37,084 bases of DNA, taken from positions 1-37,084 of IMG/VR virus record IMGVR_UViG_3300006931_000022. One strand, given 5' to 3'. Source of the DNA: a virus. A program made the position numbers and the translations under genes. Position 1 is the stretch's first letter; each line of letters starts with the position of its first letter. Under the pieces are notes generated by a model. The model saw only the letters and a program-made list of their open reading frames with translations, ran no database searches and was not told where the DNA came from. This document shows positions 1-37,084 of this stretch, piece by piece.

Positions 1-50
1 TCTCGATCGCATGGAGCAGCTTATAAAAGAGGGCAAGCTCAACAGCGCGC
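1..50. repeat. left copy of 50-bp terminal direct repeat
   Basis: These 50 bases are identical to the last 50 of the window (37035-37084). Both copies lie inside one continuous reading frame. The simplest reading is a circular or circularly permuted genome cut at an arbitrary point, with an assembler overlap left at both ends. A true short terminal repeat is possible but less likely in the middle of a gene. Confidence 0.9.
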
Positions 51-556
51 TTTCCGTAAGTATTCTTGATAATATACCTGGGGTTTCCGAGGCAGTAGGT
101 GGGGCTATAGGAGCCTATCTTGGATTAGCAGGTGGCGCATTAGGAGTTGGTGGGGGCGGCTATGTGGGCACTAAAATTGGCAAGGGGATCGGAGAGGGAT
201 TAAGTGGCGCTGCGAGTGCTCTATTATCTCCTCAGTCGCAAGAGTTCAAGAAGCTCAGCAATGACTTCCTTAAGGACGCTAAGGAAACCTTTGGCTCTAG
301 GCTTACTAACTATGATGTCCAGACTTTTTTAGCTACCGTCCCGACCCTGTCCCAGTCTGATGAGGGAAAGCGGCGGGTGATTACAAATCTTCGTTCATTC
401 AACGAGGCAGCGATATTGCGCAAGAAGGCTATGGACCAGATTATTAAAGAAAACGGCGGGAAAAGGCCAGCCAATCTCGATACTTTGGTGGAAGATCGAA
501 TAGCTCCTCAGCTTGATGCCTTAGCGCAGAAGTTTAAAAGCGGAGAATCTATATAA
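2..556 (+). CDS. C-terminal part of a junction-spanning probable internal virion (ejection) protein
   Basis: This is the 3' part of a gene that starts at 36349 and crosses the contig junction. Joined through the 50-bp overlap it encodes 413 aa, and the ATG at position 11 is an internal methionine (residue 233). This part has a Gly/Ala-rich hydrophobic stretch of about 35 residues, with many small residues and GxxxG-like spacing, then a charged alpha-helical tail. A glycine-rich membrane-seeking segment inside a helical protein, at the end of the tail gene block, fits a podovirus DNA-ejection protein. No specific family was recognised. The stop codon abuts the stop of the convergent gene at 557. 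Confidence 0.7.
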   Translation, partial: LDRMEQLIKEGKLNSALSVSILDNIPGVSEAVGGAIGAYLGLAGGALGVGGGGYVGTKIGKGIGEGLSGAASALLSPQSQEFKKLSNDFLKDAKETFGSRLTNYDVQTFLATVPTLSQSDEGKRRVITNLRSFNEAAILRKKAMDQIIKENGGKRPANLDTLVEDRIAPQLDALAQKFKSGESI

Positions 557-847
557 CTATCTACGCATGAGATAGACAGCGAGTAGTATTACGCAAGCCC
601 AGAACTCATCCCTCTCGGTAATAGTTCCATTTGCTTTCGCATCCCTAATATACTTACCCAGCGGTATACATATTGCGGCTACCACGACCGCTAGGAGCGT
701 TAGCGCCCCCAATAGAAAAAAGGCTACCCACGCATCATGGTAATAGTGAGAGAGTGCATAGAGCACGATTAGCATAACCCCTAAGATCATTGCTGGCCTC
801 GCTACCCATTTTCCGAAATCCGGAAACATTACTTCTATTTCACTCAT
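557..847 (-). CDS. small three-helix membrane protein, holin-like or toxin/exclusion candidate
   Basis: This is a 96-aa protein with three predicted membrane segments at about residues 18-36, 40-63 and 80-94. A short cytoplasmic-type charged loop (KYIRDAKANGTITERDE) separates the last two, and the C-terminus is basic (YLMRR). Size and topology suit a class I holin. However, it is the second gene of a two-gene leftward operon. Its ATG overlaps the end of an upstream ribbon-helix-helix gene (shared bases 840-847), and no endolysin is nearby. A regulator followed by a small membrane protein also resembles a toxin-antitoxin or superinfection-exclusion module. The function is unproven; that it is a membrane protein is fairly sure. 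Confidence 0.75.
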   Translation of the reverse strand: MSEIEVMFPDFGKWVARPAMILGVMLIVLYALSHYYHDAWVAFFLLGALTLLAVVVAAICIPLGKYIRDAKANGTITERDEFWACVILLAVYLMRR

Positions 848-998
848 ATCTCTTCTCTTCCTGGATTACCCGGCGCAGGACGCATATGATGTATTTCGTT
901 ATCGTGCAGCGTCGCTTTTCGGCCTGTTCTCTTATCTCATTATGAATTTCTATTGGTAAATCTACCGCAAGACGCTTCTTATTAAGCCGTTTCTTCAT
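840..998 (-). CDS. ribbon-helix-helix (Arc/CopG-type) DNA-binding protein
   Basis: This 52-aa reading frame (53 aa if the adjacent ATG at 1001 is used) begins after a good AGGAG site on the minus strand. It ends inside the first codons of the membrane-protein gene (ATGAGTGA overlap), which implies translational coupling. The sequence has the classic ribbon-helix-helix plan: a basic N-terminus and a beta strand (KRLAVDLP, residues 8-15), helix A (IEIHNEIREQAEKRR), a short turn, then helix B (TITKYIICVLRRVIQEE). Proteins of this family bind DNA as dimers through the strand and usually repress their own operon. A 17-bp palindrome lies in this gene's promoter and is the obvious target. Confidence 0.8.
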   Translation of the reverse strand: MKKRLNKKRLAVDLPIEIHNEIREQAEKRRCTITKYIICVLRRVIQEEKRYE

Positions 999-1025
999 CA
1001 TGTAGCTCCTTTACTACTTAATAAT

Positions 1026-1053
1026 ATTGTACACCATGTGTACACATTGTCAA
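1026..1053 (-). promoter_or_regulatory. sigma70-like promoter for the RHH/membrane-protein operon
   Basis: On the minus strand a perfect -35 TTGACA (1048-1053) is followed by a 16-bp spacer and a -10 TACAAT (1026-1031). It lies about 25 bp upstream of the RHH start codons. The spacer and -10 are covered by the palindrome at 1028-1044. Confidence 0.75.
1028..1044. promoter_or_regulatory. palindromic operator, 7-3-7 inverted repeat
   Basis: TGTACAC-CAT-GTGTACA is a perfect 7-bp inverted repeat with a 3-bp centre. It lies between the -35 and -10 of the leftward promoter and overlaps the -10. This placement is typical of a site where a dimeric repressor blocks RNA polymerase. The first gene downstream encodes an RHH protein, so autorepression is the natural inference. 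Confidence 0.7.
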
Positions 1054-1129
1054 TAATCGCATTGTGTAACTCGCGTGACTCTATCTTACTGGGAGCTAAC
1101 CTATCATCTCTCTATTTAAGGAGAAAGAC

Positions 1130-1918
1130 GTGAGTGTAGCACAATATCAACAGGTGTCGTACGGCCTTACCCAAGCCCTCATCCCGGAACCACCATTATC
1201 TATTATCTCGAAGCGGGATCCTACCGCCAACGATAAGGCGCAAATCGGCACCCAGTGGGTAAATACCGCCACCAATTCCTACTTTGTTTTAACATCGATC
1301 GTAGCTAATGTGGCGACGTGGGCATCTGCCGGAACAGGCGCTGGCATTTTCTTCTCCCTTGAGGCAACGGGTGGAAATATTACAGCCGACTTAGGAAATA
1401 TCATAGCCACCGCTGGCGATATCGTAGCGACTGCGGGCAATATTACTGCAACCGCAGGCGATGTAGATGCGGGAAATGATGTAAACGCCACGAATGCGAT
1501 CACCGCGACTAACGGGGATATCACCGCGACTAACGGCAACATTGTGGCCTCTAATGGCGATATCGTAGCCACCTTGGGAAATATAGATGCGCTAGCGGGC
1601 AACGTAAGCGCAGCGAATGGTCTTACTGCTACGGGCGGGGATATTGACGCCGCAACGGGTAACATCACTGCAGTTGCGGGAGATATTACAGCGACCGCCG
1701 GCAATATTGTGGCCACGGCCGGCAATATTGAGGCGACCGCAGGAAGCTTCATTGTGAATGGCGTGGGAATCTATGCGGGAGCGGGTGATCCTAACGGTGC
1801 CCTAGCCGCAGCCCAGGGGTCCCTCTATCTCAACACAGCGGGTGCCGGGGTAAATGACCGGGCTTGGATTAATACCACAGGCGCCATGGTGTGGACATTT
1901 ATTGTCACTGGTGCCTAG
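1130..1918 (+). CDS. tail fibre with heptad beta-repeats and shared N-terminal module
   Basis: This is a 262-aa fibre-like protein with a GTG start after AAGGAGAAAGAC. Residues 1-70 form a module also found at the start of the products of 7681 and 9369 (pattern PT-x-ND...IGT-x-W...ATW), probably the part that joins the virion. Residues 82-204 are about 17 tandem seven-residue units of the form G-N/D-I-x-A-T-A, as expected for a repetitive beta-solenoid or trimeric beta fibre. The last 50 residues (GDPNGALAAAQGSLYL ... NTTGAMVWTFI) look like the capping domain common at phage fibre C-termini. It is the first gene of the rightward fibre cassette. Confidence 0.8.
   Translation: MSVAQYQQVSYGLTQALIPEPPLSIISKRDPTANDKAQIGTQWVNTATNSYFVLTSIVANVATWASAGTGAGIFFSLEATGGNITADLGNIIATAGDIVATAGNITATAGDVDAGNDVNATNAITATNGDITATNGNIVASNGDIVATLGNIDALAGNVSAANGLTATGGDIDAATGNITAVAGDITATAGNIVATAGNIEATAGSFIVNGVGIYAGAGDPNGALAAAQGSLYLNTAGAGVNDRAWINTTGAMVWTFIVTGA
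1373..1741 (+). repeat. tandem 21-bp (7-residue) coding repeats
   Basis: About 17 imperfect units encode G-[ND]-I-x-A-T-[AN]. The protein pattern is well kept while codons vary between units. Two units near the middle are irregular in length. The repeat forms the shaft of the fibre encoded by 1130-1918. Confidence 0.85.
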
Positions 1919-1970
1919 GCGAGTTAGACTGCCGCTTGGTTAGTCTACCCCCTTTAATCCGGAGGATCTT

Positions 1971-2186
1971 ATGGATCTGTACGCAATAGTTAAAGTTGTT
2001 CATGCGATTGAAAACCGTATTTACGATTTCGGGATTCCTTGGGCTGCTCCCTACGAAGAGGTCTATAAGGCCCTCGACGATATACGGATGCAGGTGATGC
2101 AGATGGAGGATAACGCGAAAGCGCTCGCCGTCCAGAAAGCGAACGCCGAGGACGCCGCGAAAACGGATGCTGGTGTTCAGTCCTAG
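1971..2186 (+). CDS. small helical protein, unknown function
   Basis: This is a 71-aa protein with a strong ribosome site (CGGAGGATCTT) before the ATG. It appears alpha-helical throughout, with an acidic and alanine-rich C-terminal half (QMEDNAKALAVQKANAEDAAK) that could form a coiled coil. It lies within the fibre cassette, 52 bp after the first fibre gene. A role as a fibre chaperone or small virion component is possible, but nothing in the sequence proves it. I recognise no family. Confidence 0.6.
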   Translation: MDLYAIVKVVHAIENRIYDFGIPWAAPYEEVYKALDDIRMQVMQMEDNAKALAVQKANAEDAAKTDAGVQS

Positions 2187-2199
2187 AAATAGGAATGAT

Positions 2200-2541
2200 A
2201 TGGCCGTAAAGAATTACATAAAAGCGGTTCCGCTTACTTCTGTAAATTCTGCAACGTTCACAGGTGGTTTCGTGCCATTAAACGGGGGGCTTCAGGCCCC
2301 CTGTGTGATCTTGAGAATTATTAATTCATCAAATCGAGAAATAGATATTAGTTACGATGGCGGGGCGACTGCTCATGACCATCTCTTCCCGGGCGAGCGA
2401 CTTCAACTGGATTTCCAGGCGAATGCTAAGCCCAATACTTCAAGCGCTGCTATGGCTCAAGGAACGGTAATATACGTACGCGGTGCTGCTGGCGCAGGGC
2501 TCGTCTATCTTGCTGGCTACTATCAACCAGACATCAGTTAA
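2200..2541 (+). CDS. small beta-rich virion-associated protein (paralogue of next gene)
   Basis: This is a 113-aa protein. I chose the ATG at 2200 because AGGA precedes it at the right distance; an in-frame ATG at 2167 would overlap the previous gene. It is rich in beta strands, with a central motif (IINSSNREIDISYDGG) followed by an element resembling PGERLQLDF and a closing strand containing VYLAGYY. The next gene product follows the same plan (IVVENLTDTDVFGSFNG, PAGQARIYDF), so the two look like diverged tandem duplicates. Position inside the fibre cassette suggests a small structural or decoration protein; the exact role is unknown. Confidence 0.65.
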   Translation: MAVKNYIKAVPLTSVNSATFTGGFVPLNGGLQAPCVILRIINSSNREIDISYDGGATAHDHLFPGERLQLDFQANAKPNTSSAAMAQGTVIYVRGAAGAGLVYLAGYYQPDIS

Positions 2542-2550
2542 GGAGCGCCT

Positions 2551-2898
2551 ATGTATGCAATCTCAATCCGAGTAGCCTGGGAGCCGCTCAGGAGTCTCGC
2601 GTTCGGCTCTATCTCTGGCGTCTATGCCGGGGTAGGGACGGTGCTCGATAATCCAGCCCACCAAATAGTAGTAGAAAATCTTACCGATACCGATGTATTC
2701 GGCTCCTTTAATGGCGTCACTGATCATGTCTATATTCCTGCTGGGCAGGCGCGAATCTATGACTTCACGAGTAATAAGGGCCCAGGGGGAGGATTCTATC
2801 TCGCCCAAGGCTCTCGTTTTTATGTGAAGGATAACGGCACGCCTGCTTCTTCTGGCGCGGTTTACCTGGAAGTTGTATACGCCGCAGAAGCTGCTTAG
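2551..2898 (+). CDS. small beta-rich virion-associated protein (paralogue of previous gene)
   Basis: This is a 115-aa protein starting 9 bp after the previous stop, with AAGGAG before the ATG. It shares the architecture of its upstream neighbour: an N-terminal strand region, a central motif ending in a glycine turn, a PAGQ-type element (compare PGER), and the endings AQGSRFYVKDNG versus AQGTVIYVRGAAG. Both probably have the same small beta-sandwich fold. They may decorate the virion or form part of the adsorption apparatus. This is inferred from position and composition only. Confidence 0.65.
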   Translation: MYAISIRVAWEPLRSLAFGSISGVYAGVGTVLDNPAHQIVVENLTDTDVFGSFNGVTDHVYIPAGQARIYDFTSNKGPGGGFYLAQGSRFYVKDNGTPASSGAVYLEVVYAAEAA

Positions 2899-2906
2899 GA
2901 GTCCTG

Positions 2907-3431
2907 ATGAGTCAAATATTACAAAGGTCTGGAGGTGGGCCAGTCCCACCTACTGTCGTCGAAACACTTACGGGCAATACCGGGGGGCCAGTAGGCCCTA
3001 CTGGTAATAATATTAACGTAGTAGGAACTGGAGTCCTTACCGTTACTGGGAACCCAGGAACTAGTACGCTCACCATTTCCCAGACCAATGCGGGCGCTGC
3101 TTCTGCACAAACCGTCGGATTAGTGACCGTCAATATCATCTCTCTGCCTGTGAATGATAGCGAGATGATCACCATTAAGGCGGTTATTAATGGTCTGCGA
3201 GACAACTTTGCTGATGCCTGGGGTGGTGAAGTTATTTTTACCGTCCTCCGACCGGCCGGTGGAGACGTGACCATAGTGGGAGCTCCTATCATCAGTGCCA
3301 ACACAACCTCTACGGCAGACATCTCTGGCTCAGTAAATATAGGAACTGAGATGGCAGAGATTAATGTGATCGGCGTTGCGGGCCAGACCTGGAACTGGAT
3401 AGCCGATTATGAATTCTACTATCAGTTTTAG
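2907..3431 (+). CDS. short fibre-like protein with LTGNTGG motif
   Basis: This is a 174-aa protein with GGAG before the ATG. Residues 20-58 carry a motif common in phage fibres (LTGNTGGPVGP ... NNINVVG ... VTGNPGTSTLTIS). This motif recurs as a DGNTGNATG-type element in the 3440 protein. The C-terminal 110 residues form a separate beta-rich domain ending in aromatic residues (DYEFYYQF). It looks like a short fibre or the head-binding part of a multi-chain fibre encoded with the next genes. All fibre genes here are tightly packed in one direction, which suggests a single transcript. Confidence 0.65.
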   Translation: MSQILQRSGGGPVPPTVVETLTGNTGGPVGPTGNNINVVGTGVLTVTGNPGTSTLTISQTNAGAASAQTVGLVTVNIISLPVNDSEMITIKAVINGLRDNFADAWGGEVIFTVLRPAGGDVTIVGAPIISANTTSTADISGSVNIGTEMAEINVIGVAGQTWNWIADYEFYYQF

Positions 3432-3439
3432 GAGCTACC

Positions 3440-5212
3440 ATGGGAAAATTAGGATTTAGAGATAATGGTAGCCCGTATGTCTATGAAGAAATAACGGGCA
3501 CGTCCTCAGCTGCCATAGGGTTAGACCTGGGCGATTCGGGCAAATTAAAGTTTGTCGTATCGTTGAGCCCCAATGCTACGCCAGGCGGGACGCCACTTCA
3601 GATGACCATAGATCCCGCTGCGAATGGCGACATCACCTTCACCCCTAATGGGTCAGGCAATGTGGTCGTGGGCAATGGGAATCTACAGGTCTCTGCGGGC
3701 AATATTACGATACCGGCATCAAATGCTGCCGGGACTCAGGGATTTCTGATCACCAACGGTCTAGTCTTTCTGAGCACTTTGGGCACAGGCAATACCTTCC
3801 TCGGCCAGAATGTAGCAAATCTGACACTTGATCTCACGCAGGCGCAATATAACACCCTCGTTGGCACTAATACGGCAACGGGCATAACTACTGCAGCCAC
3901 TAACGTATCACTGGGCGCCTTTACGCTGCAAGATCTTACCACGGGCGCGAGTAATATCGGGGTCGGCGTTGGTGCATTACAGCATATTGTGGGCGGTGAA
4001 TACAATATCGGGATCGGGACCAGTACGGGAAACCTGATGACTGCGGGTAGCGAGAGTAATAACATCCTCATCGGAAACCGCGGAGTTAACTCAGAAAGTA
4101 ATGCGATACGCATAGGAGTCTCGGGGTCGAGCACGCAGCAGCAAAATGCCTGCTATATCGCTGGCATTTATGGGGTCACTCCTGGTGGCGGCGGTCTCAA
4201 TATGGCGACTATTGATAGTAACGGCCAATTGGGATCCCAGGCACTTCCAGCGGCCGGAGCTATTACTGAACTTGATGGCAATACGGGCAATGCGACAGGC
4301 GCTACAGTCAACGTTATCTCTTCGACGGCTGAAGGAACTCCGCTCATCACGGGTGATAACGTCTCAACGCTGACGCTTACGTTTACTGACGGCGACTTTA
4401 ATACAGTCCTGGGCACTTCCGCCTTTGCGACTACCCATACTCCTGCTGTCGGCGTAGCTAATACAGGGCTCGGTGCGGGCAATTTAAACGCAGTTACCAC
4501 GGGTAGCGGCAATACAGCGATAGGATTTAATGCGGGAGCATCGCTGCTCGGCGGCATTAATAACTCTATCGTCGGCACGAATGCCATGGGCGCTTCTACT
4601 TCCGCCAGCACCAACACCGCGCTCGGCATCTCTGCCCTCGCGGCATTGGATTCCGGATCTACCAATATAGCTCTTGGAGCTGGCGCTGGCAGTAACTACA
4701 CGACTACCGAATCAGATAACATATTAATCGGTAATAATGGCGTGCTCGCAGATGGCAACACTATTCGCATCGGCACCCAGGGCTCTGGATCGGGACAGCA
4801 GGATACTACGTTTATAGCGGGCATCTATGGCGTTACTCCTGGCGGTGGCGGCCTCAATATAGCCACCATTGATAGTAATGGCCAGCTCGGCTCTCAGGCG
4901 ATCCCCGCTCCATATGTGGTACAGATAGTATCCGTTAATAATGCGGCCTCTCCGTATACAGTGCTTTCGACCGATTACTACCTAGCGGTAGATACCAGTG
5001 GAGGCGCCGTTACCCTTCTCTTCCCTAATGCGCCAGCCACGGGACGTATCTTCGCGGTTAAGGATTCTTTGGGAACGAGTGCCGCGAGTAATATCACGAT
5101 CACTACCGTTGGCGGCGTGGTGCTCATTGATGGGTCTACAAGTTTTGTGATGAACACGAATTATGAAGCGGTGGATTTAATTTTCAATGGCTCTAGCTAT
5201 GAGGTCTACTAA
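3440..5212 (+). CDS. tail fibre with duplicated YadA-like head module, S74 chaperone absent
   Basis: This is a 590-aa fibre. It contains repeated SNIGVG/NTAIG/NIALG elements like the collagen-binding head repeats of trimeric autotransporters. These end twice in the same segment (IAGIYGVTPGGGGLN-x-ATIDSNGQLGSQA), at about residues 240 and 459. The two copies are therefore 219 residues apart and probably arose by internal duplication. The same segment sits directly before the S74 chaperone domain in the 7681 protein, but here that domain is missing. The C-terminus (about residues 490-590) is a beta domain with LPNAP-like and IDGSTSF-like elements, often seen at phage fibre ends. The stop codon overlaps the next ATG (TAATG). 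Confidence 0.8.
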   Translation: MGKLGFRDNGSPYVYEEITGTSSAAIGLDLGDSGKLKFVVSLSPNATPGGTPLQMTIDPAANGDITFTPNGSGNVVVGNGNLQVSAGNITIPASNAAGTQGFLITNGLVFLSTLGTGNTFLGQNVANLTLDLTQAQYNTLVGTNTATGITTAATNVSLGAFTLQDLTTGASNIGVGVGALQHIVGGEYNIGIGTSTGNLMTAGSESNNILIGNRGVNSESNAIRIGVSGSSTQQQNACYIAGIYGVTPGGGGLNMATIDSNGQLGSQALPAAGAITELDGNTGNATGATVNVISSTAEGTPLITGDNVSTLTLTFTDGDFNTVLGTSAFATTHTPAVGVANTGLGAGNLNAVTTGSGNTAIGFNAGASLLGGINNSIVGTNAMGASTSASTNTALGISALAALDSGSTNIALGAGAGSNYTTTESDNILIGNNGVLADGNTIRIGTQGSGSGQQDTTFIAGIYGVTPGGGGLNIATIDSNGQLGSQAIPAPYVVQIVSVNNAASPYTVLSTDYYLAVDTSGGAVTLLFPNAPATGRIFAVKDSLGTSAASNITITTVGGVVLIDGSTSFVMNTNYEAVDLIFNGSSYEVY

Positions 5213-6609
5213 TGGCATATAAAAGAATATCTCCTCAACCAGTGGTCGAGGGGGGCACCGGAGATGCCTCATTCACTCCTTACGCGGTTATTACGGGCGG
5301 AACGACTTCTACGGCTGCTCTCCAGTCGATTGCTTCGGTGGGAACGGCTGGCCAACTCCTCACGAGTAATGGCGCTGGCATATTGCCGACGTTTCAGACT
5401 GCAGCGGGCGCCTCTATCTCTATTACGGGCGACAGCGGCGGCGCGCTCACTAGTGGTAGCTTCACCTTTACTGGTGGCACAAGCGGATTAACCTTTGCTG
5501 GTGCAGGAACAACCGAAACTCTAGGTGGAACCCTTGCGGTAGCCAATGGAGGTACCAACGCAACCTCATTCGCGACTACTGACGGCACCGTTTACTATGA
5601 CGGAACCCGACTAGTCACCACAGCTACTGGAACCGTGGGGCAATTCCTACGCTCAGGCGGCGCTGGCGTTGCTCCAGCATACGCGACGTTACCTGCGAGT
5701 AGCATCTCTATCACAGGAGATACTGGTGGCGCACTCACTGGCGCGGCGTTCACCTTTACTGGCGGAACGACTGGCCTGAGCTTCGGCGGGGCTGGAGGCA
5801 CTGAGACTCTATCGGGAACATTGGCAATCGCTAACGGCGGAACTAACGCAACTTCCATGGCGAATACTGATGGCGTGGTCTACTACGACGGCACTCGACT
5901 AGTAACTACAGCAGTCGGCACGGCTACCAATGTGCTCACGAGTAATGGTGCAGGCGTTGCTCCTACATTTCAGGCGGCTCCTGCATCATCTATTTCTATC
6001 ACAGGGAATAGTGGCGGAGCGCTTACGGGGAATTCATTCACCTTTACGGGTGGCACCACCGGACTTACCTTTTCGGGAGCTGGAACTACCGAGACGCTTA
6101 CAGGAACCCTGGCGATCGCTAACGGCGGCACTAATGCGACCTCAATGACTAATACTGACGGCGTCGTCTATTACGATGGCACCCGCTTAGTGACCACAGC
6201 AGTTGGCACAGCGACACAGGTGCTTACGAGTAATGGCGCAGGCGTGGCTCCTACTTTCCAAGCGGTTCCATCGAGCGGTGGGCTCACCTGGTCTGAGCAG
6301 ACGGGGACCACGCAGGCTATGGCCGTTGGTCATGGCTACATCCTCAATAACGCAGGCACTGTAACGGCGACGTTGCCGGCTACTGCGGCATTGGGGGATC
6401 TCATGGCCATTGTGGGCAAAGGATCTGGCGGCTGGCTCGTAGCACAGAATAGTGGCCAGACGATACATTTCGGATCGGTGAATACGACGACCGGAGCTGG
6501 TGGCTCACTAGCCTCTACCAATCGTTACGACTCATTCGAGATCGTCTGCATCACAGCCAACACTGATTTTGTAGTTAGAAGTTCAATCGGCAACTTAACG
6601 GTGGTCTAA
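5212..6609 (+). CDS. tail fibre with three 96-residue repeats
   Basis: This is a 465-aa fibre. After a short N-terminal part, three consecutive 96-residue units follow at residues 69-164, 165-260 and 261-356. Each contains ISITG-x-x-GGALT, SFTFTGGT, ANGGTNATS and VYYDGTRLVTTA. The C-terminal 110 residues form a distinct domain (GHGYILNN ... TATLPATAALGD ... FEIVCI) of the kind found at the tip of repeat-rich phage fibres. The ATG overlaps the previous stop codon, and the gene's own stop overlaps the next start, so the three genes are translationally coupled. Role: adhesion to the host surface, inferred from architecture. Confidence 0.8.
   Translation: MAYKRISPQPVVEGGTGDASFTPYAVITGGTTSTAALQSIASVGTAGQLLTSNGAGILPTFQTAAGASISITGDSGGALTSGSFTFTGGTSGLTFAGAGTTETLGGTLAVANGGTNATSFATTDGTVYYDGTRLVTTATGTVGQFLRSGGAGVAPAYATLPASSISITGDTGGALTGAAFTFTGGTTGLSFGGAGGTETLSGTLAIANGGTNATSMANTDGVVYYDGTRLVTTAVGTATNVLTSNGAGVAPTFQAAPASSISITGNSGGALTGNSFTFTGGTTGLTFSGAGTTETLTGTLAIANGGTNATSMTNTDGVVYYDGTRLVTTAVGTATQVLTSNGAGVAPTFQAVPSSGGLTWSEQTGTTQAMAVGHGYILNNAGTVTATLPATAALGDLMAIVGKGSGGWLVAQNSGQTIHFGSVNTTTGAGGSLASTNRYDSFEIVCITANTDFVVRSSIGNLTVV
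5416..6279 (+). repeat. three tandem 288-bp coding repeats
   Basis: Units begin at 5416, 5704 and 5992, each exactly 288 bp (96 codons). The encoded protein is highly conserved between units while many third codon positions differ. Confidence 0.85.
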
Positions 6610-7487
6610 TGGCAACGAATAATGCGATAAATAACAGTACTAAAATCACTACTTTTAACGCGAGCGGCACCTTCACAAAGGACTCTCGCGCGCAGCTTAT
6701 CACCGTGTATATCTTCAACGGAGGTGGCGGAGGGGGAAGTGGTCGCCAGGGAGCTTCTACTGCCGCTGGGGGCGGTGGTGGTGGAGCAGGGGGTGGCTGC
6801 GTCTTTATGCAGTCTCCTGCTAATTACTTCGACACGTCAGTTTCTGTGACTATAGGGGCTGGCGGCGGTGGTGGAGCAACTCAGGGCGGCGCGGGAACTA
6901 ATGGCAACCCTGGAAACCCCGGAACTCGATCATCCATAGGAAATATTATTGGCGCTGCTCAAACTTCGAGCGGCGGTGGCGGAGGAACCACTACGACTGT
7001 ATCTGGAGGAACCTCGGTGGGTGGGCGCCTGATGTGGGCTGGCGCTTTCGGTACTAACCCCGGGGGAACAGGCAGTAACGTTGCTTCGACCACGCCTTCA
7101 GGAACCCCTATAACGTCTGGCGGAGGCGGCGGAAGCGGTGCGGATTCAGGAACCGCTCGCCAGGCAGCGAACGGACAGCCCGTCACGCAACTTGATACCA
7201 CTACTGTCGTTATAGCGGGCGGCGCGGGTGGCATAGAAGGCGGCTCAAGTATTGATGGCCTTATCGGTAACGGCATAACCGGGTCCGTAAGCCTCGGATG
7301 GATTTCTGGAGGATCTGGCGGTGGCGGCGGCGGTGGTCAGCACACAGGACTCGTTGGGGGAGTGGGCGGGAAGGGTGGCTCTCCTGGCGGTGGCGGCGGT
7401 GGTGGAGGCGGCTCTATCACAGGAACCACTTCCGGCGCTGGAGGAGATGGTGCGGATGGCCAGATTATCGTCGTTGAACACTTCTAG
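6609..7487 (+). CDS. polyglycine-rich tail adhesin
   Basis: This is a 292-aa protein. An N-terminal beta strand region (TTFNASGTFTKD, ITVYIFNGGGGG) is followed by many runs of 4-9 glycines separated by short loops. The protein ends in IIVVEHF. This resembles the glycine-rich domains of phage tip adhesins, where glycine runs pack as polyglycine II helices and the loops between them bind the receptor. The variable loops (for example GTNPGGTGSN, DSGTARQAANG) would then set host range. The start overlaps the previous stop (TAATG) and has a poor ribosome site of its own, so translation is probably coupled. It is a tail tip protein by composition; the receptor is unknown. Confidence 0.75.
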   Translation: MATNNAINNSTKITTFNASGTFTKDSRAQLITVYIFNGGGGGGSGRQGASTAAGGGGGGAGGGCVFMQSPANYFDTSVSVTIGAGGGGGATQGGAGTNGNPGNPGTRSSIGNIIGAAQTSSGGGGGTTTTVSGGTSVGGRLMWAGAFGTNPGGTGSNVASTTPSGTPITSGGGGGSGADSGTARQAANGQPVTQLDTTTVVIAGGAGGIEGGSSIDGLIGNGITGSVSLGWISGGSGGGGGGGQHTGLVGGVGGKGGSPGGGGGGGGGSITGTTSGAGGDGADGQIIVVEHF

Positions 7488-7495
7488 GAGAGGCT

Positions 7496-7681
7496 ATGTA
7501 TAGATACGCACTAATAGACGCGGATAATGTAGTAACGGGCGTAGTAATCTGGGATGGAGTCTCGCAATGGGCGCCCCCAGCTGGTCTACAGGCAGTTCGA
7601 GGATCTAATCGCGCAGAGGTGGGGTATGTATATGACCCTGCCAGCGATTTATTCTCAGCTCCCATTCAGGAGGGTCAATAA
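7496..7681 (+). CDS. small protein near fibres, possible fibre-assembly accessory
   Basis: This is a 61-aa protein with AGGAG before the ATG. It begins YRYALIDADNVVTGVVIWDG and ends VGYVYDPASDLFSAP. Short proteins of this pattern occur beside phage fibre genes and resemble the N-terminal part of tail fibre assembly proteins. The evidence is the pattern and the position between two fibre genes. The stop overlaps the start of the next fibre gene (TAATG). A fibre-folding helper is plausible but not proven. Confidence 0.6.
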   Translation: MYRYALIDADNVVTGVVIWDGVSQWAPPAGLQAVRGSNRAEVGYVYDPASDLFSAPIQEGQ

Positions 7682-9360
7682 TGGCTACTGGTAAGAAATT
7701 AACGGGTATAAATCCCTTAGCATATATGGGTGTCGAGCCAACGGCCCCACCCCAATTAGTTGTACAACCCTTTCCCCCGACCCCGGCCGACGTACAGAAT
7801 AATAATATCGGGACACTCTGGATTGTGACGGGATCACAAGTATGGATGCTCGTATCCCTTGTAGGAAATATTGCTACCTGGGTTCAGATTTATCCATCCT
7901 TAGGGGCCGCTGCAACGTTCCCAACTGACGCGGGTATCGCTGTCCCAGTGGCAGACGTGCTTAATGTCCTGGGCGGCACTAATATAAATACCGCAGGTGC
8001 GGGCAACACTCTCACCATTAATCTCGATGACAGCATCGTGGTTAATGATTTCGAGGCGACGGGTAATGCAGTTATCTTTTCTGGCCTGGGCGCTACTGGC
8101 GTTCTTCAGATAGATGGCGGCGGTAACGCGAGCGCAAGTAAGGGCGACGATGGTGAAGTACTGATAGGCTCTACTGCGGGCGCTCCTGCATGGGCCAATA
8201 TCACGTCGATCGACACCACCGTTACCATAACGAATGGTCCAAACACAATAGATTTATCTGCTGCGGGCATGGCAGGCATCGTAACACTTGATGGCGATGT
8301 AGGTTCGGCTACTGGCGCGACAGTGACGATTGCTGGAGGAAGTAATATAAACACTTCCGCAGCGGCTGCGACAGTCACCGTTAATCTAGACGACACCGTT
8401 TCTATTTCTGGAAGCATGACTGCTGGGACGGGCTTCTCTGCGACTACGGGCGATGTTGATATACTCGCAGGCAGCCTTACGCTGCCAGAGAGTAATGCGG
8501 CGCTCACAGAGGGATTAATTACTCTCAACGGAGTTCTTTTCCTACATTCGGGTAATTCTACTGCCAATGCGAACGCATTTGGTGGCGGATCGGGAGATCC
8601 ATCGGTTATAGATCCTGCGGCAACTGCCAACACAGGATTCGGTTCCGGGGCTATTAACAGCTTAACGACAGGCACTTCGAATATAGCCATTGGTGCGAAT
8701 GCGATAGAAGATCTCACGACTGGTAGCCAGAACGTGGGAATCGGGGTCGGGTCAGGCGCCGCGGGCCTTGATACTGGTTCTAATAACACCATGATTGGGT
8801 ACGCGACAGGACAGTCGTATGCGGGCGCAGAGTCTAATAACATTCTGATCGGCTCACTGGTCGACGGCACCCTGGGAGAATCTAACGCGACCCACATCGG
8901 CCGCGAAGGGGTAACCACTCTCTGTACCATTGCAGGCATCTTTGGCATCACGATTGGTGGCACCGGCATTCCGGTGAACGTAGATAATACGGGTCAGTTG
9001 GGTACGGTTGTTTCCTCTCGCCGCTTTAAGGATAACATCGAAGATATGGGTGCTATTAGCAATGTGATCCATAATCTCCGTCCCGTTACCTTCACGATGA
9101 AGGCTGATAAAGAGAAGCGCAGACAGATGGGACTCATCGCTGAAGAAGTTGAGAAGGTCATGCCAGAGCTCGTGGTCCATAATGAGGGCCAAGCGCTTAC
9201 GGTACGATACGACGCGCTTCCCGTGCTGATGCTCAATGAGCTACAGATGGCCTTCAGGGTCATCGATATGCACGAGCGCACCATCTTCGGCCTCGCTGAG
9301 AAGGTGGCTGAGCTTGAGCGCAAAGTGGGAACGCTCTCCAAATTAGCCATGTGTGATTAG
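7681..9360 (+). CDS. tail fibre with C-terminal S74 intramolecular chaperone
   Basis: This is a 559-aa fibre. Residues 1-75 are the N-terminal module shared with the 1130 and 9369 proteins (GINPLAYMGVEP..., IGTLW, ATWVQIYP). The middle has YadA-like head repeats (SNIAIGANAI, QNVGIGVG, NNTMIGYATG) and the segment TIAGIFGITIGG...VDNTGQLGT. From about residue 445 the peptidase S74 chaperone domain follows (SSRRFKDNI, then RQMGLIAEEVEKVMPELV). Family members cut themselves off after the fibre trimer has folded, using a Ser/Lys pair; here Ser445 and Lys450 fit that spacing. The mature fibre would lose about 115 C-terminal residues. Confidence 0.9.
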   Translation: MATGKKLTGINPLAYMGVEPTAPPQLVVQPFPPTPADVQNNNIGTLWIVTGSQVWMLVSLVGNIATWVQIYPSLGAAATFPTDAGIAVPVADVLNVLGGTNINTAGAGNTLTINLDDSIVVNDFEATGNAVIFSGLGATGVLQIDGGGNASASKGDDGEVLIGSTAGAPAWANITSIDTTVTITNGPNTIDLSAAGMAGIVTLDGDVGSATGATVTIAGGSNINTSAAAATVTVNLDDTVSISGSMTAGTGFSATTGDVDILAGSLTLPESNAALTEGLITLNGVLFLHSGNSTANANAFGGGSGDPSVIDPAATANTGFGSGAINSLTTGTSNIAIGANAIEDLTTGSQNVGIGVGSGAAGLDTGSNNTMIGYATGQSYAGAESNNILIGSLVDGTLGESNATHIGREGVTTLCTIAGIFGITIGGTGIPVNVDNTGQLGTVVSSRRFKDNIEDMGAISNVIHNLRPVTFTMKADKEKRRQMGLIAEEVEKVMPELVVHNEGQALTVRYDALPVLMLNELQMAFRVIDMHERTIFGLAEKVAELERKVGTLSKLAMCD

Positions 9361-9368
9361 GAGATATG

Positions 9369-11522
9369 ATGGTATCAGCGAAACGATTGAGTGGGATCAA
9401 CCCACTCGCATATGTGGGGGTGGAGCCAAACACCCCTGCCCCGCTCTTTGTAAAAGACCGTTCCCCGACCGTGAACGACTATCAAAACTTTAATATCGGC
9501 ACCTTTTGGTTAGTGAGTGGTCACAGCGTCTCGGAAGAGATCTGGATGCTCGTCGCCTTAGAGGCCGGTATTGCAACCTGGGTTCAGTTATATCCCGGCG
9601 GTGGCGGTGGTGGTGCAAATACCTTCCCCGCAGACGTTGGTGTGGCCAATGAAGCGGGAGGCGTATTAAATATCCTGGGTGATGGCAATGTCACTACAAC
9701 GGGCGCAGGCAATACGATTACTATTTCCTTGGCGGGGACCTTTTCTGAGCAGTTTAATACTGACGCGGGAACAGCTACGCCAGCAGCGGGAGTAATTATT
9801 ATCCATGGCGGCACCAATATTGGCACAACGGGCGCAGGCAATACGGTTACTATTAACTTAGATCCATCTATCAGCTTGGCGGGTAGCTTATCAGTAGGAA
9901 CCACCAGTCTCTTTATAGGGAATGCTGAGTTCGATGCGGGGGTACGGGTTACTTCATTCGGTCGCGGCGTGGTCCAGAGTGATGCCTCAGGCATTCTCTC
10001 GAGCACGAACGGAACTGATGGCCAGGTTATCATCGCCGCAACGGGCGCAGATCCTGCGTGGGCGAATCTTACCTCCCTCGATTCATCGATCACGATTACG
10101 AATGGCCCCAATTCCATCGACCTTTCTGCCGTCGGCGGAGGGGGTGGAGGTGCCATTAACTTCCCAACCGATTCGGGAACCGCAACTGAGGCGGCTGGAG
10201 TCCTGCGTATTCTGGGTGGCACTAACATTGGCACTACTGGTGCAGGGAATACGGTCACCGTTAACCTTGATCCGAGCGTTACTCTTGCAGGCAGTCTCGT
10301 TGTCGGAACAACCTTAAACGTTGGCGGTGCGAGCCAATTCACAGGCAATGCGCTCTTTAATGGCAATGTCACCGTTAATAACTTCTCTGAGGGCGTGGTA
10401 CAGAGTGATAACTCCGGGCTCTTATTCTCTGATAAGGGCAATAACGGCCAGGTGCTCATCGGCTCTACCGGTGGCGCGCCGCTCTGGAGGAACTTAACTG
10501 CCGGCTCTAACGTGAATATTATCAACGGCGCGAATAGCATCACGATCGAAGCGACTGGTGGCGGTGGTGGTGGTGGAACAAGCTGTGCCTTCTTGGCGCA
10601 TCAGGCGACTACTGCTTCATTTCTGGGAACTACTTATGATCTGGGATCCGCAGTCGTCCTTACCGAAGACTTTGATGTGGGAGGCAACTTCTTTCCCGGA
10701 GATGGTGTTGGCGGCCCAGCTACCTTTACCGCTCCAGTGACGGGGAAATACTTCCTGCAGTTTACTGCTGACTGGAATAACCAGCCCTCCAGATCTACTA
10801 CGCTCTTTGGCGATGTATTAATCGTTACGCCAAGTAAGACCTACCGCGGCTCCTCAGTGTCCTTTAGTGGCTCAAGTCCCAACTCTACCAACATTACTGC
10901 CTCAACGACGGTGTGTGCTGATCTGAATATAGGAGATGTGGTTACCTTCGAGGTGAACATTTTCTCAGGACCAGGTGGCCGAGTTCTGGGAAATACAACT
11001 CCATTAACGACTTACTGCTCTGGCTTCTTAGTGCAGGCGGCTGGGGTTATTCCTGCGTCCTTCATGGCATATCAAGCAGTGGATCAGGCAGGATTATTTC
11101 TCGCCTCTCCCGATTACACGCTAGGCACGCTGCAGGCACTTGTGGTTCCAACGGATACAGGTGGTGATTTTTATGCGGGAAGCGGCGCAGGCCTTCCGGC
11201 AGTCTTTACGGCTCCGGCAACGGGCGTGTATAGCTTCCAGCTGACAACGGCTATCAGGAATAATGACAGTACCACTATCTTCGCTGCGAATAAAATAGTG
11301 ACGCCAGCGTTTACCTTTTATAGCCAGCCAGTTGATGGCCTCACTGGAACAGTTAACCAGCTCCTTACTCCGGTCTGTACGGCGACTACTACGCTCAATG
11401 GTGGCGATCAGGTGACGTTCGTTGCCTCGTACACCACGACAAGTGGCGGTCCGCTGGGCGTAACCGTGCTGGGATCTGCGAGTCCATTGATCACATGGGC
11501 CTCAGGATTCCGAGTGAGCTGA
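9369..11522 (+). CDS. long tail fibre with two C-terminal C1q-like domains
   Basis: This is a 717-aa protein, counting from the second ATG (9369), which is 5 bp after AGGAG; the first ATG (9366) is too close. The N-terminal 75 residues match the shared module of the 7681 protein (SGINPLAYVGVEP). Two to three beta-repeat units follow (GGTNIGTTGAGNTVT-I/V-NLDPS, each ending in an NGQV-type turn). After a glycine linker (about residues 398-404) come two tandem domains, roughly residues 405-556 and 561-717. Each starts with a FLAHQ/FMAYQ-type strand and carries a FTAP-x-TG-x-Y-x-F/L-Q signature, as in C1q/TNF-like jelly rolls. Such heads trimerise and can bind receptors. This is the last gene of the fibre cassette. 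Confidence 0.8.
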   Translation: MVSAKRLSGINPLAYVGVEPNTPAPLFVKDRSPTVNDYQNFNIGTFWLVSGHSVSEEIWMLVALEAGIATWVQLYPGGGGGGANTFPADVGVANEAGGVLNILGDGNVTTTGAGNTITISLAGTFSEQFNTDAGTATPAAGVIIIHGGTNIGTTGAGNTVTINLDPSISLAGSLSVGTTSLFIGNAEFDAGVRVTSFGRGVVQSDASGILSSTNGTDGQVIIAATGADPAWANLTSLDSSITITNGPNSIDLSAVGGGGGGAINFPTDSGTATEAAGVLRILGGTNIGTTGAGNTVTVNLDPSVTLAGSLVVGTTLNVGGASQFTGNALFNGNVTVNNFSEGVVQSDNSGLLFSDKGNNGQVLIGSTGGAPLWRNLTAGSNVNIINGANSITIEATGGGGGGGTSCAFLAHQATTASFLGTTYDLGSAVVLTEDFDVGGNFFPGDGVGGPATFTAPVTGKYFLQFTADWNNQPSRSTTLFGDVLIVTPSKTYRGSSVSFSGSSPNSTNITASTTVCADLNIGDVVTFEVNIFSGPGGRVLGNTTPLTTYCSGFLVQAAGVIPASFMAYQAVDQAGLFLASPDYTLGTLQALVVPTDTGGDFYAGSGAGLPAVFTAPATGVYSFQLTTAIRNNDSTTIFAANKIVTPAFTFYSQPVDGLTGTVNQLLTPVCTATTTLNGGDQVTFVASYTTTSGGPLGVTVLGSASPLITWASGFRVS

Positions 11523-11609
11523 GATGATTAAGTAGATCTATCGATTAGATCGATGTATTCTCTAGTGATGAGAGCGCATACTACGCTGTTAGTATTTTTG
11601 ATCCCCCTA

Positions 11610-11641
11610 GGCCTTCCTACAGTAGAATGAACAGGAAGGCC
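11610..11641. terminator. hairpin after fibre cassette, possible terminator
   Basis: GGCCTTCCT (11610-11618) pairs perfectly with AGGAAGGCC (11633-11641) across a 14-nt loop. It lies between the convergent ends of the fibre cassette and the leftward ERF operon. There is no clear T-run on either side, so it may slow transcription or be processed rather than act as a standard terminator. Confidence 0.4.
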
Positions 11642-11676
11642 CAGGGTCGGTTTAGGATAATGAGTAATGTTCTAGA

Positions 11677-11880
11677 TTACTCACCAGCAGTGACGACCGA
11701 CTCGTACCCTTTAGGGTCTTGCAATTCCCAGAGGGGATTTTCCTCGTCCTGACAAACCTGTTTATATATTTCCACCTGACCGTCCGACCCCAATTCGGCT
11801 CTGCAGATGGTGCCATGTGGCGCCTGATCAAACTTATTCGGCATGCCATACCGATACAGTATCTTGGGTGGATTCACCAT
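11677..11880 (-). CDS. small protein downstream of ERF, unknown function
   Basis: This is a 67-aa product, second gene of the leftward operon, starting 10 bp after the ERF stop with GAGGG nearby. Notable segments are FDQAPHGTICRAEL and ENPLWELQDPKGYES. It has no membrane segment. Composition is mixed and globular-looking, with three cysteines. An overlapping frame (11652-11849) is less likely because it lacks a ribosome site and breaks the operon spacing. Coupling to the recombinase suggests a replication or recombination accessory role, but only by position. Confidence 0.55.
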   Translation of the reverse strand: MVNPPKILYRYGMPNKFDQAPHGTICRAELGSDGQVEIYKQVCQDEENPLWELQDPKGYESVVTAGE

Positions 11881-11890
11881 AGCGGTGCCC

Positions 11891-12628
11891 TCACTTTACT
11901 CCGTTCCGAGCATTCTTTATCGCTCGTATACGTTCTATGGAAGCACGATACTTGGATTTCGGCATATCAGCAATAGAATGCAGCTTGAGACCATCGAGCA
12001 CCATTTCTGCGATATCTGGATAAGCCGCAAGCTCATATTCGATTTCGGCTATTTGGTCCTTAGAAATTAATTCATGCGATTCTTCACGCGGGTCATACTT
12101 CGTATTCAGCTCCACGCCCTTCTCCTGCTTCGTGCGCGCAGGGGCCATCGCTACCTCGCCATCGTCATCTTCGTCAGAAGCGACCACGCCCACGATAGCA
12201 GCATACGCATATCGCTTCAGGTAAGTTAGATAGCTACCAAGCGTCTGAAGATCATTCTTGGCAGGGATAATGCGCATCATGGATTCCAAGAACTGGCCCG
12301 ATGCATGTAATAACCTGGTAAGTAAAATATTCTGCCCCTCTTCCCCCATAATAATCTGCTGCGTCACACAGAGCCCGTGCTTAGTCAGCGCAGGCCTCGA
12401 AGCCTTCACGATGGATGCAAAGTCGGCATACCTGCTCTTAAAGTATGGGTTCGCCGAATCTAGTCCTGCTAATTTCATCTCAGCTTGAGCTTTGGCGAGC
12501 GCCGAGGCTAACTCATTGATCTCAGTAGATCTTCCAGCATGGGCCAAATTTGAGGCACTGCTACGCAATCGCCTTACTTCATCCTGTAGCGTCTGTATCG
12601 CTGCCAATATTTCGTTACTTCTGTCCAT
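11891..12628 (-). CDS. erf: ERF-family single-strand DNA annealing protein
   Basis: This is a 245-aa product, counting from the ATG after GGAGGATATGCA; an upstream ATG at 12658 lacks such a site. The core carries the ERF family hallmarks: NPYFKSRYADFASIV (about residues 60-74), RPALTKHGL (78-86), LLTRLLHASGQFLES (102-116) and GSYLTYLKRYAYAAIVGV followed by an acidic DEDDDGE (131-158). ERF proteins form rings on single-stranded DNA and anneal complementary strands. In phages they circularise or recombine genomes without RecA. An N-terminal helical region (residues 1-50) may be a coiled coil. The charged C-terminal tail may contact a single-strand-binding protein. The RusA-type resolvase across the divergent promoter would act with it. 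Confidence 0.9.
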   Translation of the reverse strand: MDRSNEILAAIQTLQDEVRRLRSSASNLAHAGRSTEINELASALAKAQAEMKLAGLDSANPYFKSRYADFASIVKASRPALTKHGLCVTQQIIMGEEGQNILLTRLLHASGQFLESMMRIIPAKNDLQTLGSYLTYLKRYAYAAIVGVVASDEDDDGEVAMAPARTKQEKGVELNTKYDPREESHELISKDQIAEIEYELAAYPDIAEMVLDGLKLHSIADMPKSKYRASIERIRAIKNARNGVK

Positions 12629-12664
12629 TGCATATCCTCCAGGATCGCTAATCATCACTTACTT

Positions 12665-12696
12665 ATTTTAACATACTATATTAAAATATATAATAT
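12665..12696. promoter_or_regulatory. overlapping divergent promoters between ERF and HTH genes
   Basis: This segment is almost pure A/T. On the plus strand TTAACA (12668-12673) and TAATAT (12691-12696) are 17 bp apart. On the minus strand TTATAT (12688-12693) and TAAAAT (12665-12670) are also 17 bp apart. Each -35 overlaps the other strand's -10, so polymerase could serve only one direction at a time. In such A/T-rich DNA chance matches are likely, so exact elements are uncertain. Confidence 0.5.
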
Positions 12697-12722
12697 ATAT
12701 ATTGCACTCGAAGGAGTATTTT

Positions 12723-12968
12723 ATGATCGATGAGCAGGTAATGAAGATAGTCATGGAGTATTTAGAGGACCAGGATGAGGTCCGCGACCGCTTGCGGAAG
12801 GTATACCATAGAATTAAGATGCCTAATTTTTCCAACTTGGCATGGGAAATAGGGATCTCCCCCGTCACCCTTAATGCATTCTTAAAAGGGAATCGTAAGG
12901 TGGAATTACGCATATTGTGGTCGATAGATTGCTGGGTTCGGAAGCAGGAAGCCTCACTCGGCGAGTAG
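12723..12968 (+). CDS. small helix-turn-helix regulator
   Basis: This is an 81-aa protein. The ATG at 12723 follows GAAGGAGTATTTT; an earlier in-frame ATG (12702) has no ribosome site. An acidic N-terminal helix is followed by FSNLAWEIGISPVTLNAFL and KGNRKVELRILWSIDCWV. This matches the spacing of a Cro/CI-type helix-turn-helix: helix, GIS turn, recognition helix, then a packing helix. The gene is divergent from erf across a short A/T-rich promoter region, where lytic/lysogenic or early/late regulators are often found. It may control both promoters and the strong promoter overlapping its own stop codon. The target is not known. Confidence 0.7.
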   Translation: MIDEQVMKIVMEYLEDQDEVRDRLRKVYHRIKMPNFSNLAWEIGISPVTLNAFLKGNRKVELRILWSIDCWVRKQEASLGE

Positions 12969-12994
12969 ACAAAATACTGCGAGAATAGTATAAA
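12966..12994 (+). promoter_or_regulatory. sigma70-like promoter for the replication gene
   Basis: TAGACA (12966-12971, overlapping the stop of the HTH gene), a 17-bp spacer and TATAAA (12989-12994) give five of six matches at each box. Transcription would start near 13001, leaving a leader of about 250 nt before the replication gene. The leader contains a small hairpin, TAGGC...GCCTA at 13034-13058, and little else recognisable. Confidence 0.65.
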
Positions 12995-13248
12995 ATGAGA
13001 GATCGAACATAATTTGGTGAATAGATAATAAAATAGGCACTACTACAAATAGCGCCTACATTATTTAATCATTTTCTCTTCCCGAGATAAGACAGAACAG
13101 TAACCATGCACGCAGACCCAACCATAAAACCTGCAGATTATATGACGAATAAGTTCAAATCTAGCTCTCTAACTTCACCAAGCGCGCCAAGGTTCAGTAG
13201 ACCACTGATTCTCAACCGACCTCATTCCGTATTGGAAGGATGTCAGCC

Positions 13249-14694
13249 ATGAATAATCATGTAACTAAGCCTTATTATAAGGGCATCTCAGCGGAAAAGC
13301 AATACTGCAAGCTCATGATTCCTGTTTCGGCGTATAGCAAAGAGCGGATTGTGGCGGATTATGGGGTTATATTACTCCCTTCCGATCTCAAGGTTTTGAA
13401 CGCCCTGGCGGCATTTACTCATAATTTTTCTATCACTTTCCCCTCCCAGAAGCGCCTCGCCGAACTTACTAAGTTAACTGACCGCACCGTGCGCCGCAGC
13501 CTAGACCGTCTACGCGAGGCAGGATTCGTCTCTACCTACCAGCGATGGAATAATTCACTGCTCTATAAGATGGCAGATATATTCCAGGATTGTGACGTAC
13601 GCCGTGCCCTTGCTAACGTATGTCCGACCTTCAAGTTCCTCGCGATCTTCTTTCTGTTTTCCCCTAACCCTACCGTACAAAGTGATGATGTCCGCCTAAG
13701 AAATAATTTATTTATAAATCTCCCGTCTGTAACTCAATCTCATGACTATATAACGGGTAAAGAGACTAAACCGTATGACTATATCAAGAATACTTCGAAG
13801 CTAAAGACTACGAAGAGCCAGAGCGTAAGGAGACCGATGGCAGAGTATGGTGGGATCTCGCAAGTGATCCGCGAACTAAAATTTCTGAATCTGACTAAAT
13901 TTGGGCAGATAAAGCTTTCGGCATTCCCCGATGGAGCTATTCTCTACGCTACAGATCAGTATAAAAAATCCAGGAATAAGCCGAAGGACAGATTCGCTTG
14001 GTTCTTCACGGTATGCGGTCGATGGTGCCAGATTAATAACATTGAGCCGAACTGGAAATACTTGGAGGAGCTCAAGGAGCGACACCATATGCCAGACGGG
14101 GCGCGAATGACATTTGAAACCCCCGATGAGCAGCCCTTCTCCGCGAAGGGTTCGGGGGCGGTTTTTAAAAAAGAAACGGGTAGTAAGCCGAAAGAGGAGT
14201 ATATCCCCCAACCTACGGTTATTCCTCAAAGGCCCGAACCGACCCGTGAGCAGTTGCTCAAAGATGCGAGGACGTATCTCTTTGCCCCTAAGGGAGTAGG
14301 AGCTACCGAAGAGCTACGGCAAGCGCTTCTCATCGATCTTTCCAATAAATATCCCGGCATTATTTTCGAGGCTCAGCAGCTTGGGCCTCTCGGTCCACAA
14401 TCCTCTGAAGAGGTCCAGGCTCGAAGTGACGCCAGAAAGGCAGCCTTGGGCATGAGGCCGATAGACTATGGACCACCTCGGCAATTTGATACTCCACGTA
14501 GATATGAACCACCGCTTCCTCGAGAACAAGTCGAGCCACAGCCGATCTCTGAGATCATCACATACGAGGTAGCTCTTCAGCTTTCCCAGGGTAAGATCCC
14601 CAACGAACTTCCTAAGCCCAAATCTTCATCGAAATTGACTCAGGTTAAAAGTTATAGCAGAGTGGAAGAAGAACATGGGGACGAAGAGTATTGA
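13249..14694 (+). CDS. winged-helix replication initiator-like protein
   Basis: This is a 481-aa protein from the ATG at 13249, which sits 9 bp after GGAAGG; the ATG at 13240 is too close to that site. Residues about 40-105 form a winged helix-turn-helix (ITFPSQKRLAELTKLTDRTV, SLDRLREAGFVS), as in phage O-type and plasmid initiators. A middle domain (about 205-285) includes FPDGAILYATDQY and WFFTVCGRWCQINNIEPNW. The C-terminal third is Pro/Glu-rich and probably disordered. Its place between an HTH regulator and RusA, with no polymerase in the genome, suggests it opens the origin and recruits host replication proteins. This role is inferred. Confidence 0.7.
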   Translation: MNNHVTKPYYKGISAEKQYCKLMIPVSAYSKERIVADYGVILLPSDLKVLNALAAFTHNFSITFPSQKRLAELTKLTDRTVRRSLDRLREAGFVSTYQRWNNSLLYKMADIFQDCDVRRALANVCPTFKFLAIFFLFSPNPTVQSDDVRLRNNLFINLPSVTQSHDYITGKETKPYDYIKNTSKLKTTKSQSVRRPMAEYGGISQVIRELKFLNLTKFGQIKLSAFPDGAILYATDQYKKSRNKPKDRFAWFFTVCGRWCQINNIEPNWKYLEELKERHHMPDGARMTFETPDEQPFSAKGSGAVFKKETGSKPKEEYIPQPTVIPQRPEPTREQLLKDARTYLFAPKGVGATEELRQALLIDLSNKYPGIIFEAQQLGPLGPQSSEEVQARSDARKAALGMRPIDYGPPRQFDTPRRYEPPLPREQVEPQPISEIITYEVALQLSQGKIPNELPKPKSSSKLTQVKSYSRVEEEHGDEEY

Positions 14695-14721
14695 CGTGTA
14701 GTGGGCAATTTGGAGGTGTTC

Positions 14722-15132
14722 ATGTCAGAGTCTCTTCTCTACGTGATCCCTGGGGATCCAGTACCGCTCTTGCGAGCTCGTATGGCAAAGGGCAGAAGGC
14801 CCTGGGATTCTCAGAAGCAGATCAAAATGCACTGTGGGCTTCAGTTAACCCAGCAGCACGGTCATCGTCCTCCTTTTCAGGGAGCGTTGCACTTCGACGT
14901 GACCTTCTACTTTCCCTTTCCACAGGCAATATCTAAAGCCAAGCTCGCTACGATGGCGGGTAAATTACATACCTATCGACCGGATCTGAGTAATCTTATT
15001 AAGTTCATCGAGGACGTAGCAACGGGCATTCTCTTTAACGATGACTGTCTCATTGCTTCCATTAACGCGAAGAAGTGCTATGACCACCAGCCGCGTACCG
15101 AGTTTATTATCAAAGTCATCAGCGCGGAGTGA
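14722..15132 (+). CDS. rusA: RusA-type Holliday junction resolvase
   Basis: This is a 136-aa protein from the ATG after GGAGGTGTTC; the upstream GTG at 14701 is less likely. It starts with a family-typical strand (YVIPGDPVPLLRAR) and has the catalytic core RPDLSNLIKFIEDVATG followed by LFNDDCLI. Asp88, Asp98 and the Asp107-Asp108 pair are the likely metal ligands, matching the acidic residues of E. coli RusA. RusA dimers cut four-way DNA junctions symmetrically. In phages they resolve recombination intermediates before packaging. Length is close to the usual 120-140 aa. It fits functionally with the ERF annealing protein and precedes the terminase genes by 4 bp. Confidence 0.88.
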   Translation: MSESLLYVIPGDPVPLLRARMAKGRRPWDSQKQIKMHCGLQLTQQHGHRPPFQGALHFDVTFYFPFPQAISKAKLATMAGKLHTYRPDLSNLIKFIEDVATGILFNDDCLIASINAKKCYDHQPRTEFIIKVISAE

Positions 15133-15136
15133 GTAT

Positions 15137-15628
15137 ATGGCTCGTAAGAAATCAAATCCAGAAAACGCAGTTAGTAATACAGAGCGTACCGGTCCTGTTT
15201 ATCAATTTCCTCATAGAGAGAGATTTCGGCTTACTCCGAGAACTGACCAAGAATTAGACATGCTCACACACGATCTTCTTTTATGGTGTCAGCAGGATGA
15301 GGCTATTAGTCTGGGTGGATTCTGTGAAATATCGGGATTGCCTAAGGCTCGGCTCTATGAAGCAGCGCAGAGACATGAAGGAATGCGTAAGGCGATCGAC
15401 ATTGCAAGACAGATTATCTGTAATCGCAGAGAGCGCATGGGCCTCATGAATAAATTTAACTCATCCATCGTGATGGGAACCTATGCCCTTTATGATCCAG
15501 AATACCGCGCCTACAGAAAAGAGATCGCTCAGAAAGAAGGTCAGGGAGAGGGCAAGATAGTTGTAGTATTGGATAAGTATCCAGAAACCGAAACCGTACC
15601 CGAAAAGAGATCCCATGATAGTGACTAA
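15137..15628 (+). CDS. terS: terminase small subunit
   Basis: This is a 163-aa protein starting just after the rusA stop (GGAGTGAGTATATG). The middle has a helix-turn-helix-like stretch (LGGFCEISGLPKARLYEAAQ, about residues 65-84) suited to recognising packaging sites. A second helical region follows (ICNRRERMGLMNKFNSSIVM), then a terminal segment (KIVVVLDKYPETE) typical of the C-terminus of phage small terminases. It lies shortly upstream of the large subunit, with two tiny genes between. Role: binds viral DNA and directs the large subunit to it. Identification rests on position and overall pattern. Confidence 0.75.
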   Translation: MARKKSNPENAVSNTERTGPVYQFPHRERFRLTPRTDQELDMLTHDLLLWCQQDEAISLGGFCEISGLPKARLYEAAQRHEGMRKAIDIARQIICNRRERMGLMNKFNSSIVMGTYALYDPEYRAYRKEIAQKEGQGEGKIVVVLDKYPETETVPEKRSHDSD

Positions 15629-15830
15629 AGCCGAGTACGATGAGCTCATGGAGCGATTCGATATGGTGCGCGATCTCTGTGTCATGTTAAAAGTTCCACC
15701 ACCGAAGTTATTACGAACGGTGGAGAAGCTACTAGCAGATAACTACACCATGTATGCCCGAATTAATAAGATTAAAATCCGTCCCTATGGGCAGTCGAAA
15801 AGAGAGGAAGGGGAGAATGAAGTACAATAA
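15615..15830 (+). CDS. small helical protein between terminase genes (paralogue of next)
   Basis: This is a 71-aa protein overlapping the end of the small terminase gene by 14 bp, with AAAAGAGATCCC before the ATG. It is mainly helical, with the segment MVRDLCVMLKVPPPKLLRTV. The next gene has the related pattern LITDLCELLEAGPDELLEAV. This suggests a tandem duplication followed by divergence. The C-terminus is basic. Function is unknown; possibilities include a packaging accessory or an early host-takeover peptide. Confidence 0.6.
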   Translation: MIVTKAEYDELMERFDMVRDLCVMLKVPPPKLLRTVEKLLADNYTMYARINKIKIRPYGQSKREEGENEVQ

Positions 15831-16047
15831 ACACCATGATCTCATTACAGATCTGTGCGAGCTATTAGAAGCGGGCCCGGATGAGCTATTAGAGGCCGTT
15901 GCTGACCTTCAAGAGAGGGTGGGTGATCATGATTGCTGTCCTATTTATAGTTCGACTATAGAGCATCTATTAAAGGATAGGGAGAGGCTCTATGGTATAT
16001 GCCATGATCTCTGGGTAGCGCACTTGAGATGCAGAGATAGGAATTAA
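15817..16047 (+). CDS. small acidic helical protein between terminase genes (paralogue of previous)
   Basis: This is a 76-aa protein. The ATG at 15817 follows GGAAGGGGAGA and overlaps the previous gene by 14 bp. The N-terminal half shares the DLC-x-x-L...P-x-x-LL-x-x-V-x-x-L pattern of the upstream product. The C-terminal half has CCPIYSSTIEHLLKDRERLY and three further cysteines or histidines. It ends 7 bp before the large terminase. No known family was recognised. Confidence 0.6.
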   Translation: MKYNKHHDLITDLCELLEAGPDELLEAVADLQERVGDHDCCPIYSSTIEHLLKDRERLYGICHDLWVAHLRCRDRN

Positions 16048-16054
16048 AATACAT

Positions 16055-17410
16055 ATGAGCGTAGAAACGACCATTAAACTCTCCCGCTTTAAGCCGAGAG
16101 AATACCAGCTCCCCATTTTTGACGCCATTGAGAACAAGGGCTATAAACGGGTACTGGCTATTCTTCCGCGCCGAGCAGGAAAGGATGTCTGTGCATTTAA
16201 CCTATGCCTTCGGCAAGCACTCCGTAACGTGGGCGTCTACTACTACGTCTTTCCTACCTATTCCCAGGCCAAAAAGGTGATCTGGGATTCGATGACCAAT
16301 GATGGCCAGCGATTTCTCGACTACATACCCGAAGAACTGATCGAGTCTAAAAACTCACAAGAGATGAAGATAAAGCTCTCCAACCAGTCACTGATACAGC
16401 TCGTTGGTTCTGATAATTTCGATTCCCTTATGGGTACTAACCCGAGGGGTGTTATTTTCTCGGAATACTCTCTTCAGGATCCGAGGGCGTACCAATATAT
16501 CCGTCCCATTCTCACGGCGAACCAGGGATGGGCTCTCTTTCTCTCCACGCCGCGGGGCAAGAATCACCTATGGGAGTTATATCAGATTGCCGTTCAGTCG
16601 AAGGAGTGGTTCTGTTTAAAGCTTACCGTTGATGATACCCAACACATCCCGCTTTATGAAATAGAGAAGGAGAAGGCTGAGGGGATCATGTCCGATGATC
16701 TGATACAGCAGGAGTATTATACCTCGTTCACCATGGGCGTTGAGGGATCGTACTATGCCAAGTACTTAGATCGCATGCGGGTGAAGGGACAGATCGGGAT
16801 GGTGCCTTGGGAGGCAGGATTTAAAGTGCATACTGCGTGGGACTTGGGGGTGCGGGATTCAACTACCATCATCTTCTTTCAGACCATTGGTCAGACGATA
16901 CGCATCATCGACTGCTATGAGAAGAATAAAGAGGGACTTGAGCACTATGCGAAGGTGCTGCAGAATAAACCCTATTCATACGGGAGGCATTTCGCCCCGC
17001 ATGATATTAAGGTCAAAGAGTTCGGGACAGGAATGACCCGGCTCGAGAAGGCTCGGCAATTAGGTATTGCGTTTACAGTAGCACCGGATCTTTCCGTTGT
17101 GGATGGTATAGAGGCGGTGCGTAGTGCGCTGAGTAAGATCTGGGTTGACGAGGTCGCATGTGCACCACTGATTAAGGCCGTTGAAAATTACCGTCAAGAG
17201 TACGATTCCAAAAGAAAAGTATATAAAGATTATCCACTCCATGACTGGTCCTCCCATTGGGCTGATGCACTACGTTACCTCGCTATTTGTTTACCTAAGA
17301 CTCGCGATGGTGCGAGCCCTCAGGAATTAGAAAAACGTTACCGTGAAGCAGTATACGGAGATAAAGAGAATTTACCCAGGTTTTTTAGGGAAGAAAATTC
17401 TAATTACTAG
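16055..17410 (+). CDS. terL: terminase large subunit
   Basis: This is a 451-aa protein with both terminase domains. ATPase: Walker A LPRRAGKD (residues 37-44), Walker B GVIFSEY with catalytic Glu137, and the coupling motif FLSTPRGKNH (162-171). Nuclease (RNase H-like): AWDLGVRDST with Asp263, a second acidic strand RIIDCYE (Asp286), and a late HWADALRY (Asp404). It powers DNA packaging into the procapsid through the portal and cuts the DNA at the start and end of packaging. Length is normal for the family. The ribosome site is weak (GGAATTAAAATAC), so translation may depend on the upstream gene 7 bp away. Confidence 0.95.
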   Translation: MSVETTIKLSRFKPREYQLPIFDAIENKGYKRVLAILPRRAGKDVCAFNLCLRQALRNVGVYYYVFPTYSQAKKVIWDSMTNDGQRFLDYIPEELIESKNSQEMKIKLSNQSLIQLVGSDNFDSLMGTNPRGVIFSEYSLQDPRAYQYIRPILTANQGWALFLSTPRGKNHLWELYQIAVQSKEWFCLKLTVDDTQHIPLYEIEKEKAEGIMSDDLIQQEYYTSFTMGVEGSYYAKYLDRMRVKGQIGMVPWEAGFKVHTAWDLGVRDSTTIIFFQTIGQTIRIIDCYEKNKEGLEHYAKVLQNKPYSYGRHFAPHDIKVKEFGTGMTRLEKARQLGIAFTVAPDLSVVDGIEAVRSALSKIWVDEVACAPLIKAVENYRQEYDSKRKVYKDYPLHDWSSHWADALRYLAICLPKTRDGASPQELEKRYREAVYGDKENLPRFFREENSNY

Positions 17411-17424
17411 GTATAGGGAATCAG

Positions 17425-17874
17425 ATGTGGTACCCACTCGGAACTAAGCCACCCTCTAACGTCACCATCTTGCTGACCAATATGAAAGAGCCCGGCTATT
17501 TCGCATTCACGAATACCGGGACTTTTCCCTGGGATCCACTCGCTAAGTGGCCGCTCTCCGTATGGGGAAACGGCTTTCCCGCTAATGAGCATAAGACACT
17601 CCGCGACATGTCCCACTGGATGCTCCTTGAGGATATTCCACTCCCAGAACCCCGATCCCATCACCTGAAGAATTCTGAATCATCCGGTGACTGGATAACC
17701 GACCCCATGCTCTACCGAGCAGTCGCCTTTGTGCGCAAGATGGTGAGCAAGGGCGAATCCCCTGAGCAGGCACTCGCTAAGGCTCAGGAGTACTTCAAGC
17801 TTTCTCGCGCCCAGATCCTCGAGCATGCGGGGAATCTCAATGATCCCTTACAGTATCACGATCTCAAGAAGTAG
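17425..17874 (+). CDS. DUF551-like small protein
   Basis: This is a 149-aa protein. The N-terminal 75 residues have the pattern of DUF551 proteins: W-x-P-x-GTKPPSN, a central DPLAKW-like stretch and a closing SHWMLLEDIPLPEP. This family is common in phages and prophages and has no known function. The C-terminal half is helical (FVRKMVSKGESPEQALAKAQE, KLSRAQILEHAGN). It lies between the large terminase and the portal, so a packaging-related or early role is possible. About 135 bp with a small GTGAC/GTCAC inverted repeat separate it from the portal. Confidence 0.6.
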   Translation: MWYPLGTKPPSNVTILLTNMKEPGYFAFTNTGTFPWDPLAKWPLSVWGNGFPANEHKTLRDMSHWMLLEDIPLPEPRSHHLKNSESSGDWITDPMLYRAVAFVRKMVSKGESPEQALAKAQEYFKLSRAQILEHAGNLNDPLQYHDLKK

Positions 17875-18009
17875 AAGTCGTGACGAAATGTCACAGATTG
17901 AACCCCGGACACTTTGTCGACAGTTGAAATAATCTATTGCATATCTCATGTGACCTCCATAGCTTATGGGCAGAATCATTCTCCTGCGCAGAGTTTATGA
18001 GGGTCCAGA

Positions 18010-20034
18010 ATGCTCTTTCCCCAGTTAGGCCCGCAATACTACACCGAACGTGATAAGCCAATTCTTTCAAGAATGGAGGCGTCATATGCTGAGAGTATTA
18101 CTATTAACCAGTCTTTCTGGGCTGAGGCTGATACGGACACCAGATTTCATGCAGGTGATCAGCAACTTTGGTCTGATATTTATGGGAATCTTCCTGCTAA
18201 TCGTCGTAGGAATTTCAATTTTAACCGTATACGGCGAGTAATTAACATGATCAGCGGCTACCAACGCCGCAATCGTAAATCTACCATCGTTACCCCTGTG
18301 GAAAACGCAGACGCGGAGACGGCTGACCAGTTTACGAAGATCTTCATGTGGCTCGCTAACCAAGAAGGCATACTCGAGACCATCTCTGAGTCCTTTGAGG
18401 GTTCCCTCGTCACCGGTATGAACCTACTCCATGTCTGGGTAGACTACCGTTCCGACCCAATATCCGGAAACATTCGAGTCGATAACTGCTCATATAACAG
18501 CTTCCTCATCGATCCCTATTTTCGTAAAACCGACCTGTCCGACTGTAACTTCATCTGGAAGCGCTCATTCTTAACCAAGCGCGAGTGTATTTCGCTCCTC
18601 CCCCAACATACCGAAGAGATCCTCGGACTCATGGGTAATGACAGCGGTACGGGTAGAGATGGCAAGTTCCAATTCATGCCCGAGTCGTATAATTATGGCA
18701 TGAAAAACTTACTGACCTACGATGAGTACTGGTACAGGGATTATCGGACCCAGAAAATGCTAGCTGACACGCAGACTGGCGAAGTGATGGAGTGGCGTAA
18801 TTCGAATGACGATGCGCTGAAGCAGTTCCTACGTCTGTATCCCCAAGTAACTATGATCGAGCAGGAGATACCGACGTGTAATCTGGCGATCGTTGTGCAG
18901 GGAAAGGTGATGTATGATGGACCAAACCCGATGGGAATCGATTCATATCCTTTTGTTCCTATGTTTAGCTATTATGCTCCTCAGATGCCATACTTTCCAA
19001 CGCGCATACAGGGTGTGGTTAGAGGTCTACGGGATGCGCAGTATCTCTACAACCGACGACGCATCATCGAGCTCGACATCTTAGAGAGTCAGATCACTTC
19101 TGGCTTTAAGTACAAAGAAAATGCACTGGTAAATCCGAAAGACATCTTCCTGAGTGGACAGGGCCGCGGCCTTGCGCTTAAGGAAGAAGCACAAATGTCT
19201 GATGTGGAGCAGATTATTCCTCCACAGGTACCACCTTCCATGATCCAGTTGTCTGAGCTGCTGGCTAAGGAAGTGCAAGAGATCTCTGGCGTTAACGAAG
19301 AACTTCTCGGCAGCGCAGTAGATGACAAGGCGGGAATACTCTCCATGTTGCGCCAGGGAGCTGGTCTTACCACTCTTCAGGTACTCTTCGATCATCTCGA
19401 TCGAGCACAAAAATTACTCGGGAAGCTACTCATCGACCTCGTGCAAACTAACTATACCCCGGGCAAGATCCAGAAGATCCTTGAAGGACAGCAGCCTGCT
19501 GCCCAGTTCTATAGTAAGGCTTTCGGAAAATATGATGCCATGGTAGAAGAAGGATTGAATACCACGACACAGAAACAGATGTACTTTGCGCAGCTCTTAC
19601 AGCTTCGTGAGGTAGGAGTACCGATCCCTGATGAAACATTACTTGAAGCAGCTACTATCCAGAATAAGAAGCAGCTCGTTGAGACCATTAAAGCGAATCG
19701 TGACCAGGCTATGCAAGTTCAGCAGATGCAGATGCAGGCAGCTCTACAAGAGCAGCAGGCACGTACTGAATTGGCTCACGCTCGTGCCACTGCTGATCAA
19801 GGCTTGGGTCTTGAACGTATCAGTAGAATCCAAGAGAACCGAGCGCTAGCGATTGAGCGAAGAGCCGCTGCTGAAAAAGATCACGATACTGCTATACTGA
19901 ACCTGGTGAAAGCAGCGAAGGAGATTGAACACCTTGATCTAGACCAGCTCAAGAAGATACTCGACCTCTCCCAAGCGATGAATCATCAAGAAGCGCAGAA
20001 ACAGGCCCAGCAAGGAGCTATGGGAACAGTATGA
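18010..20034 (+). CDS. portal protein, P22-like podovirus type
   Basis: This is a 674-aa protein. N-terminal signatures of P22-like portals are clear: FHAGDQQLW at residues 46-54, NRRRNFNFNRIRRVINMISG and a following RRNRKSTIVTP. The middle (WVDYRSDP, SFLIDPYFRKTDLSDC, YDEYWYRDY) is also typical. The last 130 residues are a long Gln/Ala-rich helix (MQVQQMQMQAALQEQQA and on), probably the barrel or a coiled coil extending into the head. The portal is the dodecameric ring at the capsid vertex through which terminase pumps DNA, and it nucleates assembly. Its stop overlaps the next ATG (GTATGA). Confidence 0.9.
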   Translation: MLFPQLGPQYYTERDKPILSRMEASYAESITINQSFWAEADTDTRFHAGDQQLWSDIYGNLPANRRRNFNFNRIRRVINMISGYQRRNRKSTIVTPVENADAETADQFTKIFMWLANQEGILETISESFEGSLVTGMNLLHVWVDYRSDPISGNIRVDNCSYNSFLIDPYFRKTDLSDCNFIWKRSFLTKRECISLLPQHTEEILGLMGNDSGTGRDGKFQFMPESYNYGMKNLLTYDEYWYRDYRTQKMLADTQTGEVMEWRNSNDDALKQFLRLYPQVTMIEQEIPTCNLAIVVQGKVMYDGPNPMGIDSYPFVPMFSYYAPQMPYFPTRIQGVVRGLRDAQYLYNRRRIIELDILESQITSGFKYKENALVNPKDIFLSGQGRGLALKEEAQMSDVEQIIPPQVPPSMIQLSELLAKEVQEISGVNEELLGSAVDDKAGILSMLRQGAGLTTLQVLFDHLDRAQKLLGKLLIDLVQTNYTPGKIQKILEGQQPAAQFYSKAFGKYDAMVEEGLNTTTQKQMYFAQLLQLREVGVPIPDETLLEAATIQNKKQLVETIKANRDQAMQVQQMQMQAALQEQQARTELAHARATADQGLGLERISRIQENRALAIERRAAAEKDHDTAILNLVKAAKEIEHLDLDQLKKILDLSQAMNHQEAQKQAQQGAMGTV

Positions 20035-20276
20035 GTATGAACCTATTCTTAGGCATGATGTTATTGGTAATCATGGCTAATAACGCACAGAATCGCCCTC
20101 CTGAGCCCCGTCGCATTCCTATCGAGGAGATCTGCCTCGAGATGGAAGATGAGTGCCCAGGCTGCACCGAAGATCTCTGCGAATGCCCCATCTGTATGTC
20201 TGATCCCGTCCCGACCCTGACCATCAACGTTCACTTCCACGAACATCCCGCATTCCCCAGGCACTCGCGAAAATAA
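20031..20276 (+). CDS. small protein with N-terminal membrane helix and cysteine cluster
   Basis: This is an 81-aa protein whose ATG overlaps the portal stop. Residues 3-15 are hydrophobic (MNLFLGMMLLVIM), short for a membrane anchor but possibly a signal or small transmembrane segment. Residues 34-55 hold six cysteines: EDECPGCTEDLCECPICMSD. The two CPxC-type pairs could bind zinc or form disulfides. The C-terminus has several histidines (NVHFHEHPAF). Spanin- or lysis-related roles are possible given the N-terminal segment, but no family was recognised. Confidence 0.55.
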   Translation: MSMNLFLGMMLLVIMANNAQNRPPEPRRIPIEEICLEMEDECPGCTEDLCECPICMSDPVPTLTINVHFHEHPAFPRHSRK

Positions 20277-20330
20277 AATCTTTCTTCCTCTATTGAGGTA
20301 TTGTCTGCACAGGCGTACTTCTGCTTTGAC

Positions 20331-20508
20331 CCTCGTCCCATGCCGTATCGTTCGACCGTATGGCATGCGGCGAGGTTTCTGGAATATCCAGAGGATTGTG
20401 ATAGAATGGGGCGTGACAAATTAAGAGCGCGCTTATCATGGGCAATGGTGTTCTTTCGGTCGCACCGGATTTTACTTTTTCATAGAGGTTTTGCCGGTGC
20501 GATTTTTT
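20331..20508 (+). ncRNA. candidate structured small RNA ending in a terminator
   Basis: The 5' element is a 16-pair hairpin (20331-20347 with 20359-20375). It combines CCTCGTC/GGCGAGG and CATGCCGTA/TATGGCATG with one mismatch and two G-T pairs, closed by an 11-nt loop. A second hairpin CTGGA-ATA-TCCAG follows at 20379-20391. The 3' end is a 9-bp stem with a run of six T. No clear sigma70 promoter was found directly upstream, so it could also be a processed segment of the portal transcript. A DNA-level role such as a recognition site cannot be excluded. Confidence 0.4.
20460..20508 (+). terminator. rho-independent terminator with long loop
   Basis: TCGCACCGG (20460-20468) pairs with CCGGTGCGA (20494-20502), followed by TTTTTT. 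The stem is perfect over 9 bp, but the 25-nt loop is unusually long for a terminator. It would end the terminase/portal transcript. Confidence 0.75.
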
Positions 20509-20618
20509 CTTGTATATATCGTGTAACGCTGCCAGAGTGATGCCATCCTACCAAGTATGCGTAGGTAGTTAGAGGTCAAACCTTGCAGTTCGGCTGCAGT
20601 TTCTACCAAGGAGCCACT

Positions 20619-20930
20619 ATGGCAAAACGTTATCATGAAAGCAAAGGCATGGAGAAATCTCTCTATGAAGGAAGTAAACGTCGCTTCCAAGAACCTTATG
20701 CAGGCGGCATGGACCAACGTCGTCGTTCGGAATTAGAAGATGCGGGCATGATCCACGAAGATCATCGCGCGATCGCTAACCTTCCACAAGAAGTGATGAT
20801 TAAGGCCTATCCATACACTGGACCATATCTTCCAGAAGGATTGGATGACACCATCCGTGGCGTAGATCATCAAATAGACGATCTCGATAATCGTAAACGA
20901 TCGATGCACAACGTTCCTAAGAAGTACTAA
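20619..20930 (+). CDS. small phage protein, GGMDQRRR type (paralogue of 21091 product)
   Basis: This is a 103-aa protein from the ATG after AAGGAGCCACT. The centre reads GGMDQRRRSELEDAGMIHED followed by HRAIANLPQEVM. The product of 21091 has the same segment in changed form (GGIDPRRRQENADSGM, then KAMANCPRQAI). The N-terminus is basic, with a SKRRFQEPY-like stretch, and the C-terminus is charged. It has no membrane segment. The conserved core suggests a short binding element with flanking disorder. I have an impression of similar small proteins in other uncultured phages, but know of no function. Confidence 0.65.
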   Translation: MAKRYHESKGMEKSLYEGSKRRFQEPYAGGMDQRRRSELEDAGMIHEDHRAIANLPQEVMIKAYPYTGPYLPEGLDDTIRGVDHQIDDLDNRKRSMHNVPKKY

Positions 20931-20931
20931 G

Positions 20932-21081
20932 ATGCCTGGAATGGTTCGCATTCCGGGAAAAGGCAAAAAAATCGCCTATAAGATACTTGGCGTCCCAGCC
21001 AACATAGCTTATAGGCGAGATGCCGCCCAGAAGAAGATCAATCGCAGGCTTACCTTCGAGGAAACTCAGAGGTCTCGATAG
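20932..21081 (+). CDS. tiny basic protein, unknown function
   Basis: This 49-aa frame begins 1 bp after the previous stop and ends 9 bp before the next start. It is very basic (PGKGKKIAYKILGV, RRDAAQKKINRRLTF), which suits nucleic acid binding. The close fit between two real genes supports it. There is no strong ribosome site apart from a weak GAAG upstream, so translation would be coupled. It carries no recognised motif. Confidence 0.55.
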   Translation: MPGMVRIPGKGKKIAYKILGVPANIAYRRDAAQKKINRRLTFEETQRSR

Positions 21082-21090
21082 GAGGTGATC

Positions 21091-21411
21091 ATGAAGTCTA
21101 AGAAAGGCAATGCTCCAGCCAATAGCCGCCTGAAACAGGAAGCTGCCTGCTCCAAGGACATAGAATATGTCTACGAAGTAGAGAATCGCAAGGCGGAAGC
21201 CTATGATCGCAGAGCTTTGGCGCGAGTACAGAATCCGAGGAGCGACTTCTTCGGTGGTATAGATCCACGTCGTCGGCAAGAAAACGCCGATTCCGGAATG
21301 ATCCGCCCCGATATGAAGGCTATGGCCAACTGTCCCCGACAGGCTATCCATCACGAATGGCCAATCGTATCCTATTATCAAAATCCATATATCGACGACG
21401 TAGTCGACTAG
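21091..21411 (+). CDS. small phage protein, GGIDPRRR type (paralogue of 20619 product)
   Basis: This is a 106-aa protein from the ATG at 21091. It is preceded by AGGAGGTGATC, a full match to the bacterial anti-Shine-Dalgarno sequence, which also rules out the upstream ATG at 21085. The first 40 residues are Lys/Arg-rich and charged. Then comes DFFGGIDPRRRQENADSGM, which parallels GGMDQRRRSELEDAGM in the 20619 product, then a PRQAIHHEWP-containing tail ending in acidic residues. The exceptional ribosome site suggests high expression, as expected for a structural or abundant protein. Function is unknown. Confidence 0.7.
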   Translation: MKSKKGNAPANSRLKQEAACSKDIEYVYEVENRKAEAYDRRALARVQNPRSDFFGGIDPRRRQENADSGMIRPDMKAMANCPRQAIHHEWPIVSYYQNPYIDDVVD

Positions 21412-21419
21412 GGGAAACT

Positions 21420-21644
21420 ATGAAATGTCCACACTGTGGCAAAGGTATGGCCAAAGAAGTGAAACGTGACGAGAAGATGGCTAAGGTAAAGTCCCCTAAG
21501 GGCAAAGCTAAAGTCAAAAAGGTGATGAAAGAATTTAAATCGGGTAAGCTACACAGTGGTTCTAAGCACGGGCCAGAAGTGAAGAATCCGAAGCAAGCTA
21601 TCGCTATCGCTCTTTCTGAAGCTCGTCGCAAGAAAAAAAAGTGA
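21420..21644 (+). CDS. zinc-knuckle plus DUF6496-like small protein
   Basis: This is a 74-aa protein. It starts with one zinc-ribbon half (MKCPHCGKGM), continues with a Lys-rich linker, and ends in the DUF6496 pattern: VMKEFKSGKLHSGSKHGP followed by NPKQAIAIALSEARRKKKK. DUF6496 occurs in phage and bacterial small proteins of unknown function. Strong positive charge suggests nucleic acid binding. It is the last gene before a rho-independent terminator, in the operon of small genes 20619-21644. Confidence 0.7.
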   Translation: MKCPHCGKGMAKEVKRDEKMAKVKSPKGKAKVKKVMKEFKSGKLHSGSKHGPEVKNPKQAIAIALSEARRKKKK

Positions 21645-21704
21645 TGTCCCGCATCACCAAAAGTAACGCTTTACACGTCTCCTAAAACGTTTTGCGTTTG
21701 ACAG

Positions 21705-21728
21705 CCCCGGCCTAAAAACCGGGGTTTT
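21705..21728 (+). terminator. rho-independent terminator
   Basis: CCCCGG (21705-21710) pairs with CCGGGG (21719-21724) across an A-rich 8-nt loop, followed by TTTTATTT. It closes the 20619-21644 operon. Confidence 0.8.
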
Positions 21729-21772
21729 ATTTAGTCCCAGAGCACATATCGGTTTTAATTATAGCTCGCATA

Positions 21773-21801
21773 TTGACGACTTAGGGACACTGGGGTAGGA
21801 T
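21773..21801 (+). promoter_or_regulatory. sigma70-like promoter for the 21837 gene
   Basis: TTGACG (five of six), a 17-bp spacer and TAGGAT (four of six) lie about 36 bp upstream of the ATG. The position directly after a terminator supports a separate transcription unit. Confidence 0.65.
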
Positions 21802-21836
21802 CTCTGACGTGGTAGTCCCACACTTCGGAGAAATCC

Positions 21837-22361
21837 ATGTCCAACTCTTCTTTTAAGCACCTCTTCCCAGAGGGCGTCAGCAACATCGTTATCACAGAAC
21901 TCTCAGATCCCAAGCCTACCCACCTACCAGATGGCGTCGTAACTACCGTCGCCTATGTGACTTTCATCTGGAACGGCCCAGCCCAGCATTATCAATATCG
22001 TATCGCCAAGGATGAGATGGGGCGATATAAGCTCCTCTGGCCGACACAACAGGTAGTAAAGCCTGGAGAGAAGACTCGCCACTACGACGTCATTCGTGGT
22101 GCGGGAGATGCTCGTCAGCAGATAGAGAAAGTATGGGAAGATGCCATCGTAGCCGAATATAAGCGAATGGCCGCTAAGCCCAAGGCTACTATACAGCCAG
22201 TCAAGGAATCGACTACCCCAGAACTTGAAGGCAATCGGGTCAGCTTCGAGGCCGATACCGCTCAGCTTAAGAAGATAAAAGATATTATGAGCTCTATGGG
22301 CATAAAATACAATAAGAAGAGCCGCGCAGACTTTATGAGAGCCGTTATATCCTCTCTATAA
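21837..22361 (+). CDS. hypothetical protein, faint SpoVG-like pattern
   Basis: This is a 174-aa protein with CGGAG before the ATG, its own promoter and a strong terminator. Residues 15-110 have alternating strands (NIVITEL, AYVTFIWNG, YQYRIAKDEMGRYKLLWP) then a helix (DARQQIEKVWEDAIVAEYKRM). This order resembles SpoVG, a small DNA-binding fold, where a Ser-rich loop and a final NEYHRL-type helix follow the strands. The match is only by eye. The C-terminal 45 residues form another helix pair (QLKKIKDIMSSMG, SRADFMRAVIS). It stands alone as a single-gene unit, as cargo genes often do. Confidence 0.6.
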   Translation: MSNSSFKHLFPEGVSNIVITELSDPKPTHLPDGVVTTVAYVTFIWNGPAQHYQYRIAKDEMGRYKLLWPTQQVVKPGEKTRHYDVIRGAGDARQQIEKVWEDAIVAEYKRMAAKPKATIQPVKESTTPELEGNRVSFEADTAQLKKIKDIMSSMGIKYNKKSRADFMRAVISSL

Positions 22362-22368
22362 TTTGAAC

Positions 22369-22435
22369 GCCTTGCATAGTCAAATGACTACCCGATTATG
22401 CAAGGCAGGCCCCGGACTGATCATCCGGGGTTTTT
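22369..22435 (+). terminator. double hairpin with rho-independent terminator
   Basis: A 10-bp perfect inverted repeat GCCTTGCATA/TATGCAAGGC (22369-22378 with 22397-22406) is followed directly by CCCCGGA-7 nt-TCCGGGG (22410-22430) and TTTTT. The second hairpin is a textbook terminator. The stop codon of the convergent CYTH gene (22434-22436) lies in the T-run. Confidence 0.8.
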
Positions 22436-23081
22436 ATTTAAAGGGAATCTCTGGGAAGTCCAACTTAGTAAGCCGCTCTATCTTATTAAATTCTTCTCTT
22501 GTCATATTATATTCCTGGGCGTAGATATCGGGTATATCGCCAAGGAATCGCTTCGGAAGCTTCAGTTCTACCTCAAGCATATCTATCATATCCGCGCTTC
22601 CCCGGAGAACTTCTATCTCTACTATGGGCTTTAATCCGGGCCAGTAATCAATGGTTATCGCGCTACAATCTGCATCTGCAGACCTCATGCCATCCACAGT
22701 GCGCACGCAGCACCACGTTTCCCGCTCATTTTCCTGATAGGATCCTCTACCAAGCCCGAGAGCGCGGAATAATGGCGCCATTGCATCAAGCTTCTTACCC
22801 TGTATACTCACGGTATGCTCATAGGTTCCATCAATAGACGATGCGTCCTTTACGCATTTCAGGGTAAACTCTGTGTGTCGAGGCACTTCCCTTACGCGGA
22901 AGAACTTGCCTATCGATGGGTCTATATCCCACGTAATCCTGCGCAATAGTCTTCTTGGATCTCGCTGAAAAATGCGAAATCCTTCTCCCTTCCCGGACTT
23001 CTGCTCACTGAGCCGCTGTAACCTATCTCTTACGACACCCACATTAACTGCATAATACCTAGCCTCTAATTCTACTTTCAT
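22434..23081 (-). CDS. CYTH-domain protein (class IV adenylyl cyclase/triphosphatase-like)
   Basis: This is a 215-aa product from the ATG after GGGGTGAAT; a GTG at 23087 is an alternative. It has the features of a CYTH triphosphate tunnel: the N-terminal VELEARY (Glu4, Glu6, Arg8; the usual motif is ExExK), FFRVRE (Arg62, Arg64), FTLK (Lys75), NERETW (Arg120), ITIDYWPGL (Asp145) and IVEIE (Glu155, Glu157). The family includes class IV adenylyl cyclases, thiamine triphosphatases and polyphosphatases; all act on triphosphates with metal ions. The Lys to Arg change in the first motif leaves activity open. It is divergent from the 487-aa gene at 23228. A metabolic or signalling enzyme carried by a phage is unusual. 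Confidence 0.8.
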   Translation of the reverse strand: MKVELEARYYAVNVGVVRDRLQRLSEQKSGKGEGFRIFQRDPRRLLRRITWDIDPSIGKFFRVREVPRHTEFTLKCVKDASSIDGTYEHTVSIQGKKLDAMAPLFRALGLGRGSYQENERETWCCVRTVDGMRSADADCSAITIDYWPGLKPIVEIEVLRGSADMIDMLEVELKLPKRFLGDIPDIYAQEYNMTREEFNKIERLTKLDFPEIPFK

Positions 23082-23097
23082 ATTCACCCCGGATGGA

Positions 23098-23125
23098 TTG
23101 ATAAATATTTAAAATGCTGTATACT
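23098..23125 (+). promoter_or_regulatory. sigma70-like promoter for the 23228 gene
   Basis: TTGATA (23098-23103), a 16-bp A/T-rich spacer and TATACT (23120-23125) match the consensus well. The start codon is about 100 bp downstream, leaving an untranslated leader with no clear structure. A minus-strand promoter for the CYTH gene probably overlaps this region but could not be fixed. Confidence 0.6.
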
Positions 23126-23227
23126 TAATCTGTCGTACCTGATTAATACTATCAGTGTACCACAATACGTAAGCAGCGTATACCAGTAACAATATAGTTT
23201 CATTACTACAGAAGGCATTCCCTCTAC

Positions 23228-24691
23228 ATGTATTACTCTTACCGAAGTGCGATGGCGCTCGTTTTCTTAGCGCATCCGTCACTTCATACCTCTTTGCGCA
23301 AAAACTGCGCCCGATTCTCCGATAGTATTACACAATCGCTCGGAATCGATCAAATTCCCGTCCAGGCAGATGCCTATCTCCTCTTTAAGCGTGCAGCACG
23401 CCTTAAGGGCATAGAAGTCTGTATGCCACAGGACGAATTCTCCCATATCTACCGCCTTGAGCGCATGTTTAAGGCCTCCGATATTATAAAAAACCGAACC
23501 GGATTCATTCGGGGTAACTCTTCCGCCGCGATCGTACACCACCGTCTCGCTTCCTCCCTCCTCACTGCCCCTGATGCGCCCTCGGCCATCGAGCGCTGGC
23601 GGCGAGTCGATGCCGAGTCTGGCGCAGATCAGAAGTGGCAGGAGTACCAAGCGGTCTCCGAGGCTAGCTCAGCAGATATCGTGGCAATGCACAGTGCTAT
23701 CCAGGCGTCCGACGCCGTGTCTGAACACGTAGTGCTTCCCGAACTAGCGGTCAGAATCTACGGACCGTCAGCGGGTAGCCATAGGGCGTGCGACGATCGT
23801 CAGCTTGCGCAGAAACCACACCCGACAAGGACATTGGATTACTCCGCGAAGCATGGTCTCAAGGTTGAAATTCCTGCGCATAAGTTCTCACAGATCCAAG
23901 AGGTGGCACATATGAGCACACCGCTCATCGAGAACCTGAAGAATCGTAGATTCCTCACGATTAGTGGATTGCGTAACTCGAAGGTCTCCCTCCTCGTGCA
24001 TGACCACTTCGACCACGCGGTTACTTTCAAGTTGCTGCGCGACGCAGGCATTATGAAGCGGTATGAGCATTTTCTGAGCCAGGTTGGCAATCCCCAGAAT
24101 TGCGACATCCTCAGCCGCGAGGGCGAGTTGATCGCTTCCATATCGTATGACTATCGCTTCACCAGCTATCCTCGCTTCAATCAGCTCTCACTCGTGTCAT
24201 ATGATGACATCGTGAAGATGTTGCGAGCGAATCCATCCCTCTCTCCTAATCAGTCAAGCGCCTTGGCGATCTGTCAGGAGCGTTTAAATGACCCAGAATT
24301 CACGAAGCGACTGCCAGTGGTAGTAAGCGGTGTCTATACCGAAATGATGCAGCAGCGGGTGAAAAATGGGGTCATTAAGACTGTGCAGGGAAATAAGCAA
24401 GTTGATGCCTTGAGACTCACAGATCCTGAGTACCTCGCACTCATAGTTGAGACCCTCGACTGTATGTATAAGAACCGTCCCCATGTGAAGAAGCAGCTCC
24501 TAAATACACAGCTTATGGTAGAAGATGTGCTCCACCAGGCGCTCGAGGCTGATGGCATGGATCTAGTGATCACGGTATCAGGTCAGACAGTTGATGAATT
24601 TACCCGACCTTCTCGAGTTCCCGAGCATAGAGCTCGCTGGATCGAGAACAATCTGGGCGCGATATCTGACAGAAATCCTGTAATAGGATAG
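23228..24691 (+). CDS. 487-aa protein of unknown function with HxHxDH motif
   Basis: This single gene has its own promoter and a strong terminator. The ATG has only a weak ribosome site (AGAAGG 12 bp upstream); a second ATG at 23252 is possible. It has no signal peptide or membrane segment. The most striking motif is VHDHFDHA (His258, His260, Asp262, His263). This fits HxHxDH, the metal-binding signature of metallo-beta-lactamase-fold hydrolases. However, the usual N-terminal strands and Asp before it, and the later His/Asp ligands, are not obvious. The segment after it (VGNPQNCDILSREGELIASISYDYR in pieces) looks conserved in style. No family is assigned. Autonomous transcription suggests cargo, such as a defence or anti-defence gene. 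Confidence 0.7.
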   Translation: MYYSYRSAMALVFLAHPSLHTSLRKNCARFSDSITQSLGIDQIPVQADAYLLFKRAARLKGIEVCMPQDEFSHIYRLERMFKASDIIKNRTGFIRGNSSAAIVHHRLASSLLTAPDAPSAIERWRRVDAESGADQKWQEYQAVSEASSADIVAMHSAIQASDAVSEHVVLPELAVRIYGPSAGSHRACDDRQLAQKPHPTRTLDYSAKHGLKVEIPAHKFSQIQEVAHMSTPLIENLKNRRFLTISGLRNSKVSLLVHDHFDHAVTFKLLRDAGIMKRYEHFLSQVGNPQNCDILSREGELIASISYDYRFTSYPRFNQLSLVSYDDIVKMLRANPSLSPNQSSALAICQERLNDPEFTKRLPVVVSGVYTEMMQQRVKNGVIKTVQGNKQVDALRLTDPEYLALIVETLDCMYKNRPHVKKQLLNTQLMVEDVLHQALEADGMDLVITVSGQTVDEFTRPSRVPEHRARWIENNLGAISDRNPVIG

Positions 24692-24720
24692 TATATATAC
24701 GCGCTTCTGCGCTGCTTAGG

Positions 24721-24753
24721 TAAGAACCCCCGACTCAACATCGGGGGTTCTTA
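24721..24753. terminator. strong bidirectional terminator
   Basis: TAAGAACCCCCGA (24721-24733) and TCGGGGGTTCTTA (24741-24753) form a perfect 13-bp stem with a 7-nt loop. It lies between convergent genes and has T-containing sequence on both strands, so it can serve both directions. Confidence 0.85.
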
Positions 24754-24785
24754 CTGTTCTTTCCTAGAACGCACATGGTTCTATA

Positions 24786-25040
24786 CTACCAAGGACTCCA
24801 TCCTTCGTCTCTCTTCTGCTTTCTGAACTTCGGGACATACATCTCAAGAAGCCGCAGGAGTATCGGCATGATAAATATGGCGAAGAAAAGAGCCGGAAGG
24901 GTGCTCAGAGAGGTGAAGTAATGCGCTGGAAGTGGCTCATATCCAAATAGGAGTCGTACATTAGAAGTCACGATGAGCCCTAGATACCATCCAGAAATCG
25001 ATCGCGTGCTTCTTATAATGTCCGAGATGAGCTGATCCAT
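24786..25040 (-). CDS. small membrane protein in the secreted-cargo cluster
   Basis: This is an 84-aa product from the ATG at 25040, after AAGGGAA; the ATG at 25067 lacks a ribosome site and overlaps the upstream gene. Two hydrophobic segments are visible: about residues 17-34 (SGWYLGLIVTSNVRLLFG) and 46-66 (TLPALFFAIFIMPILLRLL). A basic tail (KFRKQKRDEGW) follows. It is last in a leftward set of membrane or exported proteins, 8 bp after the stop of its neighbour. It may assist or protect against that neighbour's hydrophobic product, or be a holin-like protein. No family was recognised. Confidence 0.6.
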   Translation of the reverse strand: MDQLISDIIRSTRSISGWYLGLIVTSNVRLLFGYEPLPAHYFTSLSTLPALFFAIFIMPILLRLLEMYVPKFRKQKRDEGWSPW

Positions 25041-25048
25041 GCTTTCCC

Positions 25049-25702
25049 TTATGGAAGGAATGGACATGCGGTGAACACGGCCCAGGCGCCCATAGAGGCA
25101 GATTCAATGCCTACTACTGCGCCCGCAATGCCGCCGCCTGCTGATACGGATGCAACCACTGCCCCGCCAGCCGCTGAAGCTAATCCCAATTCAGTGATAG
25201 CGGTTCCCGCTACTGCTGCACCACCAGCTACCGCTGCTGACATGCCGCCTGCGCTTAAGAGCAACGGAGTCGCTACTGCCGCAGTCGCTGGCAATACTAC
25301 CACCGTTCCCGCCGCAGCTACTACGCCACCATAGCAGAGGCTTTTTGTAAGCCAGTACGCTATAGCTCCTGCAACTGGACCGCCACCTAACCCTTGCATA
25401 TGTGATCGCAAAGCGAAGCTCCCGTCACTTAACTTAGTAACCCCGATCCGTCCCTGTTTTAGGTAGGCGCCAAGGTTGGATTTATTAATTTTACGCAACA
25501 CTGGGTCTACATCATAGGACTCAACTTTGTGGAGCGCGTCACCCTGTCGCACATGGAAGCTCATTCCATCATGTCGAAGTGTGACGGCTCCCAATTCGTG
25601 AGACGCGATGAGGTGTTTAGCACGAATTCGTGCCATCTCAGAAGCAGAAGCGCTGCTAAGAAATAAAAGAGATATCGAAAGAAAAAGGTTGTTTTTCTTC
25701 AT
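25049..25702 (-). CDS. exported protein with Gly/Ala-rich hydrophobic domain
   Basis: This is a 217-aa product from the ATG after AAGGAAAC; upstream in-frame ATGs lack a ribosome site. A clear Sec signal peptide (basic MKKNN, hydrophobic core, cut near SSASA/SEM) precedes a compact domain of about 80 residues (AKHLIASHELGAVTLRHDG). A 100-residue stretch made almost only of Gly, Ala, Val and Ser follows (GGVVAAAGTVVVLPATAAV and on), ending CPFLP. The hydrophobic half could insert in membranes and recalls the ISG12/IFI6-type glycine-alanine proteins of eukaryotes. That likeness may be compositional only. As an exported phage-encoded protein it is a candidate host-modifying factor. Confidence 0.7.
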   Translation of the reverse strand: MKKNNLFLSISLLFLSSASASEMARIRAKHLIASHELGAVTLRHDGMSFHVRQGDALHKVESYDVDPVLRKINKSNLGAYLKQGRIGVTKLSDGSFALRSHMQGLGGGPVAGAIAYWLTKSLCYGGVVAAAGTVVVLPATAAVATPLLLSAGGMSAAVAGGAAVAGTAITELGLASAAGGAVVASVSAGGGIAGAVVGIESASMGAWAVFTACPFLP

Positions 25703-25761
25703 AGAGGTTTCCTTGTTTAGGAGAGACTGCTTTTGACTGCGCACATGCGCAATCATTCGAT

Positions 25762-25789
25762 AGTGTACACCTTTTTCGATACTCGACAA
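25762..25789 (-). promoter_or_regulatory. promoter with GTGTACAC palindrome for the exported protein
   Basis: On the minus strand TTGTCG (25784-25789), a 16-bp spacer and TACACT (25762-25767). The -10 lies inside GGTGTACAC. The RHH operon promoter has the same GGTGTACA at its -10, with the same 16-bp spacing, suggesting shared control by the RHH protein. Confidence 0.5.
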
Positions 25790-25800
25790 GCCCCCAGGCC

Positions 25801-26244
25801 CTATCTACGGCCCCTTCTATCATATGAGCACCACTCTAATACCTTATCCCAAAATGACTTCCCTGGAGGAGGAACCACAGGGATATGAGGCGCATGAATA
25901 TCGCGTCGGCTAGCCTGTCGAACAACGGGCGCAGGCGATTCTCCACGAGGATAGCTTCTTAGGCCCGGCTCATCATCATTAGCCACTTGTACCCGGATCT
26001 CATTCACAAGGGTGTCCAAATCCTGATCTATCTGCTGCGCGTCAGTTTCTTCTTCATCGAGCGAAGAATCGCTGCCCAGCGAGACGGGTGAGGCATCTGG
26101 AAGTGGATAGGTAACGATGGTTATCGGTTGCTGGGGATAGGGGACAATACTGTCCCGACGCATGGCGCGTATCTTCCAGCGTGATTCATTTTCCCCTCCT
26201 GTGGCGGTCAGCACACAGAAAAGCGCTAAAAAGAAGTACTTCAT
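25801..26244 (-). CDS. exported proline-rich protein (paralogue of 26241 product)
   Basis: This is a 147-aa product. The N-terminus is a Sec signal peptide (MKYFFLALFCVLTATGG). The mature part is polar and Pro/Asp/Glu-rich, probably disordered, with RRDSIVPYPQQP near the start and IRVQVANDDEPG later. It has a short basic C-terminus (SYDRRGRR) after FWDKVLEWC. Its ATG overlaps the upstream gene's stop (ATGA), so the two are co-translated. Both share elements (R-R-x-x-x-VPY...P-x-T and a D/E-rich terminal part), which suggests duplication. Function is unknown; export and disorder suit a surface or secreted interaction protein. Confidence 0.65.
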   Translation of the reverse strand: MKYFFLALFCVLTATGGENESRWKIRAMRRDSIVPYPQQPITIVTYPLPDASPVSLGSDSSLDEEETDAQQIDQDLDTLVNEIRVQVANDDEPGLRSYPRGESPAPVVRQASRRDIHAPHIPVVPPPGKSFWDKVLEWCSYDRRGRR

Positions 26245-26789
26245 AGTGGGGCCTCATCATCTTCCGGAACGTGAGCATTTGCGTCATCATCCATCAACCT
26301 CAGGAATACACTGCGCACCACAGCTCGTGCATGTGGATCTTCTGGCGTTACTGGTCGTGGCGATGGGCTCATATCTGCCGAGTTGGGCGAGTCTGTAGGC
26401 GGAGTCATAGGTTGGTAAGAAGAATAGGGCACAACAGCAAGCCTTCTGAAGGGGGCCCGCGGCGAACCAGGTGATGGAGTGCGAGGCATTGGCCGAGGAG
26501 AGCCTTGGCCCGGCTGCATATCGATAACAGTTGGCAGGACAACGGGCGGCAATACTGGTGCGGGAAATGAGGGGAGTGGTGGTATTGGGGGAGAATTCGG
26601 CTCCAAGAGTTGTTCTTCTGCGGCCTTCCTGCGCTGTTCTTCCTGGGCCTCGCGCTCTGCCGCGATATCTTCTATGGTAATCGATCGCGTAATGAGGCGC
26701 CGCAGGGGCGATGGCCTCCGCATGTCTTCGGCAGCCTTACAGCCTAGTACTATGAGTACCCAATTTGTGTACACAAGAAGCTTTTTCAT
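26241..26789 (-). CDS. exported proline-rich protein, possible lipoprotein
   Basis: This is a 182-aa product. The N-terminus MKKLLVYTNWVLIVLGCKAAED resembles a lipoprotein signal: a hydrophobic core ends in VLGC, so Cys17 could be lipidated, though a plain signal peptide is possible. A helical charged segment (AAEREAQEEQRRKAAEEQL) is followed by a long Pro-rich, disordered region with several PxxP motifs and SPSPRP. RLAVVPYSSYQP parallels the neighbour. Codons 5-8 contain the 12-bp palindrome TTGTGTACACAA. It is the first gene of the leftward pair and is co-translated with the next gene through an ATGA overlap. Confidence 0.65.
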   Translation of the reverse strand: MKKLLVYTNWVLIVLGCKAAEDMRRPSPLRRLITRSITIEDIAAEREAQEEQRRKAAEEQLLEPNSPPIPPLPSFPAPVLPPVVLPTVIDMQPGQGSPRPMPRTPSPGSPRAPFRRLAVVPYSSYQPMTPPTDSPNSADMSPSPRPVTPEDPHARAVVRSVFLRLMDDDANAHVPEDDEAPL

Positions 26790-26858
26790 ATGCGCCTTTC
26801 TAGTATAGGGCCAGTATGTCTCTTCCAGTCTGGGAAATAAACAGGAAATAGGGAATAT

Positions 26859-27338
26859 ATGGAAGATCTTAAGGAGACGGTCGGGAAAGTTGCGCTCGAC
26901 CTTATGTCAAAAGAGCCAGAAGTTACCACCGTCATAGACCAACAGCGGGCGATGCAAGAGGACTATCTTGAAGAGCTCACTGAATGTGTCATGGAGTTCC
27001 GCAAGAAACATCCACGCGACTTCTTCGTTACCGTGCTCACCAAGAGCGAAAAGCTCATGCCTAACGTATTCCGTAACTATTTTGTTCCCCGCCTGTCCTG
27101 TCCGACCCCGAATTATGACCAAGCGGTCTATCGGTACCGACATGAAGATGAAGAGATCGAATTTATCTGGTCCATTCCCTGTCGGGAGGCCTGTTTTTAT
27201 TTAAGGGAGAATGCAGCCCATGTTTCTTCCGAGGAGCATGAGCTGCTGCAGTATGTAATCGCCTTCTCTGATGGGACGCTCTACCACTTATGTAGGCACC
27301 TCAATAGTGAATATGACGAGCAAGCTCAAGTAGTATAA
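26859..27338 (+). CDS. conserved-looking head-module protein of unknown function
   Basis: This is a 159-aa protein with AGGGAATAT before the ATG. Recognisable segments are DFFVTVLTKSEKLMPNVFRN and CPTPNYDQAVYRY, then EIEFIWSIPCREAC. Proteins with this pattern seem to sit just before the scaffold in some podoviruses, and the role is not known to me. The sequence looks globular and mixed alpha/beta without membrane segments. It starts the rightward virion operon, 10 bp before the scaffold gene. Confidence 0.65.
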   Translation: MEDLKETVGKVALDLMSKEPEVTTVIDQQRAMQEDYLEELTECVMEFRKKHPRDFFVTVLTKSEKLMPNVFRNYFVPRLSCPTPNYDQAVYRYRHEDEEIEFIWSIPCREACFYLRENAAHVSSEEHELLQYVIAFSDGTLYHLCRHLNSEYDEQAQVV

Positions 27339-27348
27339 AGGAGACTGC

Positions 27349-28074
27349 ATGATCGATAACGAGGTGATGAACACCCTCGCTCAGGAACCGCAAGAAGTTG
27401 TCGACAATCAGGAGACAACTGAGCAGGTTACAGTCCCACAGCCTGTGGAAACTGATAAAGAGAAGAATCTTCGTCTGTTGCGCGAAAAAGCGTCACGAGT
27501 TGAGAGGGAGCGAGATGAAGCCATTCGCCGACTACAGGAAATCGAAGCACGGAGTGCCCAAGCTGCTCCACAGCCTGAAGATGAGGAATTTCATATTGGA
27601 CCCGATGAGCTTGCTGAGGGCAAACACCTTGCTAAGGTTGTTAAAAAGATCAGGAAGCTCGAAGAAGAACTGAAAGGCTATCGCCAACAGGCTTCTGTAG
27701 ATACTACTGAGACACGCCTCAAGGCCCAATACCCTGACTTCGATAAAATAGTCACGAAGGAACACATTGAGACACTGCGCGATATGTACCCTGAGATTGC
27801 TCAAACTATCCATTCTTCACCAGATCTATACTCACGTGCCGCATCCGCGTACACGATTATTAAGAAGATGGGAATTTATCAGGATACTGGTGCCCTTGAA
27901 CCAGACCGAGCTCTTGCTCAGAAAAACGCGTTCAAGCCTAAGCCAACTGCGAGCATTGCTCCACAACAGGGCGATTCGCCGCTCTCTAAAGCCAATGCTT
28001 TTGCGAATGGGCTTACCCCCGAGCTTAAGGATCAGCTTATAAAAGAGATGCAAGCCGCTCGACGAGCTAACTAA
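27349..28074 (+). CDS. scaffolding protein (probable)
   Basis: This is a 241-aa acidic, highly helical protein with AAGGAG before the ATG. After an acidic Gln/Glu-rich N-terminus there is a coiled-coil region (EKNLRLLREKASRVERERDE, RLQEIEARSA). A charged middle includes KVVKKIRKLEEELKGYRQQA, and the C-terminus is basic and Ala-rich (LKDQLIKEMQAARRAN). Composition and place directly upstream of the major capsid gene are typical of phage scaffolds, which guide capsid assembly and bind the shell through a basic C-terminal helix. The identity is inferred from these traits, not from a family motif. Confidence 0.75.
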   Translation: MIDNEVMNTLAQEPQEVVDNQETTEQVTVPQPVETDKEKNLRLLREKASRVERERDEAIRRLQEIEARSAQAAPQPEDEEFHIGPDELAEGKHLAKVVKKIRKLEEELKGYRQQASVDTTETRLKAQYPDFDKIVTKEHIETLRDMYPEIAQTIHSSPDLYSRAASAYTIIKKMGIYQDTGALEPDRALAQKNAFKPKPTASIAPQQGDSPLSKANAFANGLTPELKDQLIKEMQAARRAN

Positions 28075-28087
28075 GCCTACTACACAG

Positions 28088-28123
28088 CCCTCGGTAGATC
28101 CCCCCAATTCTTTCTGCCGAGGG
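28088..28123 (+). terminator. hairpin between scaffold and capsid genes
   Basis: CCCTCGGTAG (28088-28097) pairs with CTGCCGAGGG (28114-28123) with one T-G pair. Only a weak T/A-rich stretch follows. It may act as a partial terminator or an RNA processing/stability element that gives the capsid gene a separate dose. The 220-bp gap also holds a second small stem, CACCCGG-CGTA-CTGGGTG. Confidence 0.5.
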
Positions 28124-28295
28124 TATTATATTGCCTAATTTATGTTTCTACTCCTAAGCTTTCAGTAGCGTATGGAGTGTCGCACCTCCACCCGGCGTAC
28201 TGGGTGTTCGCCAACCCGATGGTGTATAGGTCTCACCAGCCTTGGCACAAGAAGGGCCTTGCCAGCTTAGATATACTTTATTCGCAAGGATAACT

Positions 28296-29243
28296 ATGGC
28301 GATCACAACGACCAGTACGTTGCCTGCCCCAGTGCAGCAGAGCTTTAATTATAAGCTCCTCAGCGTACCAGTACCGAATATGATCCATAAAATACCTGCC
28401 ATGCTCAAAACGATGCCCCGTAATGGTGGTACAACGATGCGTATGCGTAGGTATAATCCGCTGAATACAGCAATGGTACCACTCGGAAACACAGGGGTTA
28501 CACCTCCTGCGCAAAACCTAACCGCAGTGGATATCGATGCGAAGATCAGCTTTTATGGAACCTATGTTCAAATTAACGAACAGGTAACCCTCCAGAACCA
28601 AGATCCAGTGTTGAACGAATGTGCAGCACGTCTTGGTGTTTCCCTCCGTCAGACCGAAGATCAGCTTACCCGCGACATGCTCGCAGGTACCGCTGCCTTC
28701 ATTAACTGTACGGGCGGCGTAAACGGCGATAACCCAACGGAAATTACCCGCTCCGACGTAGACACGGTTGTGCGCGCGCTGTTAAATAACAACGCCTACA
28801 CGATCATGGATAACATCGAGGGTGAGGATAAGTTCGGTACAGCGCCAGTTCGAGATGCCTATTTCGCACTCTGCTCAACGAACTTGACCGGAAACTTGGA
28901 CAACGTAGCTGGCTTCATTCAGAAGAACCAGTATCCAGCACCTATGAACGCTCTCCGTTCAGAATGGGGTGCGATAGGAAACCTACGCTTCCTTATCTCT
29001 TCAATCGGTTCTGTAACCGCTAATGCTTCGATGCTCGGCGCTAACGTATACAACATATTCTGTGTTGGTATGGAGGCATACGCCTGTATCGAACAAGACG
29101 GATACAGCGCTTCGTTCATTTATCGCCCACCTATCTACGACGGACCATTGGCCCTGAACGTATCGGTCGGCTATAAATTTGCTGAAGTTCCAAGGATCAC
29201 GAACGATCTTTGGGTATTGAACCTTCGTGCCACACTTGCTTAA
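28296..29243 (+). CDS. major capsid protein, N4-gp56 family type
   Basis: This is a 315-aa protein from the ATG after AAGGATAACT; the longer frame from 28242 has no ribosome site. The N-terminal half shows the N4-gp56-type pattern: VPVPNMIHKIPAMLKTMPRN, MRMRRYNPL, a short GVTPPAQN loop, ISFYGTYVQINEQV and NQDPVLNECAARLGVSLRQT. The fold is expected to be HK97-like. It forms the icosahedral shell around the scaffold. Length is normal for small podoviruses. It is the first gene after a long leader, followed 9 bp on by a co-expressed beta-rich protein. Confidence 0.88.
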   Translation: MAITTTSTLPAPVQQSFNYKLLSVPVPNMIHKIPAMLKTMPRNGGTTMRMRRYNPLNTAMVPLGNTGVTPPAQNLTAVDIDAKISFYGTYVQINEQVTLQNQDPVLNECAARLGVSLRQTEDQLTRDMLAGTAAFINCTGGVNGDNPTEITRSDVDTVVRALLNNNAYTIMDNIEGEDKFGTAPVRDAYFALCSTNLTGNLDNVAGFIQKNQYPAPMNALRSEWGAIGNLRFLISSIGSVTANASMLGANVYNIFCVGMEAYACIEQDGYSASFIYRPPIYDGPLALNVSVGYKFAEVPRITNDLWVLNLRATLA

Positions 29244-29252
29244 GGAGATGAC

Positions 29253-30209
29253 ATGGACGGAACAATAATTCAGCAAGGATTCTTCACGGCTAACGGCGCA
29301 GCGGTTACGCTGAATGTCCGCTCTGGCGTAGACTGGATCGAACTCATTAACTTTACCCAAATACAGGCTAACGCCGCTGACACTGGCTATGAATTCCAGT
29401 GGCAATTAGGCATGCCTAACGGTATCGGTATCGAATCTCAATCGAACGGCGCCGCGACGGCAGTTAACCTAGTCCCAACGGCTGCGAATAACTTCGTACT
29501 CGTAGATTCTTCATTGAATCCTAACGGACCAGCAGTTGCAGTTGCTGCCTCAACGAACGCTACACGCCCAGTGGTAACAGCAAACATCGCCGGACTTTCG
29601 GATGGCGACGTGGTGCGTCTTATCAATGTGCCTGGCCAGCTAAACTTGAGCGGTTACGACTTCTCAATCGATGCTGTCGGCGGCGGTACTTTCCGCCTCG
29701 CCAACACATTGGCTAACGCTCCCGGAGCAGCTGGTACTGGCGGATTCTATCGCAGAATCGCGTTTGATCCACTATTTTATCCTACCCGACGCTTCATCGT
29801 TAATATCTCACAGGCTGCACAAGCTGTGGTTACGACGAGCGTTGATCACGGATATACGGTTGGCCAAGAACTGCGTATGCACGTTCCTGCAGCCTTCGGC
29901 ATGATCGAGATGGACAATCTCGCAGTCGACGTCGTTGCAGTAACAGCAGACACGTTCACGATTAACGTAGATTCGACCGGATTCACCGCATTCAGATTCC
30001 CACTTGCAGCAGCAATACCGTTTACACCGGCGATTGTGGCTCCGCTTGGCGAAGAAGCGAATGCAGTAAACTCCGATCCTAACTTGCTCAATGATGCCAC
30101 CGTTAACACCGGCTTCATTGGTATTAAGTTAGCCGCAGGGATAGATTCTCCTGCCGGACAAAATGGTGACCTTATCTTCTGGAAAGTTGGTAAGTCATTT
30201 AACACGTAA
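29253..30209 (+). CDS. head-associated beta-rich protein with FCCH-like repeats
   Basis: This is a 318-aa protein with AAGGAG before the ATG, directly after the capsid gene. Two copies of a domain resembling the FCCH-type beta domain are visible. One is VTANIAGLSDGDVVRLINVP followed by LSGYDFSIDAVGGGTFRL. The other is VTTSVDHGYTVGQELRMHVP followed by DNLAVDVVAVTADTFTINVD. The product of 30696 contains the second type too. Position suggests capsid decoration or a neck protein. It could also help hold the capsid vertices. It has no membrane segments. Confidence 0.65.
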   Translation: MDGTIIQQGFFTANGAAVTLNVRSGVDWIELINFTQIQANAADTGYEFQWQLGMPNGIGIESQSNGAATAVNLVPTAANNFVLVDSSLNPNGPAVAVAASTNATRPVVTANIAGLSDGDVVRLINVPGQLNLSGYDFSIDAVGGGTFRLANTLANAPGAAGTGGFYRRIAFDPLFYPTRRFIVNISQAAQAVVTTSVDHGYTVGQELRMHVPAAFGMIEMDNLAVDVVAVTADTFTINVDSTGFTAFRFPLAAAIPFTPAIVAPLGEEANAVNSDPNLLNDATVNTGFIGIKLAAGIDSPAGQNGDLIFWKVGKSFNT

Positions 30210-30232
30210 TAGCAATACTACGTTTGTACATT

Positions 30233-30276
30233 CGGGAGGGAGTTTGTTTATAACGGATGGACTCTCCTCCCTCCCG
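30233..30276 (+). promoter_or_regulatory. GC-rich 10-bp hairpin upstream of the 30293 gene
   Basis: CGGGAGGGAG (30233-30242) pairs perfectly with CTCCCTCCCG (30267-30276) across a 24-nt loop. No T-run follows; the next gene's ribosome site AAAAAGGAG lies 10 bases on. It may stabilise the upstream highly expressed mRNA or attenuate read-through from the capsid genes. Confidence 0.5.
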
Positions 30277-30292
30277 TCTAAAAAGGAGAACT

Positions 30293-30694
30293 ATGTCACG
30301 AGTAACGAGAACAACCGATAAAGCAGCACGCCCTAATCTTCGCTATATGCGCGATAAGGACCGTGAGCCAGTGCGCGGTAAGTTCATCTTCCATGAAGTA
30401 CCAGGCGGACTCATGAGCTTTGTATACAAGGCCTATAAAGAGGACGAGATTGAGCGCTTCGACTTAGTTGACGGCGAGATCTACACCCTTCCTTTAGGGG
30501 TCGCTAAGCATCTGAATAAGAACTGCTGGTATCCAGTGCACGCCTATGCGATGGACGAAAACGGACGCCCTACGATGAAAATCGGACAGAAGGTGCGCCG
30601 CTGTAGCTTCCAAAGCTTAGAGTTCGTTGATATCGACGATCTTTCCGCAGTGGGAACCCCTGAAATTGTAACCGTAGAAACCGCAGGAATCTAA
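30293..30694 (+). CDS. conserved-looking head-module protein, unknown function
   Basis: This is a 133-aa protein from the ATG after AAAAAGGAGAACT. It is compact and beta-rich: VRGKFIFHEVPGGLMSFVYK, then LVDGEIYTLPLGVAKHLNKN, YPVHAYAMDENGRP and SFQSLEFVDIDDL. The pattern looks well conserved in style, and such proteins seem to lie between the capsid and neck genes of some podoviruses. A head-closure or decoration role is plausible. I know of no demonstrated function. Confidence 0.65.
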   Translation: MSRVTRTTDKAARPNLRYMRDKDREPVRGKFIFHEVPGGLMSFVYKAYKEDEIERFDLVDGEIYTLPLGVAKHLNKNCWYPVHAYAMDENGRPTMKIGQKVRRCSFQSLEFVDIDDLSAVGTPEIVTVETAGI

Positions 30695-30695
30695 G

Positions 30696-31061
30696 ATGCC
30701 TCGTTGTTACGCAAATCCGAACCCGATCTTTCAGCCAGCTATGCGCCTGATCGCAGCGATTACGCAGTCGTTTCCGATGACTGTGACGACCACCTTTGCC
30801 CATCAGTATAAAGATGGGACCATTGTGCGGTTAGATATCCCGCCAGCAGATGGCATGCAGCAAGCTGACCAGCTAACAGGTCCGATTCTCGTAACGAGTC
30901 CTACTACGTTTACTATCCCGATAGATAGCACCGACTTTGATGCATTCGCCATACCAGGATCACCGCCACCAGCGGTGAATATATGCGCGCAGGTAGTGCC
31001 GATCGGAGAAGTGGATGAAACCCTTCAGGCGGCGACCGTTAATGTTCTGCCTTTCCCATAG
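30696..31061 (+). CDS. small FCCH-like beta protein of the neck region
   Basis: This is a 121-aa protein starting 1 bp after the previous stop. It is essentially one copy of the beta domain found twice in the 29253 protein: VTTTFAHQYKDGTIVRLDIP, then PILVTSPTTFTIPIDSTDFD. It ends in a similar element (LQAATVNV versus LNDATVNT). It probably arose by duplication of part of that gene, or the larger gene is a fusion. It is likely a head or neck accessory protein. Confidence 0.65.
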   Translation: MPRCYANPNPIFQPAMRLIAAITQSFPMTVTTTFAHQYKDGTIVRLDIPPADGMQQADQLTGPILVTSPTTFTIPIDSTDFDAFAIPGSPPPAVNICAQVVPIGEVDETLQAATVNVLPFP

Positions 31062-31069
31062 GAGTACTC

Positions 31070-32188
31070 ATGCCAATTAATCCTCCCGGCAATACCCTCG
31101 CCTCGATCCAGGTCAAAGTGAGACGGCTTACTAGGTCGCCGTCCCAGAACCAATTGACCGACGATGATCTCAATAACTATATTAACACGTTTGTGGTATA
31201 TGACTTCCCAGAGCAGTTGCGCATGTTCAATCTGCGCACCACATTTAAGTTCTGGTGTAACTCGTTCCAGGATCGATATCCTACTGATGAGATATCATTC
31301 GCGGGCGTTACCACTAACCAACTATATAACTTTCAAAATCGATACTTGACCATCCATGACCCTGTGTATATTGCCGGTTATCAGTCATTTTTTTCTCAGT
31401 CGCGCGAACAGTTTTTCGGTATTTATCCCCTTACTAACAGCATCCTGTCTATTGGCACTACTGGCGATGGTGTTACTACGAGCTACACGGGAGTAATTAC
31501 CAATAACACGGGCCCTAACTTCGTAAATCCCTCGCTCGCCAACCAGACTACTACGCTCCTCCAGAATAACGTGCTCTTCAGCTCTATCGATGTGAGTAAC
31601 GCAGGGCTCGCGCTCGTTGACGTGCCCGTAGTAAGCACTACCACTGGTAATCCGACGACGGTGGGGAATCTCTATGTGCCTGGCTTTCAGCCGACCACCC
31701 CTCCGACCGTGGTAAATCCTATAAATAACGTTAACTATGTGACTGGCGCCTTTACCATTACCTTCCCGACCGCACCCGGAGTAGGGCAGCCTATCAATAG
31801 CCAGACAGTTCCACAGATCGTGGCGTTACCTCAGGCGTTGCTCTATTACGACAACACCTTCTTTTTACGCCCCGTACCCGACCAACCGTATCAAATTAAC
31901 TTCGAGTGCTACGTAGCGCCGACCTTCCTTATGGAAACCACCTCTACTCCTCAACTGGAAGAATGGTGGCAGTATATCGCCTATGGCGCCGCTAAGAAGA
32001 TATTCGAAGATCGTATGGATATGGAGAGCGTACAGGCGATCATGCCTGAATTTAAGACACAAGAACGGCTCTGCTTGCGCAGAACGGTTGTCCAGTATAC
32101 CAATGAACGAACCGCGACCATCTACACCGAACAGACCGGATTCGGTCCTGGCGGAGGCGGATGGGGCTGGGGCGGCGGACCATTCTAA
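31070..32188 (+). CDS. head-tail adaptor (connector) protein, probable
   Basis: This is a 372-aa protein with ATAGGAG before the ATG. The N-terminal helices (IQVKVRRLTRSP, LTDDDLNNYINTFVVYDFPE) and the C-terminal helices (EEWWQYIAYGAAKKIFEDRM, then EFKTQERLCLRRTVVQYTNE) resemble podovirus head-to-tail adaptors. In those, a helical bundle docks on the portal. The middle part is an inserted beta-rich domain of about 180 residues. The protein ends in a Gly/Trp-rich tail (GGGGWGWGGGPF). Gene order, before the large tail hub protein, supports this. Confidence 0.65.
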   Translation: MPINPPGNTLASIQVKVRRLTRSPSQNQLTDDDLNNYINTFVVYDFPEQLRMFNLRTTFKFWCNSFQDRYPTDEISFAGVTTNQLYNFQNRYLTIHDPVYIAGYQSFFSQSREQFFGIYPLTNSILSIGTTGDGVTTSYTGVITNNTGPNFVNPSLANQTTTLLQNNVLFSSIDVSNAGLALVDVPVVSTTTGNPTTVGNLYVPGFQPTTPPTVVNPINNVNYVTGAFTITFPTAPGVGQPINSQTVPQIVALPQALLYYDNTFFLRPVPDQPYQINFECYVAPTFLMETTSTPQLEEWWQYIAYGAAKKIFEDRMDMESVQAIMPEFKTQERLCLRRTVVQYTNERTATIYTEQTGFGPGGGGWGWGGGPF

Positions 32189-32200
32189 GAAAGGATAACG

Positions 32201-32845
32201 ATGCCAGTACCATCAGATTATAATCCCAATATTCCTCAGCCTACGGATCTACTTTCCGTATCACAGGGGAACCTCTTAAATAACTTCGGCGCTATACAGG
32301 CGCTGATCGATATCAACCATGTGGACTTTGCTGCAGCGGATGCGGGTAAGCATAAATGGGTGACGCTGCCTCTCCAGGGCGCAACTCCTCCAGCCGGATC
32401 AGGATTCCTCGCTGGCGAATTAGGTCTCTATAATGCCGCATATGCACTGACGACCCAAAACGAACTGTTCATTAATAAGACTAATCAGGCGACGGTAGTC
32501 CAAGTACCCGCAACGGCCTCCATTTTAAGCTCTAATTCTGCGCCTGCTCAAAATACTCCTGGATGGACACTACTTCCGTCGGGGATCGTCTTGCGATGGG
32601 GTAATTTCACGGGCTTCAGCGGTCTTGCGACGGTTACTCTGGCGGCCAATGCTGCAAATGGTCCAGCGCTCACCCAGATATTATCGGTGATGGTAACGGC
32701 ATATAATACCTCGGCGGGCGATGTTAACTTCGCTGTCAGGCTTGCGAGCATCCTGAGCCCTACGCAATTCCAGGTCTATATATCGAGCAGGACTACCACG
32801 GGCGCAGCGGTGGGTGGATTCCAATATCTTGTCATAGGATACTAA
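32201..32845 (+). CDS. tail protein with fibre-like C-terminal domain
   Basis: This is a 214-aa protein with AGAAAGGATAACG before the ATG. Its N-terminal 40 residues (PSDYNPNIPQPTDLLSVSQG, LLNNFGAIQALI) look like a structural connector. The rest is beta-rich, with KHKWVTLPLQG, ELFINKTNQ, TPGWTLLPSGIVLRWGNF and an aromatic-ended C-terminus (FQYLVIGY). The LPSG-x-V-x-RWG element occurs in many small phage tail spike or fibre tips. It lies immediately before the tail hub gene, so it may be a short tail-tube-attached fibre, separate from the large fibre cassette. Confidence 0.6.
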   Translation: MPVPSDYNPNIPQPTDLLSVSQGNLLNNFGAIQALIDINHVDFAAADAGKHKWVTLPLQGATPPAGSGFLAGELGLYNAAYALTTQNELFINKTNQATVVQVPATASILSSNSAPAQNTPGWTLLPSGIVLRWGNFTGFSGLATVTLAANAANGPALTQILSVMVTAYNTSAGDVNFAVRLASILSPTQFQVYISSRTTTGAAVGGFQYLVIGY

Positions 32846-32846
32846 T

Positions 32847-35117
32847 ATGGCATACGATCGTTTTCTTATCGCGCCTCTGAGCTCAGGGCTGCAAACTAAC
32901 ATGAGGCCATGGCTCATCTCCGATGACGCCTTCGCCCAATTGAATAATGCATACCTGTTTCGTGGCCGCGTGCGTAAACGATTCGGCTCTCGCTTTATGG
33001 GAAGTGGCTGGCCAAGCGCTGCCGTTGAGCCACTCTTCTCCCGCTTCAGGATAGCACTTGAGGGTGGCGCCGCAGTTGGCATCACCGATGCGGGCGGAAA
33101 CGCAACAGGAACAGTCCCTGGCGATATCTTTAAGGTGGGCCAGATGTTCTCTATTGGCACCGTAATGTATACCGTAAATGTCGCTGGCACCCCCGCCACG
33201 ATGCTCGCTACTACGGTGACTCCAACTGCCACTTATGATACTTCCAATGGCAACTATGTCTTTGTGGGCGCTCCGGCCCTTACCCAAATCTATTTCTATT
33301 CGGCTGAACCCGTTATGGGGCTCACCAACTATGAGTTCGGCCCTATTAACGACCAACCGTCCTACGGCTTCGATACCCAGTTTGCATACGTCTTCTCGGG
33401 TGGCGCCTGGCAGCGATCAGGGACTGGTGTTACTCCTATCTGGCATGGCGATAACACCAACTTCTTCTGGTCCTATAACTGGGATGGCATAACTGCCGAT
33501 AACGTCGTACTCTTCGTCACCAATTTTAATGCGACGATAGGCGCCCCTGGCGCTAGTGACGACCCTATGTGGTACTTCAACGGTACCGTCTGGGCAGATT
33601 TCTCCGCGCTTACGATCTTCCTGACGGCTGGTGACTTCGTGCAGACAGCGCGCATCATCATTCCCTTTAAGGACCGGCTCTTACTCCTCAATACTATCGA
33701 GCAGGATGCGGGTGGCACGACGAATACCTCCTTCGTGAACCGCTGCAGATTTTCCCATAACGGAAGCCCATTGGCCGCTAATGCGTGGCTCGAGCCCAAC
33801 CAGCTTACTGCTGACGGTGCGGGATTCATCGATGCGACGACTGAAGAGGCGATTATCAGCGCTGAGTTCATTAAGGACAGGCTGATCGTCTACTTTGAGC
33901 GTAGCACCTGGGAGTTGGTCTATACGGGCAACCAGATCCAGCCATTCTTATGGCAAAAAATTAATACAGAGCTTGGCTCAGAATCTACCTTTTCTACAGT
34001 CCCTTTCGATAAGGTGATCTTAACCATCGGGAATACGGGCGTCCACGCCTGTAACGGTGCGAACGTCGAGCGTATCGATAACGATATTCCTGACCAAGTT
34101 TTCCAGATCGTTGATAAGAGAGAAGGCGTTTCTCGCGTCGCAGGGATACGCGACTACTATGTAGAGATGGTCTATTGGACCTTCCCCGCAACCTATCAGA
34201 ATCCCTCGGAGGTCTACCCTACTAGAGTACTCGTTTATAATTATCGCACTGGCACTTGGTCGTTTAATGATGATTGCATTACAGCTTTCGGCTATTTTGA
34301 GCAGCAAGACGGAGTCACCTGGTCTTCTACCACGGAAACCTGGGAGGAAGCGGACTTTACCTGGGCTAGCGGAACAACTGCTGCGCAATTTAGGCAGGTA
34401 ATAGCTGGGAATCAGGAAGGGTTCGTCTTTATCGTGGATGCAGACCTGGGTAGAAATGCCCGAGCAATGCAGCTGACCGATATGGCGAACGTCGCCCCTT
34501 CTGGCATTGATCTGACGATCATAGACCATACGCTTAATATCGACGATTACATCATGATAGAGGGCGCTCAGGGGGTCACGGGCGTTAATAACATCATCTG
34601 GAATGTGGCGAGGATTATAGATACCAATACTGTTCGTGTTTTCTCATCAACCGTCCCGTCCCATTTCACCGGAACCTATACAGGGGGCGGCTATATTACC
34701 CGCGTCTCTAATATCACCATACAGAGTAAGCAGTGGAACCCGTACGATAAGAAGGGCATGAACGTCTACCTAGCGAAGATAGATTTTGGCGTTCAGAAGA
34801 CACCAACGGGTGAGATTACGGTAGATTACTACCCCTCATCTTCCTTTGTGCCGATGCTCTATGCCGCTAAGCAAACGGGCGCGATCATGGGTACCGGCGT
34901 CCTTGAGACCTTCCCCTATGATCCTGTCTTTTATCCGCTCGAAGCCTACCAGGAAAAGCTCTGGCATCCAGTCTATTTCCAGACAGAGGGCGATTGTATT
35001 CAGCTTCAGTTCTATTTCAGCGATAAGCAGATCTCAAATCCCGAGATCGCATTCGCCGATTTCGAGCTTGAAGGACTAGTTCTCCATACCATGGCCGTAA
35101 GCACGAGGTTACAATAA
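32847..35117 (+). CDS. large tail hub / DNA stabilisation protein (P22 gp10-like)
   Basis: This is a 756-aa protein, the largest of the virion operon. It starts GLQTNMRPWLISDDAFAQLN and has RGRVRKRFGS nearby, typical of podovirus tail hub proteins. Repeated strands such as RVLVYNYRTGTWSFND and WQKINTELGS suggest a beta-propeller-like body. An FCCH-like insert occurs near residues 545-625 (DDYIMIEGAQGVTGVNN). The protein is expected to form the six-fold tail knob below the adaptor and hold the packaged DNA. Its stop overlaps the next ATG (TAATG). Confidence 0.75.
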   Translation: MAYDRFLIAPLSSGLQTNMRPWLISDDAFAQLNNAYLFRGRVRKRFGSRFMGSGWPSAAVEPLFSRFRIALEGGAAVGITDAGGNATGTVPGDIFKVGQMFSIGTVMYTVNVAGTPATMLATTVTPTATYDTSNGNYVFVGAPALTQIYFYSAEPVMGLTNYEFGPINDQPSYGFDTQFAYVFSGGAWQRSGTGVTPIWHGDNTNFFWSYNWDGITADNVVLFVTNFNATIGAPGASDDPMWYFNGTVWADFSALTIFLTAGDFVQTARIIIPFKDRLLLLNTIEQDAGGTTNTSFVNRCRFSHNGSPLAANAWLEPNQLTADGAGFIDATTEEAIISAEFIKDRLIVYFERSTWELVYTGNQIQPFLWQKINTELGSESTFSTVPFDKVILTIGNTGVHACNGANVERIDNDIPDQVFQIVDKREGVSRVAGIRDYYVEMVYWTFPATYQNPSEVYPTRVLVYNYRTGTWSFNDDCITAFGYFEQQDGVTWSSTTETWEEADFTWASGTTAAQFRQVIAGNQEGFVFIVDADLGRNARAMQLTDMANVAPSGIDLTIIDHTLNIDDYIMIEGAQGVTGVNNIIWNVARIIDTNTVRVFSSTVPSHFTGTYTGGGYITRVSNITIQSKQWNPYDKKGMNVYLAKIDFGVQKTPTGEITVDYYPSSSFVPMLYAAKQTGAIMGTGVLETFPYDPVFYPLEAYQEKLWHPVYFQTEGDCIQLQFYFSDKQISNPEIAFADFELEGLVLHTMAVSTRLQ

Positions 35118-35656
35118 TGGCGAATCCCAATAGTTACGGTGCATTTGTCCCAACGACGAACGTCTGGGATGTCGCCGAGTTATACCAGGTCGATGTAAAA
35201 AGCCCTGAATTTAAAGAGCTACTCGTCCGCTTGTACCAGAATATAAATAATATCGCGATATCCTTGAATTTACGTGACGCGGGATATTATAATACCTCTG
35301 AGTTCGTAAATGGCCAGCTCTTCTTCCCTAACCCTCTTTTAGATTCTCAGACCACCTCCGCTCCCGTCTTTAGACAGGTGCTCAGGAAGGTAATTAACTT
35401 CGGCGGGCTCCCCAATACAGGCCTCAAGTCTGTGGCGCATGGAATTCCGATCAATAACGATTATACATTCACCAGGATCTACGCTACTGCGTCAGATACG
35501 GTTGGGCATACGTATATACCCATACCCTATGCTTCGCCCGTCCTGGCCAATAATATAGAGCTCTACGTTGATGCAGTGAATGTGAACATAGCAACTGGCT
35601 CAAATAGGACTAACTTTGACGTGTGTTATGTGATCCTGGAGTATATCAGGCAGTAA
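35117..35656 (+). CDS. small tail structural protein
   Basis: This is a 179-aa protein whose start overlaps the stop of the tail hub gene. Features are a helical N-terminus (SPEFKELLVRLYQNINNIAI), then a beta domain with FGGLPNTGLKSVAHGIPI, FTRIYATASD and a strand-ending VCYVILEYI. Such proteins appear downstream of podovirus tail hubs and may be tail needle or collar components. The link is by position and pattern. Confidence 0.6.
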   Translation: MANPNSYGAFVPTTNVWDVAELYQVDVKSPEFKELLVRLYQNINNIAISLNLRDAGYYNTSEFVNGQLFFPNPLLDSQTTSAPVFRQVLRKVINFGGLPNTGLKSVAHGIPINNDYTFTRIYATASDTVGHTYIPIPYASPVLANNIELYVDAVNVNIATGSNRTNFDVCYVILEYIRQ

Positions 35657-35724
35657 TTATTGTAAAACCGATGTGACGTAATTATGATGTGGGACTGGAA
35701 TGAAAACTTTAGGAAAGGAAGCAT

Positions 35725-36339
35725 ATGCCATTTCCATTAATACCGTTAGCCCTTGGGGCAGCGGGTGGTGCATTAGCAGGTTATTTAGGGGGCCGTGGAA
35801 CATCGAACCAGCCCGCGCAAGCTCCTGGAGCCAAGACTTATGGCGGCGGTGGGAACTTCCTCACGGGCTACGATCCCAAAACATTACTCTTCCCGCGCTT
35901 TGGGCAGGAGCAGCAGGGATTGCAGAATCAATCTATCATGCAGGCTCTCTCCCTCTTGCAGGGCGGGAAGGCGCCGGGGTCATTCGACTTCGGTCCCATA
36001 GCCCAGCAGGCTCGCACTCAGTTTCAGACGCAGACCATTCCCGGCCTTGCGGAACGATTTACGGCGATGGGTGGTGGCCAGAGATCAAGCGCATTCCAGT
36101 CGGCCCTTGGTCGCGCTGGCGCAGGTCTCGAAGAAGGGCTCGGCGCTCTCCAGTCAAAATATGGGCTTGCCCAGCAGGGCCAGAATACCCAGCTATTGCA
36201 GCTTCTTTTAAGCCTGGGAATGCAGCCGCAGTATGAGTCTGCCTATTCACCCTCTCAGCCTGGTCTCTTCCAGTCAGCGGCTCCTGCGTTGGGTCAGCTA
36301 GGCGGATTGGCCGGATTATCGTACCTCGGATTGCTATAA
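35725..36339 (+). CDS. internal virion / DNA-ejection protein, probable
   Basis: This is a 204-aa protein with GGAAAGGAAGC before the ATG. The N-terminus is a hydrophobic Gly/Ala segment (LIPLALGAAGGALAGYLGG), which could insert in a membrane. The middle is Gln-rich and helical (FGQEQQGLQNQSIMQALSLL, QQARTQFQTQTIPGLAERF), with a glycine-serine turn (MGGGQRSS). Podovirus ejection proteins are carried inside the head and extend the tail through the cell envelope, and they often have this composition. The gene directly precedes the junction-spanning one, which has a similar composition. Confidence 0.65.
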   Translation: MPFPLIPLALGAAGGALAGYLGGRGTSNQPAQAPGAKTYGGGGNFLTGYDPKTLLFPRFGQEQQGLQNQSIMQALSLLQGGKAPGSFDFGPIAQQARTQFQTQTIPGLAERFTAMGGGQRSSAFQSALGRAGAGLEEGLGALQSKYGLAQQGQNTQLLQLLLSLGMQPQYESAYSPSQPGLFQSAAPALGQLGGLAGLSYLGLL

Positions 36340-36348
36340 GGAGCGACG

Positions 36349-37084
36349 ATGCCTCAAATAATAAATGAAAATCCAAATTTCGGGTCACTGCTCGGTACTG
36401 GGCTATCATCAGGCCTTAATGTGTTAGCCCAGAATAAATTAAACCAGTTCGCTGGTCGACAGCAGCGCCAAATGACCGCTCAGGGACTGGCTTCTTTGGG
36501 TATCCCCGAGCAAAATGCGATGCAGATTGCGAGCCTCCCTGAAAAACTCCAAGAGCTCGTGGTCAAAAACTATCTCGCTGCGGCCGAAGGACAGGGGCTT
36601 AATGAAGCGCTTGCCGCTCTTTCCGGAGAGCCCCAGCAGCAACAGCAGCCCGGCATGGAACAGTTCTATCAGCAAGCGGCCCCTCAGCAAAATCCCCAGC
36701 TATCGGCCCTTCAGAATCTCATCGCCTCGGGCAAGGGGATTACTCCTGAGGCGTTTGGGCAGCAGCTTTCAGCCCAGGGAGCGCAAGCGCCGCAGATGCC
36801 ATCTCCTATTGAGTCCCCTAAGAAGGCTGAGCGCGCAAAAAGTTTCGCTGATACACTTCGCGCATCGCGAATCTCGCCAGAGCATAAATTAAAGCTTGCG
36901 GCCATGCAGCAGTCTAATCAGCTCCATAAAGAGAAGCTGAGCGCCAAAGAGCGCGAGATCGTCGATAAGGAAACGAAGCCTGTATACGACGAAATCAGCA
37001 AGGGAGCCAAGGCGGCACAGAATAATAATAAGCGTCTCGATCGCATGGAGCAGCTTATAAAAGAGGGCAAGCTCAACAGCGCGC
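36349..37084 (+). CDS. N-terminal part of junction-spanning internal virion protein
   Basis: The gene begins at an ATG after AAGGAGCGACG and remains open to the window end. It continues in frame at the window start (to 556), giving 413 aa in total. This part (about 232 residues before the window-start ATG) is helical and Gln/Ala-rich (QQRQMTAQGLASLGIPEQ, QQQQQPGMEQFYQQAAPQQ), then charged near the end (HKLKLAAMQQSNQLHKEKLS). It is probably an ejection protein partner of the 35725 product. It appears truncated only because the contig is cut here. Confidence 0.75.
   Translation, partial: MPQIINENPNFGSLLGTGLSSGLNVLAQNKLNQFAGRQQRQMTAQGLASLGIPEQNAMQIASLPEKLQELVVKNYLAAAEGQGLNEALAALSGEPQQQQQPGMEQFYQQAAPQQNPQLSALQNLIASGKGITPEAFGQQLSAQGAQAPQMPSPIESPKKAERAKSFADTLRASRISPEHKLKLAAMQQSNQLHKEKLSAKEREIVDKETKPVYDEISKGAKAAQNNNKRLDRMEQLIKEGKLNSA
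37035..37084. repeat. right copy of 50-bp terminal direct repeat
   Basis: This segment is identical to bases 1-50. Removing one copy gives a circle of 37,034 bp in which the junction-spanning gene is intact. Confidence 0.9.

What the first reader, a model, noticed from the sequence alone, without database searches (positions are those of the whole stretch)
24786..26789. Leftward cluster of four exported or membrane proteins
Three products start with signal peptides and the fourth has two membrane segments. None resembles a virion or replication gene. The cluster lies between strong terminators and the virion operon, opposite to both. It looks like lysogenic-conversion cargo acting in the envelope or outside the cell.
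Basis: partly seen in the sequence, partly recalled or inferred. Interest (0 to 1): 0.65.

Follow-up and report, generated by a model that had tools for sequence, protein, structure and literature searches.

The report
Phage-borne swappable toxin and immunity pair
A phage of bacteria that probably live inside protists carries a small cluster of exported proteins, and two of them belong to an undescribed family, shared with Dependentiae bacteria, that looks like a secreted membrane toxin with swappable ends and a matching immunity protein.

Summary
Four leftward genes (24786-26789) encode three proteins with Sec-type signal peptides and one membrane protein, all under purifying selection. The core is the last two genes: p2 (25049-25702) is signal peptide + folded ~88-aa domain + GGG + Gly/Ala-rich glycine-zipper domain; p1 (24786-25040) is the membrane protein after it. 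p2 belongs to a family without Pfam, NCBIfam, PHROG or PDB match, found in 34 of 101 Dependentiae-phylum genomes, in 0 of 199 control genomes besides the control centre, and in a minority of related phages. In seven natural pairs the N-domain is 91-99% identical while the C-domain is unrelated or weakly similar; identity collapses at GGG in the four pairs checked, and the downstream membrane gene differs in the five pairs comparable. 48 of 78 members are followed by a short membrane gene, against 43 of 697 control genes. This is the anatomy of a polymorphic toxin with cognate immunity, nearest to Caulobacter Cdz bacteriocins but with another export route. Toxicity and immunity are inferred. 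Cargo acting in the envelope or outside is supported for p2/p1; 'lysogenic conversion' is not. p3 and p4 remain unexplained.

The parts
25049..25702 (-). p2: exported protein, 217 aa; signal peptide (about residues 1-20), conserved N-domain ending GGG, hydrophobic Gly/Ala-rich C-domain. Proposed toxin.
25379..25642 (-). p2 mature N-domain with GGG junction (88 aa); predicted as a folded alpha/beta domain (mean pLDDT 87, pTM 0.75); no clear PDB fold match
25052..25378 (-). p2 C-domain, type A (PVAGAIAYWLTKSLCYG ... FTACPFLP), 44% Gly+Ala, seven glycine-zipper-like motifs; the part that is exchanged between relatives
24786..25040 (-). p1: small membrane protein (84 aa from ATG 25040; ORF opens at 25067). 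Proposed immunity protein; homologous to partners following type A members in other phages and bacteria
25801..26244 (-). p3: exported acidic protein, 147 aa, conserved in L004 (98%) and L006 (45%); function unknown
26241..26789 (-). p4: exported proline-rich protein, 182 aa, conserved in L004 (95%) and L006 (63%); found only in close relatives
24719..24755 (.). 15-bp stem terminator-like hairpin between the converging gene 23228-24691 and the cluster

Best explanation
p2/p1 is a phage-borne copy of a polymorphic, secreted, membrane-active toxin with its own immunity protein, from a family otherwise found in the bacterial phylum Dependentiae. Proposed mechanism: p2 crosses the inner membrane by Sec (inferred from the signal peptide), leaves the cell by type II secretion or on lysis (inferred; type II is the only system reported in Babela, PMC4378268), and its glycine-zipper C-domain inserts in the membrane of a competing, related bacterium, possibly after a cut at GGG (inferred). 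p1 in the inner membrane of the producing cell blocks the C-domain (inferred). The phage gains by protecting its infected cell against rivals, or by excluding cells that lack the pair, inside a shared protist host (inferred). What is shown: the modular build, the exchange of C-domains at GGG, the frequent short membrane gene downstream, the phyletic distribution and the accessory status in phages. p3 and p4 are extra exported cargo of unknown role.
For: Seven natural pairs with N-domain 91-99% identical and C-domain 15-30% identical, four of them clearly unrelated in sequence (15-18%): window/L005, L088/L046, L059/L078, L055/L026, L060 twice, L040/L061, L070/L085. In the four examined at nucleotide level identity drops at the GGG codons; where both downstream genes were identified (five pairs) they are 9-19% identical. 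48 of 78 members are followed within 60 nt by a short membrane-protein gene versus 43 of 697 control ORFs, Fisher p about 1e-30 (members are not independent). GGG at the junction in 74 of 82; glycine-zipper-like motifs in C-domains of 76 of 82. A phage with a type B member carries its own four-segment partner plus an extra type-A-like partner, E 7e-17, as expected of orphan immunity genes; one bacterial locus has two type-A-like partners in tandem (L060). 34 of 101 genomes of the Dependentiae phylum, 0 of 199 others in the control phylum apart from its centre. Precedents: Cdz (PMC5380434), polymorphic toxins (PMC3482391), prophage-encoded sublancin with its immunity protein (PMC6391423).
Against: No toxicity or protection has been measured. 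30 of 78 members have no short membrane gene by the same criterion. Partners are very divergent: one profile recognises only 15 of 49 type A loci, and L118/L013 have 74% identical C-domains but dissimilar downstream ORFs. The C-domain is modelled with low confidence. The peptidase that cuts after double glycine in class II bacteriocin exporters (C39) was not found in 101 genomes of the phylum, so the GGG may be only a linker. Export beyond the periplasm is not shown. The host is inferred from shared cargo and from terminase-like fragments beside family genes in one genome of the phylum, not from a prophage.
Confidence: 0.55

Rival explanations
1. p2 is an effector against the protist host: exported, then inserted by its hydrophobic C-domain into a host-cell membrane (vacuole or mitochondrion), like inclusion-membrane proteins of Chlamydia in principle; p1 assists its membrane passage.
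For: Dependentiae are intracellular and export many proteins (PMC6561590, PMC4378268). The cassette lies near genes for exported peptidases in some relatives: PF01828 in L008 and L009, PF03415 in L015 and beside the host copy in L018. p3 and p4 look like disordered exported proteins.
Against: An effector against the eukaryote needs no cognate membrane protein that is exchanged together with its C-domain, nor extra orphan partners.
Confidence: 0.2
2. p2/p1 is a lysis module: p2 or p1 makes the membrane lesion and the other controls its timing.
For: No endolysin or holin was recognised in the window, and at least one Dependentiae isolate is predicted to lack peptidoglycan (PMC4378268), so a pore alone might lyse it.
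Against: 12 of 17 related phage records of 34.6 kb or more have no detectable member. Family members occur on chromosomes without adjacent phage genes and in up to seven copies. Three relatives carry a short ORF that looks like a peptidase endolysin (inference from its sequence).
Confidence: 0.1
3. p2 is a surface protein anchored by its hydrophobic C-domain, and p1 is an insertion or folding partner; C-domain exchange reflects different anchoring or adhesion, not toxicity.
For: The N-domain is well folded and conserved while the C-domain is hydrophobic; small membrane partners can be insertases or chaperones.
Against: Exchange of the anchor with retention of the exposed domain is the reverse of what antigenic variation would select; orphan partners without a matching p2 are not expected.
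Confidence: 0.12

Closest known systems
Cdz contact-dependent glycine-zipper bacteriocins of Caulobacter (CdzC/CdzD with CdzI)
   Same: Hydrophobic glycine-zipper proteins encoded with a small inner-membrane immunity protein; patchy, horizontally acquired distribution (PMC5380434).
   Different: Cdz toxins are 84-86 aa with a short leader and use a type I secretion system encoded in the cluster; p2 has a Sec-type signal peptide and a folded ~88-aa N-domain, and no exporter gene adjoins it. No sequence link was tested directly.
Polymorphic toxin systems (CDI, T6SS, T7SS effectors)
   Same: Conserved N-terminal region, exchangeable C-terminal domain, cognate gene directly downstream, extra orphan partner genes.
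   Different: Much smaller, no known trafficking domain (CdiA, Rhs, LXG, PAAR), and all C-domains seen are hydrophobic; not in Pfam or NCBIfam.
Prophage-encoded sublancin with SunI (Bacillus subtilis)
   Same: A phage carrying a bacteriocin with its immunity gene as accessory cargo (PMC6391423).
   Different: Sublancin is a glycocin of a Gram-positive host and that phage is an integrated prophage, which is not shown here.

Membership tests
Polymorphic toxin-immunity systems | Conserved N-terminal region joined to exchangeable C-terminal domains | tested here: met
   Seven pairs with N-domain 91-99% and C-domain 15-30% identical; break at GGG in the four pairs checked at nucleotide level
Polymorphic toxin-immunity systems | Cognate gene directly downstream that changes with the C-domain | tested here: met
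   48 of 78 versus 43 of 697; partners 9-19% identical in the five comparable swap pairs; exceptions exist (L118/L013)
Polymorphic toxin-immunity systems | C-domain is toxic and partner neutralises it | not testable with these tools
   Needs expression
Polymorphic toxin-immunity systems | Known trafficking or toxin domain | tested here: not met
   No Pfam or NCBIfam match; so it is said to work like such systems, not to be a member of a described one
Cdz glycine-zipper bacteriocins | Extended GxxxG glycine zipper in the mature toxin | tested here: met
   Relaxed zipper motif ([GAS]xxxGxxx[GAS]) in 76 of 82 C-domains; seven in p2
Cdz glycine-zipper bacteriocins | Type I secretion genes in the cluster, short leader | tested here: not met
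   No exporter gene next to p2 in the window or in the neighbourhoods read; N-terminus is a Sec-type signal peptide plus a folded domain
Double-glycine class II bacteriocins with C39 peptidase exporter | C39 peptidase-containing exporter in the producer | tested here: not met
   PF03412 in 0 of 101 genomes of the phylum, 8 of 14 control genomes positive
Phage lysis proteins | Present in essentially all related complete phages | tested here: not met
   Detected in 5 of 17 related records of 34.6 kb or more; completeness of each record not known
ISG12/IFI6 family (PF06140), considered for the C-domain | Profile match | tested here: not met
   No PF06140 match among 11 members at E up to 1

The most novel reading that the evidence does not exclude
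A previously undescribed, Sec-exported class of polymorphic glycine-zipper toxins with cognate membrane immunity, used by intracellular Dependentiae against each other inside a protist and picked up by their phages as exchangeable weapons or exclusion modules.
Probability: 0.4. Interest if true: 0.8.

Novelty: new variant of a known kind. Interest (0 to 1): 0.62.

Why it matters
Antagonism between bacteria confined to the same protist cell is little explored, and a literature search here turned up no bacteriocin work on Dependentiae. This family offers a concrete, testable candidate weapon with matching immunity, in a phylum with few isolates, and links a very large group of mostly soil-derived phages (more than 550 capsid-bearing contig matches) to a likely host. 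The exchange at a fixed GGG also gives natural swaps with which to test which part carries the activity and which partner protects.

Tried and rejected
Pfam, PHROGs and PADLOC gave no family for p1-p4, and NCBIfam none for the p2 family; PDB sequence search of the p2 family gave nothing. Fold searches with the full model and with the N-domain alone gave no convincing match: best Z 5.0 and 3.7, Foldseek E above 0.1. I considered a ubiquitin-like N-domain because some members end RLRGGG; the predicted order of strands and helices does not resemble ubiquitin and no such match appeared. I considered an ISG12/IFI6 relationship for the C-domain; no PF06140 match. tblastn of p2 against 50,697 named phage records found nothing. 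Portal and capsid searches of 101 Dependentiae-phylum genomes were empty; terminase gave only fragments and one weak match. p4 has no host homologue. Group I introns were suspected in split capsid genes of relatives; Rfam at gathering score found none. The profile test of partner specificity was only partly informative because partners diverge fast.

Full report
What was checked. The window is a circular phage record (50-bp terminal repeat; G000 is a virus record) with terminase, portal and capsid genes. The four leftward genes exist as described. Start sites were refined to 25702 for p2 and 25040 for p1 from ribosome-binding sites. dN/dS against L004 and L006 is about 0.05-0.2 where measurable, so all four are under selection as proteins.

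Relatives. Searches of viral contigs with p2 gave phages, many of 35-40 kb, with 30-100% identical proteins. The single scan of bacterial genomes gave three loci: a Candidatus Dependentiae genome (L018), a further genome that fell in the same phylum group (L017), and a small plasmid-like contig of a MAG labelled Proteobacteria (L016). In L017 and L018 the p2 homologue lies among ordinary chromosomal genes and is followed by a small membrane-protein gene, as in the window. Across the phylum of L018, 34 of 101 genomes have the family, up to seven copies each. In 200 genomes of the phylum of L016 only the centre itself matched.

Anatomy. Members share a signal peptide, an N-domain of about 85 aa and a run GGG, followed by one of at least two hydrophobic Gly/Ala-rich C-domain types: A (PxSGAIAYWxTKxLCYG ... 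FLP or PTP) and B (GxTxGFxxGKFxVxFVGHGAI ... ATGPV). The N-domain is predicted with good confidence, the C-domain not. No fold match was found, which does not show that the fold is new.

Exchange. Among all pairs of members, seven have N-domains 91-99% identical but C-domains only 15-30% identical. Five of the pairs lie within one bacterial genome each, one is between two bacterial genomes, and one is between phages (window and L005). In the four pairs examined at nucleotide level, identity is 77-100% up to the GGG codons and near chance from 30 nt after them. Where both downstream genes could be identified (five pairs) they are 9-19% identical. In three of the seven pairs the residual C-domain identity of 25-30% may reflect shared composition or distant relationship. 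Short membrane genes follow 48 of 78 members, against 43 of 697 other ORFs; the members are not independent, so the p-value overstates the evidence. A related phage with a type B member carries its own four-segment partner and in addition a type-A-like partner.

Interpretation. These features together are those of polymorphic toxins with cognate immunity proteins (PMC3482391). The hydrophobic zipper C-domain and small membrane partner resemble Cdz bacteriocins (PMC5380434), but the export route differs: no type I exporter adjoins the genes and the C39 peptidase is absent from the phylum sample. Babela is reported to have only type II secretion (PMC4378268), which would fit Sec-exported proteins; this is inference. 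Activity, immunity and target are untested.

Role in the phage. The cassette is accessory: 5 of 17 related records of 34.6 kb or more have it. The region between portal and scaffold genes is empty or holds other genes in relatives, and the cassette can be in either orientation or elsewhere. No integrase was recognised and no integrated relative was found, so the term lysogenic conversion is not supported; a benefit during a lytic or carrier-state infection, such as excluding rivals from the same protist, is the more cautious reading. The host assignment rests on the shared cargo and on terminase-like fragments beside family genes in G006; it is likely but not proven.

p3 and p4. Both are exported and conserved in the closest relatives. 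p4 is found in five contigs only and in none of the 101 genomes. In other phages of the group different exported proteins accompany p2. Their role is open.

Noticed in passing
L008:1877-2719, L009:6961-7806: Related phages carry an exported peptidase of Pfam PF01828 (Peptidase_A4, the eqolisin family) close to the p2 cassette; other relatives (L112, L114, L118) have similar-looking ORFs.
   Followed up: partly
L015:7942-9270 (-), L018:10545-11963 (-): A clostripain-family (PF03415) exported peptidase adjoins the p2-family gene both in a phage and in a Dependentiae chromosome.
   Followed up: partly
L218 (reverse complement, 6815-8711): A related phage appears to encode GroES- and GroEL-like proteins next to its scaffold gene.
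   Followed up: no
L120, L114, L112, L008: The major capsid gene appears split into pieces by intervening sequence, several pieces ending in a similar tail (YKSSLIDLE..A); no Rfam group I intron reached the gathering score.
   Followed up: partly
L015:11491-15093: The terminase ORF is 1200 aa and contains an intein-like insertion (CVSPNTLVITENG...).
   Followed up: no
L066/L034, G006:C4 9241-10076: Terminase N-terminal fragments sit beside, and in one case fused to, p2-family C-domain sequence on a contig of the Dependentiae phylum; likely a phage remnant.
   Followed up: partly
L016: A 6.1-kb plasmid-like contig with a replication protein carries several N-domain pieces.
   Followed up: partly
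L218, L223, L225: Short ORFs resembling M15-type endolysins lie after the scaffold gene in relatives; none was found in the window.
   Followed up: partly
window 23228-24691 (+), 22434-23087 (-): A 487-aa and a 217-aa protein of unknown function next to the cluster; both have counterparts in L004, and part of the 487-aa protein was seen in L006. No family matched above cut-off.
   Followed up: no
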